A stretch of DNA of 64,000 nucleotides from Halothermothrix sp. (GTDB taxonomy: Bacteria > Bacillota > Halanaerobiia > DY22613), in contig JAENYK010000001.1 in the NCBI GenBank assembly GCA_016841825.1, positions 1 through 64,000 of the forward strand. Reading direction: 5' to 3'. How positions within the stretch are numbered: position 1 is the stretch's first letter; every line of letters starts with the position of its first letter. This document shows, in pieces, positions 1-64,000 of this stretch. Under the pieces are notes generated by a model. The model made no database searches and was not told the origin of the DNA. It saw only the letters and a program-made list of their open reading frames with translations. The translations under genes were made by a program, and so were the position numbers.

Positions 1-634
1 ACTACGAGTGCTAAACCTTTTGTAGCATAATCTCCAATCTTAGGGGTTCAAACCGGTCCATAAACCTTTATTAACAGATTCTTGCATAGCATTAGATATC
101 TGTGATATGGCTGCTTTATTAGTTAAATCACATATAGCCATTTTTTTGCCCTCTATTGTTAAATCATATATCCTTCCACCATTTGCAAAAGCACCTATTA
201 CTGAAGCCAAACCAAAAGGAGTAACCTTAATCAAATTACCATGCGTACAAATATTAATTAACTCTAATGTTGTCAAGATATCTGGGATATCCGAATGATA
301 CATCGACGATGATCCATAAAACTTTTCTAAATAACTCAACACGTTATCTTTTTGCAATAGTAACGCAACTTCACTAAAAAAACATTACTTGAAAATATTA
401 TTGCTTCTTTATAATTAATCCATCCAAACCCTCCAGGTTTCCATTCTTTTATATAATCTCCTGGTAACAGATTACCCTTTTTTCCAGTTATATCTCTCAA
501 GGGTTGATAATCATTATTACTAAGTAAATGTATATCCCCAGACTTAATTTTTGTCTCCAGATTTATTACTTTTTTATCTAGGGCAGCATAAGTCAATACA
601 ATTTTTATAGTAGAAAATGGACATATAAATTTAT
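1..634 (-). pseudogene. Penicillin-binding protein, C-terminal part (interrupted by IS, frameshifted)
   Basis: This is the transpeptidase-domain portion of a class B-like penicillin-binding protein. Reading leftward on the minus strand it shows the catalytic SxxK motif as PFSTIK, then a PGGFGWINYKEAIIFSSNVF segment typical of these enzymes, then VTPFGLASVIGAFANGG. The KTG motif would lie beyond the left edge. Two further lesions are visible: a one-base frameshift near 368 (LVKL in one frame continues as ALLLQKDNV in the next) and another near 45-50, where the frame ends at TAA but GDYATKGLALV continues in the adjacent frame. The N-terminal part of the same gene is at 2346-2552, across the IS element. 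The intact enzyme would cross-link peptidoglycan outside the membrane; this copy cannot. Family assignment is confident, the exact subfamily is not. Confidence 0.8.
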
Positions 635-655
635 CCCGAGTTCGACAGTGATAGG
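635..655 (+). repeat. IS left terminal inverted repeat
   Basis: Twenty-one bases starting CCCGAGTTCGACAGT match the reverse complement of 2325-2345 with one mismatch (G versus C at the 16th base). The repeat directly abuts the TTTAT target duplication. Confidence 0.88.
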
Positions 656-740
656 TATAAAAACAGGCTTTTTTGAATCTAAAATCCCGTAATATCAACA
701 TTTCATTTCGTTCGGAAGGGAGGACGAATTAGATATCACT

Positions 741-2255
741 GTGTTAGAACGTTTGGTAGATAGCATCTCTCGTTATTTGAATCCTGGTCAGGCCCAATTC
801 TCCAAACCAGCCATAGCACAAGCTGCTGAATTTACTTTTTTGGCTGCTAAACGTCTAGGTGGTGTCTGGGCTCTTGACCAACTCTGGCGCAAATTTGGCT
901 TTGATTCTATCATTGCTAAATTGCTAAAAGGTCGTAACTTTGAAATGGACATTGAACGTCTTCTTTTTGCCATGGTTGCTAATCGTGCCTTAGATCCTTC
1001 CAGCAAGTTAGCTATTGAGCACTGGGTTGAGGAAGATGTTTATATCCCCAATCTGGAGACAGCATCGGTTCATAACCTGTACCGTTCCATGGATTTCTTA
1101 CTGGATGTTAAAGATGAGTTGGAAGAACAGGTCTTCTATTCAGTTGCCAACCTTTTGAATCTTGAGGTTGACCTTCTTTACTTTGACACTACCTCCAGCT
1201 ATTTTGAAGTACAGCCTTCTGAGGTAGATGAAGATGATGATTTTAGAAAAATCGGGTATTCTAAGGATAAAAGACCTGATCTAGTACAGATGGTTATTGG
1301 TCTCGCTGTCACTAGAGATGGTATCCCTATTAAAAGCTGGGTGTGGCCTGGTAACACTGCTGATATGTCAGTAGTACAGGAAGTCAAAAATGATCTGGTC
1401 GGCTGGAAACTTGGCCGGGTTATTTCAGTAATGGATCGTGGCTTTACCTCAGATGATAATGCCCGATATTTACAGCGGGCAGGTGGTCATTACATACTGG
1501 GAGAAAAACTTCGTTCCAGTAAAGAAGAGGTAGTAGAAGCAATGGCACGACCTGAACGCTATCAGAAGATTAGACCTAATCTCGAAATCAAAGAGATCAT
1601 CGTGGGTGATGGAGAAGCAAGGACTCGCTATATACTTGCCTACAACCCTTTAGAAGCTAAACGACAGAAAGAACAAAGAAATTCTATTATTGCAGAGATC
1701 GAATCACGTTTAGAAAGAATAAAACAAATGCCTGAAAAGGATCATACAAAAGCAATGTGTGCTCTGAGATCACATAAAACGTACGGTCGGTATATTAAAC
1801 AGCTCACTGGAGGTCAACTGAAACTTAACAAGAGTAAAATTGCTGAGGACAAAAAGTATGATGGCAAATACCTTATCAGGACTTCAGATGACACCCTCTC
1901 TGCTGAGGATGTAGCACTGGGCTATAAGCAACTAGTTGATGTTGAAGATGCGTTTAGAACATTGAAAACGGAACTTAACTTAAGACCTGTGTACCACCGT
2001 CTTGAAGACCGAATCAGAGCCCATGTTCTCCTATCATGGTTGGCCTTACTACTTGTACGGATTGCAGAAACCTCTACTGAAATGACATGGAGAAACCTGC
2101 GACATGAGCTGGACAAAATTCAGGTTGGAAAATTTTCTTGCAATTCTGGTGAAGTATATCAATGTACAGAACTGACCAATGAACAGTTAAAAATTCTTAG
2201 AGCAATGGGGGTTGAGAGACCTCCAAGATACTTAAAAATTAATCCGAAAGCATAG
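741..2255 (+). CDS. IS1634-family transposase, apparently missing its N-terminus
   Basis: DDE transposase of the IS4 superfamily that cuts and inserts the surrounding element. The three acidic positions are recognisable: FDTTSSYF (first Asp), SVMDRGFTSDDN (second Asp) and VEDAFRTLKTELNLRPVYHR (Glu). The C-terminal RIRAHVLLSWLALLLVR is typical. The open frame as given starts at GTG 741. Family-like sequence continues upstream in the same frame (ISFGREDELDIT, codons 705-740) until an in-frame TAA at 690-692, so translation may begin at a rarer codon upstream. GGGAGG at 718-723 lies 17 nt before GTG. Relatives usually carry about 40-50 more N-terminal residues, which would not fit between the left repeat and this frame. 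The gene is therefore probably a deletion derivative and may be inactive. Confidence 0.85.
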   Translation: MLERLVDSISRYLNPGQAQFSKPAIAQAAEFTFLAAKRLGGVWALDQLWRKFGFDSIIAKLLKGRNFEMDIERLLFAMVANRALDPSSKLAIEHWVEEDVYIPNLETASVHNLYRSMDFLLDVKDELEEQVFYSVANLLNLEVDLLYFDTTSSYFEVQPSEVDEDDDFRKIGYSKDKRPDLVQMVIGLAVTRDGIPIKSWVWPGNTADMSVVQEVKNDLVGWKLGRVISVMDRGFTSDDNARYLQRAGGHYILGEKLRSSKEEVVEAMARPERYQKIRPNLEIKEIIVGDGEARTRYILAYNPLEAKRQKEQRNSIIAEIESRLERIKQMPEKDHTKAMCALRSHKTYGRYIKQLTGGQLKLNKSKIAEDKKYDGKYLIRTSDDTLSAEDVALGYKQLVDVEDAFRTLKTELNLRPVYHRLEDRIRAHVLLSWLALLLVRIAETSTEMTWRNLRHELDKIQVGKFSCNSGEVYQCTELTNEQLKILRAMGVERPPRYLKINPKA

Positions 2256-2278
2256 TTACACACCTAAAAAATTACTGA

Positions 2279-2319
2279 ATCCTGGAACTCGCCATTTGAT
2301 ACGGGTTCCAAGGATTTTT
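2279..2319 (+). terminator. Rho-independent terminator of the IS transposase
   Basis: ATCCTGGAAC at 2279-2288 pairs with GTTCCAAGGAT at 2305-2315 (one bulge), followed by TTTTT. It lies 23 nt after the transposase stop and inside the element. Confidence 0.7.
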
Positions 2320-2324
2320 GTTTA

Positions 2325-2345
2325 CCTATGACTGTCGAACTCGGG
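2325..2345 (-). repeat. IS right terminal inverted repeat
   Basis: This is the reverse-complement partner of 635-655, ending GTCGAACTCGGG and followed directly by the second TTTAT copy at 2346-2350. Confidence 0.88.
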
Positions 2346-2552
2346 TTTATCTTTCGCAATATTTCTATTAACAATACCGTATATTACTCCATTCTGAGGG
2401 TTAAATACAATCATAGTTCCTTCTCTATCACCAAAACATTCTTCTGCTATGTTTTGGTATAAAAATGAGTTATTATCCGTATCGTTTGTATCTGTAGTAA
2501 TTATAAAAACCATAGTAACAATAATTAGCAAAATTCGCAGCTTACTTTTCAT
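2346..2552 (-). pseudogene. Penicillin-binding protein, N-terminal part (split by IS)
   Basis: This begins at an ATG with AGGAGG about 7 nt upstream and encodes a basic start, a hydrophobic signal or anchor segment (LRILLIIVTMVFIITT) and then EGTMIVFNPQNGVIYGIVNR, a sequence usual just ahead of the SxxK motif in penicillin-binding transpeptidases. The frame then runs into the IS right inverted repeat and stops. Removing the IS (635-2345) and one TTTAT copy joins ...NRNIAKDK directly and in frame to FICPFSTIKIV of the 1-634 fragment. That shows both pieces were one gene before insertion. Confidence 0.8.
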
Positions 2553-2587
2553 TTTAATCCTCCTTTAACTTCAAAGTTAAAAGAATT

Positions 2588-3299
2588 CATAAAGAAACCT
2601 TTGAGACCTATGGAATGCGTAGAATGACAGGCAAGTAAAACAAAAAGTGGTATAAAATGTGGTAAGAATAAAGTGACCAGGTTGATGCGAGAAAATGGTA
2701 TTAGTGACCGCTTTAAAAAAAATATAAAGCTACTACTAATTCAAATCACAGTTACCCGATTGCTCCAAATCTATTGAATCAGGACTTTACATCTGATACA
2801 CCTAATAAAAAATGGGTTGGAGATATTACCTATAGCAACAGATGAAGGCTGGTTATACCTGGCTGGTATTGAAGACTTATTTCATCGCAAAATAGTTGGT
2901 TGGTTTTTTAGCAATAGAATTACAAAAGAATTGACATTATCAGCGTTAAGACAGGCTATTGGTAAAGAACAACTGGATCAGGGTTTAATATTCCATTCAG
3001 ATAGGGGATTACAATACGCTGCTTATGATTATTAAGATGAATTACGTAAGATTAGTATCTAGCAAAGTATGAGTCGTAAAGATAATTGCTATGATAATGC
3101 CTGAATGGAATCATTCTTCTCTACCTTGAAAAATGATATAATATATGGTAGAAAGTTCAAAACGCATGAAGGTGCTGAACAACTAATAGTTGAGTATATT
3201 TAGACATTTTATAACTGCAGAAGACTTCATTCTTCATTAGGAAACATGTCCCCAATTGAATATGAACAAAAATACAATGAGCAGAAAAAGGTAATATAA
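2588..3299 (+). pseudogene. IS3-family (IS150-like) transposase OrfB remnant
   Basis: This is a decayed integrase-type (rve, DDE) transposase. Pieces in order: HKETFETYGMRRMTGK, KNKVTRLMRENGISDRFKK, KKWVGDITY (first Asp), GLIFHSDRGLQY (second Asp), DNCYDNAxMESFFSTLKND (Glu) and the C-terminal RRLHSSLGNMSPIEYE. Frameshifts (for example near 2840) and in-frame stops (for example TAA near 3034, TGA in NAxMES, TAG before TFYNCRR) destroy the frame. The first HTH part is absent, so the copy is 5'-truncated. No terminal repeats could be recognised. It lies just upstream of the broken PBP gene, so this locus has taken at least two insertions. Confidence 0.85.
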
Positions 3300-3849
3300 T
3301 TTTAATAAAATAGAAAGTATTTGAAATTTTAAACAAGTTTTAGTAAAGAGTTCTTTTATATGTCTGATTTAACCGGAACACCCAAACCAAATACTTACAT
3401 AATTTACCTTATAAATCCATTTTTCTTTTTGTAATCTAATTTACATTTCTCTAGTTGCTGGGTGTGTAATTATTTTTTCAGTAATTTTCTATGCTCATAT
3501 TGGTATCTAGTATACAAAATATACATTTTCAACTTAGGTTCCTAAATTTTAATAAAAATTTCCAATACTCTTATTTTGGTAAAGTAACTCTCGAGAAGAA
3601 TACCCCTAATCATCTAAAATATGAAGATTATGCAACAAAAGATTTTGCTTCTCAGGATTGTTCATGATTGTTTTATAATGCTGCTCTGGAGCCACGACAT
3701 TTATGCTACCATGACATCTTTTTCCAAGATAGAATCAAAATTTCAATCACTTTATTCAGGGTGTAGTTAAAATGCATCTATAAACATTATACAACTCTAT
3801 TGTATATATGTCAATAGGCTATTACATATTTTTTTATTTCAGTATAATA
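3300..3849. other. Gene-free AT-rich stretch after the IS3 remnant
   Basis: No open frame with recognisable sequence was found. The stretch is AT-rich and may include the unrecognised downstream end of the IS3-type element. No repeat, RNA gene or clear terminator was seen. Confidence 0.5.
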
Positions 3850-4104
3850 ATGATAGAAGCATATTTTAAAAGGAGAGAAAAATCAAATGATAGAGAAACC
3901 ATATTTGAAAGGAAGATATTAGCAAGGAGAATTATCGAGTTTAAAGATAAACATAATCTTTACTATCAGGAGCTAGGTGAAGCTATTGGCGTGGATAAAA
4001 GCTATCTTAATCGTGTTGTTAAGATGGTTTCCTACATGTCTGTGCAAGTATTGATTCGATTGGCAAAACATATGGAGATCATACTATTTGTCCAAATTGA
4101 TTAG
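3850..4104 (+). CDS. Small XRE-type helix-turn-helix protein
   Basis: An 84-residue frame from ATG 3850; an alternative ATG at 3808 would add a hydrophobic 14-residue start that seems unlikely. The core ARRIIEFKDKHNLYYQELGEAIGVDKSYLNRVVK is a lambda-repressor-like HTH, the second helix plus recognition helix being YQELGEAIGVDKSYLNRVV. It would bind DNA in the cytoplasm; target unknown. There is no convincing ribosome-binding site before either ATG. The best one (AAAGGAGA at about 3868) precedes ATG 3886 in another frame that soon stops, so the 5' end may be frameshifted. It sits alone between decayed mobile DNA and a convergent signalling cassette and may itself be a remnant. Confidence 0.5.
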   Translation: MIEAYFKRREKSNDRETIFERKILARRIIEFKDKHNLYYQELGEAIGVDKSYLNRVVKMVSYMSVQVLIRLAKHMEIILFVQID

Positions 4105-4351
4105 GGGCTATATAGCAACCAATATATTAGCCAAAAAGAAAATAGAAAATATTATAGCAAAACATAAAGTTTTATGAAAAACACTATATAATCCGACAAA
4201 AAGTATTAAAAGATTACAACTAAAAATAATTAGTAAAGCTAAAAGAGATACCTATTTTTTGCAGAAATAATAAACTTAATAGCTCAAAACCATACCTATC
4301 TGTTTTTTTAACATTGTGACCTACCAGTCATTTTCGATAATAATACTTTCT
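4105..4351. other. Intergenic, no gene seen
   Basis: AT-rich, with stop codons in all frames. It lies between the HTH gene and the shared terminator at 4352-4399. Nothing recognisable was found. Confidence 0.5.
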
Positions 4352-4399
4352 AAAAAGAAGCATAATTCCTACACAATGTTCAGAATTATGCTTCTTTTT
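4352..4399. terminator. Strong bidirectional terminator
   Basis: A perfect 17-bp stem: AAAAAGAAGCATAATTC (4352-4368) pairs with GAATTATGCTTCTTTTT (4383-4399) around a 14-nt loop. The A-run on one side and U-run on the other let it work in both directions. It closes the TPR-peptide transcript (minus) and possibly the HTH gene (plus). Confidence 0.85.
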
Positions 4400-4486
4400 A
4401 TTAGCGATTAAGTTTTTCAGTGGCCTCTAGCAAAGGAGTCTTTTTTTCCTTTATAATCTATTCCAATTATCTTAAATCTATTCTGA

Positions 4487-4639
4487 TTATCCATCAGTAT
4501 CAGGGTCAGGCCACGGTCCACAAGTTAATACGATACCTCCTTTGTCTGTTACAGGTTCAATATACGAATCAGCTAAAATAGAGATATTAGTAAGAATCAG
4601 AGATAATACTAATCCAAAAATAACTAACCACTTTCTCAT
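4487..4639 (-). CDS. Small secreted peptide, Phr-like pheromone precursor candidate
   Basis: A 50-residue gene starting at ATG 4639, 23 nt after the stop of the TPR gene, with a GAGGGGGG ribosome-binding site about 7-14 nt upstream. The protein has a classical export signal: basic MRKW, a hydrophobic stretch (LVIFGLVLSLILTNISIL) and a possible cleavage after ILA. A short polar tail follows, ending CGPWPDPDTDG. A signal peptide plus short tail directly behind a Rap-like TPR gene is the arrangement of Rap/Phr and other RRNPPA signalling pairs, where the exported precursor is trimmed and the peptide re-enters to bind the TPR protein. The function is inferred from size, signal and context only; the tail matches no pheromone I know. 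A terminator lies downstream at 4352-4399. Confidence 0.6.
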   Translation of the reverse strand: MRKWLVIFGLVLSLILTNISILADSYIEPVTDKGGIVLTCGPWPDPDTDG

Positions 4640-4662
4640 AACAATTCCCCCCTCACTTTAGT

Positions 4663-5631
4663 TTATTCAAAAAATGGAGTGCCTTTTAATTTATTTTTTA
4701 GACCCTCACTCATTGCACTCAAACAATCAATTTTATATTCACTAATTACCTCATTAATTTTTATCAATGTATCAAATGAATTTGAATAAGCTTCGGCATC
4801 TCTAAAAAATTCAAAAGCTAAATATAAAGTATCTAATGCCCGGAAATACTGTTCCTCACGTAGTTCATATAAAGCTTTTGTGTACATAGATTTTGCCATT
4901 TCAAATTTATTTCCATTTTTGTTACTAATGACTTCGGCTTTTTCTAAATAATCAATTGCATCTACAGACAACTCTTCTTTATCGAAGTTAAGATATAAGG
5001 CAGCTAAATTATTATAGATTTTTGGTAAATCAGCTTCTTGGCAATAATCCAAAGCACGCTTTTGCATTCCAATAGCTTTGTCGTATTCTCCAATAAATGA
5101 AAAATATGTACTATAGTTATTAAAATATCGTTGTCTCTTTTTATCATCTATATTATCAAAGTTATCACGAATAAGCTTAAGATATTTTTTAGCTTCTTGT
5201 AAAGCACTATCATCTTTTTTAATGGTCGTTATTAACAAATTAACCCAAGCAATATTATTATAAGCTTCAATTAACAACAAAATCTCATCGGTTTCATTCA
5301 ATAAATCTTTGAAAATTATTAAAGCTTTTTTAAATTCACCCAAATAACCTAAAGCAACTCCCTTATATTTTTTTAGTCTAAATGCGTTTTCTCCAGTATT
5401 ATATTTTAATGCATCATCTATACTATCCAATAAAGCACCAAATTGATTAAAATTGACTAATCCTTTACACTTCAAAAAAGTTGAATTAGCTAACATTTCT
5501 TTATCATTAGCGGAAGCTTCTATTGCTACACCAATCTTCAACATAAAACCTAACAAATCCTTCTTCTCCAACATAATTTTTGCTTCTTCGTAATATTTTG
5601 CTGGAGATAGCACCAACCCAGATTCTACCAT
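4663..5631 (-). CDS. TPR-repeat protein, Rap-like peptide-responsive regulator candidate
   Basis: A 322-residue, almost all-helical soluble protein built of tetratricopeptide-like repeats. Recognisable units include AFRLKKYKGVALGYLGEFKKA (about 82-102), a LLIEAYNNIAWVNLLI helix pair, KRQRYFNNYSTYFSFIGEYDKAIGMQKRAL (about 165-195) and KIYNNLAALYLN. No HTH is seen at the N-terminus, so it resembles Rap-type phosphatases or anti-activators more than PlcR- or Rgg-type DNA binders. The start is ATG 5631 with a GGGGGAAAG sequence just upstream and a near-consensus promoter at 5705-5733. The secreted-peptide gene follows after 23 nt in the same transcript. Likely role: a cytoplasmic sensor whose partner binding is relieved by the re-imported peptide. 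The partner is unknown, and assignment beyond TPR is inference. Confidence 0.72.
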   Translation of the reverse strand: MVESGLVLSPAKYYEEAKIMLEKKDLLGFMLKIGVAIEASANDKEMLANSTFLKCKGLVNFNQFGALLDSIDDALKYNTGENAFRLKKYKGVALGYLGEFKKALIIFKDLLNETDEILLLIEAYNNIAWVNLLITTIKKDDSALQEAKKYLKLIRDNFDNIDDKKRQRYFNNYSTYFSFIGEYDKAIGMQKRALDYCQEADLPKIYNNLAALYLNFDKEELSVDAIDYLEKAEVISNKNGNKFEMAKSMYTKALYELREEQYFRALDTLYLAFEFFRDAEAYSNSFDTLIKINEVISEYKIDCLSAMSEGLKNKLKGTPFFE

Positions 5632-5704
5632 TTTCTTTCCCCCTAACTTTTATATGTAATTTCTTATCCTAAAAACTTTAACACAAACCTCACTTTCCAT
5701 AATA

Positions 5705-5733
5705 ATTATATCATCCATGGTAAAATTATTCAA
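5705..5733 (-). promoter_or_regulatory. Sigma-A promoter of the TPR-peptide operon
   Basis: On the minus strand, TTGAAT (5728-5733), a 17-nt spacer and a perfect TATAAT (5705-5710). The expected transcript start is about 65 nt before the TPR start codon. Confidence 0.75.
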
Positions 5734-5824
5734 TAAAAAAATAATAATTTTTACATATTTGCTCAATATTTCTGATTATAGATATTTTATAAATTTGATT
5801 TTTCCGTATAATTTCTTTAACCAT

Positions 5825-5837
5825 TTTTACTGTCCAC
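5825..5837 (+). repeat. 13-bp direct repeat, copy 1 of 2
   Basis: TTTTACTGTCCAC is repeated exactly at 6069-6081, 244 bp away, and both copies are followed by a loosely similar 15-nt context. It could be a protein-binding site pair or chance. Confidence 0.35.
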
Positions 5838-6068
5838 TCCCAGGAAAAAACAAATAATAGGGGTTATTAGTAAAAAATAATTATTACGCATTGATGCAAG
5901 AATATCAATAGAATTACAACCGAAAACATTTATTTCTTCTTGTGATTTTATATATTTAACATATTGCTAAAGTATATTATAAATACTCATAATCTATACT
6001 GCCCCCTACAGGGAATACAGATAGTAGGATTCTTTTGACGGATTTCCCTCTCCCTGAATTCATAAAAG

Positions 6069-6081
6069 TTTTACTGTCCAC
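6069..6081 (+). repeat. 13-bp direct repeat, copy 2 of 2
   Basis: Second exact copy of TTTTACTGTCCAC; see 5825-5837. Confidence 0.35.
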
Positions 6082-6213
6082 CCTTAGAGAGAAAAACGTC
6101 AACTATTTTAACACTCCCCCTTAATTTAAAATATTCAGAGTGGATAGCATATATTACTTTTCTCTCCCATAATCCTGGAGAAACAATATGTCTCTAATTA
6201 ACTAAAGCCAGAC

Positions 6214-6251
6214 GCTGTCTCTCAATGGTTTTTAAAACCATTGAGGACAGC
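6214..6251 (-). terminator. Hairpin after NRPS2
   Basis: GCTGTC and CTCAATGGTTTT (from 6214) pair with AAAACCATTGAG and GACAGC (to 6251), a long near-perfect stem 14 nt after the NRPS2 stop. The following U-tract is weak on the minus strand, so termination is likely but not certain. Confidence 0.65.
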
Positions 6252-6265
6252 CCCAACATTAGTTA

Positions 6266-7000
6266 TTACCTATTTATCTCACCCCGCAAAATCCTATTAA
6301 CCCTTATAATCGTCTCATTTACCAATGGAGTTTCCATCATCGTGAAATGATCCCCCGGCGTGTTCAACAGATAGACCTGACCTAATGTTAACGGACTCCA
6401 GAGCTCTTTTGTGATCCTACGGTCAGGATTATCATCTGCTTTCACGAGATAAATATCTGATTTGATGAAGTTAGCTGGTTGATATTTGCTCATAATCTGC
6501 AAGATATTCTCTTCCACCCGTTTCTGCCTGATAGCTACCTGGTCAGTTAAATTCTCCGATATATCCTCTGTCTGGGCTGCACTCTCCTGTTCAGCCTGTG
6601 TACTACTAAAGAGATTACTAATTGATCTGAGAACAGTAGCCAAATTCTTCTTCTGCCTATTGACCCTAAAGACTGCAGAATCTAAAAGAATAAATTTTTT
6701 CACTGGAATATTGTCTGCTTCTAACTGACGTACCATCTCATATGTTAGCAGACTTCCCGCGCAGAAAGCCAATAGAGTATATGGGCCGTCGGGTTGGACT
6801 TTGCGTATCTCCTGAATATATTCTGCTACCATCTGAATCACTGACTCAGGAAGTTTAGCATCATGCATCATTCCCTTTGCCTGAATACCGTAGATATTAT
6901 ACTCTTCACCCAGGTTATCTGCAAAATCTTTATACCAATGAATGGCTCCACCCAGTGGATGGATACAGAAGATATTTCGATCTGTTGTACCAGCCTTCAA
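6266..7000 (-). other. NRPS2 thioesterase domain with Cys nucleophile position
   Basis: Approximate bounds. This alpha/beta-hydrolase type I TE starts near VPLKAGTTDRNIFCIHPLGG. The nucleophile elbow, usually GxSxG, reads AFCAGS (Cys3829, fused numbering). The catalytic His is in GDHFTMM (His3967). The Asp was not assigned with confidence. It releases or cyclises the finished peptide. Confidence 0.85.
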
Positions 7001-10000
7001 TGGAACGACACATTCCAGACCTTGTAGAACTATCTCTCTTCCCATACTCTCCGCAAAACTACGAATAGTAGGATTCAAGAAGAGCATTCCAATGGAATAA
7101 TTGGTTGTAAACTCCTGATTGATCAGCTTCAAAGTACTAATCAATTTCAACGAATGACCTCCCAGATCAAAGAAGTTATCAGTCACACTGATACTATCTA
7201 TTCCCAATACCTGTCTCCAGATCTGAACTAATCTTTCTTCAACCTCGGTAGCGGGGGCAACATATTCCCGTCCTGTGTTAATCGAACCTTCCGGTTGTGG
7301 TAACCTTTTTCGATCTATCTTACCATTAGTATTCAATGGCATCTTCTCTAATTGCACAAAGTAAGAGGGGATCATATAGTCAGGCATATTTTTGGCCAAA
7401 TATTCCCGTAATCCAGCTACACCCAATTCCCGATCAGCGACATAATATGCGCAGAGATACTTACTGCCAGGACTGTCTTCAATGTCTACGACCACAGCCT
7501 CTTTGACTTCTCCATGATTTGACAGTTGATTTTCTATCTCACCTGGTTCAATTCTGAAACCTCTAATCTTAACCTGATGATCAATTCTACCCAGGAACTC
7601 AATATTGCCATCTGCTAACCATCTCACCAGATCACCTGATCGATACATCCGATTTCTTTCTTCCAACGGATTGACCACAAATTTCTCAGCAGTCAGTTCA
7701 GGACGATTTAAATAACCCCGGGCCAGTCCATCTCCCGCAATACACAACTCACCAGCCACTCCTATAGGCTGAAGTCGATTAAATTTATCAAAGATATATA
7801 CCCGTGTATTGGAGACAGGTTTACCTATGGGGATGGTCTCGGCGAACTCCCGTTGTATCTCATAATAAGTTGTAAAAGTTGTACTCTCGGTTGGCCCATA
7901 ACCATTGATCACCCGGAGATCCTTGCATCTACTTCTCAGCAGATTGATATGTTTAGGCGACAATGCATCTCCACCAACAAATAAGGTCTCCAAGTCTGTA
8001 AAGGTATCCGGATTCTCTTCCAACATCTGATTAAAGAAAGGGGCTGTCATCCAGATTTTGGTTATCCGATTCTCTTTTAAAGTCTTCTCCAATTCCACAG
8101 CCGAGAGTAGAATCTCTTTATCTACCAGATAAAGGGCTGCTCCATTTAAGAGTGAACCCCAGATCTCAAAAGTTGAAGCGTCAAAGGCCAGTGAACCTGT
8201 CTGCAATATTCGATCAGTCTCTGAAATGATCAACATATTAGAACCAGAAATCAATCGATTGACATTAAGATGTTTGATCATTACACCCTTGGGAGTTCCA
8301 GTGGAACCTGAAGTGTACATAATATAGATTAGATCTTCAGGCGAATTGACATTTTCCAGATCACTCTGGTCAGACTGATAATTTTCTTCTGCTTCCAGGT
8401 AAATAAATTCATCAGTAGTAAATTGATCACCTAACCCTTTACGGGTGAGCAATAATCTCGTTCCAGAATCCCTCAGCATAAACTGAACCCTATCTTCAGG
8501 ATAATCGGGGTTAATCGGCAGATATGCACCACCAGCTTTGATAATCGCCAAAACACCTGTTAGCATCTCTATTGAATGTTCGATCATAATCCCAACTGGT
8601 TCATCTGGTTTAACTCCTTTTACACGTAATGTTCTCGCCAGTCGATTAGCCTTTTGATTCAACTCCAGATAGGTAAATTTTTGCTGATTATAAACGACAG
8701 CAATATTGTCTGGAGTACGCCTAACCTGTTCTTCGAATATCTGCTGAATACTCTTCTCCTGTGGGTAGGAACAGGTTGTAGCATTAAATTCCCGCATAAT
8801 CTGTTCTCTTTCACTGGCAGAGATCATCTCAATCCTGGATAGTTTCATTTGATAATTATCGACAACTTCTTGTAAGATATTTAGATAATGACCCGCCATC
8901 CTCTCTATCGTCTCTGGTTTAAATAATTGGGTACTGTATTCAAAGGCCAACAAAATTCGATTATCTGTGTCAGATTGAATAACCTCTAAAGCATTTAATG
9001 TTAGATCAAATTTGGCAGTTCGATTTGCAAATTTAACCTGTTTTAGATTCAATTCATGCACAGAACTATCATCAATTTCTCTACTCTGTAAAGTAAAGAC
9101 AATATCAAAGAGAGGATTGCGCGCTGGATTACGTTCAAGATCAAGTTTTTCGACCAATGTTTCAAACTGATAATCCTGATGCTCAAAAGCCTGAAGCGCA
9201 TTTTCTTTAACCTCCTGAATGAATTCCTGATAGGTTTTAGCTCCGATTGGAAAGTTCCGCATAGCCAGAGTATTGACAAACATACCGATGATATTCACCA
9301 GGTCAGCATGGGATCTTCCGGCAATTGGTGAGCCGATAATGATATCTTCCTGACCTGAATATCTGGCAAGAAGAATGTTCAGTCCCGACAGAAGAATCAT
9401 ATACAGAGTAACCCCTTGCTCTCTAGCCAATAGATAGATCTTTTTCACAATTCGGGAGTCAATCTCTACACCCCAACGATCTCCAGAAAAGTTCCTTACT
9501 CCAGGGCATGGAAAATCTGTGGGTAGATTGAGCACCGGAATCTCATCCGCAAAAATCCTTAGCCAGAACTCCTCCAGTTGCTTATGTCTCCCTGACGCAA
9601 AGAGTTGATTTTGCCAGAATGCAAAATCTTTATACTGTAAATGAAGGGTTGGCAGTTGTTGACCTCGATAAAGGGCTAACAATTCTCTGGTTAAGATTTC
9701 CATAGAAATACCATCAGAAATAATATGATGCATATCAAAAATTAAAATATTTCCTGTACCCTGTTTCAGAACTCCTACCCTAAACAATGGGGCTCTGGAT
9801 AGATCAAACGGTTTAATAAACTCCTGAATAAGTTGTTCCAGTTCTCCTATCTCTAACTCGCCTGTTTCCAATCCCCTGACCTGTTTTTCAGGTGACAGCT
9901 CTCTGGACTGCAGCTCGCGTCTAAACTCTTCGGCGAAAAGAATCGTCAATTTGAATTGCACATTTTGATGAATTATCTGCACTGGTTCATTATTTTCAAA

Positions 10001-13000
10001 ATGAAAGGATGTTCTCAAAGATTCATGACGCTCAATTAATTCTTTAAAAGCTTTCTCCAGCTTAAATAGATCCAGATTACCCTCTACTCTCAAAACCTGG
10101 GGAATATTATATGCCGTCCTGATCTCTTCTAATTGATTAAGTACAAAAAGACGTTTCTGAGCAGAAGATAGAGCATAAACCTGTTTATTACTGCTATCTC
10201 CTGTCACTAAACAAGGTTTGATCTCAAAGAAAGAGCCATCCTGCCGGGAGGCTTTAATATATCCTGCCAACTCCCGGATAGTCGGTTTATAAAACACTTC
10301 CCTTAACGGTAAGTTCACTTTCAGATGTTTATAGACCTGGGCTATCATATATGTAGCCTTTAATGAATGACCTCCAAGTTCAAAAAAGTTATCCAGAACT
10401 CCGATCTGCTCTCTACCAAGATTTGCTTTCCAGATCTCCAATAATTTCTCTTCAATCTCATCCTCCGGAGGAAGATATTCCTTCTCTCCCAATACACTCT
10501 CTTCGGGCTCAACTAAACCCCGACGGTCTATCTTACCATTGGCTGTTAATGGCATCTCCTCAATGAAAACGAATCGGGAAGGAACCATATACTCAGGCAG
10601 AACATTCTTCAGATATTGACGCAATTCACCAACTTCCTCTTCCCCTGTACTCACCAGATAGGCCAGCAAATACTTATCGCCCGATTCATCCACAGCATCA
10701 ATAACCACACTCTGAGATATTTGAGGATGTTCCAACAGAAGTGCTTCAATCTCACCTGTCTCAATTCTATAACCCCGAATTTTGACCTGATGATCAATCC
10801 GTCCAATAAACTGCAGATCATTAGTGGTCGTCCGTCTGACCAGATCTCCGGTTCGATACATCTTACTCCCCGGAACAAAAGGATCGGGGATGAAACGGTC
10901 TGCCGTTAACTCAGGCTGTCGATAATAGCCTCTGGCCAGTCCATCGCCTGTAATATATAACTCACCTATCACCTTCCGGGGTACCAGATGCAGACCACTG
11001 TCCAGGACATAGGTTCCGGTATTGGCAATCGGTTCTCCGATGGTTACTTCTTCTGCTGTCGTCAACTCTTTAATCGTTGACCAGACTGTAGTCTCCGTTG
11101 GCCCATACATATTATAGATCCTGGCAGAAGTCACTCTACGCAGTTCCTTAAGCAGATCTTCCGGGAAGGGTTCTCCCCCAATTAAAATCACCTGCAGATC
11201 ACTTAAACCACTATCCTTTCCGGAACTGAGTAATAACTTCATTCTGGAAGGGGTCATCTGTACTAACTGAATACTATGCTTTAATAAAGCATTATTTAAC
11301 TGTTCAGGATCAAGCTGTTCCTCCGGAGTAGCCAGAACTACCCATAAACCCCGGGATAAGGTCAGGAGAGTCTCCAGGACAAATATATCGAAGGAAAAAC
11401 TGGTTACAGAGAAAAATCTTTTTCCGGCAGTAAAGTCTATCCGTTCCGTTACCCCTATTATCAGATTATGTACTGCCCGATGTCCGATCATTACCCCTTT
11501 GGGCTTACCTGTTGAGCCAGAAGTATAGATTACATAGGCCAGGTCATCACTCTGATTAATTCTCTCCGGATTGTCCGAATCTTCCCGATAAATTTCCCCA
11601 TCAGCAAAATCAATCACCTGACCGGTAAACTCCAACCCTTTTAGTGATTGACTATTTGTCACCAGAATGGAAGCCTCACTATCTGTCAACATATATTTGA
11701 TACGTTCTAACGGATATTCAAAATCCAGTGGTAGATACGCACCTCCAGCCTTCAAAACTCCCAATTGACCTACTATCAACTCAGGGGAACGTTCAGTCCA
11801 GAGACCAACTATGGTATCTCTACCGACTCCTCTTCCCCTCAGATAATGGGCCAGTCGGTTTGCCCTGGCGTTCAATTGAGTATAAGTCAGACTCTCTTCT
11901 GCAAAAGTCAGAGCAGTACTGTCCGGAGTTCGCTGCACCTGTTCTTCAAATAATTGCTGAACAGATTTGTGTTGTGGATACTCCCTCTCAGTGGCATTTA
12001 AACCAGAGATTAACTCCTCCTTCTCCAATTCAGTCAAGATCTCCAGATCTGCAAGCTTACTCTCTGGTCTCTCTATTATCTGTTCTATCAGAACCAATAA
12101 GTGATTGACAAACCCTGTCATGGTCTCTTTCGTAAACAGGTCTGTACTATATTCCAGAACACAATTTATCCCCCGGAAGGTTTCGATGGCATTTAACGTC
12201 AGGTCAAATTTGGATACTTTATTCTCAAAGGGATATGGTTTAATTGGAGAATCACCCATCTCCTCCTGTAAATTACCATGATCCTGTAAGATGAACATCA
12301 CATCAAACAGGGGATTCCTGCTCAGATCCCGTTGTAGATTCAACTGATCGACCAAGGTCTCGAATTGATAGTCCTGATTATCGTATGCCGTTAAAGCCAT
12401 CTCCTTAACTTCACTCAGAAATTGTTCAAAACTCTTCCCGGATGTGGGATAATTTCTCATGGCCAAGGTGTTAACAAACAGGCCAATAATATTTTGCAGG
12501 TCTGCATGGGATCTACCGGCTATCGGGGAGCCGATAACAATATCTTCCTGACCAGTGTATTTGAATAACAACACATTATATAGGGCTAGTAATAACATAT
12601 ACATCGTTACATCCTGTTTTTGAGCCAATTTATTCAACCTGGCAGTCAGTTCCCGATCAATATTGAATTCTATTCCCTCACCCCGATAACTGAGCATTGT
12701 GGGTCGTGAAAAATCTGTCGGTAGATTGAGAACAGGTACCTCTCCACTGAAGACTTCCAACCAGACCTGTTCCTGTTGATGAAATTCAGGAGATTCTAAG
12801 AGTTGATTCTGCCAGGCTGCAAAGTCTTTATACTGTATTCTCAATGAAGGTAATTCCCTATCACCATATAAATTCATAAATTCGCTAATTAATATCCTTT
12901 TGGATGCCCCGTCAGAGATAATGTGATGCATATCATACATCAGCAGATACCTCTCCGATGCCAATTTGACCAGACTGGCCCTGAACAGTGGTGCTCTGCT

Positions 13001-16000
13001 TAAGTCAAAAGGTCTGATAAACTCACTGACCTGTTGTTTAATTATCTCCTCGTCGGTTCCATCTAAAATGTCAATCTCAGCATAATCCATTGAGAATTCC
13101 AGACTATCTTCAATCTTCTGCACTGGCTGACCGTTTATGAAATCAAAAGAGGTTCTCAGAGAATCGTGTCTCTGGATTAGTGTTTTGAAAGCTTGCTCAA
13201 CCCGCTTCCAGTCTATCTCCTCTTCAATGATCAGCACTCCCGGCATGTTATAACCGGTATTATTCTCTGAGATCTGATCGAGAATCAAAAGTCGTTTTTG
13301 TGCAGAGGAGACCGGATAGTATTCTTGAGCTTCTACCAGTGGAATATCAACATACTCCCCAAAAGAGCCATCCTGCCGGGAGGCTTTAATATATCCTGCC
13401 AACTCCCGGATAGTCGGTTTATAAAACACTTCCCTTAACGGTAAGTTCACTTTCAGATGTTTATAGACCTGGGCTATCATATATGTAGCCTTTAATGAAT
13501 GACCTCCAAGTTCAAAAAAGTTATCCAGAACTCCGATCTGCTCTCTACCAAGATTTGCTTTCCAGATCTCCAATAATTTCTCTTCAATCTCATCCTCCGG
13601 AGGAAGATATTCCTTCTCTCCCAATACACTCTCTTCGGGCTCAACTAAACCCCGACGGTCTATCTTACCATTGGCTGTTAATGGCATCTCCTCAATGAAA
13701 ACGAATCGGGAAGGAACCATATACTCAGGCAGAACATTCTTCAGATATTGACGCAATTCACCAACTTCCTCTTCCCCTGTACTCACCAGATAGGCCAGCA
13801 AATACTTATCGCCCGATTCATCCACAGCATCAATAACCACACTCTGAGATATTTGAGGATGTTCCAACAGAAGTGCTTCAATCTCACCTGTCTCAATTCT
13901 ATAACCCCGAATTTTGACCTGATGATCAATCCGTCCAATAAACTGCAGATCATTAGTGGTCGTCCGTCTGACCAGATCTCCGGTTCGATACATCTTACTC
14001 CCCGGAACAAAAGGATCGGGGATGAAACGGTCTGCCGTTAACTCAGGCTGTCGATAATAGCCTCTGGCCAGTCCATCGCCTGTAATATATAACTCACCTA
14101 TCACCTTCCGGGGTACCAGATGCAGACCACTGTCCAGGACATAGGTTCCGGTATTGGCAATCGGTTCTCCGATGGTTACTTCTTCTGCTGTCGTCAACTC
14201 TTTAATCGTTGACCAGACTGTAGTCTCCGTTGGCCCATACATATTATAGATCCTGGCAGAAGTCACTCTACGCAGTTCCTTAAGCAGATCTTCCGGGAAG
14301 GGTTCTCCCCCAATTAAAATCACCTGCAGATCACTTAAACCACTATCCTTTCCGGAACTGAGTAATAACTTCATTCTGGAAGGGGTCATCTGTACTAACT
14401 GAATACTATGCTTTAATAAAGCATTATTTAACTGTTCAGGATCAAGCTGTTCCTCCGGAGTAGCCAGAACTACCCATAAACCCCGGGATAAGGTCAGGAG
14501 AGTCTCCAGGACAAATATATCGAAGGAAAAACTGGTTACAGAGAAAAATCTTTTTCCGGCAGTAAAGTCTATCCGTTCCGTTACCCCTATTATCAGATTA
14601 TGTACTGCCCGATGTCCGATCATTACCCCTTTGGGCTTACCTGTTGAGCCAGAAGTATAGATTACATAGGCCAGGTCATCACTCTGATTAATTCTCTCCG
14701 GATTGTCCGAATCTTCCCGATAAATTTCCCCATCAGCAAAATCAATCACCTGACCGGTAAACTCCAACCCTTTTAGTGATTGACTATTTGTCACCAGAAT
14801 GGAAGCCTCACTATCTGTCAACATATATTTGATACGTTCTAACGGATATTCAAAATCCAGTGGTAGATACGCACCTCCAGCCTTCAAAACTCCCAATTGA
14901 CCTACTATCAACTCAGGGGAACGTTCAGTCCAGAGACCAACTATGGTATCTCTACCGACTCCTCTTCCCCTCAGATAATGGGCCAGTCGGTTTGCCCTGG
15001 CGTTCAATTGAGTATAAGTCAGACTCTCTTCTGCAAAAGTCAGAGCAGTACTGTCCGGAGTTCGCTGCACCTGTTCTTCAAATAATTGCTGAACAGATTT
15101 GTGTTGTGGATACTCCCTCTCAGTGGCATTTAAACCAGAGATTAACTCCTCCTTCTCCAATTCAGTCAAGATCTCCAGATCTGCAAGCTTACTCTCTGGT
15201 CTCTCTATTATCTGTTCTATCAGAACCAATAAGTGATTGACAAACCCTGTCATGGTCTCTTTCGTAAACAGGTCTGTACTATATTCCAGAACACAATTTA
15301 TCCCCCGGAAGGTTTCGATGGCATTTAACGTCAGGTCAAATTTGGATACTTTATTCTCAAAGGGATATGGTTTAATTGGAGAATCACCCATCTCCTCCTG
15401 TAAATTACCATGATCCTGTAAGATGAACATCACATCAAACAGGGGATTCCTGCTCAGATCCCGTTGTAGATTCAACTGATCGACCAAGGTCTCGAATTGA
15501 TAGTCCTGATTATCGTATGCCGTTAAAGCCATCTCCTTAACTTCACTCAGAAATTGTTCAAAACTCTTCCCGGATGTGGGATAATTTCTCATGGCCAAGG
15601 TGTTAACAAACAGGCCAATAATATTTTGCAGGTCTGCATGGGATCTACCGGCTATCGGGGAGCCGATAACAATATCTTCCTGACCAGTGTATTTGAATAA
15701 CAACACATTATATAGGGCTAGTAATAACATATACATCGTTACATCCTGTTTTTGAGCCAATTTATTCAACCTGGCAGTCAGTTCCCGATCAATATTGAAT
15801 TCTATTCCCTCACCCCGATAACTGAGCATTGTGGGTCGTGAAAAATCTGTCGGTAGATTGAGAACAGGTACCTCTCCACTGAAGACTTCCAACCAGACCT
15901 GTTCCTGTTGATGAAATTCAGGAGATTCTAAGAGTTGATTCTGCCAGGCTGCAAAGTCTTTATACTGTATTCTCAATGAAGGTAATTCCCTATCACCATA

Positions 16001-17446
16001 TAAATTCATAAATTCGCTAATTAATATCCTTTTGGATGCCCCGTCAGAGATAATGTGATGCATATCATACATCAGCAGATACCTCTCCGATGCCAATTTG
16101 ACCAGACTGGCCCTGAACAGTGGTGCTCTGCTTAAGTCAAAAGGTCTGATAAACTCACTGACCTGTTGTTTAATTATCTCCTCGTCTGTCAGGACAGGAT
16201 TATTAATCTCATGGTAAACCAGAGAGAATTCCAAATCTGAAACAATCTTCTGTACCGGTTCACCATCGATAAATTCAAAAGAGGTTCTCAGGGAATCGTG
16301 TCTCTGGATTAGTGTTTTAAAAACTTGCTCAATCCGCTTCCAATCTATCTCCTCTTCAATGATCAGCACTCCTGGCATGTTATAACCGGGATTATTATTT
16401 GAGATCTGATCGAGAATCAAAAGTCGTTTTTGAGCAGAGGAGACCGGATAGTATTCTTGAGCTTCTACTATCGAGATAGCTGAATAGATACTCCTCTCAG
16501 CATTTTGTAAATATGTTCCTAACTCTTTGATTGTTGGCGTCTTAAAGATCTCTTTAAGGGGAATATCAATCTCCAAATCTCTGAGTATCTTAAATCTCAG
16601 CTGTGTCGCTTCTAATGAATGCCCTCCAATGGCAAAAAAGTTATCATTAATCCCAATCTTCTCTCGCCCAAGAATCTCTTCCCAGATATTGACCAAATGT
16701 TCTTCAATCTGATTGGTTGGTGGGACAAACTGCACTTCCAGATTCATCTCCGCGGCCAGTTGAATTAAAGCTTTGCGATCGGTTTTTTTATTTGGAGTGA
16801 GTGGTAATCTATCCAAAATTATAAAATGAACTGGAATCATATAATCAGGTAACTTACCTGCCAGATATTCCCGTAATTCTGCAATTGTCAGATCTTTTTC
16901 TAAGACGACAAAAGCACAAAGTTGCTTCTCCTCCAATGTATCTTCTTTCGCAATTACTACTGCGTCCCGAACTCCTGAGTTAGTCGCAAGCGTACCCTCA
17001 ATCTCGCCTAACTCCACCCGATAACCCCGAATTTTGATCTGAAAATCTTTTCTCCCCAGATATTCAACCTCCCCACCATCCAGACGACCCAGATCTCCGG
17101 TTCGATAGAGTTTGCCCAGTTCTGGATGTTGGAGAAATACCTCTTTAGTTTTCTCAGGATCTCTCCAATACCCCAGAGCAACATGATTACTGGCGATTAC
17201 TAGCTCACCTACCTCCAATGGTAGAGCTTCTTCTCCATACTCATTGATAATCAAAATCTCTGTGTCATCAACAATTTTTCCCAAAGTTACTTTGGTAAAT
17301 GGGGTATCTGTGCTGATAAACTGGGCAGAGTTAAAGGAAGATTCGGATTGGCCATACAGATTAACCAAAATAGTTTTGGTATGAGCAAATTTCTCTTTAA
17401 AACTTAAAACATCGTTAGCCAGTACACTCTCCCCCCCCCAAAACAA
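6266..17446 (-). CDS. Nonribosomal peptide synthetase NRPS2, main part (end of A10, T10, modules 11-13, thioesterase)
   Basis: The terminal synthetase of the assembly line. As an open frame it starts at a TTG inside an adenylation domain. The true protein almost certainly begins at 18248 and is broken only by an extra G in a G9 tract (17431-17439); read through, it is about 3,993 aa. Domain order in that fused numbering: A10 (about 1-500), T10 (phosphopantetheine Ser544), C11-A11-T11 (Ser1584), C12-A12-T12 (Ser2628), C13-A13-T13 (Ser3699) and TE (about 3740-3993). All C domains keep HHIISDG. Pockets read as Gly, Gly and Val for modules 11, 12 and 13. Modules 11 and 12 look identical over about 940 residues. 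The TE has Cys3829 in AFCAGS where Ser is usual, and His3967 in GDHFT. There are no epimerisation domains. It acts in the cytoplasm as a holo-enzyme and needs a phosphopantetheinyl transferase not found here. Confidence 0.9.
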   Translation of the reverse strand: MFWGGESVLANDVLSFKEKFAHTKTILVNLYGQSESSFNSAQFISTDTPFTKVTLGKIVDDTEILIINEYGEEALPLEVGELVIASNHVALGYWRDPEKTKEVFLQHPELGKLYRTGDLGRLDGGEVEYLGRKDFQIKIRGYRVELGEIEGTLATNSGVRDAVVIAKEDTLEEKQLCAFVVLEKDLTIAELREYLAGKLPDYMIPVHFIILDRLPLTPNKKTDRKALIQLAAEMNLEVQFVPPTNQIEEHLVNIWEEILGREKIGINDNFFAIGGHSLEATQLRFKILRDLEIDIPLKEIFKTPTIKELGTYLQNAERSIYSAISIVEAQEYYPVSSAQKRLLILDQISNNNPGYNMPGVLIIEEEIDWKRIEQVFKTLIQRHDSLRTSFEFIDGEPVQKIVSDLEFSLVYHEINNPVLTDEEIIKQQVSEFIRPFDLSRAPLFRASLVKLASERYLLMYDMHHIISDGASKRILISEFMNLYGDRELPSLRIQYKDFAAWQNQLLESPEFHQQEQVWLEVFSGEVPVLNLPTDFSRPTMLSYRGEGIEFNIDRELTARLNKLAQKQDVTMYMLLLALYNVLLFKYTGQEDIVIGSPIAGRSHADLQNIIGLFVNTLAMRNYPTSGKSFEQFLSEVKEMALTAYDNQDYQFETLVDQLNLQRDLSRNPLFDVMFILQDHGNLQEEMGDSPIKPYPFENKVSKFDLTLNAIETFRGINCVLEYSTDLFTKETMTGFVNHLLVLIEQIIERPESKLADLEILTELEKEELISGLNATEREYPQHKSVQQLFEEQVQRTPDSTALTFAEESLTYTQLNARANRLAHYLRGRGVGRDTIVGLWTERSPELIVGQLGVLKAGGAYLPLDFEYPLERIKYMLTDSEASILVTNSQSLKGLEFTGQVIDFADGEIYREDSDNPERINQSDDLAYVIYTSGSTGKPKGVMIGHRAVHNLIIGVTERIDFTAGKRFFSVTSFSFDIFVLETLLTLSRGLWVVLATPEEQLDPEQLNNALLKHSIQLVQMTPSRMKLLLSSGKDSGLSDLQVILIGGEPFPEDLLKELRRVTSARIYNMYGPTETTVWSTIKELTTAEEVTIGEPIANTGTYVLDSGLHLVPRKVIGELYITGDGLARGYYRQPELTADRFIPDPFVPGSKMYRTGDLVRRTTTNDLQFIGRIDHQVKIRGYRIETGEIEALLLEHPQISQSVVIDAVDESGDKYLLAYLVSTGEEEVGELRQYLKNVLPEYMVPSRFVFIEEMPLTANGKIDRRGLVEPEESVLGEKEYLPPEDEIEEKLLEIWKANLGREQIGVLDNFFELGGHSLKATYMIAQVYKHLKVNLPLREVFYKPTIRELAGYIKASRQDGSFGEYVDIPLVEAQEYYPVSSAQKRLLILDQISENNTGYNMPGVLIIEEEIDWKRVEQAFKTLIQRHDSLRTSFDFINGQPVQKIEDSLEFSMDYAEIDILDGTDEEIIKQQVSEFIRPFDLSRAPLFRASLVKLASERYLLMYDMHHIISDGASKRILISEFMNLYGDRELPSLRIQYKDFAAWQNQLLESPEFHQQEQVWLEVFSGEVPVLNLPTDFSRPTMLSYRGEGIEFNIDRELTARLNKLAQKQDVTMYMLLLALYNVLLFKYTGQEDIVIGSPIAGRSHADLQNIIGLFVNTLAMRNYPTSGKSFEQFLSEVKEMALTAYDNQDYQFETLVDQLNLQRDLSRNPLFDVMFILQDHGNLQEEMGDSPIKPYPFENKVSKFDLTLNAIETFRGINCVLEYSTDLFTKETMTGFVNHLLVLIEQIIERPESKLADLEILTELEKEELISGLNATEREYPQHKSVQQLFEEQVQRTPDSTALTFAEESLTYTQLNARANRLAHYLRGRGVGRDTIVGLWTERSPELIVGQLGVLKAGGAYLPLDFEYPLERIKYMLTDSEASILVTNSQSLKGLEFTGQVIDFADGEIYREDSDNPERINQSDDLAYVIYTSGSTGKPKGVMIGHRAVHNLIIGVTERIDFTAGKRFFSVTSFSFDIFVLETLLTLSRGLWVVLATPEEQLDPEQLNNALLKHSIQLVQMTPSRMKLLLSSGKDSGLSDLQVILIGGEPFPEDLLKELRRVTSARIYNMYGPTETTVWSTIKELTTAEEVTIGEPIANTGTYVLDSGLHLVPRKVIGELYITGDGLARGYYRQPELTADRFIPDPFVPGSKMYRTGDLVRRTTTNDLQFIGRIDHQVKIRGYRIETGEIEALLLEHPQISQSVVIDAVDESGDKYLLAYLVSTGEEEVGELRQYLKNVLPEYMVPSRFVFIEEMPLTANGKIDRRGLVEPEESVLGEKEYLPPEDEIEEKLLEIWKANLGREQIGVLDNFFELGGHSLKATYMIAQVYKHLKVNLPLREVFYKPTIRELAGYIKASRQDGSFFEIKPCLVTGDSSNKQVYALSSAQKRLFVLNQLEEIRTAYNIPQVLRVEGNLDLFKLEKAFKELIERHESLRTSFHFENNEPVQIIHQNVQFKLTILFAEEFRRELQSRELSPEKQVRGLETGELEIGELEQLIQEFIKPFDLSRAPLFRVGVLKQGTGNILIFDMHHIISDGISMEILTRELLALYRGQQLPTLHLQYKDFAFWQNQLFASGRHKQLEEFWLRIFADEIPVLNLPTDFPCPGVRNFSGDRWGVEIDSRIVKKIYLLAREQGVTLYMILLSGLNILLARYSGQEDIIIGSPIAGRSHADLVNIIGMFVNTLAMRNFPIGAKTYQEFIQEVKENALQAFEHQDYQFETLVEKLDLERNPARNPLFDIVFTLQSREIDDSSVHELNLKQVKFANRTAKFDLTLNALEVIQSDTDNRILLAFEYSTQLFKPETIERMAGHYLNILQEVVDNYQMKLSRIEMISASEREQIMREFNATTCSYPQEKSIQQIFEEQVRRTPDNIAVVYNQQKFTYLELNQKANRLARTLRVKGVKPDEPVGIMIEHSIEMLTGVLAIIKAGGAYLPINPDYPEDRVQFMLRDSGTRLLLTRKGLGDQFTTDEFIYLEAEENYQSDQSDLENVNSPEDLIYIMYTSGSTGTPKGVMIKHLNVNRLISGSNMLIISETDRILQTGSLAFDASTFEIWGSLLNGAALYLVDKEILLSAVELEKTLKENRITKIWMTAPFFNQMLEENPDTFTDLETLFVGGDALSPKHINLLRSRCKDLRVINGYGPTESTTFTTYYEIQREFAETIPIGKPVSNTRVYIFDKFNRLQPIGVAGELCIAGDGLARGYLNRPELTAEKFVVNPLEERNRMYRSGDLVRWLADGNIEFLGRIDHQVKIRGFRIEPGEIENQLSNHGEVKEAVVVDIEDSPGSKYLCAYYVADRELGVAGLREYLAKNMPDYMIPSYFVQLEKMPLNTNGKIDRKRLPQPEGSINTGREYVAPATEVEERLVQIWRQVLGIDSISVTDNFFDLGGHSLKLISTLKLINQEFTTNYSIGMLFLNPTIRSFAESMGREIVLQGLECVVPLKAGTTDRNIFCIHPLGGAIHWYKDFADNLGEEYNIYGIQAKGMMHDAKLPESVIQMVAEYIQEIRKVQPDGPYTLLAFCAGSLLTYEMVRQLEADNIPVKKFILLDSAVFRVNRQKKNLATVLRSISNLFSSTQAEQESAAQTEDISENLTDQVAIRQKRVEENILQIMSKYQPANFIKSDIYLVKADDNPDRRITKELWSPLTLGQVYLLNTPGDHFTMMETPLVNETIIRVNRILRGEINR
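7050..10195 (-). other. NRPS module 13 (C-A-T), predicted Val
   Basis: Approximate bounds. C: HHIISDGIS. A: pocket D-A-F-W-F-G-G-T-F-K from FDASTFE, KIWMTAP, LFVGGD, INGYG and STTF, one step from the Val code DAFWIGGTFK. T: DLGGHSLK (Ser3699). It is the last extension module before the TE. Confidence 0.75.
10215..13340 (-). other. NRPS module 12 (C-A-T), predicted Gly, duplicate of module 11
   Basis: Approximate bounds. Pocket D-I-L-Q-L-G-M-V-W-K from FDIFVLE, LVQMTPS, ILIGGE, YNMYG and TTVW; Gly codes are DILQLGxxWK. T: ELGGHSLK (Ser2628). Everything from 10230 to 13054 looks the same as in module 11; only the first part of C differs. Confidence 0.8.
10230..13054 (-). repeat. Long tandem duplication, copy in module 12 (2,825 bp)
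   Basis: By eye this is base-for-base the same as 13362-16186, with a constant offset of 3,132 bp. The first mismatches are at 10229/13361 and 13055/16187. It covers most of C, all of A and all of T. Confidence 0.9.
13345..16470 (-). other. NRPS module 11 (C-A-T), predicted Gly
   Basis: Approximate bounds. Same pocket D-I-L-Q-L-G-M-V-W-K (Gly). C: HHIISDGAS. T: Ser1584. It lies exactly 3,132 bp (1,044 codons) from module 12. Confidence 0.8.
13362..16186 (-). repeat. Long tandem duplication, copy in module 11 (2,825 bp)
   Basis: Partner of 10230-13054. The flanking first third of the C domain is only similar (many substitutions), which marks the edges of homogenisation. Confidence 0.9.
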
Positions 17447-18248
17447 TCAGTTTGAGATCAGGTAATGAGATTTCCGATTGTAAAGTACGAATAAAATATC
17501 TATATAGGGTTGGTACCGAATGCCAGACTGTGATCTGTTCAGTTTTTAACCAATTAGCGATTCCCTGCATGTTTTCCTGAGTTTTTATATTTAAAGGATA
17601 CAGAGTTGCACCATTTAACAGACCACAATAAATATCCATCACCGCTGCATCATGGCTAAAAGCAGAGAACAAAGTCAGTCGATCGTCAGAAGTAATCGCC
17701 ATCTGATGAGTATAATTGCGGATAAAATGCCAGATGTTTTCATGATTTTGAATAACCCCTTTGGGATTACCAGTGGAACCAGAGGTGTACAGAATATACG
17801 CTTTCTGTCCATCGGAGAACTCTGTGTGAAGATTCTCATCTGATACAGTTTTTGAAATCAGATCAATATTTATTATGGCAATCTCCTTTTCCTGTGCAGC
17901 TATTCGTTGTGCCTTCCCCAGATTTGAATTATTAGTGATCAAAAATGTTGCTTCTGAGTGGTGAAGCATATATGTCAATCTCTCTTCAGGATAGGATGGA
18001 TCCAGAGGAACATAGATCATTCCGGTCTTTAATGCTCCGATCATCCCTACAATCATGTCAGTTCCATGATTAAAAAGGAGACCAACTGTCACTTCCTTAT
18101 TGATACTATTCACCTGTTCTAAAATAGTACGCGCAACCTGGTTGGCTGAATGATTTAAGTTAGCATAGGTTATGTGATTATTTCTGGTTTTTACAGCTAT
18201 TTTATCCGGGAATTTTGAAACCTGTTCTTCAAATCTCTTGACTAACAT
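17415..18248 (-). CDS. NRPS2, N-terminal fragment (first half of adenylation domain A10)
   Basis: This is the beginning of the NRPS2 protein. The chosen start is ATG 18248, which has a perfect AAGGAGG 7 nt upstream; a longer frame to 18281 lacks such a site. It starts straight with an adenylation domain (RFEEQVSKFPDKIAV), with no condensation domain before it; that domain is instead the last one of NRPS1. Core motifs are present: LKTGMIYVPLDPSYP (A2), AYILYTSGSTGNPKG (A3, AMP binding), FSHDAAVMD and WHSVPTLYRYF (pocket) and LKLIVLGGG. It then shifts frame in the G9 tract and stops. The next frame continues exactly as expected (GGESVLANDV), so both parts were one gene. The pocket reads D-A-M-H-V-G-L-F-N-K, which I cannot match to a known substrate. 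Confidence 0.85.
   Translation of the reverse strand: MLVKRFEEQVSKFPDKIAVKTRNNHITYANLNHSANQVARTILEQVNSINKEVTVGLLFNHGTDMIVGMIGALKTGMIYVPLDPSYPEERLTYMLHHSEATFLITNNSNLGKAQRIAAQEKEIAIINIDLISKTVSDENLHTEFSDGQKAYILYTSGSTGNPKGVIQNHENIWHFIRNYTHQMAITSDDRLTLFSAFSHDAAVMDIYCGLLNGATLYPLNIKTQENMQGIANWLKTEQITVWHSVPTLYRYFIRTLQSEISLPDLKLIVLGGGECTG
17431..17439 (-). repeat. G9 homopolymer at the NRPS2 frameshift
   Basis: Nine C on the plus strand (nine G in the coding strand) inside the A10 codons for VLGGE. Eight G would restore one continuous frame. It could be a slippage (phase-variation) tract, a fixed mutation or a sequencing error. Confidence 0.9.
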
Positions 18249-18413
18249 TATAATACCTCCTTCTCTAAGGTCTAGGGCCACCAGTCACAGATAGTCTTTC
18301 GAAAGAAATTTGATCTTCATCGTAATTTTAAAATGCTCCAGAATTTAGATTGCACTGCTAATCCCGGAAAGATGACTTTACCACTTCCGAAAAATCAATC
18401 CATACAGATCATT

Positions 18414-18454
18414 TTCTGCAGTGAAGGTAACTATCTGATTCCTTCACTGCAGAA
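18414..18454 (-). other. Stem-loop between NRPS1 and NRPS2
   Basis: A perfect 14-bp stem TTCTGCAGTGAAGG / CCTTCACTGCAGAA with a 13-nt loop, 32 nt after the NRPS1 stop and 166 nt before the NRPS2 start. No U-tract follows on the minus strand, so it looks like a processing or stability element rather than a full terminator. The spacer as a whole is 238 bp and has no other gene. Confidence 0.75.
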
Positions 18455-18486
18455 TACAATTAATCGAGTATCAATTAAAACACTTA

Positions 18487-21400
18487 TTAGAAGATAATTT
18501 TGCGTTTTTTCTTGCCTCTGATTAGTTCATCAACACTTTGCTCAATATTTTCTGTGACCTTTTCCAATAAACTCAGATATTCTTGCATCAACAACTCAAT
18601 CTTCTCAGGCTTGAATAAACCTGTGAGATATTGACATCTAATATCTAATCCATTACTATACTCAGTCAGATAAAATACCAGATCGAATTTGACATCCTGA
18701 ACCTTTGCGATATGGAATGACTGTAAGTTCTCCAACTCCTGACTCTCCCGATTTAACATATTAACCATATTAAAGAATACCTGAATCTCCGGATAGTTGA
18801 TCCCCAATTCAGAGACCACCAGTTCCAGGGGATAAGATTGATATTCCAGTGCTTTTACTGTATTAGCCTGAACTCTTAACATCGTCTGGTGAAAAGTTTC
18901 GCCATAGTCGATATTATTTCTGAGAACAACTGTGTTAACAAAGAAGCCCATAATGTTTTTCAGATTTTCGTGCTCTCTACTGGCTGCCGGAATACCGATG
19001 GCAATATCTTTTTGACCTGTATTCTTTGCCAGAAAGATTTTTAAAACCGCGAGAACTACCATGAATAAACTGGCATTATGTTCTCTGGCGAGGATTTTTA
19101 ATTTTTCCAGAGTAGCCTGGGGAATCACAAACCTATAACCAGCACTTCTACGATCACTAAGGGTAGCTGGGTCATAATCTGTTGGTAAGGAAAGTTTTGT
19201 CAGACCGCCCGTTAATTGACTGGACCAATAATCTTTGACCTCTTTTAACCCCTCTTCATCAGCAAATAGTTCATTTTGCCAGGCAGCATAGTCTTTATAC
19301 TGAATCGGAAGTTCTGGTAAGTTGATCGACTGTCCAGACTGTAAAGCAGTGTACAGTTGAATGAACTCCTGCCTTAAGACTTCCATTGACCATCCATCTG
19401 AGATTATATGGTGTAAACAATAGATCAGATCATATTCATTTTCAGTTATTTTAATTAAACCAAATCTAAAGAGTGGGCCAGTCTCCAAATCAAATGGTCG
19501 CGAACTCTCCTGCAGATAGATCTTACTCCTCTGTTCTGCCCCTGCCTCCTGACTTAAAGAAGATAGGTCAAATTCCTGAACTGGCACAGTCATCTCTCTG
19601 GCAATAACCTGTTTCGGCATATCTCCAATGACGGTGAATCTGGTTCGCAAACTTTCATGACGATTGACAATCCTGGTGAACACTTCGCTTATCAGCTGAG
19701 AATCAACCTGTTCGGTAAATGTTACTCTACCTGGCATATTATATGCAGAGCTACCAGGTTCCATCTGATAAACTACCCAGAGTCGTTTTTGAGCAAATGA
19801 TAGCTCATAATATTCCTGCTCAGGGAGTGGTTCAATATCACTAAATTCACTGACTTGTAAGTTGTGTATCATCTCTGCCAGAGCAGCTATGGTCGGAGTT
19901 TTGAAAAAGTCCTGTAAACTTATTTTAATTTTCAACTCCTTATGCAAAGCAGAGACCAATCTGGTTGCCTTCAGTGAATGACCTCCCAACTCAAAGAAGT
20001 TATCCCTAATTCCTACTTGTTGCATTCCCAGAATCTCTGACCAGACAGCCGCCAGTCTAATCTCCAACTCATTCCGCGGTGCTATGTAAGCCATACTTCC
20101 GAAGCTGAGATCTGGTTCGGGCAAAACCTGTCGATCAACTTTACCATTGGCATTTAAAGGGATCTCCTGCAGAGAGATAAAATAGGCAGGCATCATGTAT
20201 TCCGGTAAATCTTTAGCCAGATAAGATTTTAAATCTGCCAACTTTTCTGCAGATAATCCTGAAGAGTCTGCTGCTGTCACCTCATTCTCAAGAACCAGGT
20301 ATGCACATAGGTATTTAACTCCCCATTCATCTTCCCGATCACAGACCACAGCCTCAAGCACATCAGGATGTGTGAGTAGTCGGGCTTCAATCTCACCGGG
20401 TTCGATCCTGAATCCTCTAATCTTCACCTGTTGATCAATTCTACCCAGGAATTCAATATTCCCATCAGGTAAGAAACGCGCCAGATCTCCAGTATGATAG
20501 ATCATCTCTCCCGGAACTACCGGGTTAATGACAAATTTCTCCCGGGTTAGATCGTTCCGTTTATGATATCCCCTGATCAATCCTGTACCTGCGATACACA
20601 GCTCACCTGCAATCCCGATTGGTTGCAAATAATTATCTTTATTGAAAATATACGCCTTTCGGTTGGTAATCGGCTTGCCAATTGGAATTGATTGGGCTTT
20701 GACGTCCAGTTCATTGACCACATATTCAGTGCTCATTACCGTACACTCGGTGGGACCATACACATTACTGATTCGACCCGGACCTAAATACTCGAACGCT
20801 TTTCTCACATGTTCCACAGATGCCCGTTCACCACCAAATGAGACCTGCTGGACTCCAGATAAACAATGAAGATTAGTATCTACCAGAGTATTGAACAGAG
20901 CTGTAGTTAAGAAGAATTTGCTGATCTGCTGATCAACAATTAACCGGGCCAGTTGATCAATATCCAGAATTAGTTCTTTCCTAAACATAACCAGGGTTGC
21001 TCCTCTTAATAATCCACCAAAAATATCATAGATCGAACCATCAAAGGCATAATTCGATACCTGGAGAATTTTATCTTTCTCCGTAAAATCAACAAAATCT
21101 GTCTCTTTAACAAAACTGATGACATTATAGTGACACACCAGAGTTCCTTTCGATTTCCCGGTGGTTCCCGAAGTATAGATCATATAAGCCAGATCAGTGG
21201 GTCGATTAATATCCTCCAGATCCGCTGAACTTTCTGCATATGACTGCGATTGACTTATATCCAACACCCCAATTGACAATCCGGCCATTCTGGAGACAAA
21301 ATTCGATTGAACCAGAATAACTTCACTATCACTATCTTGAAGCAGATAATTCACTCTATCCTGGGGATAATCCGGGTCCAGTGGTAAATAAGCTCCACCA

Positions 21401-24400
21401 GCCTTAATAATTCCCCAGATAGCAATAATTATCTCTGGCGATCTTTCAATCATAATTGCCACAACTTTGTCTGAGCCGATACCCATATCTCTGAGAGTGT
21501 GGGCTAACTGATTAGAGCGCGCGTGCAATTCGGTGTAGGTGATCTGTTGATCTTCATAGATCAAGGCAATCTGTTCAGGAACTCTCTCCACCTGTTCTCT
21601 AAAACAGGCTGATAACGTCTTGTCCTCTGGATAGAGACGATCTGTCTGATTAAAGTCTTCCAACAACCGCCGCCGCTCTTCGACTGACATCAGACTGATT
21701 GCTCCAAGTTCAATGACCGGATTATTGACCACCACTCGCAGCAGATTAACCAGATGTTCTGTCATTAATTCAATAGTTGACCGTTTAAACAATCTGGTAC
21801 TATAGCTTAAGTTTAAAGATAGTCCATCTACTGTCTCAAAAACGTTCAACAAGAGGTCAAATTTAGCAACCTGGGTTTTGAACTCATAGGGAATAATTTT
21901 CAGCTCACTCTCCTGAATATCTACCGAATTACCAGAATTCTGTAAAGCCAGAGCCACGTCAAAGAGAGGATTACGACTCATATCTCTTCGTAAATTTAGT
22001 TTTTCTACCAACATTTCGAACTGATAATCCTGATTTTCATAGACTTTAATCGCCCTCTGTTTGACCTCTCCCAGAAATTGACTGAAAGTTTTATCTGCTG
22101 TTGGGTAATTTCGAATCGCCAACATATTGACGAACATACCAATAACCCCAGTCAAATCTGCATGATGTCGACCAGCAATCGGTGAACCGATGATTATATC
22201 CTCCTGGTTTGAATATTTTGCCAGAAAGATATTAAAAGTTGTGAGTAAGAACATATACAGAGTTACACCTTCCCTGACAATCAATTGATTGATTTTAAAT
22301 TCCAGATCTTCAGGCAATCTAAATTGCAGCTTATCACCTGCAAAACTCATCACAGGTGGACGAGGATAATCAGTAGGTAAAGTTAATATTGGTAGTTCAC
22401 CTGCCAGAGTGTTCATCCAGAACTGCTCCTGAGTTTCGATCTCTTTAGATGTGAACAATTGATTCTGCCAGTTGGAGAAATCTTTATATTGAATTTTTAG
22501 TTCTGGCAGCTCTTGATCTAAGTATAGTGCCATAATGTCCTGTAAAATTATCTGAATGGAGACACCATCTGAGATAATATGATGCATATCATAGACCAAT
22601 AGATACCTATCTACATCAAGAGTAACCAGACCTACCCGGAAAAGTGGTGCCCGGGCCAGATCAAATGGTCTGACAAATTTACGAAGAATTTTGTTAAGTC
22701 GAAGATTTAATTCCACCTCCCGTTCACTCTCCAGGTTGAGTTGAGCAATCACAAACTCTATCCGTGAATCAATCTTCTGCATCGGTTCCCCCGCTATCAG
22801 TTCAAAAGATGTCCTTAAAGCCTCGTGCCGGACGATCAACTTCTGGACAGCAGTGCTAAGTTTTTCAACATCTAATCTCCCTTCAATTATGGCTGCTGCC
22901 GGCATGTTGTAGCTTATATCATCACCTTTAAGCTGATTGAGAAGATATAATCTCTTTTGGGCTGAGGACACAGGATAGTACTCCCTGATCTCAACAGGTT
23001 CAATTGTTCGATAAACAGTCTTAATCTGCTCCTCCATTACTTTAGCCAATTCTGCAATCGTCGGATGTCGAAAAACTTCCCGCAGTGGCAGATCCAGACT
23101 AAATTCTTTAAACACCCGGGAGATTAGAGTAGTAGCCCGTAACGAATGACCTCCCAATTCGAAAAAGTTATCCTTAGTTCCGATTCTATCCACACCCAGA
23201 ATCTCTGACCAGATAACCGCTAACCGTTTTTCCAGATCGGTTAGTGGTGCAATATATTCCGTTTTCACCAGCATACTCCCATCTGGTTCTGGTAAAGCAC
23301 GACGATTCACTTTACCACTGGGGGTTAGAGGTATCTCCCTCAACTGAACAAAATATGCCGGAATCAGATAATCAGGTAAAATTTGAACCAGATAATCCCG
23401 AAGTTCAGAGATGACAATCTCTACTGTTCCGACCAGATAGGCACAGAGATATTTTCCGCCTGCAGCATCTGCTTTATCAACTACTACTGCTTCTTTGATC
23501 TCTGGATAGTTCATGATAGTTGTCTCAATCTCACCAGGTTCAATCCTGAATCCCCGAATCTTCACTTGATAGTCTGCACGTCCCAGGAATTCAATCTGAC
23601 CATTCGACAGCCATCTGGCCAGATCGCCTGTTCGATAGATCCTCTCCCCGGCACAGAAAGGATTTGCAATAAACTTCTCAGCAGTCAGCTCAGATCTATT
23701 GAGATAACCTCTACCCACATTTGCACCCCCGATCCACAATTCACCAGCCACTCCGATCGGCTGTAGCTGTAACTGCTCATCCAGAATGAAGATCTGGGTA
23801 TTGGAGACTGGATAGCCAATGGTCGGTAACTCCGGAATATCTTCCATCGGATCAAGGGTTAAAGTAGTCACTACATGAGTTTCAGAGGGTCCATAATGAT
23901 TGTGCAAATAGACCTGATTCTGCTGCAAATACCCTCTAAACTGTTCAGTTACTACTAACTGTTCGCCTGCTGTAATGATGTGTTCCACACTTTTTGGAAA
24001 TCTCCGAACATACTCTGCTTCACCAAAGATATATTTGAGATAGGACATCGGCATAAAGAGGGTGGTAATCTCTTCCTGGCTGATGTATTCCAACAGACTA
24101 AAGATATTATCCCGACGTTCTTTACTGATCAGATACAATCGTCCCCCCGTTAGTAAAGTCGAGAAGATCTCCTGGAATGACACATCAAAACTGATAGTCG
24201 TAAATTGTAAAACCCTGGTACAATCAATATTAGTTCTACTACTCTGAAAACTTAGCAGATTAGTCAGATTGCGATGTTCTAACATAACTCCCTTAGGTTT
24301 GCCCGTTGATCCAGAAGTATAGATTACATACAACAAATTGTCTGGACTACTCAACGATTTTAAGTTATCCAGATCTCCTACTGCTGGAGTCTGTCCACTC

Positions 24401-27400
24401 TCCTGGAGAATCTGATCTAAATAGAGAATTATTCCGGAATAGTTAAGTCCCCTTGCCAGATCAATACCTTGATCGGTATGGGCAGTTATCAGCATCTGGG
24501 CTTCACTATCTGTCAACATATATTCGATCCGTTCAACAGGATAGTCCGGATCTATTGGTAGATAAGCTCCACCAGCTTTCAGAATGCCCAGAAGGCCGAT
24601 AATCATCTCTGGAGATCGCTGAATCATCAAGCCCACAATCTTATCTGAACTCACACCCCTGTCCCGAAGAGTCCATGCCAGGCGATTGACCTGTCGATTC
24701 AACTGATTATACGTTATTCTCTCTTCCTCAAAGATTAGAGCTATCGCTTCTGGAGTTCTCCTAACCTGTTCTTCAAATAACTGATCGATAGTCTTCTGCT
24801 TACTGCGATATTCCGTGCCAGTATCATTAAACTCATAGAGTAACCTCTCCCTTTCTTCGGGAGTAATTATTTCCAGATCGACTAATTGTACATCAGGACG
24901 AACAATTATCTCACTTAACAGATTAGTAAAATGCTGAATAAAACGCCTAATGGTCTCTACCGTAAATATCCTGGTACTATACTCAAGACTGCAGAAGATC
25001 TCATCTTCCAGTTCCCGTGCAGTTAGCAACAGATCGAATTTGGCAGTCTTGTTCTCTAACTCCAGAGGTATGAACTGTAAACCTGCAATCTCCGCACCTG
25101 ATTGCTCAGTATTCTGCAAGACCAACATAACATCAAATAGAGGGTTACGGTTCAGACTCCGTTCAATATCCAGTCGATCCACTAACATTTCAAACTGATA
25201 TTCCTGATACTCATATGCTTGCAGTGAGCTTTCCCTAACTTCATCTAAAAAATCTCGGAATCTCTTCTTCTGAACAGGATAGTTTCGCATCGCCAGAGTA
25301 TTGACAAACATGCCAATAATATTTTCCAGATCTGTATGTGGTCTGCCAGCAATCGGTGAACCGACAACTATATCTTCCTGACCACTGTATCTGGCTAACA
25401 GAACATTATAACTGGCTAATAAGATCATATACATTGTTGCATTATTCTCCCGGGCCAGTCGTTTCAACCCGGCGGTGATCTCTGAATTAATCGTAAATCT
25501 CATTCGATCCCCTTCAAAAGTCATCACTGCTGGACGGGGAAAATCTGTTGGAAGATTTAATACAGGAATCTCTTCAGCGAAAATATGACACCAATATTCT
25601 TCCGCTTCTTTGATCCTCTCAGATGTAAGAATCTGCTGCTGCCAGGCTGAGAAGTCTTTATACTGAATCCTCAGTTCCGGTAATTCAGCCCGATCCTCTT
25701 TTTCATACAGAATAATCAATTCTTTAATCAAAATACCCATTGAAATCCCATCAGAGACGATATGATGCATATCAAAGATCAATATCCAATTCATTATCTC
25801 ATTGCGCTGTTCATTTTGAATTACCAACTCAAGATCATTTTCGATCAATCCTATCCTTAGTAAAGGAGCCATACTCAGATCAAAAGGTTTGATAAATTGA
25901 CGAACCACCTGACTGATAGTCTCCAGCATTAGAGATTGCTCACCTCTGAGTTCATTATTAGATATCTGCCCAATCAATCTGGATAATTGATCTCTTTCCA
26001 CGGCAAAATCTACATTCTGCTGAATCCGCTGTACGGGCTCACCTGCGGTGAATTCAAAAGATGTCCGTAAAGTCTCATGTCTGGAGATTAATTGCAAGAA
26101 CGCTCTTTCTAATCGCTGAATATCCAGACCACCACTGATCATCAGTGCAGCCGGCATATTGTAACTGGTAGTAATCTCTTCCAATTGATCTAAAATGAAG
26201 AGTCTCCGCTGCGCAGAAGAGACCGGATAGAACTCTCTCTTCTCTACTGGTTGAATTGCAGCATAGATACTGGCTTTACTATCCCGGATGAATTTAGCTA
26301 ACTCCCGAATAGTTGGGGTTTTAAACACCTGGCGTAAAGGTATCTCTATATTCATCGCCTTAAAGATCCTGGCAATGAAAGCAGTAGCTTTCAAGGAATG
26401 ACCTCCCAAATCGAAAAAGTTATCTGTAACTCCAACTCGCTCAATCTGCAAAATATCTGACCAGATGGCCACCAGTCTTTCCTCAACCAGATCAGTTGGA
26501 GCCGCATATTCCTGTCTTTCAATACCAATCTCAGCTGCAGGTAATGAGCTGCGATCGATCTTGCCATTCCAGGTTAAAGGCATCTCTGGCAATTGAATAA
26601 AATATGTAGGGATCATGTATTCTGGCAGATTTTGCAGCAAATATTCCCGCAGTTCACTGGCCTGCAGCTCTCTGGCTGCTACCAGATAAGCAGCTAAATA
26701 TCTCTGGTTGACAGGATCAAGACGATCTATAACCACAACCTGTTCCACAGAATCATACATCAATAGTCTATTCTCGATCTCACCTGGTTCAATCCGAAAA
26801 CCTCTGATCTTCACCTGATGATCAACTCTACCGGCATATTGAATATTGCCATCACCCAGCCAACAGCCCAGATCACCAGATCTATACATCCTTTCACCGG
26901 GAACAAACGGATTGACGATAAATCTCTCTTTCGTTAATTCAGGATTCAGATAACCCCTGGCTAAACCTACTCCCCCAATATAGATCTCACCAATCACTCC
27001 AACCGGAACTGGATTTAGATAGCTGTCCAGAATATAAATCTGATTATTACTGATCGGTTTACCTATCGAAACAGATCCCCCTTCAATTGGCTCAGTAATC
27101 TCATATTCTGTACACTGAATGGTGGTCTCGGTCGGTCCGTAAAGATTACCCAGAATCTGTCCTGAAGCAAATATTTGATAGAAACGTTCAACTAGCTGAC
27201 GCGATAGGGCTTCTCCACCGACGAAGATATATTTAAGCAAAGCAAGTTTATCTTTTTTACCACTCTGAGCTACCTTTAACAACTCTTCTAGCAAGATGGG
27301 GACGAATTTGACCACAGTAATCTGGTATTTGGCAATAATCTCAATCACCCTGTCAGGATACTTCTCTTCGTCTACCGCCATCAAGTAACATTTGGCACCT

Positions 27401-30400
27401 TTGAAGAACCACCAAAAGATCTCCTGCATGGATGCATCAAAAGTGAACACTGTACTCTGTAAGAGAATATCATCAACATCTAATGGATATTTGCGCTGCA
27501 TGTGGGTTAGAGTGTTAACAATGGAGCGATGTTCAATCATTACCCCCTTAGGTCTACCCGTTGATCCAGAAGTATACAACACACAGGCCAGATCACCAGA
27601 TCTATTAAAATCGGATAGCTCTCTTTCTATCTCCAATAAATCTATTCCTTCCTTCTGAATATTCTCAGTAAAATCATCCCTCTCTACCACCAGCATTTCA
27701 ATTCCCAACTGTCGATCGGTAAACTTAGCCTGGGTTAATAAAAAGTTGGTCTGACTATCTTCCAGAATATAGCGAATTCGCTCTTCAGGATAGTGGGGAT
27801 CAATCGGCAGATATGCACCACCGGCTTTTAAAATACCCAGAATTCCGATCATCATCTCGATCGATCTCTCTACCATTAAACCAACTATTTGATCAGTTCC
27901 AACCCCTTTGATTCTCAATCTTCTGGCCAATTGATCTACCCGCAGAGCTAACTCACCATAAGTAACCACAGTTTCTGCTGTGATCAGAGCAACCTGCTCC
28001 GCAGAGTTGACCAACTGACTTTCAAAGATCTGATCTAAACTCTGTTCGGAGAATTCTGTCCTGGTATTATTAAAATCATTGATTAATCTGGCTCTCTCTT
28101 CAGCAGAGATCATCTGTATCTCTGCCAACCTCTGCTCAGGTTTTTGGACAACCTCCTGAACAATCTGTACCAGATGTGCAGCCATCCGTTCAATAGTTTC
28201 CCGTTTGAATAATTTTGTGCAGTAACCAAAAGCTAACCTGATCTGTTCCCGATCTTCAAGGGCATATAAAGTAAGGTCAAATTTAGTGGTCGTATAATCA
28301 TAATTAAACTGAGTGAACTGTACACTTTCAATATTTATCGCTAATTCATCAGTTGTATTCTGCAGGACAAACATCACATCAAATAATGGATTCCGATTCA
28401 AAGTTCGCTGTAATCCCAGCTTTTCAACCAACATCTCAAACTGATAATCCTGGTTATCATACGCCTGTACAGCCTGATCTCTCACCTGATCTAAAAACTG
28501 AGTGTAGGTAAGATTGCCCTCGGGACGAGTTCGCATTGCCAACGTATTGACAAACATTCCCATAATATTCTCCAGATCCGAGTGAGACCTTCCGGCGATG
28601 GGAGACCCAATAATCACATCTTCCTGCCCTGAATATTTTGCCAGCAGAAGGTTATACACACTGAGTAAAGTCATATACAGAGTAGCATCATGATTGCTGG
28701 TCAACTCTTTGAGCTCATCGGTCAATTCTGCTCCTAATTCGAAATTAACCAGATCTCCCGCAAAACTCTGGACAGGCGGACGCGGAAAATCTGTCGGCAA
28801 ATTAAGTACAGGTATCTCTGCTTGTTGACCGACCTGCTGTCCAAAGACTGTCAACCAATAGTTCTCCTGTTCCTTTAATTGAAGAGTATTTAAGAAACTA
28901 TTCTGCCAGATAGCAAAATCTTTATATTGAATCCGCAATTCAGACAGTTTTTCACCCCGATATAACCGAATAAAGTCCCTGATTAAAATGCCTGATGATA
29001 CACCATCTGAAATAATATGATGCATATCTGTTATCAGAATGGATTTATCTTTCAGAACTAATAGACCTACCCTTAATAATGGAACTGTACTCAGATCGAA
29101 TGGTCTGATGAACTCAGCAGTTAACTGAGTGATCTTCCGGGAATCTGTCTCTACATCCTGAATCTGTTCCTGAGCCAGATCCAGGTAATTGATCGCAAAA
29201 TCTACGTTTTCATGTATTTTCTGAACGGGAACCCCATCTACCAGTTCAAAAGAAGTGCGCAAAGATTCATGCCTTTTAATTAATTGATTAAAAGTATCCT
29301 CCAATCTGGTTAAATCCAGCTGACCTTCAATAATCATCACCCGTGGTATATTATAATTAGTGCTATCTCTATCCAGCTGATTAAGTACATATAATCTCTT
29401 TTGAGCAGAAGATACCTGATAATATTCCTGTTCCCTGACAGGTTGAATCGCTATAAACTTATCTGCCTCGACCTGTCTAATCAGCTCGGAAAGCTCTTTG
29501 ATAGTTGATCTGCGGAAGATATCCTGTAATTTTAACTTCACATTTAGCTCTTTATGAATCCGGGAGAGCAGAATAGTTGCCTTTAGTGAATGCCCACCGA
29601 TCTCAAAGAAGTTATCATTAACCCCTATCTGTTCTACTTGCAGAATATTCGACCACAACTGAACCAATCGTTCTTCTAATTCGTTGGATGGTGCCACATA
29701 ATCATCTCTGAACATTGAACCGTCGGGAGCCGGCAAGGATTTTCGATCAATTTTACCGTTCCAGGTCAAAGGTAATTCTTTAAGTTGAATGAAGTAAGCA
29801 GGAAGCATATATGTCGGAAGCTCTGCTGCCAGATACGCTCTGAGTTCGCTAATCAGCAATGTATCTGCATACTCTTCTAAAGATACAAAATATGCACAGA
29901 TATATCTTTCACCGCTGACAGTATCTTCTTTCAGCATCACTGTCCCTTCACGCAGAGCAGGATGACTCAGCAGTCGATCTTCGATCTCACCTAATTCGAT
30001 TCTAAATCCCCTAATTTTTACCTGATCATCAGTTCTTCCACTGAATTCCAGACTACCATCAGTCAACCAACGACCCAGATCGCCCGATTTATAGATCACC
30101 GTATCTGGTACATACGGATTGGGGAGAAATCTTTCCGCAGTCAACTCAGGTTTATTCAGATATCCCCTGGCCAACCCGACACCACTAATATAGATCTCAC
30201 CCACCACTCCCCGGGGTACTAATCTTTGATCTTTGTCCAGAATATAGATTAGATCATTACTGATCGGTCTCCCAATAGGAGCTACACTCGTGGTAATTGG
30301 CTGATAGATCTCATATTCGGTACAATGGATCGTTGTCTCAGTCGGACCATACAGATTACCCAACATCTGACCAGATGGAAAGACCTGATAGAACTTATCT

Positions 30401-33400
30401 ACCAACTGCTTCGACAAAGCTTCACCACCGACAAAGATATATCTCAGTGAAGTTAACCTACTTCTTTCTATCTGGCTGGCAGCGTTCAAGATCTCATTTA
30501 AGAGGACTGGGACAAATTTTACCATTGTGATCTGATATTTTTCAATAGCCTGTAAGATCACTTCTGGCTGTTTCTCTCCATCAGGTTCTAAAAAACATAG
30601 TCTGGCACCTGCAAAGAACCACCAGAGAAGCTCCCGAACCGAAGCATCAAAGGTAAATGTTGTACACTGTAAGATTGTATCACTGCTATCAAGAGGGTAT
30701 CTCTTCTGCAAATGAGTTATCGTATTAACGACTGAACGGTGTTCAACCATTACCCCTTTTGGCTTACCAGTCGATCCCGATGTGTAGAGTACATAGGCTA
30801 AATTTCTGCTGCCCTCTGTCGTGTGCAGAGCTTTTTCAGTCTGATAGATACTTTGATCTGATAGATCCACTACTTGACCGACAAATTCCCGGGGAATATT
30901 ACCCCTCGTCAGAACAACCTCTGTACCACTATCCCGAAGAATATATCCAATCCGCTCAGCGGGATAATGGGGATCTATGGGTAGATATGCACCTCCAGCT
31001 TTCAAGATTCCCAAAATCCCGATCATCATCTCACAGGAACGTTCAACCATCAGGCCTACGATTCTATCTGTGCTTACACCCAGCATCTGGAGTTGAATAG
31101 CCAATCCTGTCGACCGCCGATCTATCTCAGCATAAGTCAACTCCTGATCCAGGAAGGATAAAGCCAGACTGTCGGGTGTCCTGGCAGCCTGTTCAGCAAA
31201 AATTTGCTGAATCGTCTTAGTTTCGGGAAAATCTGCCCCAGTTCTGTTCAACCCTGTCAACAGAATTTCTTTCTCTACCGGGCTCAGCATATCTATCTCT
31301 CCCAGAGTGATCTGATCTGCAGAGGTTCCAATCTCTCCAAGGATAATCAGAATCTGCTCAAAATGCCTGGCCAGTTGTTCTATAGTAGCCCTGTTAAACA
31401 GACTGGTAGCATAGTGAAAGGCAAAATAGAGTTTATCCTGAGACTCTTGAGCAGTCAGATTCAGATCAAATTTGGCTATCTGCTGATCAAACTCATCATA
31501 AGGAACAAATTGGAGACCCGGAATACTGAAGGTCTTCGCTTCAGCAGAATCCAGAAGATTAAACATAGTGTCAAAGATTGGGTTGCGATTTAAATTTCGC
31601 TGAATCCCGAGTTTCTCCACCAACATCTCAAACTGATAATCCTGATTCTCATAACTCTGGAGAGACCGTTCAATCACCTCATCCAGAAATTCTTTTAAGC
31701 TTTTTTGACTCTGGGGATAATTTCGTAAAGCCAGAGTGTTAATAAACACACCGATAATCTTATTCAGTTCAGAATCGGTTCGACCGGCAATTGGAGATCC
31801 GACAATAATATCTTCCTGACCAGTATACTTAGCCAGTAAAATATTGTAAGCTGCCAACAAAATCATATATAAGGTAGCACCATGTTCCCTGGCTGTTGTC
31901 ATTAACTGAGAGGTCAGCTCCTCAGTGATAGTCAGAGTTAACTTCTCTCCTGAATAAGACTGCACCACAGGGCGTGGGAAATCTAACGGTAGGTTCAAAA
32001 GCGGCAGCTCGCCACCCAGAGTCTCTAACCAATACTGTTCCTGTTCTTTAATCTTTTCCGATGTAAAAAGATCGTTTTGCCAGGATGTAAAATCTTTATA
32101 TTGAATATTTAGCTCCGGTAGTGCAGCAGCTGCTCCCTGTGCATACAGAGTCACGACTTCCTGTAAAAGAATATCCAGAGACCTACCATCAGAGATAATA
32201 TGATGCATATCCAGAATCAGAATATGCTCAGTCTCGTCTTCTTCAATAATAATTGCCCGCAGTAATGGTGCCTGATCAAGCTCAAATGGTTTTATACTTG
32301 TTCTAACCAGTTCGCCAAGTTCACACTTCTCTTCTGCCAACTTTAGATATTCGATGTTAAAATCTACTTTTGGATGAATCCGCTGCACTGCTTCAGAGCC
32401 CTGCAGTTCAAATGAAGTTCGTAAAGCCTCATGGCGGTCGATAACCTGATTGAAAGCCTGTTCTAAGCTGACTATATCCAGTTCTCCAATAATCCGAACT
32501 ACTCCTGACATATTATACGCTATTCCGATACCTGCTAACTGATTGACAATAAATAATCGTTTCTGTGCTGAAGATAGCTGATAGCATCCATCTGCCCTTT
32601 CGGCGATCGGTTGAATATCTCGATAACTCTCCCGTTTTAAGTCTTCCAGGTAATTTGCTAATTCCTGTAAAGTTGGATATTTAAAAATCTGACGTAAAGG
32701 AAGCTCTACCTCAAACTCCTTAAACACCCTGGAAACCATTGCTGTAGCTTTTAAAGACTGACCGCCCAACTCAAAGAAGTTATGATTAACTCCAACCCGT
32801 TCAACCCCCAGAACTTCACTCCAGATTAAAGCTAATCTCTGTTCAGTCTCGGTAACAGGCGGTAAGAACTCTATTCCACTGGTCAACTCCTCGGTCGGTT
32901 CCGGTAGAGCAGAACGATTGATCTTACCATTAGGCGTGAGTGGTATTCTGTCGATCTGAATAAAATATGTTGGAATCATATAATCCGGGAGAGTTTGACT
33001 TAAGTATCTTCTCAGATCAGCCAGATTTAGTTCCTGATTGATAACCAGATATGCACAAAGATAGCTGGTCTGTTGATCGTCTTGCAGATCAATCACCACT
33101 GCTTCCTTGACATCTGGATAATCCAGCAAACAGCTCTCTATCTCGCCCAATTCGATTCTAAAGCCTCTAATCTTCACCTGATAATCAGCCCGCCCCAAAA
33201 ATTGGATATTCCCATCAGACTGCCATCTTCCCAGATCGCCAGTACGATAAGCTCTGGATGTTGGATTGAAAGGATCCTGAATAAACTTATCTGCTGTCAA
33301 TTCTGGGCGGTGTAGATAACCCCGGCCGACATTCTCCCCGGCAATCAGTATCTCACCGACTACACCTACTGGCTGCAGTTTTAATGAACTATTTACAATA

Positions 33401-36400
33401 TGAATCTGAGTATTGGCAATTGGTTTACCAATTGATGGTAATTCAGGTATCTCACCAGTCGGTTCTAAGGTTAATGTGGTGACAACATGGGTCTCAGAAG
33501 GACCATAATGGTTATGTAAATAGACATTATTCTGCTGCAGATAATCTCTAAACAGTTCACTGACCAACACCTGTTCCCCGGCAGTCACAATATGTTTAAC
33601 CGATTTAGGGAATTTGGCTGCAAAATCATCTTCCCCAAAGATAAATTTAATAAAAGATACTGGCAAGAAGACTGTGCTAATCTGTCTCTCTGCAATAAAC
33701 TCCAGAAGATGATCGATATTGTTTCGCCGCTCCTTACTCACCAGATATAACTCTCCTCCCGAGAGCAAAGTGGAAAATATCTCCTGAAAAGATACATCAA
33801 AACTAATCGTCGTAAATTGAAGAACCCCGCCCATTAACTCAATGTTAGTATTGGCAAATTCAAAGCTCAACAGATTAGTCAGATTTCGATGTTCCAACAT
33901 CACCCCTTTAGGTTTTCCTGTAGAACCTGATGTATAGATTACATAGACCAGATCTGTTGCTCTGGAGAGATTTTCTATCCCTGTCTCTTCCAATGTATCA
34001 ATCAATTCACTATCTAGGTCTCCGGTCACCGCAACTTCAGCCCATACAGGAGAATCCCCCCGTGATTCTTTAGCCATAACGGCTGCTAAACGGGAGAGAT
34101 CAATTATCTCTCCGGAGAAGTAAATCTCACCACTGAGCGGACTCTGCGAGTCCACCGCTTTTTCATTCGGAGAAATAATTTTTTCCAGCAAAGTTGACTG
34201 AGTTAACAGGACTTCACTTCCGCTATCCTGCAGCATATATTCAATCCGATCTGCAGGATATTCAGCATCAATTGGCAGATAAGCTCCTCCAGCCTTTAAA
34301 ATACCCAGAATACCGACGATCAGATCAAGAGATCGTTCGAGCATTACTCCGACAATTCGATCAGGCCCAATCCCTTTAACCCTGAGAATCTGAGCCAAGA
34401 TTTCTGCCCTTCGGTTCAACTCATGATAGGTCAGTGACTCCCCTTCAAAATAGACCGCCCGGGCATCAGGAGTATGCAGAACCTGTTCTGCAAAAAGCTG
34501 CTGAATCGTCTTATCTCTGGTCGGAAATTCTACAGCTGTATTGTTATAAACATGAAGTAATAAATCCCTCTCTTCAACAGTGATTATCTCCAGATCACCC
34601 AGCAGAGTCGCTGGATTGGTGGTAATCACCGTCAGAAGATTAATGAAATGTTGGACAAATCGCTGTACTGTCTGCTCTGCGAATAATCTGGTACTATACT
34701 CGAGACCACACTGAATCTTACCGTCCGCCTCCCAGGCAGTTAATAACAGATCAAACTTGGCAGTTCTGTTCTCTAACTCATAGGGGATAAACCGGAGATC
34801 ATCAATCTCAATAGTTGACCTCTCTGTATTCTGAACCACCAGCATAACATCAAATAACGGATTACGGTTAAGACTCCGCTCAATATTTAACCTATCCACC
34901 AACATTTCAAACTGGTAATCCTGATTCTCATAGGCTTGCAGTGAATGTTCTTTTACTTCAGCTAAAAATTGAATGAATGATTTGTTCTCTGTTGGATAAT
35001 TGCGCATCGCCAGGGTGTTAACAAACATTCCAATCAAATTCTGCAGATCAACCAATGATCGACCGGCGATCGGTGAACCTACAATGATATCATCCTGCCC
35101 ACTGTATTTGGACAAGAGGATCGTATATGCTGATAACAGAACCATATACAGAGTTGCTCCATGAGTTTGTGCCAGCTCGTGAACAGCGCAGGTTAGCTCT
35201 TCAGAGACCTCAAATCTCAGATGATCACCGTCAAAAGTCTTCATCGGTGGGCGAGAATGATCTGTCGGCAAGTTTAGCACCGGAATCTCTCCAGCAAAAA
35301 TCTTCAACCAGTACTCCTCCTGAACTTTAAACCTATCCCGGGCAAATACCTGATTTTGCCATGCTGAGAAATCTTTATACTGAATCCTCAGTTTAGGCAG
35401 AATACTATCTTTGATACCTCTGTCGTACAGAGTTATAAGCTCTTTAGTCAAAACTTCCATCGAAGTTCCATCAGAGATAATATGATGCATATCAAAGAAC
35501 AACAGCCAGGACGGTGTTCGTTCAGTTGACTGATCTCCGAAAATCAAAGAATCCAGCATTCCCAGATCATCTGTGATGAGTTTTACCCTGAGTAAAGGTG
35601 CTTTACTCAAATCAAATGAGGTAACAAATTCAGTAAGAACCTGCTGCAGATAAGCTGCACCCTGATCATCCAGAACTTCTCTCTCTATTAAACGGGATAA
35701 TAAGTATTTTTCAATCCTGAAGTCAACTGTCTGTGCCACCTTTTGTACAGGATCACCTGCCACAAAATCAAAAGAAGTTCTTAATGTCTCATGTCGCTGA
35801 ACCAAAACCCGAAAAGCTTCCTCTAACCTATTTACGTCCAGACTACCACTGATAACCATAGCCATCGGCATATTGTAACTGAGATTAACATCTTCCAACT
35901 GGTGGAGAATTAACAGTCGTCGTTGTGCCGAAGAGACCGGGTAAGACTCCTGATCCCCAACTGGTTGGATATCAGTACACACTTTATCTATACTTTGATT
36001 AATATATTCTGCCAGTTCTCTAATTGTCGGTGTTGAGAAGATCTGATGCAGAGGAATCTCCACTCCCGTCTCCTGTAATACCCGCACCGCAAAATTTGTT
36101 GCTTTCAAAGAATGACCGCCAAGTTCAAAAAAGTTATCTATGCTGCCGATTTTATCCACTCCAAGAATTTCAGACCAGATCTCTCCCAATCGCTGTTCCA
36201 GCTCAGTCGCTAAAGGCAGATATTTACTGCTTCTGATGGCTTCACCCTCCGGTACAGGTAATGCACTCCTGTCCAACTTACCGTTAGTATTTAATGGTAA
36301 GCATTCTAAAGGTACAAAATAACCCGGAACCATATATTCAGGCAGCTCTGTCAGTAGATATGATCGCAATTCTTCCATCGAATATTCTTCACTCAAGACC

Positions 36401-39400
36401 AGATAAGCGATCAGATATTTCTGGCCCTGCTCATCATCCCGATCAATAACCACTGCTTCTTTAACTGACCAATGTTGTAACAGTTTACTTTCAATCTCAC
36501 CCGGTTCAATCCTAAAACCTCTAATTTTCACCTGATAATCAACTCGACCAACAAATTCAATTCTCCCATCTTCCAGCCAACGGGCCAGATCACCTGTACG
36601 ATACATTCTCTGGTTTGGATTCAACGGATTAGTAACGAATTTTTCTCTGGTCAATTCCGGTCTATGCAAATAACCCATCGCCAGACCAACACCAATAATA
36701 CACAATTCTCCCGGCACTCCAATTGGAGTCAGCTGATTATCTTTATCCAGAATTAATATCTGAATGTTGGCGATAGGTCGCCCAATGGTAATATTCTCAG
36801 CATCCTGAATATTACGGGCAATAGTTGTGACCACACTATTCTCTGTCGGACCGTATTCATTGATTAGTTCGATCTGAGGAAGTCTGGCTTTGCTTTGGCT
36901 TACCAGATTATCTGTTACCTTATCTGCTCCAAGGGAGACTGATCTCAGATAATTAAGCCCTCCATATTCAATATCCACCTGTTTATTATCCTCAATCTCT
37001 CTACTCTGTGGAACTACGATATCCAGTGCATCCAGAATGCCACTATACAGTGAAGGTACACACATAAAGTGAGTAACCTGTTCACTGATCAATCTCCGAA
37101 CAATCACCAACGAATCTCTAGATTCAGCGTCAGTCAAAAGAATCACTTTTGCTCCAGAAAGGAGTGGTGTAAAGAAAGTGATAACAAATCCATCAAAAGC
37201 GAAGGAGAATAATTGCAGTGAGACATCTTTCGGGGTTAATTGCAGTTCAGCAATCCTCCAACGCAAAGTATTTGCCATCCCCTGATGTTGGATCAACACG
37301 CCTTTAGGTCTTCCGGTAGAGCCAGAAGTGTAGATAACATAAGCCAGATCTTCTGGTTGATTGACTATCTCCAGATTTTCAGATCGAAAACTGTACAGTT
37401 CCTCATCGTCCAGATCTATCCAATGCTGCACAGTGATTGCCAATCTGTCAATCAACACACCCCTGGTCAACAGTAACTCCGGTTGACTGTCTTCAAGAAT
37501 AAACTTAATCCTCTCTTCGGGATAGTCCGGACTTATAGGGAGATAAGCTCCTCCTGCTTTTAGAACAGCCAACAAACCAATAACCATTTCAATAGATTTT
37601 TCGATCATAATCCCGACAATTTTATTGGGCATCACACCTCTGGTACGTAAAATCTGTGCCAGTCCGTTAACTCGACCATTTAATTCAGCATAAGTTATCT
37701 GAATATCACCCAGAACAATCGCAAAATTGTCAGGAGTTTGTTGAACCTGTTCTTCAAACAGCTGATAGACGGTTTGATATTTACCATATTCTCTTTGAGT
37801 GTCATTAAACTCTCTCAATAACCACTCTTTTTCTTCCTCTGAAACCACCTCAATCTTCGCCAATTCAATCTCAGGATTGGCAGTTATCGTCTGTAAAATC
37901 CGTTCTAAATGACCAGCCATCCTTTCAATAGTAGATCTCTTAAATAATTTACTCCTATATTCAATAGTGAAATGTAGACCGGCGGTCATTTCCAGAGCTG
38001 TCAAGGTCAAGTCAAACTTAGATATTCGACTGTCAATCTCAACTGGATATAACTTTAACCCATCCAATTCGATTAATGAATAATCCATATTCTGGATTGA
38101 AAACATTACATCAAAGAGTGGATTTCTACTCATATCTCTCTTGAAATCCAGCTGGTCAACCAACAATTCAAATTGATAATCCTGATTCTCATAAGCAGAG
38201 AGAGCTGTTACTTTGACCTCCTGCAAAAATTCTCTGAAAGATTTTGTAGCTGTGAGATAACTGCGCATTGCCAGAGTATTAACGAACATTCCCACAATAT
38301 TATTAAAGTCCGAATGGGATCGACCGGCGATCGGTGATGCGACAATTATCTCTTCCTGACCACTATATTTGGCCAAAAGGATATTATAAACTGCCTGTAA
38401 AACCATATACAGAGTAGCATCCTGTTCAACAGAAAGTCTTTTGATCCTGGCACTCAATCCATCGCTTATAGCAAAACTATATTTGTCGCCGATATGCTCC
38501 AGAACCGCCGGACGGAGATAGTCGGTAGGTAAGTTTAATATCGGTAATTCTCCTGCAAAAACATCTAACCAATACTGTTTCTGCGCCTTTAATCTCTCCG
38601 AATCCAGATGTTCATTTTGCCAGGATGCATAATCTTTATATTGAATCTGCAGTTCGACCAACTCCCTGCCCTGATACAGTTGTCCGAACTCATTAATTAA
38701 GATCTCTATTGATCGACCATCAGAGACGATATGATGCATATCCCACACCAGAATGATTTCTGATTGTTCGTCCGCAGAGATCACTTTCCCGGCTGGAGAT
38801 ATTACCCCGATTCTCAACAATGGTGCTTGACTCAGATCAAAGGGTTGAATAAAACCTTTGACCAGGTGTTCGATCAGATCATGATTCTCCCCATCAAAAG
38901 AGTCATTCAGATTCTGGTTGTCTATGTAGGTGATTGAACAGTCCACATTCTGGTGAATTACCTGGACAGGTTCACCTAACACCCCTTCTTCTAAGGTAGC
39001 AAGTTTAAAAGAAGTTCGCAGAGATTCATGTCTGGCGATTAATTTCCTGAAAGTCTGTTCTAATCTCTGCAGATCAATCTTACCAACCAATCTGATAACC
39101 ACCGGCATATTATAGGTGATACTGGATTTCTCCAACTGATGGAGAATAAATAATCGTTTCTGGGCAGAAGATACAGGATAGATTCCCACATCGGACTGCT
39201 GTACCGGAATGATCTCATGCTCTACTTTACCCATCCCTTTTAGAGTTTCAGCCAATTCACGAATAGTCGGATTTTTAAACATCAGACGTAGAGGTAGTTC
39301 CAGATTCATCTCTTTATACAGTCTGGTCACAAAAGCCGTGGCCTTAAGCGAATGCCCACCGAGTTCAAAGAATCGATCATCAATCCCCACTCGTTCCAGA

Positions 39401-42400
39401 CCCAATATTTCAGACCAGAGAATGGCCAGAGCTTTCTCTAACTCTGTTGTTGGTGCCACATATTCTCTGTCCACTATCCCAACATTATCTGGCTCAGGTA
39501 ATTTATTACGGTCAACTTTCCCACTCGCCGTCTGGGGAAATTTTTCCATCAGGATAAAAGATGATGGAATCATATACTCGGGAAGAGTTGCCGCCAGGTA
39601 TTTTCGCAACTGAATCCCCGATAACCGTTCACTTGCTGCTTGATTATTGGGAACCACATATCCACAAAGATATCTACTGCCCTGCCGATCTTCTCGATCA
39701 CTGACCACAACTTCTTTGATCTCAGGGTGTTTCAACAGTTGTGACTCAATCTCCGGCAGTTCGATTCTGAATCCCCGAATCTTCACCTGATAATCCAACC
39801 TACCCAGATACTTAATGTTACCATCTGCCAACCAGCAAGCCCGATCACCGGTTTTATACATCTTCTCACCCGGGGTAAAGGGATCGGGAACAAACCTCTC
39901 CGCAGTCAGCCGGGGCTGATTAAGATAACCCCTGGCCAATCCCTGACCGGCGATATACAACTCTCCAACCACTCCTACAGGCAATAAATTCTGATATCTG
40001 TCTAAAATATATAGTTTGACGTTATCTATCGGTTTACCAATGGGTACGATCTCCAAATCCACGCCTGTGGGGCAGTCATAATAGGATGCTTCCACCGTCG
40101 TCTCTGTGGGTCCATATAAATTATGGAGTCTGATCTGATGAACCCGATAGATCAGTCGATTATAGCGTTCTACCTGTTTTGGCAATAAAGCTTCTCCACT
40201 GGAAAAGAAATCCCGTAAACTGCCCAATCTGTAAACTGCATCGGGATGAGCTTCCAGATAATCAAAGAAAACATTTAGCATGGATGGCACAAAGTTAATC
40301 GCAGTTACCCCATACCGTTCAATAGCCTCCACCAGAAGAGCCGGGTCTTTTTCGCCCCCAGGTGTTAACAGACACAGTTTTGCACCTGGATTCGACCACC
40401 AGAAAATCTCCCAGACCGAGACATCAAAAGTAAATGTGGTCTTTTGCAGCACTGTATCTTCGATACTCACTGGATACATTCTCTGTAACCAATACATCCG
40501 GTTTATCACAAAATTATGTTCTATCATCACCCCTTTGGGTTGACCGGTAGAGCCAGAAGTATAGATAACGTAAGCAAGGTCTGTCGGTTGATTAACTATC
40601 TCCAGATCGGAAGCATCACCAGAGTATAACCCTGTTCTGGAGATATCAATCACCTCTCCATCAAAACCTGACCCCACTATCCGCTCACCAGAATCTGTCA
40701 GCAGCAGACTGGCCTGGGTATCTTCCAGGAGAAAGTTAATCCTTTCTATAGGGTAATGAGGATCAATTGGCAGATATGCTCCACCCGCTTTGATAATTGC
40801 CCAGAGTCCAATAATCATCTCAAAGGAACGTTCCAACATAATGGCAACGATCTGTTCCCGTTCGACACCTTTATCCCGGAGAATTCTTGCCAGTTGATTG
40901 GCCTTCTGATTTAGCTCCCGATAAGTCATCTCCCGATCTTCATAGATCAAAGCGGGGTACTCAGCTAATCTGCCTACCTGTTGCTCAAAAATCTGTGGTA
41001 GAGTCTGATTGATTGGAAACTCTCGCCCGGTAGCATTAAATTCAGTCAAAATCTGTTCCCGTTCCTTATGGGATAGGATCTGAATCTCTGCCAGTTGGAT
41101 CTGCGGGTTATTAATAATAGTTTGTAAGATGTTCAGATAGTGTTCAGCCAATCGGGATACCGTATCCTGTCTGAACAGACTAGTTCGATATTCCAATTCA
41201 AACTTAAGACCTTCACCTGTCTCAATTGCAAACAGTGTCAGGTCAAACTTTGCAGTTGGTTGTACAAAAGGATATGGCACAAATTCCAGCCCGGCTTCCC
41301 CCTGTGCTGCCAGTACATCTTCGATCTCCCGCATATTTTGTAAAACAAATAATGTATCAAATAAAGGATTCCGACTCAGATCCCGTTCAAGGTCCAATTG
41401 CTCCAGTAACATCTCAAACTGATAATCCTGATTTTCAAATGAGTGCACAGTATTCTCTCTGATCCGATCCAGATATTCGGTGAAGGAGAATCCTCCCTTT
41501 ACCTGGTTACGCAGAGCTAAAGTGTTGACAAACATTCCGATCATTCTCTCTACATCTACAGTCGAGCGTCCAGCGACCGGTGTACCTACAACAATATCAT
41601 TCTGACCGGTATAGCGGAATAGCAGAACATTATAGGCAGCTAATAATATCATAAACAGGGTCACTCCCTGATTATTGGCTAACCTGACCAATCTCTGCTT
41701 CATCTCTCTGTCCAGTTCAAAATAGATGCGATCTCCGACAAAGGATAGTGCCGCCGGTCGTGGATAATCAGTCGGTAGATCCAATACAGGCACTTCATCT
41801 CTAAACAGTTCTAACCAATACTCCTCCTGCTCTTTCATCTCTCTGGAACTAAAGAAATCGTTCTGACGATAGCTAAAATCCTTGTACTGAATCCGGGGTT
41901 CAGGTAAAGATAGGTCATTGTAGAATGCCAACAACTCTTCTACCAGAATATTCATCGAGACTCCATCAGAGATAATATGATGCATATCCAGGATCATAAT
42001 CCAGTCAGCCAGCCCCCGCCCGGTAATCAGTTCTGCCGCTTCCCTGTTCTTCGCTAATTCTACACCATATGCCAGCTTCAACAGACCTACCCGTAGTAAA
42101 GGTGGATTACTTAGCTCAAAGGGACGAATGAATTCAGTAATCCAGCCGTCTATAACTGATTTCCGGTCCTGGTCAGTCTGGATCGTGTTAGTTTCCAGAA
42201 GCTGTGCATCTGAGTAATCTTCGATCGCAAACTCTATCTGATCATGAATAATCTGTTGGGGTTCTCCCGAAATAATCTCAAAAGAAGTTCGCAGAGATTC
42301 ATGACGGTCAATCAGTCTTTTAAAAGCATCTTCCAATTTTTCCGGATTTAGATTCCCTTTAATCCAGAACACTCCCGGCATATTATAAGTGGTACTCATT

Positions 42401-45400
42401 CCCTCCAATTGATTGAGGACAAATAATCGTTTCTGGGCAGAAGACACTGGATAATATGGTCGTTCCTTTATTGCCGCTAAACGTACATCTTCTCGAGATT
42501 GGCTGATACTACCAGACCAAACAAAAACGGCCAGTTCTCTGATCGTCGGAGTTTTGAATACCTGACTAAGCGGAATCTGCACCTGGTATTCTCTTAAAAC
42601 TCTGGCTACAAAAGATGTGGCTTTCAGAGATTGTCCACCCAATTCAAAGAAATTATCTTCTATTCCAACTCTTTCAATGTGCAAAATTTCCTGCCATAAA
42701 GCAGCAAGATATTCTTCCAGATCATCGGTAGGTGCTGCATACTGTCTCTCAGTAACTATACTGAACTCAGGTTCAGGCAGCGCTTGACGATCAATCTTAC
42801 CATTAGAGGTTAAAGGCAGTTTATCAATTACCACAAAATAAGTTGGAATCATATATTCCGGTAAAGACGAAGCAAGATAACTACGGATGTCATTAATTGA
42901 TAGCCGATCTGTCGATTCAACTTTATTCTCTATACTATCAGTTAGTTCTTGTAGAACTAGATAAGCAGCAAGATATTTTCTACCATCTAAATCTTGCCGA
43001 TCCATCACATAGGCGCTTTTTATCAGCTGATGGGTAAGCAGTCGATCCTCGATCTCACCTGGTTCAATTCGGTAACCTCTAATCTTCACCTGATAGTCAA
43101 TTCTGCCCATAAACTCTATCTCACCATCCGGAGTCCAGCGGGCCAGATCTCCAGTTCGATAGATCACAGAAGCTGATTTATAAGGATTATCCACAAATTT
43201 TTCTGCTGTCATCTCAGGTTGGTTCAGATAACCCTGGGCCAATCCAATCCCACCAATACATAATTCTCCGATGATACCAATAGGCACTGGTTGATTATAT
43301 TGATCCAAAATATAAATCTGAGTATTGGGCAATGGTCTACCAATGGGAACATTCTTACCTGTAGATAGATGGGATTTATATTGATGAAAAGTGGCACAGA
43401 TAGTTGCCTCTGTTGGTCCGTAACCGTTAATTATCTGTAATGAGCTGTTCAACTCTAAAAATTCTTCCAGAAGATAATCTTTAATCGGTTCAACACCAAC
43501 CAACATTTTATTTAATCTCAGAGTCTCACCCCTGTCTTTCACCAGAGTTAATATATCCTGCAAAATAGTCGGTGGTAAATAGGCAAAAGTTATTCTTTCT
43601 TTCAGTAAGAATTCAACCAGTTCCACCACATCCAGCATCACAGGTGGATATAAAACCAATTCCGCACCTAATACTAAGGGTACAAACATCTCACAGATAC
43701 TAACATCGAAAGAGATGCTGGTCAGACTCAGTGCCCGATCACCAATCCCTATCTGATGCTGATAACTATCACCAATGGCGTAAACAAAATTAATTAATGC
43801 CCGATTAGAGATCATCACCCCTTTAGGTTTCCCGGTAGATCCGGAGGTATAGATAAGATAGAGCAGATCTTTAAGTTGATTGACCGATTCTAAATTTGTA
43901 ATATCTCCCGAATAGATTTCTGGATCATACAGATCAATTATCTCTCCACTAAAACCAACTTTCTCTGCCAACTGGCGACTGGTTAGAAGTAAGCTGGCTT
44001 GAGAATCCTCCAGTAAAAAGATGATTCTCCCGGATGGATAATCAGGATTAATTGGTAAATAGACACTACCAGATTTTATAATTCCCAGAATTCCAATAAT
44101 CAGTTCCACTGACCGATAAGCCAATAGACCGATTATCTGACCCGGGAGAACTCCCGATTTTCTAAGTTTTCTTGCCAACTGGTTGGCTTTGGCGTTTAAT
44201 TGACCATAAGTTAACCTCTCTGTACCAAAACTAACAGCAAGCTCATCGGGATGTGTTTGCACCTGTGCTTCAAAAAGCTGGGCAATTGTTTTATTCACCG
44301 GATACTCTTCTGGCGATGGAATAAAGTCTGTCAAAATTTTTTTCATTTCTGCAGCAGAAAGCATATTAACGGCAGATAATTTAATCTCTGGATTATTGAC
44401 AAGCTGATTAAGAATGTTTTGAAAATGAACAGCCATTCGTGTAATAGTCTCTCTTTTAAACAGATCTGTCTTATATTCCAGCAAGAATTCCAATTGACCG
44501 TCGATCTCCATCCCTTCCAGAGTCAGATCAAATTTGGTCATTTTATTTCGATAGGGATATATGCTTAAGTCGAACTCACCACTATCAAAAGCAAAATCAT
44601 CTTCCTGTAAAGCAAATACCACATCAAATAAAGGATTTCGACTCATATCCCGATCCAGATGCAGTTTCTCTACTAACATTTCAAACTGATAATCTTGATT
44701 CTCATAAGCCTGCAGACAGTTATCTCTGACTTCTGCTAAATACTCCCGAAAGTTTTTATCTTTTGTTGGCTGATTTCTTAAGGCCAGAGTATTAACAAAT
44801 ATACCGATTAACCTTGTCAGATCTGCACAAGAACGCCCTGCAATTGGAGAACCGACAACAATATCTTCCTGACCAGTATATTTTGCCAGCAGAATATTAA
44901 AAGCTCCTAATACTGTCATATAGAGAGTCGCTCCACCTTCTGCTGCCAATCTTTTTAACTGTGCAGTCAGGTCGCGATCAATTGTAAACTCCAGCTTATC
45001 CCCTTCAAAATCCATCACTCCTGAACGCGGATAATCTACAGGTAGATTTAAAATTGGCACTTCATCCGCAAACTGATTTAGCCAATAATTCTCCTGAATG
45101 TGTAGTTTATCTGATTCCAGTAAGTGGTTTTGCCAGACTGCAAAATCCTTATACTGAATTTCTAATTCTGGTAATTTTCTATCCAGATCAGTATAATAAT
45201 CCAATATCTCCTCAGCCAGGATAGCTATCGATAAACCATCTGAGATAATATGATGCATATCAAAGATAAGGATATCACAACAAGCATTGCCATTCTGATG
45301 TTCGTCACTCTGGTCACGATTATCACTACCCGAATATCCAATTTTCTCTATCTGGTGAGTGTCCGATAGATCTGATAACAGCTCAGCAGGAATATCTTTA

Positions 45401-48400
45401 ATCAGACCTACTCTAAGTAATGGTGGTTTGTCCAGATGAAAAGGTCGAATAAAATCATTAATCAGCTTTTCGATACCTTCCCGAAAGGCTCTGAGCCTGA
45501 TCAACTGCCAATCCAGATTGTCCTGTTCGCCAGTGAAAGATTCCGGTACAGGTACCATTTCAGTTATTTCGGACTTATTCCTTTCCTCACCCGGACTCTG
45601 CTGCCGATAATCTGTGATTTCTTCTGTATCTATAGTCAATAAAACCACTTTGAAATCTATCTCCTGTTGAATCCGCTGAACCGGCTGACCATCTGAGTCA
45701 GTAATAAATACGGTTCTCAATGACTCATGCCTGGTGATCACTTTTTGCAAGGCCTGGTCTAATCTGACTACATCCAGCTGTCCTCTTACTATCATGACTT
45801 GAGGCATGTTATAGGCGGTATTAATCTCATCCAACTGATTAAGAATATACAGCCGCTTTTGAGCTGACGATAAAGGATAAAAATCGGATTTCTCTGCCAG
45901 GGGAATTTCAGGTTTAGCTTCCTCACCAATCTCCAGAATATTATCTGTTGACAGTTCCTCAGCCATCTCTCTAACTGTCGGAGTATCAAAAACCTGACGT
46001 ACTGAGACCTCAAGATTTAAATCTTTGATCATTCTGGATACCAGAGAGATAGCTTTCAAAGAATGTCCACCCAGATCAAAGAAGTTATCATCAATTCCAA
46101 CCTCTGAAACATCCAGAATCTCTGCCCAGATTTCAACCAGTTGTGTTTCCAACTCATTACGGGGAGCGACATACTCTGCCCCAACCCGTACTTCATAATC
46201 AGGTTCAGGTAATGCTTTTCGATCTATCTTTCCATTGGGAGTCTGAGGTAATTGTTCCATCAAGATAATATATGAAGGAATCATATACTCTGGCAGTCTT
46301 TCAGCCAGATAATTTTTTAACTCAGCTGACTGCACAGTTGACTCTCCGTGATGTGAATTCACCTCGACATAGGCACATAAATATTTGATGCCATACCGAT
46401 CTTCCCGGGCAATGACAATAGCCCGTTCGACCAGTTCGCTGCAGATTAATTGAGAGGCTATCTCATCAGGTTCAATTCGAAAACCTCTGATCTTTAACTG
46501 ATAATCCACTCTGCCAACAAACTCAATATTTCCATCAGCCAGCCATCGGACCAGATCACCAGTTTTATACATCTTCTCACCAGGTTCAAAAGGGTTGTCC
46601 ACAAATTTTTCTGCAGTTAACTCCGGGTGATTTAAATAACCCCTCGATAGACCAACTCCGGAAACACATAGTTCACCGGCAATTCCTTTCGGAACTGGCT
46701 GCAAATCTTTATTGAGAATATATACTCTGACATTGGCTAAAGGTCTTCCGATGGGAACATTCCTCCCGACAGATTCTGTTGATTCATATAAATATGTGGA
46801 AGTACAGATAGTGGCTTCTGTTGGCCCATACCCATTGACGATATACATTGGATTATTATTCTGCATACCCAGTTGATAGTAGTTCTGCAAAATGTAATCT
46901 TTAATCGGCTCGACTCCCACAAGCATTTTATTTAGTGACAGTTCACCCACCCTGTTATGCAAATGAGTGACCAGATCCTGTAAAAGTGCAGGAGGTATAT
47001 AAGCCAAAGTAATATTTTGACTGACTATGAACTCAGCCAATTCCCGTACATCTAACATTTTATATTTGTATAAAACCAATTGAGCCCCGAATATTAATGG
47101 TAAAAACATCTCACTGACACTGACATCAAAAGATATATTAGTCAAACTCAAACATCGATCACTGTTATCTATCTGTTCACCATAGTCTCCATATAAACTA
47201 AATAGATAGTTCACCAATGATATATGTTCGATCATCACACCTTTGGGTTGACCTGTAGAACCGGAAGTATAGATCAGATATAGCAGATTACGACAGTCAT
47301 TTACCTGCGAGAGGTTAGAACTGTCTTCAGTATATACCTCAGCCTCATCCAGATTAATGGTCTCTCCCGCAAAATTCACTTTACCTGACCACTGACTCTG
47401 GGTAAGAAGAATTTGTGCTCCACTGTCTTTTAAAAAGTAAGTAATTCTTTCTGCCGGATAGTCAGGATTAATCGGTAAATATGCTCCACCGGCTTTAATT
47501 ATTGCCAGTATTCCAATAATTAATTCCATAGAACGATCAGCCATTAAGCCAACAGAGTGATCAATTCCAACCCCTTTTTTGCGCAAATGACGGGCCAATT
47601 GATTTACCCGTGAATTTAACTCACTGTAAGTTAGCTGTTGATTATCAAAAACCAGGGCAATCTCCCCGACAGATTGACTTACCCGGGTTTCAAAAAGCTG
47701 TACAATGGTTTGATCTAATGGGAATTGCTCTGCAGTCTGATTAAATTCTCTTATCAGCTCAATCTCTTCTTCCGAGGATAAAATATTGACTTCACCGACA
47801 CTTATCTCAGGATTACGCAGAATAATTCTGACAATATTTTCGAAATGTTGGGCTAACCTTTCAATGGTTTGTGAATTAAAGACCTGGGGGTTATAGATGA
47901 ATTCAAGTTGTATATTCTGAAAAGTAGTAATCGCTAAAGTCAAGTGGAAATTGGTCATTTCAAAACTGGAATAAGAGTTTATCATTAGATTAGTAAAGTG
48001 AGTATTGGAAATGGTGGAATTATCGTCAGATAATTTTGAGTCAACCTGGGACAGTGATATCTGATCTTTTAATTTTTGATCCAGAGGATAGTTTTCCAGG
48101 ACAACTATGGAATCAAAAAGGTTATCATTAGTGGGTAATGGGCTGTAAGATTTAATATCGGAAAGCGGTGTAGTCTGATAATCAACTCGATCTTGAATCA
48201 TCTGTTGGATCTCCTGCAAAATATTCAGTACTGGCAGCTTAGCATCAGTTTTAACTTTCAGAGGTAATGTATTAATAAATAGACCAACCATCTCCTCAAC
48301 GCCAATTAAATTTGCAGGTCTACCCGAAACAGTCGTACCAAAAACTATTGTTTCTTCATTGTTGTATTTATGTAATAAAATACCCCAAATGGCATATAAA

Positions 48401-49182
48401 AAAGCACCCAGGGTGAACTGTTTCTCATGAGCCAATTCGTCAATTCGACGACCAAACTCTTCAGGTAATTTATAGCTAAAGGTAGCAATCTGGCTAATCT
48501 CCGATTGTGTAATCCGGTCAAAAGGCAGTTTAGTTTTCGTCTCATAATCTGCTAAATAATCTTGCCAGTATATTTGTTGAACAGCTTTATCCTGTTTGAG
48601 AATCCATTCTAGATATTCTTTAAATCTGGTTTTAGCTTTAAATGATGGAATAATTTCCCGTTCCAGTTGTTGATATGTTTCAAAAACCTCTTTCAAGATC
48701 ACCCCTGTACTCCAACCATCCCAAAGAATATGATGATAACTCAAAACCATCTCATATTTATCTTTTGCCAATTTGCAGAGCAGGATTCGAAATAGTGGTC
48801 CTTCCTCTAAATCAAATTTATCTGAGCGATCTTCTTTTAAAAGTCTGGCTAACAACTCCTGTTGTCGTATCTGATCTGTGGTCAGTGAAAGATCTTCTTC
48901 TCTAATTACCAATTCTTGATCTTTTAAAATTATCTGAACCGGTTTTGGTAGTCCTCTCCAGGCATAGATGGATCGCATAATCTCATTTCTAAAAAGTACA
49001 AAATTCCATGCTTCTTTAAATAAGGGAATATTCATCTGACCAGAAAGGTTCAAACTGAGTTGTTGAAAATATTGGTCACCTTCGGGATCTTTTAAGTACT
49101 GATAGAAGAATCCTTCCTGCATAGAACTTAAAGAAAGAATGTCTTCTATGTTACGTTTTTCCAAGCGTTTCGACCTTATCAT
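18487..49182 (-). CDS. Giant nonribosomal peptide synthetase NRPS1 (nine C-A-T modules plus C10)
   Basis: A single uninterrupted frame of 10,231 residues, with ATG 49182 preceded by AAGGAGGGG and a consensus promoter at 49264-49292. Domain order: nine complete C-A-T modules and a final C domain ending in a lysine-rich tail (RGKKKRKIIF). Carrier-protein serines lie at about 1041, 2185, 3278, 4358, 5476, 6532, 7596, 8680 and 9736, each in a GG(H/Q)SL motif. Every C domain keeps HHxxxDG; the first (HHILWDGWS, with SSMQEGFFYQYLKDPE) differs from the others (HHI(I/V)SDG, SSAQKR) and may accept an acyl starter or a D-residue donor. No epimerisation, methylation, cyclisation or TE domain was seen. 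Pockets read clearly for Pro (modules 5 and 8) and well for Ser (module 3). It passes the chain to NRPS2. It works in the cytoplasm; the product is unknown. Confidence 0.95.
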   Translation of the reverse strand: MIRSKRLEKRNIEDILSLSSMQEGFFYQYLKDPEGDQYFQQLSLNLSGQMNIPLFKEAWNFVLFRNEIMRSIYAWRGLPKPVQIILKDQELVIREEDLSLTTDQIRQQELLARLLKEDRSDKFDLEEGPLFRILLCKLAKDKYEMVLSYHHILWDGWSTGVILKEVFETYQQLEREIIPSFKAKTRFKEYLEWILKQDKAVQQIYWQDYLADYETKTKLPFDRITQSEISQIATFSYKLPEEFGRRIDELAHEKQFTLGAFLYAIWGILLHKYNNEETIVFGTTVSGRPANLIGVEEMVGLFINTLPLKVKTDAKLPVLNILQEIQQMIQDRVDYQTTPLSDIKSYSPLPTNDNLFDSIVVLENYPLDQKLKDQISLSQVDSKLSDDNSTISNTHFTNLMINSYSSFEMTNFHLTLAITTFQNIQLEFIYNPQVFNSQTIERLAQHFENIVRIILRNPEISVGEVNILSSEEEIELIREFNQTAEQFPLDQTIVQLFETRVSQSVGEIALVFDNQQLTYSELNSRVNQLARHLRKKGVGIDHSVGLMADRSMELIIGILAIIKAGGAYLPINPDYPAERITYFLKDSGAQILLTQSQWSGKVNFAGETINLDEAEVYTEDSSNLSQVNDCRNLLYLIYTSGSTGQPKGVMIEHISLVNYLFSLYGDYGEQIDNSDRCLSLTNISFDVSVSEMFLPLIFGAQLVLYKYKMLDVRELAEFIVSQNITLAYIPPALLQDLVTHLHNRVGELSLNKMLVGVEPIKDYILQNYYQLGMQNNNPMYIVNGYGPTEATICTSTYLYESTESVGRNVPIGRPLANVRVYILNKDLQPVPKGIAGELCVSGVGLSRGYLNHPELTAEKFVDNPFEPGEKMYKTGDLVRWLADGNIEFVGRVDYQLKIRGFRIEPDEIASQLICSELVERAIVIAREDRYGIKYLCAYVEVNSHHGESTVQSAELKNYLAERLPEYMIPSYIILMEQLPQTPNGKIDRKALPEPDYEVRVGAEYVAPRNELETQLVEIWAEILDVSEVGIDDNFFDLGGHSLKAISLVSRMIKDLNLEVSVRQVFDTPTVREMAEELSTDNILEIGEEAKPEIPLAEKSDFYPLSSAQKRLYILNQLDEINTAYNMPQVMIVRGQLDVVRLDQALQKVITRHESLRTVFITDSDGQPVQRIQQEIDFKVVLLTIDTEEITDYRQQSPGEERNKSEITEMVPVPESFTGEQDNLDWQLIRLRAFREGIEKLINDFIRPFHLDKPPLLRVGLIKDIPAELLSDLSDTHQIEKIGYSGSDNRDQSDEHQNGNACCDILIFDMHHIISDGLSIAILAEEILDYYTDLDRKLPELEIQYKDFAVWQNHLLESDKLHIQENYWLNQFADEVPILNLPVDYPRSGVMDFEGDKLEFTIDRDLTAQLKRLAAEGGATLYMTVLGAFNILLAKYTGQEDIVVGSPIAGRSCADLTRLIGIFVNTLALRNQPTKDKNFREYLAEVRDNCLQAYENQDYQFEMLVEKLHLDRDMSRNPLFDVVFALQEDDFAFDSGEFDLSIYPYRNKMTKFDLTLEGMEIDGQLEFLLEYKTDLFKRETITRMAVHFQNILNQLVNNPEIKLSAVNMLSAAEMKKILTDFIPSPEEYPVNKTIAQLFEAQVQTHPDELAVSFGTERLTYGQLNAKANQLARKLRKSGVLPGQIIGLLAYRSVELIIGILGIIKSGSVYLPINPDYPSGRIIFLLEDSQASLLLTSRQLAEKVGFSGEIIDLYDPEIYSGDITNLESVNQLKDLLYLIYTSGSTGKPKGVMISNRALINFVYAIGDSYQHQIGIGDRALSLTSISFDVSICEMFVPLVLGAELVLYPPVMLDVVELVEFLLKERITFAYLPPTILQDILTLVKDRGETLRLNKMLVGVEPIKDYLLEEFLELNSSLQIINGYGPTEATICATFHQYKSHLSTGKNVPIGRPLPNTQIYILDQYNQPVPIGIIGELCIGGIGLAQGYLNQPEMTAEKFVDNPYKSASVIYRTGDLARWTPDGEIEFMGRIDYQVKIRGYRIEPGEIEDRLLTHQLIKSAYVMDRQDLDGRKYLAAYLVLQELTDSIENKVESTDRLSINDIRSYLASSLPEYMIPTYFVVIDKLPLTSNGKIDRQALPEPEFSIVTERQYAAPTDDLEEYLAALWQEILHIERVGIEDNFFELGGQSLKATSFVARVLREYQVQIPLSQVFKTPTIRELAVFVWSGSISQSREDVRLAAIKERPYYPVSSAQKRLFVLNQLEGMSTTYNMPGVFWIKGNLNPEKLEDAFKRLIDRHESLRTSFEIISGEPQQIIHDQIEFAIEDYSDAQLLETNTIQTDQDRKSVIDGWITEFIRPFELSNPPLLRVGLLKLAYGVELAKNREAAELITGRGLADWIMILDMHHIISDGVSMNILVEELLAFYNDLSLPEPRIQYKDFSYRQNDFFSSREMKEQEEYWLELFRDEVPVLDLPTDYPRPAALSFVGDRIYFELDREMKQRLVRLANNQGVTLFMILLAAYNVLLFRYTGQNDIVVGTPVAGRSTVDVERMIGMFVNTLALRNQVKGGFSFTEYLDRIRENTVHSFENQDYQFEMLLEQLDLERDLSRNPLFDTLFVLQNMREIEDVLAAQGEAGLEFVPYPFVQPTAKFDLTLFAIETGEGLKFELEYRTSLFRQDTVSRLAEHYLNILQTIINNPQIQLAEIQILSHKEREQILTEFNATGREFPINQTLPQIFEQQVGRLAEYPALIYEDREMTYRELNQKANQLARILRDKGVEREQIVAIMLERSFEMIIGLWAIIKAGGAYLPIDPHYPIERINFLLEDTQASLLLTDSGERIVGSGFDGEVIDISRTGLYSGDASDLEIVNQPTDLAYVIYTSGSTGQPKGVMIEHNFVINRMYWLQRMYPVSIEDTVLQKTTFTFDVSVWEIFWWSNPGAKLCLLTPGGEKDPALLVEAIERYGVTAINFVPSMLNVFFDYLEAHPDAVYRLGSLRDFFSSGEALLPKQVERYNRLIYRVHQIRLHNLYGPTETTVEASYYDCPTGVDLEIVPIGKPIDNVKLYILDRYQNLLPVGVVGELYIAGQGLARGYLNQPRLTAERFVPDPFTPGEKMYKTGDRACWLADGNIKYLGRLDYQVKIRGFRIELPEIESQLLKHPEIKEVVVSDREDRQGSRYLCGYVVPNNQAASERLSGIQLRKYLAATLPEYMIPSSFILMEKFPQTASGKVDRNKLPEPDNVGIVDREYVAPTTELEKALAILWSEILGLERVGIDDRFFELGGHSLKATAFVTRLYKEMNLELPLRLMFKNPTIRELAETLKGMGKVEHEIIPVQQSDVGIYPVSSAQKRLFILHQLEKSSITYNMPVVIRLVGKIDLQRLEQTFRKLIARHESLRTSFKLATLEEGVLGEPVQVIHQNVDCSITYIDNQNLNDSFDGENHDLIEHLVKGFIQPFDLSQAPLLRIGVISPAGKVISADEQSEIILVWDMHHIVSDGRSIEILINEFGQLYQGRELVELQIQYKDYASWQNEHLDSERLKAQKQYWLDVFAGELPILNLPTDYLRPAVLEHIGDKYSFAISDGLSARIKRLSVEQDATLYMVLQAVYNILLAKYSGQEEIIVASPIAGRSHSDFNNIVGMFVNTLAMRSYLTATKSFREFLQEVKVTALSAYENQDYQFELLVDQLDFKRDMSRNPLFDVMFSIQNMDYSLIELDGLKLYPVEIDSRISKFDLTLTALEMTAGLHFTIEYRSKLFKRSTIERMAGHLERILQTITANPEIELAKIEVVSEEEKEWLLREFNDTQREYGKYQTVYQLFEEQVQQTPDNFAIVLGDIQITYAELNGRVNGLAQILRTRGVMPNKIVGIMIEKSIEMVIGLLAVLKAGGAYLPISPDYPEERIKFILEDSQPELLLTRGVLIDRLAITVQHWIDLDDEELYSFRSENLEIVNQPEDLAYVIYTSGSTGRPKGVLIQHQGMANTLRWRIAELQLTPKDVSLQLFSFAFDGFVITFFTPLLSGAKVILLTDAESRDSLVIVRRLISEQVTHFMCVPSLYSGILDALDIVVPQSREIEDNKQVDIEYGGLNYLRSVSLGADKVTDNLVSQSKARLPQIELINEYGPTENSVVTTIARNIQDAENITIGRPIANIQILILDKDNQLTPIGVPGELCIIGVGLAMGYLHRPELTREKFVTNPLNPNQRMYRTGDLARWLEDGRIEFVGRVDYQVKIRGFRIEPGEIESKLLQHWSVKEAVVIDRDDEQGQKYLIAYLVLSEEYSMEELRSYLLTELPEYMVPGYFVPLECLPLNTNGKLDRSALPVPEGEAIRSSKYLPLATELEQRLGEIWSEILGVDKIGSIDNFFELGGHSLKATNFAVRVLQETGVEIPLHQIFSTPTIRELAEYINQSIDKVCTDIQPVGDQESYPVSSAQRRLLILHQLEDVNLSYNMPMAMVISGSLDVNRLEEAFRVLVQRHETLRTSFDFVAGDPVQKVAQTVDFRIEKYLLSRLIEREVLDDQGAAYLQQVLTEFVTSFDLSKAPLLRVKLITDDLGMLDSLIFGDQSTERTPSWLLFFDMHHIISDGTSMEVLTKELITLYDRGIKDSILPKLRIQYKDFSAWQNQVFARDRFKVQEEYWLKIFAGEIPVLNLPTDHSRPPMKTFDGDHLRFEVSEELTCAVHELAQTHGATLYMVLLSAYTILLSKYSGQDDIIVGSPIAGRSLVDLQNLIGMFVNTLAMRNYPTENKSFIQFLAEVKEHSLQAYENQDYQFEMLVDRLNIERSLNRNPLFDVMLVVQNTERSTIEIDDLRFIPYELENRTAKFDLLLTAWEADGKIQCGLEYSTRLFAEQTVQRFVQHFINLLTVITTNPATLLGDLEIITVEERDLLLHVYNNTAVEFPTRDKTIQQLFAEQVLHTPDARAVYFEGESLTYHELNRRAEILAQILRVKGIGPDRIVGVMLERSLDLIVGILGILKAGGAYLPIDAEYPADRIEYMLQDSGSEVLLTQSTLLEKIISPNEKAVDSQSPLSGEIYFSGEIIDLSRLAAVMAKESRGDSPVWAEVAVTGDLDSELIDTLEETGIENLSRATDLVYVIYTSGSTGKPKGVMLEHRNLTNLLSFEFANTNIELMGGVLQFTTISFDVSFQEIFSTLLSGGELYLVSKERRNNIDHLLEFIAERQISTVFLPVSFIKFIFGEDDFAAKFPKSVKHIVTAGEQVLVSELFRDYLQQNNVYLHNHYGPSETHVVTTLTLEPTGEIPELPSIGKPIANTQIHIVNSSLKLQPVGVVGEILIAGENVGRGYLHRPELTADKFIQDPFNPTSRAYRTGDLGRWQSDGNIQFLGRADYQVKIRGFRIELGEIESCLLDYPDVKEAVVIDLQDDQQTSYLCAYLVINQELNLADLRRYLSQTLPDYMIPTYFIQIDRIPLTPNGKINRSALPEPTEELTSGIEFLPPVTETEQRLALIWSEVLGVERVGVNHNFFELGGQSLKATAMVSRVFKEFEVELPLRQIFKYPTLQELANYLEDLKRESYRDIQPIAERADGCYQLSSAQKRLFIVNQLAGIGIAYNMSGVVRIIGELDIVSLEQAFNQVIDRHEALRTSFELQGSEAVQRIHPKVDFNIEYLKLAEEKCELGELVRTSIKPFELDQAPLLRAIIIEEDETEHILILDMHHIISDGRSLDILLQEVVTLYAQGAAAALPELNIQYKDFTSWQNDLFTSEKIKEQEQYWLETLGGELPLLNLPLDFPRPVVQSYSGEKLTLTITEELTSQLMTTAREHGATLYMILLAAYNILLAKYTGQEDIIVGSPIAGRTDSELNKIIGVFINTLALRNYPQSQKSLKEFLDEVIERSLQSYENQDYQFEMLVEKLGIQRNLNRNPIFDTMFNLLDSAEAKTFSIPGLQFVPYDEFDQQIAKFDLNLTAQESQDKLYFAFHYATSLFNRATIEQLARHFEQILIILGEIGTSADQITLGEIDMLSPVEKEILLTGLNRTGADFPETKTIQQIFAEQAARTPDSLALSFLDQELTYAEIDRRSTGLAIQLQMLGVSTDRIVGLMVERSCEMMIGILGILKAGGAYLPIDPHYPAERIGYILRDSGTEVVLTRGNIPREFVGQVVDLSDQSIYQTEKALHTTEGSRNLAYVLYTSGSTGKPKGVMVEHRSVVNTITHLQKRYPLDSSDTILQCTTFTFDASVRELLWWFFAGARLCFLEPDGEKQPEVILQAIEKYQITMVKFVPVLLNEILNAASQIERSRLTSLRYIFVGGEALSKQLVDKFYQVFPSGQMLGNLYGPTETTIHCTEYEIYQPITTSVAPIGRPISNDLIYILDKDQRLVPRGVVGEIYISGVGLARGYLNKPELTAERFLPNPYVPDTVIYKSGDLGRWLTDGSLEFSGRTDDQVKIRGFRIELGEIEDRLLSHPALREGTVMLKEDTVSGERYICAYFVSLEEYADTLLISELRAYLAAELPTYMLPAYFIQLKELPLTWNGKIDRKSLPAPDGSMFRDDYVAPSNELEERLVQLWSNILQVEQIGVNDNFFEIGGHSLKATILLSRIHKELNVKLKLQDIFRRSTIKELSELIRQVEADKFIAIQPVREQEYYQVSSAQKRLYVLNQLDRDSTNYNIPRVMIIEGQLDLTRLEDTFNQLIKRHESLRTSFELVDGVPVQKIHENVDFAINYLDLAQEQIQDVETDSRKITQLTAEFIRPFDLSTVPLLRVGLLVLKDKSILITDMHHIISDGVSSGILIRDFIRLYRGEKLSELRIQYKDFAIWQNSFLNTLQLKEQENYWLTVFGQQVGQQAEIPVLNLPTDFPRPPVQSFAGDLVNFELGAELTDELKELTSNHDATLYMTLLSVYNLLLAKYSGQEDVIIGSPIAGRSHSDLENIMGMFVNTLAMRTRPEGNLTYTQFLDQVRDQAVQAYDNQDYQFEMLVEKLGLQRTLNRNPLFDVMFVLQNTTDELAINIESVQFTQFNYDYTTTKFDLTLYALEDREQIRLAFGYCTKLFKRETIERMAAHLVQIVQEVVQKPEQRLAEIQMISAEERARLINDFNNTRTEFSEQSLDQIFESQLVNSAEQVALITAETVVTYGELALRVDQLARRLRIKGVGTDQIVGLMVERSIEMMIGILGILKAGGAYLPIDPHYPEERIRYILEDSQTNFLLTQAKFTDRQLGIEMLVVERDDFTENIQKEGIDLLEIERELSDFNRSGDLACVLYTSGSTGRPKGVMIEHRSIVNTLTHMQRKYPLDVDDILLQSTVFTFDASMQEIFWWFFKGAKCYLMAVDEEKYPDRVIEIIAKYQITVVKFVPILLEELLKVAQSGKKDKLALLKYIFVGGEALSRQLVERFYQIFASGQILGNLYGPTETTIQCTEYEITEPIEGGSVSIGKPISNNQIYILDSYLNPVPVGVIGEIYIGGVGLARGYLNPELTKERFIVNPFVPGERMYRSGDLGCWLGDGNIQYAGRVDHQVKIRGFRIEPGEIENRLLMYDSVEQVVVIDRLDPVNQRYLAAYLVAARELQASELREYLLQNLPEYMIPTYFIQLPEMPLTWNGKIDRSSLPAAEIGIERQEYAAPTDLVEERLVAIWSDILQIERVGVTDNFFDLGGHSLKATAFIARIFKAMNIEIPLRQVFKTPTIRELAKFIRDSKASIYAAIQPVEKREFYPVSSAQRRLFILDQLEEITTSYNMPAALMISGGLDIQRLERAFLQLISRHETLRTSFEFTAGEPVQRIQQNVDFAVERDQLSRLIGQISNNELRGEQSLMLETISQVVRQFIKPFDLSMAPLLRIGLIENDLELVIQNEQRNEIMNWILIFDMHHIVSDGISMGILIKELIILYEKEDRAELPELRIQYKDFSAWQQQILTSERIKEAEEYWCHIFAEEIPVLNLPTDFPRPAVMTFEGDRMRFTINSEITAGLKRLARENNATMYMILLASYNVLLARYSGQEDIVVGSPIAGRPHTDLENIIGMFVNTLAMRNYPVQKKRFRDFLDEVRESSLQAYEYQEYQFEMLVDRLDIERSLNRNPLFDVMLVLQNTEQSGAEIAGLQFIPLELENKTAKFDLLLTARELEDEIFCSLEYSTRIFTVETIRRFIQHFTNLLSEIIVRPDVQLVDLEIITPEERERLLYEFNDTGTEYRSKQKTIDQLFEEQVRRTPEAIALIFEEERITYNQLNRQVNRLAWTLRDRGVSSDKIVGLMIQRSPEMIIGLLGILKAGGAYLPIDPDYPVERIEYMLTDSEAQMLITAHTDQGIDLARGLNYSGIILYLDQILQESGQTPAVGDLDNLKSLSSPDNLLYVIYTSGSTGKPKGVMLEHRNLTNLLSFQSSRTNIDCTRVLQFTTISFDVSFQEIFSTLLTGGRLYLISKERRDNIFSLLEYISQEEITTLFMPMSYLKYIFGEAEYVRRFPKSVEHIITAGEQLVVTEQFRGYLQQNQVYLHNHYGPSETHVVTTLTLDPMEDIPELPTIGYPVSNTQIFILDEQLQLQPIGVAGELWIGGANVGRGYLNRSELTAEKFIANPFCAGERIYRTGDLARWLSNGQIEFLGRADYQVKIRGFRIEPGEIETTIMNYPEIKEAVVVDKADAAGGKYLCAYLVGTVEIVISELRDYLVQILPDYLIPAYFVQLREIPLTPSGKVNRRALPEPDGSMLVKTEYIAPLTDLEKRLAVIWSEILGVDRIGTKDNFFELGGHSLRATTLISRVFKEFSLDLPLREVFRHPTIAELAKVMEEQIKTVYRTIEPVEIREYYPVSSAQKRLYLLNQLKGDDISYNMPAAAIIEGRLDVEKLSTAVQKLIVRHEALRTSFELIAGEPMQKIDSRIEFVIAQLNLESEREVELNLRLNKILRKFVRPFDLARAPLFRVGLVTLDVDRYLLVYDMHHIISDGVSIQIILQDIMALYLDQELPELKIQYKDFSNWQNQLFTSKEIETQEQFWMNTLAGELPILTLPTDYPRPPVMSFAGDKLQFRLPEDLEFKINQLIVREGVTLYMFLLTTFNIFLAKYSNQEDIIIGSPIAGRHHADLTGVIGMFVNMLAIRNYPTADKTFSQFLGEVKQRAIKVYENQDYQFEMLVEKLNLRRDMSRNPLFDVALALQNSGNSVDIQESELKIIPYEFKTQVAKFDLLLNVFETVDGLSLNLSYSTRLFKRSTIELMTEHLVNLLRVVVNNPVIELGAISLMSVEERRRLLEDFNQTDRLYPEDKTLSACFREQVERVPEQIALIYEDQQITYTELHARSNQLAHTLRDMGIGSDKVVAIMIERSPEIIIAIWGIIKAGGAYLPLDPDYPQDRVNYLLQDSDSEVILVQSNFVSRMAGLSIGVLDISQSQSYAESSADLEDINRPTDLAYMIYTSGTTGKSKGTLVCHYNVISFVKETDFVDFTEKDKILQVSNYAFDGSIYDIFGGLLRGATLVMFRKELILDIDQLARLIVDQQISKFFLTTALFNTLVDTNLHCLSGVQQVSFGGERASVEHVRKAFEYLGPGRISNVYGPTECTVMSTEYVVNELDVKAQSIPIGKPITNRKAYIFNKDNYLQPIGIAGELCIAGTGLIRGYHKRNDLTREKFVINPVVPGEMIYHTGDLARFLPDGNIEFLGRIDQQVKIRGFRIEPGEIEARLLTHPDVLEAVVCDREDEWGVKYLCAYLVLENEVTAADSSGLSAEKLADLKSYLAKDLPEYMMPAYFISLQEIPLNANGKVDRQVLPEPDLSFGSMAYIAPRNELEIRLAAVWSEILGMQQVGIRDNFFELGGHSLKATRLVSALHKELKIKISLQDFFKTPTIAALAEMIHNLQVSEFSDIEPLPEQEYYELSFAQKRLWVVYQMEPGSSAYNMPGRVTFTEQVDSQLISEVFTRIVNRHESLRTRFTVIGDMPKQVIAREMTVPVQEFDLSSLSQEAGAEQRSKIYLQESSRPFDLETGPLFRFGLIKITENEYDLIYCLHHIISDGWSMEVLRQEFIQLYTALQSGQSINLPELPIQYKDYAAWQNELFADEEGLKEVKDYWSSQLTGGLTKLSLPTDYDPATLSDRRSAGYRFVIPQATLEKLKILAREHNASLFMVVLAVLKIFLAKNTGQKDIAIGIPAASREHENLKNIMGFFVNTVVLRNNIDYGETFHQTMLRVQANTVKALEYQSYPLELVVSELGINYPEIQVFFNMVNMLNRESQELENLQSFHIAKVQDVKFDLVFYLTEYSNGLDIRCQYLTGLFKPEKIELLMQEYLSLLEKVTENIEQSVDELIRGKKKRKIIF
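18490..19820 (-). other. C10, unpartnered condensation domain at the end of NRPS1
   Basis: Approximate bounds (residues about 9790-10231). It begins YELSFAQKRLWVVYQM, has LHHIISDGWSMEV and is followed by no A domain. It must act with the A10-T10 didomain at the start of NRPS2. Confidence 0.85.
19825..22985 (-). other. NRPS module 9 (C-A-T), Ile-like aliphatic pocket
   Basis: Approximate bounds. Pocket D-G-Y-F-S-G-V-V-M-K from FDGSIYD, KFFLTTA, VSFGGE, SNVYG and CTVM. It shares six of eight positions with the Ile code DGFFLGVV. T9 Ser9736. Confidence 0.65.
23000..26235 (-). other. NRPS module 8 (C-A-T), predicted Pro
   Basis: Approximate bounds. Pocket D-V-Q-F-I-A-H-V-V-K from FDVSFQE, TLFMPM, IITAGEQ, HNHYG and THVV, the Pro pattern DVQ(L/F)IAHVVK. 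T8 Ser8680. Confidence 0.8.
26250..29430 (-). other. NRPS module 7 (C-A-T), unassigned pocket like module 6
   Basis: Approximate bounds. Pocket D-A-Q-K-F-G-L-I-Q-K from FDASMQE, VVKFVP, IFVGGE, GNLYG and TTIQ. Lys at the third variable position recalls Asp/Asn pockets, but the rest does not. T7 Ser7596. Confidence 0.65.
29445..32590 (-). other. NRPS module 6 (C-A-T), unassigned pocket
   Basis: Approximate bounds. Pocket D-A-R-K-F-G-L-I-H-K from FDASVRE, MVKFVP, IFVGGE, GNLYG and TTIH. It differs from module 7 at two positions. T6 Ser6532 (EIGGHSLK). Confidence 0.65.
32605..35955 (-). other. NRPS module 5 (C-A-T), predicted Pro, with an A-domain insertion
   Basis: Approximate bounds. Pocket D-V-Q-F-V-A-H-V-V-K (Pro) from FDVSFQE, TVFLPV, IVTAGEQ, HNHYG and THVV. 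Between the A2 and A3 motifs there are about 45 more residues than in the other A domains, encoded near 34016-34200. T5 Ser5476. Confidence 0.8.
35960..39195 (-). other. NRPS module 4 (C-A-T), unassigned pocket
   Basis: Approximate bounds. Pocket D-G-I-M-S-G-E-V-V-K from FDGFVIT, HFMCVP, VSLGAD, INEYG and NSVV. T4 Ser4358. Confidence 0.65.
39200..42460 (-). other. NRPS module 3 (C-A-T), predicted Ser
   Basis: Approximate bounds. Pocket D-V-W-N-F-S-L-V-E-K from FDVSVWE, AINFVPS, FFSSGE, HNLYG and TTVE. It matches the Ser code DVWHFSLV at seven of eight positions. T3 Ser3278. Confidence 0.72.
42480..45895 (-). other. NRPS module 2 (C-A-T), unassigned pocket like module 1
   Basis: Approximate bounds. 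Pocket D-V-C-Y-L-G-G-I-C-K from FDVSICE, FAYLPP, MLVGVE, INGYG and ATIC. The C domain carries two extra polar stretches of roughly 40 residues around the substrate channel region before HHIISDG. T2 Ser2185. Confidence 0.65.
45900..49182 (-). other. NRPS module 1 (C-A-T) with divergent first C domain
   Basis: Approximate bounds. C1 has SSMQEGFF and HHILWDGWS. Pocket D-V-S-Y-L-G-G-I-C-K, one change from module 2, substrate unknown. T1 Ser1041. Confidence 0.7.
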
Positions 49183-49263
49183 ATAAATCCCCTCCTTAAT
49201 TTATATTTTTCACATTTTTACATATTTTATATACTATTCATTATATAAAGTTTTACATTATTT

Positions 49264-49292
49264 ATTATATAATAGTATTTTAGCTAGGTCAA
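49264..49292 (-). promoter_or_regulatory. Sigma-A promoter of the NRPS operon
   Basis: On the minus strand, TTGACC (49287-49292), a 17-nt spacer and a perfect TATAAT (49264-49269). The predicted leader before the NRPS1 ATG is about 75 nt. Confidence 0.8.
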
Positions 49293-49526
49293 TTGATATA
49301 TTGCTTTTTTTTTCTATAAATTAATTTACCCTGAAGGAATAATTGTTGCCTAACAAGGGATATTGAAGGTAATATATATAATACTGAGCAATATTATGCT
49401 AGGAATAGAGCAATTAATTAATAATGAGTGAATTTTATTCTGATTATCAAAATATTAATTCGTATAAAACTAAATATTTAATATTAATATTTTTGTTATT
49501 TTTTAGTCGGGTATTTTACATAAACA
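49293..49526. other. Upstream region of the NRPS operon, no gene
   Basis: AT-rich intergenic DNA between the NRPS promoter and the S8 peptidase terminator. No convincing gene or operator was recognised. Confidence 0.5.
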
Positions 49527-49555
49527 AAACCTCCCACTTTGACAGCAGGAGGTTT
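49527..49555 (-). terminator. Terminator of the S8 peptidase gene
   Basis: AAACCTCC (49527-49534) pairs with GGAGGTTT (49548-49555). On the minus strand the stem is followed by TTTTGTTT. It separates the peptidase transcript from the NRPS operon downstream. Confidence 0.8.
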
Positions 49556-49591
49556 CTATTATTCAACTTAATAAAATATTCTGTTACCCAA

Positions 49592-51310
49592 TTAATCTTC
49601 TTTTGGTGTCTCTGGTAATTGCTCAGTTATATCATATATTTTATCTTTTATCTCAGGTGTTGGAGAGTCGAATCTCATACACATATCTTCAGGTTCATCT
49701 TCAGGCAAATTTTCCACCAGTAATTTATCCAAAATGACGTTTTTAATTGTGTTTTCATCAATAACAATCTTAACTTCTCTAACCTGAGAATCATAACCTT
49801 CTGCAATAACTGTCAGTGTATAACTACCTTCTTTGAAAGAACCATGAAAGAATCCATGATAATCTGTAGAGAGTATCTTCTCCTGTGGACCAGTGCAGAC
49901 TATCTGGGCATTGGCAATGAACTCATTCTCTCCCTGAACATAACCTTCAAGAAGGCCAATTGGTTCAGCTTCTTTCACATGCTGCAGACTTTGCAAGACA
50001 TTCAATCTTCCCCAACCATAGCGGGTATCTTTACCTTTTCTTCCCGGATCACTAAGCATCCCAATTTGACCACCTACACTCTGGTGCAAAATCGTCTTTA
50101 ATTCTTCTACTGTCAGCGTAGGATTCTTAGATAATAACAAAGCCACAGCCCCGGCGACATGAGGAGTCGCCATGGATGTTCCATCATGAGTGGAGTATTT
50201 CCCACCCGGTATAGCTGATGTGATGTCAACTCCTGGGGCTGAGATATCTGGTTTAATCTGTTCGTTATTGTCTGCATAAAAATAATTAGGATAGATAGTG
50301 ACCCCTCCCCCACTAAATTCAGCGACTTCTCCAGCAGGGCCAAAGGCTCCGACTGCTTCCGCTAAAGGTGTATTACCTGGGGCACAGGTATACTCCATAC
50401 CTGAATTACCGATAGCAAAAGCCGGAAAAATGCCTGCAGCTGCCATATTATTGATGGCTTCCAACAGATCAGGTATGAGATCATCAATTCCCCATGAGCC
50501 ATTTACGATGTGAAAACCCTGTTCGATAGCCCACTGCATACCTCCTAATACCTGAGCCATAGTTCCGCCACCTTGTGGGAGAATCAAAGCATGCCCGAGA
50601 ATAGCCTGTGGAGCCATACCAATCCGCATATTCACATTACGACCTAGAACCGTGCCAGAAACATGGGTTCCGTGAAAATCGGAATCATGTGGTTTAGAGT
50701 TGGCTATAGGTTCACCGTCTTCATTAATCTCTACCCAATAACCCTCGTGATATGGTGGTTCCCCACCCATAGCACCCTGCAGTTCGGGATGTTCAATATC
50801 TACTCCTGTATCCAAAACTGCCACTTTGATCTGCTGCCCATAATACCCTTGAGCCCAGACCTGTGGAGCATTGACCATACCAATATTATCCCATTTTGAC
50901 TGATTAAAAGTTTTAGCCTGGTTTTCTGGAATGCGAACAGTTATATCTTGATAAATTTGTTCAACCTCTGGTAGAGTTGCGAGATCAACAATTTCATCTC
51001 TGGTTAGTTGGGCCGAGACTAGATTGACTAGCCAGAAACCTTTATATTTACAGAGATTATGAATACGAGTATTTAAACCTTTACTCAGATAATCTATGAC
51101 TGGTTTTTGCGATTTTCTGGCTGTATCCTTTAATATCTGAAGGTTCTTCTCTGGTTTCGCTTTTGCAGAAATTCGCGACTGTTCATGAACTCTGATGATT
51201 ACTCTAATTGTGTCATCATCATGGAAATGATCTAACTTTTCCAGAAGCTGAGACCGGATCGTCTGATTAATCTTCTGAATTGACTGCGAATTTCGTTTGA
51301 TGTGAAACAT
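49592..51310 (-). CDS. S8-family subtilisin-like serine peptidase
   Basis: A 572-residue protein from ATG 51310, chosen because AAGGGGTGAG lies just upstream; a TTG 24 nt earlier is less likely. The catalytic triad is complete: Asp in VAVLDTGVDIEHPE, His in HGTHVSGTV and Ser in GTSMATPHVAG, with the oxyanion Asn in AIGNSG. The first 130 residues look like a propeptide or inhibitor-I9-type region. The C-terminal 130 residues (after LNVLQSLQ) include a beta-rich PEGA/carboxypeptidase-regulatory-like repeat (GYVQGENEFIANAQI...GSYTLTVIAEGY) and an acidic tail. No signal peptide is visible at either start, so it may be intracellular or exported another way. It precedes the NRPS operon on the same strand but has its own terminator, so a role in peptide maturation or resistance is only a possibility. 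Confidence 0.9.
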   Translation of the reverse strand: MFHIKRNSQSIQKINQTIRSQLLEKLDHFHDDDTIRVIIRVHEQSRISAKAKPEKNLQILKDTARKSQKPVIDYLSKGLNTRIHNLCKYKGFWLVNLVSAQLTRDEIVDLATLPEVEQIYQDITVRIPENQAKTFNQSKWDNIGMVNAPQVWAQGYYGQQIKVAVLDTGVDIEHPELQGAMGGEPPYHEGYWVEINEDGEPIANSKPHDSDFHGTHVSGTVLGRNVNMRIGMAPQAILGHALILPQGGGTMAQVLGGMQWAIEQGFHIVNGSWGIDDLIPDLLEAINNMAAAGIFPAFAIGNSGMEYTCAPGNTPLAEAVGAFGPAGEVAEFSGGGVTIYPNYFYADNNEQIKPDISAPGVDITSAIPGGKYSTHDGTSMATPHVAGAVALLLSKNPTLTVEELKTILHQSVGGQIGMLSDPGRKGKDTRYGWGRLNVLQSLQHVKEAEPIGLLEGYVQGENEFIANAQIVCTGPQEKILSTDYHGFFHGSFKEGSYTLTVIAEGYDSQVREVKIVIDENTIKNVILDKLLVENLPEDEPEDMCMRFDSPTPEIKDKIYDITEQLPETPKED

Positions 51311-51424
51311 TATCTCACCCCTTCTTTTACTCAACTTAGGTTCTTATTGACAAAAGCTGAGTTGGTAAAATTTTTACTCTTGGTTATTATATGTGGAAAG
51401 AAGGATTTCTGATAGAGAAATGGA

Positions 51425-51454
51425 AAAGACTTCAGTGGACCCACTGAAGTCTTT
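51425..51454 (-). terminator. Terminator after thymidylate kinase
   Basis: A perfect 14-bp stem AAAGACTTCAGTGG / CCACTGAAGTCTTT with a 2-nt loop, running into TTTTCC on the minus strand. Confidence 0.8.
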
Positions 51455-51567
51455 GGATTAATTCTGATTTAAAAATTATGGCCGTAATTGGAATCAGCCT
51501 GATTTGTCATATTTATAAAGCCCGTGTAACAATAGCTGTGACAGCTGCTATCGTCAGGGAGATCTTG

Positions 51568-52224
51568 TCACCCATCTATCCCAATCCCCAATATCTTTTC
51601 AACGACTTGAACAACTTGTTGATTCTGTTCAATCTTATTTAGAGTACCATTAACATAGCAAAGTGGTGCTGTATACTCTGCCAAAATACGATCATAATTC
51701 TCCCGAACTTTTTTTAGTTTATCATAATTCTCATAGATATCCTGGACTGGACGTCCCTCATTCAAACGCTGTAAACAGACATCAACAGGACAGTCTAAAA
51801 AGATCGTTAGATCAGGCAGTGGGAATTCACTATTCAGATGTTTAACAAAGGCCAGTTCCCGTTCATCATTCCAGTTATATACCATTGATGAAAGTAAATA
51901 CCGGGTACAGATGACGACCCAACCTTCCTTTACTTTTTTCATAATGCCATCTACTTCATTATATAAATGATCATGCCGATCAGCGGCGTACAAAAAAGCA
52001 AGCTGTCGATCATTCCGCTTTTTGTCTCCAGTCATCGTAAGTCTACGGGTCAAAGCCCATCTTACCATATTTCCGATCGGCCCAGGAGAAGGCTCTTCAG
52101 TCAAATATGCCCGATAACCTTTTTGAACAAAATAATCATGAAGCAATCTGGCTTGCGTAGAAGTACCTGAACCATCTATTGCTTCAAAAACAATAAACAA
52201 ACCTCTTTCTAATTCATTAACCAT
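51568..52224 (-). CDS. tmk: Thymidylate kinase (dTMP kinase), P-loop Lys replaced by Thr
   Basis: A 218-residue nucleotide kinase that would phosphorylate dTMP to dTDP with ATP for DNA synthesis. Family motifs: LFIVFEAIDGSGTSTQ (P-loop, residues about 9-24), EEPSPGPIG (the substrate-binding TxEP-like loop), AADRHDH and CTRYLLSSMVYN (DRY-like motif), then LTIFLDCPVDVCLQRL. The Walker A Lys, normally GSGKST, is Thr here (GSGTST). Start ATG 52224 has AAGGGG about 8 nt upstream. It is transcribed away from the DUF2225 gene and ends at a strong terminator. The family is clear, but the missing Lys leaves open that it prefers another substrate or is a second, divergent copy. Confidence 0.85.
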   Translation of the reverse strand: MVNELERGLFIVFEAIDGSGTSTQARLLHDYFVQKGYRAYLTEEPSPGPIGNMVRWALTRRLTMTGDKKRNDRQLAFLYAADRHDHLYNEVDGIMKKVKEGWVVICTRYLLSSMVYNWNDERELAFVKHLNSEFPLPDLTIFLDCPVDVCLQRLNEGRPVQDIYENYDKLKKVRENYDRILAEYTAPLCYVNGTLNKIEQNQQVVQVVEKILGIGIDG

Positions 52225-52388
52225 CCTAATCCCCTTTCTATCGCCATCATTATATTCAATCTATGATTGATGCATTTAAACTAGTACTCCATGTTATTCT
52301 ATTTACAGTTTCAATTTTCCTTCTTTTATGTAGAAACACCAGGTTTGATAGAAAAAAATTTGACAGTATAGAAAATAGGACTATTGTA

Positions 52389-52397
52389 TGGTATACT
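52389..52397 (+). promoter_or_regulatory. Extended -10 promoter of the DUF2225 gene
   Basis: TGgTATACT at 52389-52397, an extended -10 element, 41 nt before the GTG start. A perfect TTGACA at 52360-52365 is too far away (26 nt) to pair with this -10, so the -35 contact is uncertain. Confidence 0.5.
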
Positions 52398-52437
52398 AGG
52401 AATATAGTCTCAAAATAAAAAAAGGGAGGTCTATCCT

Positions 52438-53157
52438 GTGTCGAAAAACGCATTTTTTCTCAAAGAAGCTACCTGTCCAATTTGTTTGACTGAATTTCTG
52501 GCGACTACTGTAAGACCAAATAGATGTATTCCTCAAGGTAAGGAAGCAGATTTTCATTACAAATATTCAGGGGTAATACCTTACCTTTATGATATCTGGG
52601 TCTGCCCGGAATGTCATTATGCAGCTCCCAAATCTATCTTCAATACGGTCAAACATGATGAGATAACCAAAATCGCCGAAATTCTCTCCAAAACCAAACT
52701 TCCCATTGATCCCCTTGGCGAGAGAACTCACCAACAAGCTATAACCTATTTTAAGTTGGCACTACTTTTCATGTCTTACCGCAAAGTCCCTACCAGTTTG
52801 ATTGCTGGTGTCTGTCTCAAAACTGCCTGGATCTATCGTGACCTGGAAGATACGACAAATGAACAGGAGTACATACATAAAGCCATCCAATTCTACGAAG
52901 AAGCCTACTCCACAGAGCGCTTTCCCATCGGTAACTTATCTGAGGTTCGTGTAGCTTATCTCTTAGGTGAACTACATCGCAGAGTTGGTGAATATGGAGA
53001 AGCTGTTAGATGGTTTGATAAAGCTGTCAATAACCCCAAATCTTTTGCTGAACCTGCTATTGTTAAGATGGCTCGCGATCAATGGTCTTATGCAAAAGAG
53101 CAGTATAATGAGCAAAAGAAGATGGAGATAAGTGGGGATGGGGTCGTCAATGCATGA
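52438..53157 (+). CDS. DUF2225 family protein (zinc-ribbon plus TPR)
   Basis: 239 residues from GTG 52438 with GGGAGG about 8 nt upstream. The N-terminus has two Cys pairs, CPICLTEF (residues about 13-20) and VCPECHY (about 55-61), which would bind one zinc ion. The C-terminal 140 residues are helical and TPR-like (AYLLGELHRRVGEYGEAVRWFDKAVNN). This is the architecture of DUF2225 proteins common in Bacillota, whose function is not established. No signal peptide is present, so it is cytoplasmic. It is a single-gene transcript between an extended -10 promoter and the hairpin at 53178-53228. Confidence 0.85.
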   Translation: MSKNAFFLKEATCPICLTEFLATTVRPNRCIPQGKEADFHYKYSGVIPYLYDIWVCPECHYAAPKSIFNTVKHDEITKIAEILSKTKLPIDPLGERTHQQAITYFKLALLFMSYRKVPTSLIAGVCLKTAWIYRDLEDTTNEQEYIHKAIQFYEEAYSTERFPIGNLSEVRVAYLLGELHRRVGEYGEAVRWFDKAVNNPKSFAEPAIVKMARDQWSYAKEQYNEQKKMEISGDGVVNA

Positions 53158-53177
53158 GGGGTAAGCTTTCTATCAAT

Positions 53178-53228
53178 AAAGGGCTGTGTAAAAATGGTTT
53201 TCACAAATCATTTTTTATACAGCCCTTT
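53178..53228. terminator. Bidirectional terminator between DUF2225 and the glycosylase gene
   Basis: AAAGGGCTGTGTAAAAATG (53178-53196) pairs with CATTTTTTATACAGCCCTTT (53209-53228), a long near-perfect stem. It ends two convergent genes. Confidence 0.8.
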
Positions 53229-53247
53229 ATCAGTGAAATATGTAGAA

Positions 53248-53916
53248 TTATTTATTAAAAAAGTCACAAAAACTACTTATTACACAATTTTCAACTAAAC
53301 ACATTGATTTTTTGCATACTGTTTCTCCATGAGCTTTTAAATTGACATGTAAAGAATATAAAAAGCTCCAAGGTAACCCTCTAACAATATTAGAAATCAT
53401 TTTTTGTGCTTGCTGATGTTGTTTTTCATCATATGGTATCAATCCTAATCGATTAAAAACTCTAATTACATGAACATCAGCAGGCATTACTGGTAACTTT
53501 AGTGAATATAACATAACACAATAAGCGGATTTTGCTCCTATTCCAGGTAAATTAACCAAATAATTATATATCCGATTGTCATTCCAATCTTTATCCAGAA
53601 AAACCTTTCTTAAATCAAAAGTTTGAAAATCTAAAAAAATTTTCTCACATAAGTTTATTAAGTCATTAGTCTTCCGCTCTAGCAAACCACCAACAGAAAT
53701 TATGTTTTTTAACTCATCAGTATCCATATCTTTAATTAAATCCCATTTTTTAATATGAGTTTTTAAGTTATTAAATGAAATTTGATTACATTTCAGATTA
53801 GTTCTTTTCGAAAGCAAAATATAAATTAATTCATCCATGGGATCCTCTTTATTATCATACCCAGGTGACTTATATTTCGACCTCAAAAGGGGTTCAATCT
53901 CAAATAATTTATCCAT
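53248..53916 (-). CDS. Endonuclease III-family (HhH-GPD) DNA glycosylase, candidate T:G mismatch repair enzyme
   Basis: A 222-residue helix-hairpin-helix glycosylase. The hairpin LPGIGAKSAYCVML keeps a Lys in the position of the endonuclease III Schiff-base Lys, and the catalytic Asp is in MPADVHVIRVFNRLG. Four cysteines near the C-terminus would hold an iron-sulphur cluster, but their spacing is C-X4-C-X4-C-X5-C instead of the usual C-X6-C-X2-C-X5-C. It lies on the same strand downstream of an HpaII-like R-M pair. Mig.MthI, a similarly sized member, sits beside a cytosine methyltransferase and removes T from T:G pairs made by 5-methylcytosine deamination; the same role is likely here but inferred from context. 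General oxidised-base repair (Nth) is the alternative. A 301-bp gap separates it from the endonuclease gene. Confidence 0.8.
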   Translation of the reverse strand: MDKLFEIEPLLRSKYKSPGYDNKEDPMDELIYILLSKRTNLKCNQISFNNLKTHIKKWDLIKDMDTDELKNIISVGGLLERKTNDLINLCEKIFLDFQTFDLRKVFLDKDWNDNRIYNYLVNLPGIGAKSAYCVMLYSLKLPVMPADVHVIRVFNRLGLIPYDEKQHQQAQKMISNIVRGLPWSFLYSLHVNLKAHGETVCKKSMCLVENCVISSFCDFFNK

Positions 53917-54217
53917 TTTATCACTTCTTTACAATAATAATTATATAAAAATTGTAATGTTTTAAAATTCAACCAAAATAATAAATTCTAATTGCCTTAT
54001 CTATAGCATTTTTGATTTAATTTTTTAAGTGATTATATAAGTAATTAATAATTCATTAAGTTCACGCAATTCATCTTAGTTATCAAAATTGTTATAAACT
54101 TGCTAGTTCAATAGAATTTAAAAACTAAATATTTGAACAGGTTTGAAATAAGAAACCTGTTCTTTTATCTGATAAAAAAGAAATATTTTTTTGCTGTACA
54201 ATACCTACTAAATTCCT
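53917..54217. other. AT-rich spacer in the R-M island with a hairpin
   Basis: No gene seen. It contains the stem GAACAGGTTT / AAACCTGTTC (54135-54144 and 54153-54162), followed by TTTT on the plus strand, and would form the same hairpin after the endonuclease gene. Possible TATAAT-like sequences lie ahead of the glycosylase, so that gene may have its own promoter. Confidence 0.5.
54135..54166. terminator. Hairpin downstream of the HpaII-like gene
   Basis: A perfect 10-bp stem with an 8-nt loop. The U-tract is clear on the plus strand and weak on the minus strand, where the endonuclease gene would need it. Confidence 0.5.
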
Positions 54218-55294
54218 TTATAAAAATCTAATTTGAAGATTAAGTTTAAAGAATGTTTTTCCATTCTCTTTATATATTTTTCCAAAATCATGTCTTGAAG
54301 AACTAGGAGTTTCTAATTTGGTATTCTTTAGTAAATAATCTTCAAATTCATTTTGATTATATATATGATAACACAGTACATCACCGTCTTCCTTAACAAT
54401 AATATAACCACCAGTTGCATCATATTGGCCAGTCCAAATAACTGAAGGAGTCATTCCTAATGCAATATCCGATAAAAGTTTCTTAATTTTATACTCATAA
54501 AAAGAATGATTATAATCGAGATTAAACTGACATGGATTTTCGCGGTTAAGTATTCGTAATAACTCAGTAATAGACGAATTTTTTCCTTTAAAGTAATATA
54601 CTAATAAATGTGATATAATCTCTGGAAGTTTACTATCAATTACCTGTAAATTCAATTTAAAAACATCACATTCCATATCATAATATTGAAAAGAACACCC
54701 TGCATTCTCAATTTCTTTAACTCGTTTCATTATTTTGGCTTTCGCTGAAATAGAATTAATTTCCTTAATTTTGTCATCAGTCAATATTTTCCCCCGAATT
54801 TTATAAATAATATTCGTAGTATGTCCAGCGTTTAATAAAGTTGAAGCACTACCTAATTGGGATTTTATGCTAAACCCAAGAGTAGGTGTGAAACCCGTAA
54901 TTAGATCATGAACCACAATTTTTATGTCACTTTTGGCTGTTGATTTGGCTTTCAAAGTTTTGCAATTAATATTTTTCAAAAAATCTTCCAATTCACTAAC
55001 TGAAAAGGCTCCCTTAGAACTTTTAATTTTATTCAAAAGTATTTTTGATTTTTCGTGAAATTCTTCTATAGGTAATTTGACTATTTCTCCAGTACTTTCT
55101 TTAACTATCTGAATCTGATTATCTCTCAAGTATTCAAAATTCTCATCATATTCATTTCTCAAAATTTTTATAATTGGATAATAAATATTTGGAATTCTAT
55201 TCAAGTCTGAATCCGCAGCATATAAATTACCTTCAGCCAATAATTTTAAAAGCGTGTATATTTCACTCCATTCCCCTTTATTTCCTGAAAACAT
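54218..55294 (-). CDS. HpaII-family type II restriction endonuclease
   Basis: 358 residues, the length I recall for R.HpaII. Resemblance to that family is seen in the N-terminal KGEWSEIYTLLKLL and LYAADSDLNRI, and in LGFSIKSQLGSASTLLNAGHTTN in the middle, where D/E-x-K-like residues of the nuclease core would lie. The assignment is from memory of the family, not a search. It would cut unmethylated sites, CCGG if specificity is conserved. The gene starts 3 bp after the methyltransferase stop, so the two are co-transcribed and probably translationally coupled, with the protective methyltransferase made first. Base composition is far more AT-rich than the NRPS genes, which suggests horizontal acquisition. 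Confidence 0.82.
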   Translation of the reverse strand: MFSGNKGEWSEIYTLLKLLAEGNLYAADSDLNRIPNIYYPIIKILRNEYDENFEYLRDNQIQIVKESTGEIVKLPIEEFHEKSKILLNKIKSSKGAFSVSELEDFLKNINCKTLKAKSTAKSDIKIVVHDLITGFTPTLGFSIKSQLGSASTLLNAGHTTNIIYKIRGKILTDDKIKEINSISAKAKIMKRVKEIENAGCSFQYYDMECDVFKLNLQVIDSKLPEIISHLLVYYFKGKNSSITELLRILNRENPCQFNLDYNHSFYEYKIKKLLSDIALGMTPSVIWTGQYDATGGYIIVKEDGDVLCYHIYNQNEFEDYLLKNTKLETPSSSRHDFGKIYKENGKTFFKLNLQIRFL

Positions 55295-55297
55295 TGC

Positions 55298-56500
55298 TTA
55301 TATCTCCTTTCTTAATAACAATCTAATTATATTTTCTCCCATGGCCTGTACAGCAGGAATAGCAACAGAATTTCCAAACTGCTTGTAAGCTTGAGTATCC
55401 GAAACTCTTATACCAAAAGAGTCAGGAAAACCTTGTAATCGTGCCCATTCTCTTGGTGTCATTCTTCGAATCCCATCTCGATTCACTTCACCTTTAATAT
55501 TAGTCACAGGCGTAAAATCCATCAACCTATCATCAAATACCAAATTTCTTTCTCTTCCCATTCCTCCAACAACAATAGCATTGGCAATCGAATCATCAAG
55601 TATTATCTCATATCCAAATCCGTTTCCTTTTGACTTGTGTCTTCTTTTGTGCTCTTTCAAAGTAGATAAATATTTTGTTGATAAGTAATATTTAGCAGAA
55701 ACAGGATTTTCTTCTTTTATATCCTTAAACATAACTTCAACTTTTGTAGGTTTTGGATAATCGAATTCATTAATTCCAAGTCGTTTATGAAAACCCACAA
55801 TAAAAATTCTTTCACGGTTCTGTGGAACCCCAAAATCTTTGGCATTAATAATTTTTGGTTCTGGAACAAAATAATTCAAGTTTTCCCGCAAAGTATTTAA
55901 TATTACCTCTAATGTCTTCCCACCTTTATGATTTATTAACCCTTTAACATTTTCCAGTAAAAACGCTTTTGGTTGTCTTTCTTTGATTATTCTAGCAACA
56001 TCAAAGAACAATGTTCCTCTCGTATCTTCAAAACCTCCTCTTTTTCCAGCGATAGAAAAAGCTTGACATGGAAAACCACCAAGTAAAATATCATGACGAG
56101 GAATACCTTTTTCATCAATTTTTTTAATATCTCCAAACGGTATTTCTCCAAAATTATACTCATAAGTCTTCTGGGCATATTTGTCCCATTCTGAACTAAA
56201 AACACATTTACCGCCTAAATTCTGAAATGCAATTCTCATTCCTCCAATTCCAGCAAATAAATCTATAAAGGTGAATTTATAATTTGAAGGTGGTGGAAAT
56301 GGTACATCCCATTCTATAGTATCTAAATCAATTCCATCTGGTAAGTAATTCAAGGCTTCTTGTTCAAAATATCTTCGAACAATATTATCTCTATTTTGTA
56401 AATAATGAGTAATAATTGAAAATTTATGTTTGTTTTCACAGTTTAAATTATTAATAATTAATTTTTTCAGGTTTGAGTATCTCACTTTTCTCACCCTCAC
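55298..56500 (-). CDS. C5-cytosine DNA methyltransferase of the R-M pair
   Basis: 400 residues, GTG start at 56500 (a second in-frame GTG 15 nt on is possible). It transfers methyl from S-adenosylmethionine to cytosine C5. Conserved motifs in order: FIDLFAGIGGMR (I), GGFPCQAFS with the catalytic Cys (IV), ENVKGL (VI), QNRERIFIVG (VIII), a target-recognition region including SKGNGFGYEI, RMTPREWARLQGFP (IX) and AYKQFGNSVAIPA (X). A 70-residue N-terminal extension precedes motif I, as in Dcm-like enzymes. Partnering with an HpaII-like endonuclease points to CCGG as the site. It is the first gene of the R-M transcript. Confidence 0.93.
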   Translation of the reverse strand: MRVRKVRYSNLKKLIINNLNCENKHKFSIITHYLQNRDNIVRRYFEQEALNYLPDGIDLDTIEWDVPFPPPSNYKFTFIDLFAGIGGMRIAFQNLGGKCVFSSEWDKYAQKTYEYNFGEIPFGDIKKIDEKGIPRHDILLGGFPCQAFSIAGKRGGFEDTRGTLFFDVARIIKERQPKAFLLENVKGLINHKGGKTLEVILNTLRENLNYFVPEPKIINAKDFGVPQNRERIFIVGFHKRLGINEFDYPKPTKVEVMFKDIKEENPVSAKYYLSTKYLSTLKEHKRRHKSKGNGFGYEIILDDSIANAIVVGGMGRERNLVFDDRLMDFTPVTNIKGEVNRDGIRRMTPREWARLQGFPDSFGIRVSDTQAYKQFGNSVAIPAVQAMGENIIRLLLRKEI

Positions 56501-57875
56501 TACTTTTTTTACCTAAGTTAGTTATAACACCCTCAGCAAATGAGCATCATATAAAGTTTCAATAGGGCATTTTCCATCGTGCTGTTCAATCTCTGAAATT
56601 TTCATTTTGTTAAATTTCAGTTAGCCTCTAATATCATTCAATATGTATTTTGATTTGACTATGAGGCACATTTCATTTTGCATTACTGATTTCAGTCATT
56701 TGTTTTATTCCATTTAACTAGGTGGATTTTTATAATAATAGAATTTTGCTCTCTCCAGTGTTTATTCTACATACACCATGACAAACTTTGCTCTTCGAAT
56801 TAAATATCACCATTTTCATCTACCAAAAAAATATATCCCAAAATGTTTGTATAACTACCACAAAACTAAGTTCTATCTAAAAATTAAAAGTTAACCATAA
56901 ATAAAAAGCTCAACAAGAATTCTTTTAAAAAATATAAAAATTTTTAACCCATTTACTTTTAATAACAATTACTCAAAAATAATCAACAATGTGGCAAAAA
57001 GAAGACCGTTGAATGCTCAGACTGGACTACAGGTAATCCCTCCCTTCCAAAAAAATATATAATTTTATTTTTTAACCACTTGGAATTTAAATTTTTCTAG
57101 TTGAGAATAATTTAAATATAACCAATTTTAAAACCATGTATGGTTTTTCGAAAAGTTCGTTTAATATATTATATCGTATAACGTTAGTAGTATCAAGGTA
57201 TTGTATAGAAATTGTTCAACTATTAACATTAAAGTTTTAAGTTCAAAAAATCTGTTTTTCTACCGTTCACTATCGAAATCAGTTTAATAGATTTTAAATT
57301 TGCCATCAAAAAAATCATATACAATAGTACATAGAATTATTGAAAAAATAAAACCTTTGATATTACAGGTTCTATAAGGCAAAATGTAATATAATAATAT
57401 ATAAAAATATTCTATTTTATTAAAAATATGTAAATTTTATAATTATCTATCTTCCTTTTAGTAATAAGTTAAGAGCTAATAATCGTCGGATGAAGCCCTA
57501 GAAACTAATCGACGAAAATTATATTTATTATCTTCTGATAGTCATGGTGCACCTTCGACACCTGTAAAGATGGATTTAGGATCACATATTATCAAAGAAA
57601 AGTGTGGTTCTTCTAATCAGAAAACTGTTGAACAAATTAAAAAATTCAATATCTCATCGAACTGAAAAAATTTCAAGTAACAAGCACCTTTAATCCCTTA
57701 TTTAGTGGATCATTTCGAAAAAGGGTGGGACTGGAGATAGTTCAGATAACTAATGAACTCATCTGTACAAAAAACCAGAAGACAAAAGAAAAAGACTAAT
57801 TTGTCTCTTCTTTAAAGAGGTTCGTTATAAAATTGAAATAAAAAATTGGTACTCTTCCCAAATCTCCACAAAATT
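56501..57875. other. 1.4-kb AT-rich tract without a recognisable gene
   Basis: All six frames are broken by stops and no translated piece resembles a protein I know. It is mostly A/T runs. A short stretch at about 57540-57780 is less AT-rich and could be a decayed gene, but I cannot name it. No tRNA, riboswitch or repeat array was recognised. Confidence 0.5.
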
Positions 57876-57905
57876 ATAGCCAGTTAGCTTTCACCAACTG
57901 GCTAT
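57876..57905 (-). terminator. Terminator of the FG-GAP protein gene
   Basis: ATAGCCAGTT (57876-57885) pairs with AACTGGCTAT (57896-57905), 4 nt after the stop codon; the minus strand continues AATTTTG. Confidence 0.75.
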
Positions 57906-57909
57906 GTCT

Positions 57910-58629
57910 TCAAAGATCTGCCCCAAAGATGGCAACCATCTGCATATAAGGTTCAAAATCAGACTCATCCCAGCGCATAAAAGTGAGCACATAACCTAAA
58001 CCATCTGCATGATATAGACCGCTTATCTCCTGCCATATTTGTAATTCATATACCCCATCATTATCCACATCTACAGGATATAGATTAACCAAACCGTATA
58101 CATTCCCCTGCACTGGTCTAATCAACTGACCAGTCACATCATACAATTGATCTAGATAATCTTGACCTTTATATGTTATGTCCAAAATAAATTCCTGATC
58201 TAGAGTCAAACTGACTACCTGTACTTTGTAATTATCTAAGTAATTAACTTCATACTGAAATTGTTCATTAAACACATCGCTGTCAAATAGTTTTGTTACC
58301 TGATTATTTTTAGCTGAGAAGATGTAATTAAAGTAATACCCTCCACTACCACCTGAAGCAATACTCACCTGGATATCCGAAACCTTATCCCCAGTAAAAT
58401 CACCTAAAAACAGCATTGGTGAGTACCCAGAGTTGTTTTCCAAAGGAACTCGAGTAATCCGTCCAGTTCTACCATCCTGAATCATCAAAGTAATATCTAC
58501 CATGTACGGAGATGATGGTTGGAATCTTCTGCCGGTCAAAAATACATAGTCGAGAAATCCATCACCAGTCACATCACCCCACTTTGAATCAAGAATCATG
58601 TATCCGTCCCAGGTATAACCCATCTGCAT
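57910..58629 (-). CDS. FG-GAP/VCBS-like repeat protein
   Basis: 239 residues from ATG 58629 with AAGGAGG about 8 nt upstream. Three calcium-loop-like motifs are spaced through the protein: DVTGDGFLDYV (about 19-29), GDFTGDKVSDIQV (about 75-87) and DVDNDGVYELQI (about 186-197), the pattern of FG-GAP or VCBS beta-propeller blades. No signal peptide or membrane segment is seen, unusual for such repeats. Related short proteins occur in spore-forming Bacillota, but I know no established function. It is a single-gene transcript. Confidence 0.7.
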   Translation of the reverse strand: MQMGYTWDGYMILDSKWGDVTGDGFLDYVFLTGRRFQPSSPYMVDITLMIQDGRTGRITRVPLENNSGYSPMLFLGDFTGDKVSDIQVSIASGGSGGYYFNYIFSAKNNQVTKLFDSDVFNEQFQYEVNYLDNYKVQVVSLTLDQEFILDITYKGQDYLDQLYDVTGQLIRPVQGNVYGLVNLYPVDVDNDGVYELQIWQEISGLYHADGLGYVLTFMRWDESDFEPYMQMVAIFGADL

Positions 58630-58757
58630 AAACCAAACCTCCTTTTAACTAAGTTATTAACATATTATGCTAACACATGCTAAAAGGTCTCAAATAATTT
58701 GGTTTACTAAGATTTGTTTAATATGTTTCCCGACTTTTTTTGAAATTCGTTAATCAT

Positions 58758-59108
58758 TTATATAGTCGTTAAATTATTTTCTTCTTTGATTTTCTGGGCA
58801 AAATAGCTCCATAACACTTCTTTAATAACATAATTAGGTATTCTCAATGATAATCTACTTCTCACTTGTTTATCAATTGTCAACATTCCAAGATAAAACA
58901 ACAAAGATATAAAATAATTTTCATCATATAACATTTCAAAAGAAAACTTTGTTACAATTTCAGACTCAATTTTCTCTTCCGAAATTATATATTCCAAAAT
59001 TTTTTTATTCTTTGCGATTAGCGATCTTAATCTGCCATAATCAATCTTCGCATTTTCTGATATTAACTCTCGAGGTGATTGATTATATCTTATCAAATAA
59101 TCTACAAT
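58758..59108 (-). pseudogene. Fragment of an AAA-ATPase-like / PD-(D/E)XK_9 protein
   Basis: The sequence IVDYLIRYNQSPRELI...FSFEMLYDENYFISLLFYLGMLTI...LRIPNYVIKEV is typical of the middle of the roughly 550-residue AAA-ATPase-like/PDDEXK_9 proteins common in anaerobes. Family-like residues extend a few codons before the TTG at 59096, but a stop soon follows upstream, and the nuclease domain is missing downstream. Only about 115 residues remain, so it is a gene fragment. Assignment is from memory of the family. Confidence 0.65.
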
Positions 59109-59169
59109 TATTATTTCCCTGCATTAGCATTCGAAACCTCAAAAATTCCCTTTTTATCAAACAGTAAAA

Positions 59170-59203
59170 ATGCTCACCCATAATTCTCATTATAGGTGAG
59201 CAT
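59170..59203 (-). terminator. Terminator of glnS
   Basis: ATGCTCACC (59170-59178) pairs with GGTGAGCAT (59195-59203); the minus strand continues TTTTTACTG. Confidence 0.8.
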
Positions 59204-59219
59204 ATCTCAGTTTTCAAAA

Positions 59220-60911
59220 TTACTTATTCTTTTGCATCTTAGCCCAGGTATCCCGCAGGTTAACAATTAAGTTGAACACCAGATGATCTGGTCGGGAATC
59301 GCGAATATCCTGCACAAAATACCCCTGTCGCATAAACTGGAACCTATCTCCCGGGTTAGAACTCTTAAGACTGGGTTCCACTTGGGCATCTTTTAGAATC
59401 TCCAGAGAATTCGAATTAATCTGAGCTTTGAAATCATCCTCATCTTCGTCATTCATATCCTCTTCATTTAATAAATAGTCATAGATGCGAATCTCAGCGG
59501 GCACCGAATGGCTGGCAGATACCCAATGCAAAGTACCTTTGACCTTGCGACCAGCAGTAGGACCACCGCTCTTAGAACCGGGATCATAAGTACAGTGAAC
59601 TTCTACTATTTCACCATTCTCATCCTTAACCACACTCTCACACTTAATGATATATGCGTTCAGCAGACGAACCTCTTTACCGGGGGTCATCCGATAAAAT
59701 TTGCTGGGGGGGTTTTCCATAAAATCTTCTTGCTCAATATATATTTCCCGGGTGAATGGCATAGTCCGGGAACCCATCTCTGGATTATTTGGATGATTGG
59801 AAGATTCCAACTCCTCCACCTGATCTTCAGGATAATTATCAATTATCACCTTAAGTGGACGCAAGACTGCCATCGCCCGTGGAGCTTTAGCATTCAAATC
59901 TTCTCTAATGCAATGTTCTAACAACGCCACATCAACAACACTATTAGCCTTAGCAACACCTATCCGTTCAGCAAAATCCTGAATCGATTCAGGTGTATAT
60001 CCCCGTCTTCGTAAACCGGCAATCGTTGGCATCCGTGGGTCATCCCATCCATCAACCAGACCCGCCTCTACTAATGCCCGCAATTTCCGTTTACTCATCA
60101 CAGTTCTGGATAGATTCAAACGGGCAAACTCAATCTGTCGAGTCGGCTGTTCAAATACCCCTACCTCCTCCAAAAACCAGTTATACAGTGGTCGATGATC
60201 TTCATACTCTAACGAACACAGGGAATGGGTGATCCCCTCCAGAGCATCCGAAATAGGATGGGCATAATCATACATCGGATAAATACACCACTTATCACCA
60301 GTCTGATGATGTTTAGCTTTCAATATCCGATATATAACCGGATCGCGCAGATTAATATTACCAGATTGCATATCGATCTTAGCCCTTAATACCCTCGATC
60401 CTTCCTCAAACTCGCCTTTTCTCATCCTCTCAAAGAGATCCAAATTCTCCTCCACTGACCGATCCCGATAAGGACTGTCCTTTCCAGGTTTGGTTAGTGA
60501 ACCCCGATATTCTCTGATCTCTTCTGGACTAAGATCATCTACATAAGCTTTACCTTTGTTAATCAATATTACAGCAAACTCATATAGTTTATCAAAGTAA
60601 TCAGAAGCATAATATAGTCTATCTTCCCAGTCAAAACCTAACCAGTGAATATCTTTCAGAATATTATCGACAAACTCCATCTCTTCTGCACTGGGATTAG
60701 TATCATCAAATCTTAAGTTACACTTGCCACCATACTTAGCGGAAGTCGTAAAATTAAGGCAGATAGCCTTGGCATGCCCAATATGCAAATAACCGTTAGG
60801 TTCAGGGGGAAATCGTGTATGTACCCGATCACCGTATCGGTTGTTCTCCAGGTCTTCTTCTATCATTTTGTGAATAAAATTGGAAGGTAGATCATTATTA
60901 GAAGTTGTCAT
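59220..60911 (-). CDS. glnS: Glutaminyl-tRNA synthetase
   Basis: 563 residues, close to the usual 550. It charges tRNA-Gln with glutamine using ATP in the cytoplasm. Class I signatures: [16 protein letters not shown] (HIGH, about 35-50) and VMSKRKL (KMSKS-like, about 273-279). Other family segments are [34 protein letters not shown] and the C-terminal anticodon-binding beta-barrels with [10 protein letters not shown]. Start ATG 60911 has AAAGGAGGAGG upstream. Many Bacillota lack GlnRS and make Gln-tRNA by amidation, so this gene is likely an old acquisition in the lineage. No T-box leader was recognised in the 234-bp upstream gap. Confidence 0.95.
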
Positions 60912-61111
60912 AATAGCCTCCTCCTTTATTTATATTAATTTATATTCTAACAACACTTCGGGGAAATGTCTACTATTTCCTCCTTAAAAAGAAGAATTTT
61001 TTCCTTGAGGGCCAATCTATAAACTAATCTATTGTCATCATTCCTATATTATAGCCTATTTATCCCCTTTTTTATCCAGAACAATTCCCGCCAGAATTCT
61101 AATAACCAAAA

Positions 61112-61138
61112 ACAGGCTGCCTCAAAAAAGCAACCTGT
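61112..61138 (-). terminator. Terminator of the crp-eamA-ltaE operon
   Basis: On the minus strand ACAGGTTGC pairs with GCAGCCTGT (one G-U pair) and is followed by TTTTTGG. Confidence 0.75.
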
Positions 61139-61145
61139 CATCATT

Positions 61146-62189
61146 TCAGATTAATTCTCTACTAACCTCCGACATAATCCGCAATGCTTCCTCAACATCA
61201 GCATCATCTAAGTCTTTGTGAAGTACCATCCGCAGATGCTGTGGCCCGAAAGGTGTTACCATCAGCCCACGTTTTGCCAGGATCTCAATTAATGAATCTA
61301 CATCCTTACCCCAGCCCCCACAATCAGCGACCACGATATTACTCTGCACTTTTTCCAGATCCACACTCACACCTGCAATCTCAGCTAAACCTACAGCCAA
61401 CCGTTCTGCCCGTTGATGATCTTCCAGCAGACGATCCACCATCTGAGTCAATGCAATGATTCCTGCAGCACCGAGAATACCCGCCTGACGCATCCCGCCC
61501 CCCAGTACCTTGCGCATCTTTCGGGCTCTCTTCACAAATTCACTACTACCAGCCAGAATAGAACCCACTGGGGCAGCCAGTCCCTTGGAGAGACAGAACT
61601 GAACCGAATCCATCTTCTCACAGATCACTTTCGCCTCAACACCCAGAGCAACCGCCGCATTGAATAGTCGGGCCCCGTCCAGATGAACAGGTATTCCAAA
61701 CTCATGAGCCACATCGGCAACTGCATTCATTCTCTCGGGAGCAATTACCACACCACCAGCACGATTCAGAGTATTCTCCAGGCAGACCAGACCAGTCTCC
61801 GGAAAGTGAATATTCTCACCTCTAATTGCACTTCTCACCTGATCGGGTGTATAACACCCATCTGCTGTCTCAATAGTCCTTGTCTGTACTCCACCCAGTT
61901 TAGCCAATCCTCCAACTTCATACATAAAGATATGCATTCTTGGATCAGTGATCACCTCTTGACCAGGAGTCGTATGAGTCAATGCTGCGATCTGATTTCC
62001 CATAGTACCACTGGGAACAAATAGAGCAGCCTCTTTGCCAACCTTCTCAGCTGCCAGTTCTTCTAAACGATTTATCGTCGGATCTTCACCATATACATCG
62101 TCACCCACTTCAGCTTCAGCCATCGCTTTCCTCATCTCGGCAGTTGGTTTAGTTACTGTATCACTCCGAAAATCAACTAATTTGGTCAT
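61146..62189 (-). CDS. ltaE: Low-specificity L-threonine aldolase
   Basis: 347 residues, normal length. A PLP enzyme of fold type I that splits L-threonine or L-allo-threonine to glycine and acetaldehyde. The family start [19 protein letters not shown] is present, as are [21 protein letters not shown] and [11 protein letters not shown] with the PLP-pairing Asp; the Schiff-base Lys is in [12 protein letters not shown]. It overlaps the upstream EamA transporter gene by 17 bp, which implies coupled translation, and is the last gene of a three-gene operon. The glycine made could serve general metabolism; a link to the Gly modules of the NRPS would be speculation. Confidence 0.93.
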
Positions 62190-63081
62190 CTCCAGTCACT
62201 CCTTTGTTATTTATTACGAGTTGTAAATAATCTCCTACCTCAGCAAGAATCATCCCCAAAATAATCATGCCTCCCCCTATCAGACTCTGCCCAGTAATAG
62301 GTTCAGCAAGAAGTAGAAATGCAAAGATCATGGCAAATACAGGTTCCATCGAAAAAATTATCGCAGTTCTAATCGAAGTTGTGAACTGTTGTGCCCAATT
62401 TTGAATCAAGAAAGCTAAACCTGTCGCCATCACTGCCATATATACTATCGCCCACCAGACCTTAGCAGAATAAAACAGCTGTAACTGTCCACTCACTCCA
62501 GCAGCAGCTCCAGAAAAAACACTGACAACTCCAATCTGCACCAAGGTCAAAAGGATCGGATCACGCTTCTGCACAAACTGACCAACAAAGAAGATATGCA
62601 AACCAAAAGAGATAGCACATAACAGAATTAATAAGTCTCCAATAGTAAAAGTCCAGTTCCCATCATATGATAAAAATAAGAGTCCGCCTACTGCCAATCC
62701 AACTCCAGATAGAACAGGAATTGAAGGCAACTTTTTCGTATAAAAAATCGAAATAATCGGTACAATCACCACTGATAATCCAGTAATGAAACCTGCCTTA
62801 GAAGCAGTAGTGAATTGTAAACCACTCACCTGAAAGATAAATCCTCCCGTCAAAGCCAGCCCAAGATAAATACCTAACCGAATCAGATCAGGTTGTAGTT
62901 TCTTTAACCTCTTCCAATAAGCTATCCCCAAAACCAGAGTGGCAATAGAAAATCTGATAAAGATAAAATTCAAAGGCTTAATTTCTTTAAGCGCATCTTT
63001 CATCAAAGGAAAAGTAGTACCCCAGATTAAGACAATAATAAGTAAAACTACATCAGCAATTATTCGCTTATACTTTCCCAT
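62173..63081 (-). CDS. EamA/DMT-family transporter
   Basis: 302 residues with ten hydrophobic segments in two similar halves, the first starting [18 protein letters not shown] and the second near [18 protein letters not shown], as in drug/metabolite transporters. [18 protein letters not shown] near the C-terminus is the EamA hallmark. It would export a small metabolite or amino acid across the cytoplasmic membrane; the substrate cannot be told from sequence. Start ATG 63081 follows GGAGGAG. It lies 15 bp after the Crp/Fnr gene and overlaps ltaE, so threonine- or glycine-related efflux is a fair guess. Confidence 0.9.
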
Positions 63082-63096
63082 CCAAACTCCTCCTGC

Positions 63097-63753
63097 TTAT
63101 CGAATATAACTCATCAATTGTGACAAATCTATTATTACTATCTTTCGATTAACGATCTCGATTAAACCCTCTTCCTGAAATTGTTTCAAAGTTTTAGTGA
63201 CAGTAACCCGGGATGCTCCCAGAAGATTAGCAATCTCCTGATGAGTCAAAATTAAATCAATCAAGATTCCGCCTTCTGTCTGTTTACCAAATTGCTCATA
63301 AAAAGTGTAGATCTGACTGGCCAGTCGTCCAGTTATATCATAAAAAACTATATCCTTAACCTGTTGAGTAATTAACCTCATCTTCTCAGACATCATCTTC
63401 AATAGTTCTAATGCCAGATCAGGAGTTTCTATCATCAGTTCCCGCATCTCTTTATAACCAATGGCATAAGTAACCGTTTCTGTTAAAGTTTCAGCATTCA
63501 CCGCATACTCATGACTATCTCCCAACGCAACCTCTCCAAAAAATTGGCCCCGAGGAAGAATAAATAAAGTCTTCTCCTTACCTTCATTGGAAAACATTGA
63601 TAGTTTGACCAGACCTGTCCCTATATAATAAAGGCATCCTTCCTTATCATTCTCCATAAAGATCATCTCATTAGCTTTAAATCTTTTCGGATTACCCCTT
63701 TTCCTAAACAGCAGTTCTAATTTTCCGTTTAAATTTTCTTTTACTATACCCAT
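63097..63753 (-). CDS. Crp/Fnr-family transcriptional regulator
   Basis: 218 residues from ATG 63753, chosen for GGGAGGAAG directly upstream; a longer TTG start at 63807 lacks this. The N-terminal cyclic-nucleotide-binding-type beta-roll has LYYIGTGLVKLSMFSNEGKEKTL and PRGQFFGEVALG. The dimer helix follows, then a winged HTH with LTHQEIANLLGASRVTVTKTLKQFQEEGLI. The FNR iron-sulphur cysteines are absent and the cAMP-contact Arg is not evident, so the effector is unknown. It is the first gene of an operon with eamA and ltaE and probably controls it. Confidence 0.9.
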   Translation of the reverse strand: MGIVKENLNGKLELLFRKRGNPKRFKANEMIFMENDKEGCLYYIGTGLVKLSMFSNEGKEKTLFILPRGQFFGEVALGDSHEYAVNAETLTETVTYAIGYKEMRELMIETPDLALELLKMMSEKMRLITQQVKDIVFYDITGRLASQIYTFYEQFGKQTEGGILIDLILTHQEIANLLGASRVTVTKTLKQFQEEGLIEIVNRKIVIIDLSQLMSYIR

Positions 63754-63879
63754 TATTCTTCCTCCCTTCTCTTTGGCAATCGTTATATATTTCGGTATCG
63801 GAAGCAATAATTCCTCTATCGTTACTTAAGATTCCTACAAGAAAAATTTATCTAGTAAATATCCCCTAGCCTAAACTTG

Positions 63880-63889
63880 TCAAATTTGA
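63880..63889. promoter_or_regulatory. Palindrome and TTGACA upstream of the crp operon
   Basis: The 10-bp palindrome TCAAATTTGA overlaps a minus-strand TTGACA. It could be a -35 element with an operator, but no good -10 follows at 16-18 nt. Confidence 0.3.
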
Positions 63890-63899
63890 TAAATAAAAA

Positions 63900-63929
63900 G
63901 GGAATCAAAACTGATTTATTTTGACTCCC
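63900..63929 (-). terminator. Terminator of the gene at the right edge
   Basis: On the minus strand GGGAGTCAAAA pairs with TTTTGATTCCC (one G-U pair) and is followed by TTTTTATTT, 14 nt after the stop at 63944. Confidence 0.75.
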
Positions 63930-63943
63930 TCGTCCAGAGGATA

Positions 63944-64000
63944 CTATTTTGTTGTCACTAATACTTCAATCAATCCACAAGTTTTTCGATCCAGAGCAAT
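63944..64000 (-). CDS. 3' end of an unidentified gene (runs off the right edge)
   Basis: An open frame enters from the right edge and ends with CGLIEVLVTTK and TAG at 63944-63946, right before a terminator. Eighteen residues are too few for identification. Confidence 0.55.
   Translation of the reverse strand: MALDRKTCGLIEVLVTTK

Follow-up and report, generated by a model that had tools for sequence, protein, structure and literature searches.

The cassette and its transcription signals

The window, the whole stretch of 64,000 nucleotides analysed here, belongs to the genome of a Halothermothrix species (G000; 5.08 Mb in 43 contigs) and carries a compact cassette on its reverse strand. The first gene (positions 4663–5631) encodes a TPR protein of 322 residues, for which Pfam returned only weak TPR matches and no HTH. 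Beginning 23 nt past its stop codon, a small ORF (4487–4639, reverse strand) preceded by the ribosome-binding site GAGGGGGG (4647–4654, reverse strand) encodes 50 residues, comprising the signal sequence MRKWLVIFGLVLSLILTNISILA and the tail DSYIEPVTDKGGIVLTCGPWPDPDTDG. Its C-terminus, CGPWPDPDTDG, is the predicted signal region (4490–4522, reverse strand) and includes the P-x-x-x-P core of the family, for which a shuffle test of the tails is given below. A Rap-sized TPR protein without HTH, followed by an unannotated small gene with an export signal, had been described in an earlier sequence-only reading of the window; both genes are present as claimed, and the export signal is of the Sec type.

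Upstream of the TPR gene lies a sigma-A type promoter with an extended −10 (5705–5733, reverse strand), in which TTGAAT and TATAAT are separated by 17 nt and the −10 is preceded by TGA. The form TTGAAT-17-TGATATAAT is common to the cassettes, and the same promoter type is found upstream of most paralogs. Promoter-like matches are frequent in this AT-rich region of the window (29 found versus 15.9 expected). Across 17 upstream regions the promoter scores summed to 200, compared with a mean of 164 and a maximum of 170 after shuffling; in most of these regions 17 nt separate a TTG-type −35 from a TATAAT-like −10 extended by TG. The near-consensus promoter of the earlier reading is present, and its strong terminator corresponds to a terminator-like hairpin (4351–4400, reverse strand; 19 pairs, −26 kcal/mol, z = −7.4), which probably serves both strands. 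A strict terminator scan found none at the window cassette because the long A/U-rich stem escaped the scan. Further downstream, what remains of a convergent two-domain XRE-HTH regulator, truncated at its 3' end (3892–4092, forward strand), shows 69% identity to the N-terminal 69 residues of the intact copy at locus L071.

Predicted fold of the TPR protein

Structure prediction had been proposed as a check in the sequence-only reading, and an AlphaFold2 model computed from a 20-row alignment gave a TPR superhelix with a pLDDT of 92, in which 15 helices form seven TPR pairs and a long C-terminal helix. Among realigned Foldseek matches, NprR (5dbk) was the best from the RRNPPA receptors, with Z 24.3 and rmsd 4.0 over 288 residues, and Rap structures were also among the best with Z of about 22. 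However, LGN, TSK, and APPBP2 scored level with them, so the modelled fold is compatible with RRNPPA receptors but does not discriminate. No signal sequence was seen in the translation, which together with the predicted superhelix is what a cytosolic receptor of the RRNPPA type would have. In the paralog alignment, Asn126, Asn172, and Asn208 each reach 90% conservation or more, and in the register assigned in this analysis all three occupy the TPR helix-A position. An Asn at this position anchors the peptide backbone in RRNPPA receptors (PMC6458997, PMC3601992), although TPRs in general often have it, and visual inspection also finds it in the sibling TPR proteins that lack peptides.

Sequence comparison yielded nothing more specific. 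NCBIfam and PHROGs returned generic TPR or unnamed matches only, a search of the model against a viral fold library gave generic TPR/Sel1 matches only, and sequence profiles hit generic TPR proteins. Neither a DNA-binding nor an effector domain was visible in the Pfam results or the model. Even with Rap the similarity in sequence is that of generic TPRs, and the architectures differ as well. Rap consists of a three-helix bundle and a TPR domain, with nine TPR-like folds in all, whereas the window model has seven pairs and one helix. It aligns to Rap only from about residue 42 onward, leaving the first 40 or so residues of Rap, which form much of its partner-binding bundle, without a counterpart. 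Most of the N-terminal three-helix bundle therefore appears to be absent, and the name Rap in its strict sense is not borne out. NprR differs in the same way, having both an HTH and a three-helix bundle, while the window receptor has no HTH and lacks most of the bundle.

A lineage-specific family of putative receptors and predicted secreted tails

The host belongs to the class Halanaerobiia: a sucrose-phosphate synthase encoded in G039, another genome of the class, matches PDB 2r60, a Halothermothrix orenii structure, with full identity across 496 residues. One other genome, G001 (3.56 Mb in one contig), sister to that of the window, is available from its family. Searching with the TPR protein recovered about 20 close paralogs in G000, most of them 30–48% identical, and at least four in G001. 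With a wide profile the protein family was found in two of 59 genomes of the class, both from the family of the window genome, and a single-sequence search agreed on those two. Across the phylum, a profile search gave only two weak matches outside the family, both in longer TPR ORFs (one row of that profile contained a single inserted residue, with no material effect). Named relatives were not found in the scanned genome contigs. Viral contigs, plasmids, and phages likewise contained no relative, so nothing points to a phage or a mobile element as the source of the cassette. Counting divergent members recovered by the wider profile as well as truncated receptors, there are about 18 cassettes in G000 and seven in G001.

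The small gene is a recurrent companion of the receptor. An ORF with a signal sequence, in the same position and layout as in the window, follows within about 75 nt in 18 of 22 TPR paralogs versus one of 126 control ORFs (Fisher p = 2e-18). The signal sequence was called by one fixed home-made rule rather than by SignalP, and the controls, all of at least 200 aa, were drawn from the fetched cassette neighbourhoods and the window only. The sole positive control, at L070, is itself a divergent member of the TPR family, with GPNWPPDDG as the tail of its small ORF. The pairing expected by the sequence-only reading is thus kept across two genera. These downstream ORFs encode 37–68 residues, in which a positively charged start is followed by a hydrophobic stretch and an A-x-A-like site, and their N-termini are conserved while the tails vary apart from the core. 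The four TPR genes without a propeptide form a tandem row directly behind a complete cassette (L063:6718-10561; G000:C14:242762-246533). They constitute one clade (support 100/99) with a shorter C-terminus and, judged from their sequences, resemble the orphan ('eavesdropper') receptors described in PMC9765709. In the tree, the 20 main peptide-paired and tandem receptors of both genomes group at 96/90 support.

A wider set of TPR proteins of about 320 aa without propeptides (L149–L165) also occurs in both genomes and includes one-to-one pairs between the genera (L153/L163, L154/L165, and L152/L164). Possibly these siblings have no signalling role, or they receive peptides that are produced elsewhere. 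Several copies of the cassette are decayed or incomplete, with receptors truncated or interrupted by an in-frame stop (L068, L069, L071, and L073) or lying at a contig end (L021), and most still have an intact signal-sequence ORF downstream.

The tails are short, acidic, and proline-rich, with K, R, and H together below 3%. P-x-x-x-P, a motif spotted by eye before its test, is present in 18 of 25 tails; when these tails were shuffled 2000 times, it appeared in 8.0 of them on average and never in more than 15. The position of the core varies, being C-terminal in the window (GPWPDPDTDG) and directly behind the cleavage site in other cassettes (ADPHGEPDTG, AYPDPEPGTT, ANPYVAPDPN, ADPNGHPGTQ, and AIPWPTPVGD). 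Some precursors contain it repeatedly. The L068 precursor has the core twice (APHPEPGNYSA and VPYPEPGNDSA), that of L157 (G000:C5:3675 region) has GPIQ[KR]PV twice, as GPIQKPV and GPIQRPV, and that of L166 (G001:C1:3012393 region) has many GPIEQPM-like units. The receptors of the latter two loci, one from each genus and both with secreted repeat precursors, are paired at 100/100 in the tree. At L075:6373-6699, one receptor is followed by two different propeptides, with tails TPSPDPAD and DGPSPAPSEGW. The propeptide of L059 (G000:C10:225506 region) ends in VVIFG at a TAG; the frame runs on as PGLDED, resembling the L066 tail NWPGFSED, as would result if a stop had replaced a Trp codon.

Probable peptide signalling and alternative readings

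A single promoter, an HTH-less TPR receptor, a propeptide with a Sec signal directly downstream, a terminator, about 18 cassettes, and diversified tails can be read from the sequence. With both the small ORF and its export signal conserved across two genera, an RRNPPA-like architecture is strongly supported at the level of sequence, as the earlier reading had proposed. We consider with good confidence that the cassette would be a cis-encoded intracellular peptide-signalling system working like Rap/Phr. Sec would very probably export the small protein, and cleavage would yield a short acidic peptide, rich in proline and bearing the P-x-x-x-P core. Its return to the cytoplasm through an oligopeptide permease is likely; oligopeptide-binding proteins (SBP_bac_5) number 11 in G000 and nine in G001, none of them tied to the cassette system. 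Once inside, the peptide is very likely to bind its cognate TPR protein in the concave groove, and binding would then rather probably alter how that protein engages a partner. Action through a partner is proposed because the receptor has no output domain of its own. Spo0A is present in both genomes.

RRNPPA signalling is described in the cited literature as a Gram-positive system. Halanaerobiales, however, have LPS outer membranes (PMC5007114), and Omp85 is encoded in both genomes. Owing to this outer membrane, the peptide must either cross it as a cell–cell signal or act as a periplasmic self-sensing timer. Through the cassette, a bacterium with two membranes can probably detect peptides that it secretes itself. 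A lineage-specific set of matched receptors and peptides in an outer-membrane Firmicute makes it testable whether such a signal passes between cells or provides timing within the cell. Moreover, about 25 natural receptor–peptide pairs on a common scaffold offer a means to follow how specificity diversifies, and a bare TPR receptor without an output domain makes the mode of action itself accessible to experiment.

Like Rap/Phr of Bacillus, the system combines an HTH-less TPR receptor with a downstream Sec-exported propeptide, many paralogs per genome, and some receptors without a peptide of their own. The peptides differ, as an Arg is highly conserved in Phr (PMC3601992) whereas the cassette peptides are acidic and proline-rich with almost no basic residues. 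The claim of novelty made by the sequence-only reading holds only in part. An HTH-less RRNPPA candidate, subfamily 17 of Anoxybacter fermentans, has been predicted (Bernard et al. 2023, PMC10075063; Moi et al. 2025, PMC12700828), and for this reason the cassette family is not called wholly new. Subfamily 17 also pairs an HTH-less receptor with a propeptide in a Halanaerobiales host, and going by its published description it is probably the same family; G001 is plausibly Anoxybacter fermentans. For subfamily 17, no description was found in the main text of these papers of a second genus with about 18 cassettes, of the P-x-x-x-P code, of precursors with repeats, or of the tandem orphan receptors.

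Other functions of the small proteins have to be weighed against signalling. They could be microproteins that stay uncleaved in the membrane and bind the TPR protein or anchor it, with a tail that is no pheromone; the short hydrophobic N-termini, the conserved spacing, and the close co-transcription suggested by the gene order would suit this. However, in most precursors the variable tail is immediately preceded by an A-x-A-like site, the core shifts between a post-cleavage and a C-terminal position, and some precursors contain at least two copies. Because of the site, the mobile core, and the repeats, a peptide precursor suits better than an anchor, and the membrane role appears improbable. 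Secreted antimicrobial or toxin peptides, with the TPR proteins as regulators or immunity factors, would likewise be exported, multi-copy, and fast-evolving. Yet the tails are not only short and proline-rich but also acidic and nearly free of K, R, and H, and neighbour clustering revealed no dedicated exporter, peptidase, or immunity gene recurring beside the cassettes. Moreover, the tandem orphan receptors fit eavesdropping. A toxin function is accordingly regarded as very improbable.

For the preferred Rap/Phr-like reading, the leading candidate partner is a separately encoded XRE-HTH regulator, which would make the system a split RRNPPA, a specific form of the main explanation that we hold tentatively, at less than even chances. 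By analogy, Rap-pLS20 is a direct precedent for a TPR protein acting on a separate HTH repressor: it binds Rco and releases it on Phr peptide binding (PMC7430634). A two-domain XRE regulator of 170–176 aa is convergent with five cassettes (L021, L058, L063, L071, and L074), and related regulators are found close to L076 and to the TPR gene of L169. Proximity within 1 kb is more frequent than random placement would give in both genomes (binomial p 3e-5 and 4e-6), an enrichment that is partly circular because the HTH genes used to build the search profile were themselves neighbours of cassettes. Segmental duplication could also account for the proximity, most cassettes have no XRE neighbour, and the copy in the window is truncated. 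Furthermore, Rap-pLS20/Rco belongs to a conjugative plasmid, whereas the link here is one of gene proximity. The wider picture of a large split RRNPPA-type network in a diderm Firmicute, with up to 18 sensors devoid of HTH and Rap effector bundle, joins this to an own P-x-x-x-P peptide for each sensor, separate XRE regulators, and peptides crossing or sampling the outer membrane, and as a joint claim it is doubtful. Control of the adjacent giant NRPS cluster, suggested in the sequence-only reading, is unlikely for its part. The NRPS genes do border the cassette as stated, ending about 0.6 kb upstream on the same strand, and the L060 cassette is likewise near an NRPS. However, adenylation-domain motifs occur in only two of 20 cassette neighbourhoods and are absent from the other 18, and the cassette, which lacks a DNA-binding domain, comes with a promoter and a terminator of its own. 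As a rule for the cassettes at large, control of an NRPS was therefore rejected. In the window itself, an ORF of 3726 aa with NRPS adenylation-domain motifs (6266–17446) and an ORF of 10231 aa taken for an NRPS by size alone (18487–49182) are both encoded on the reverse strand, the same as the cassette.
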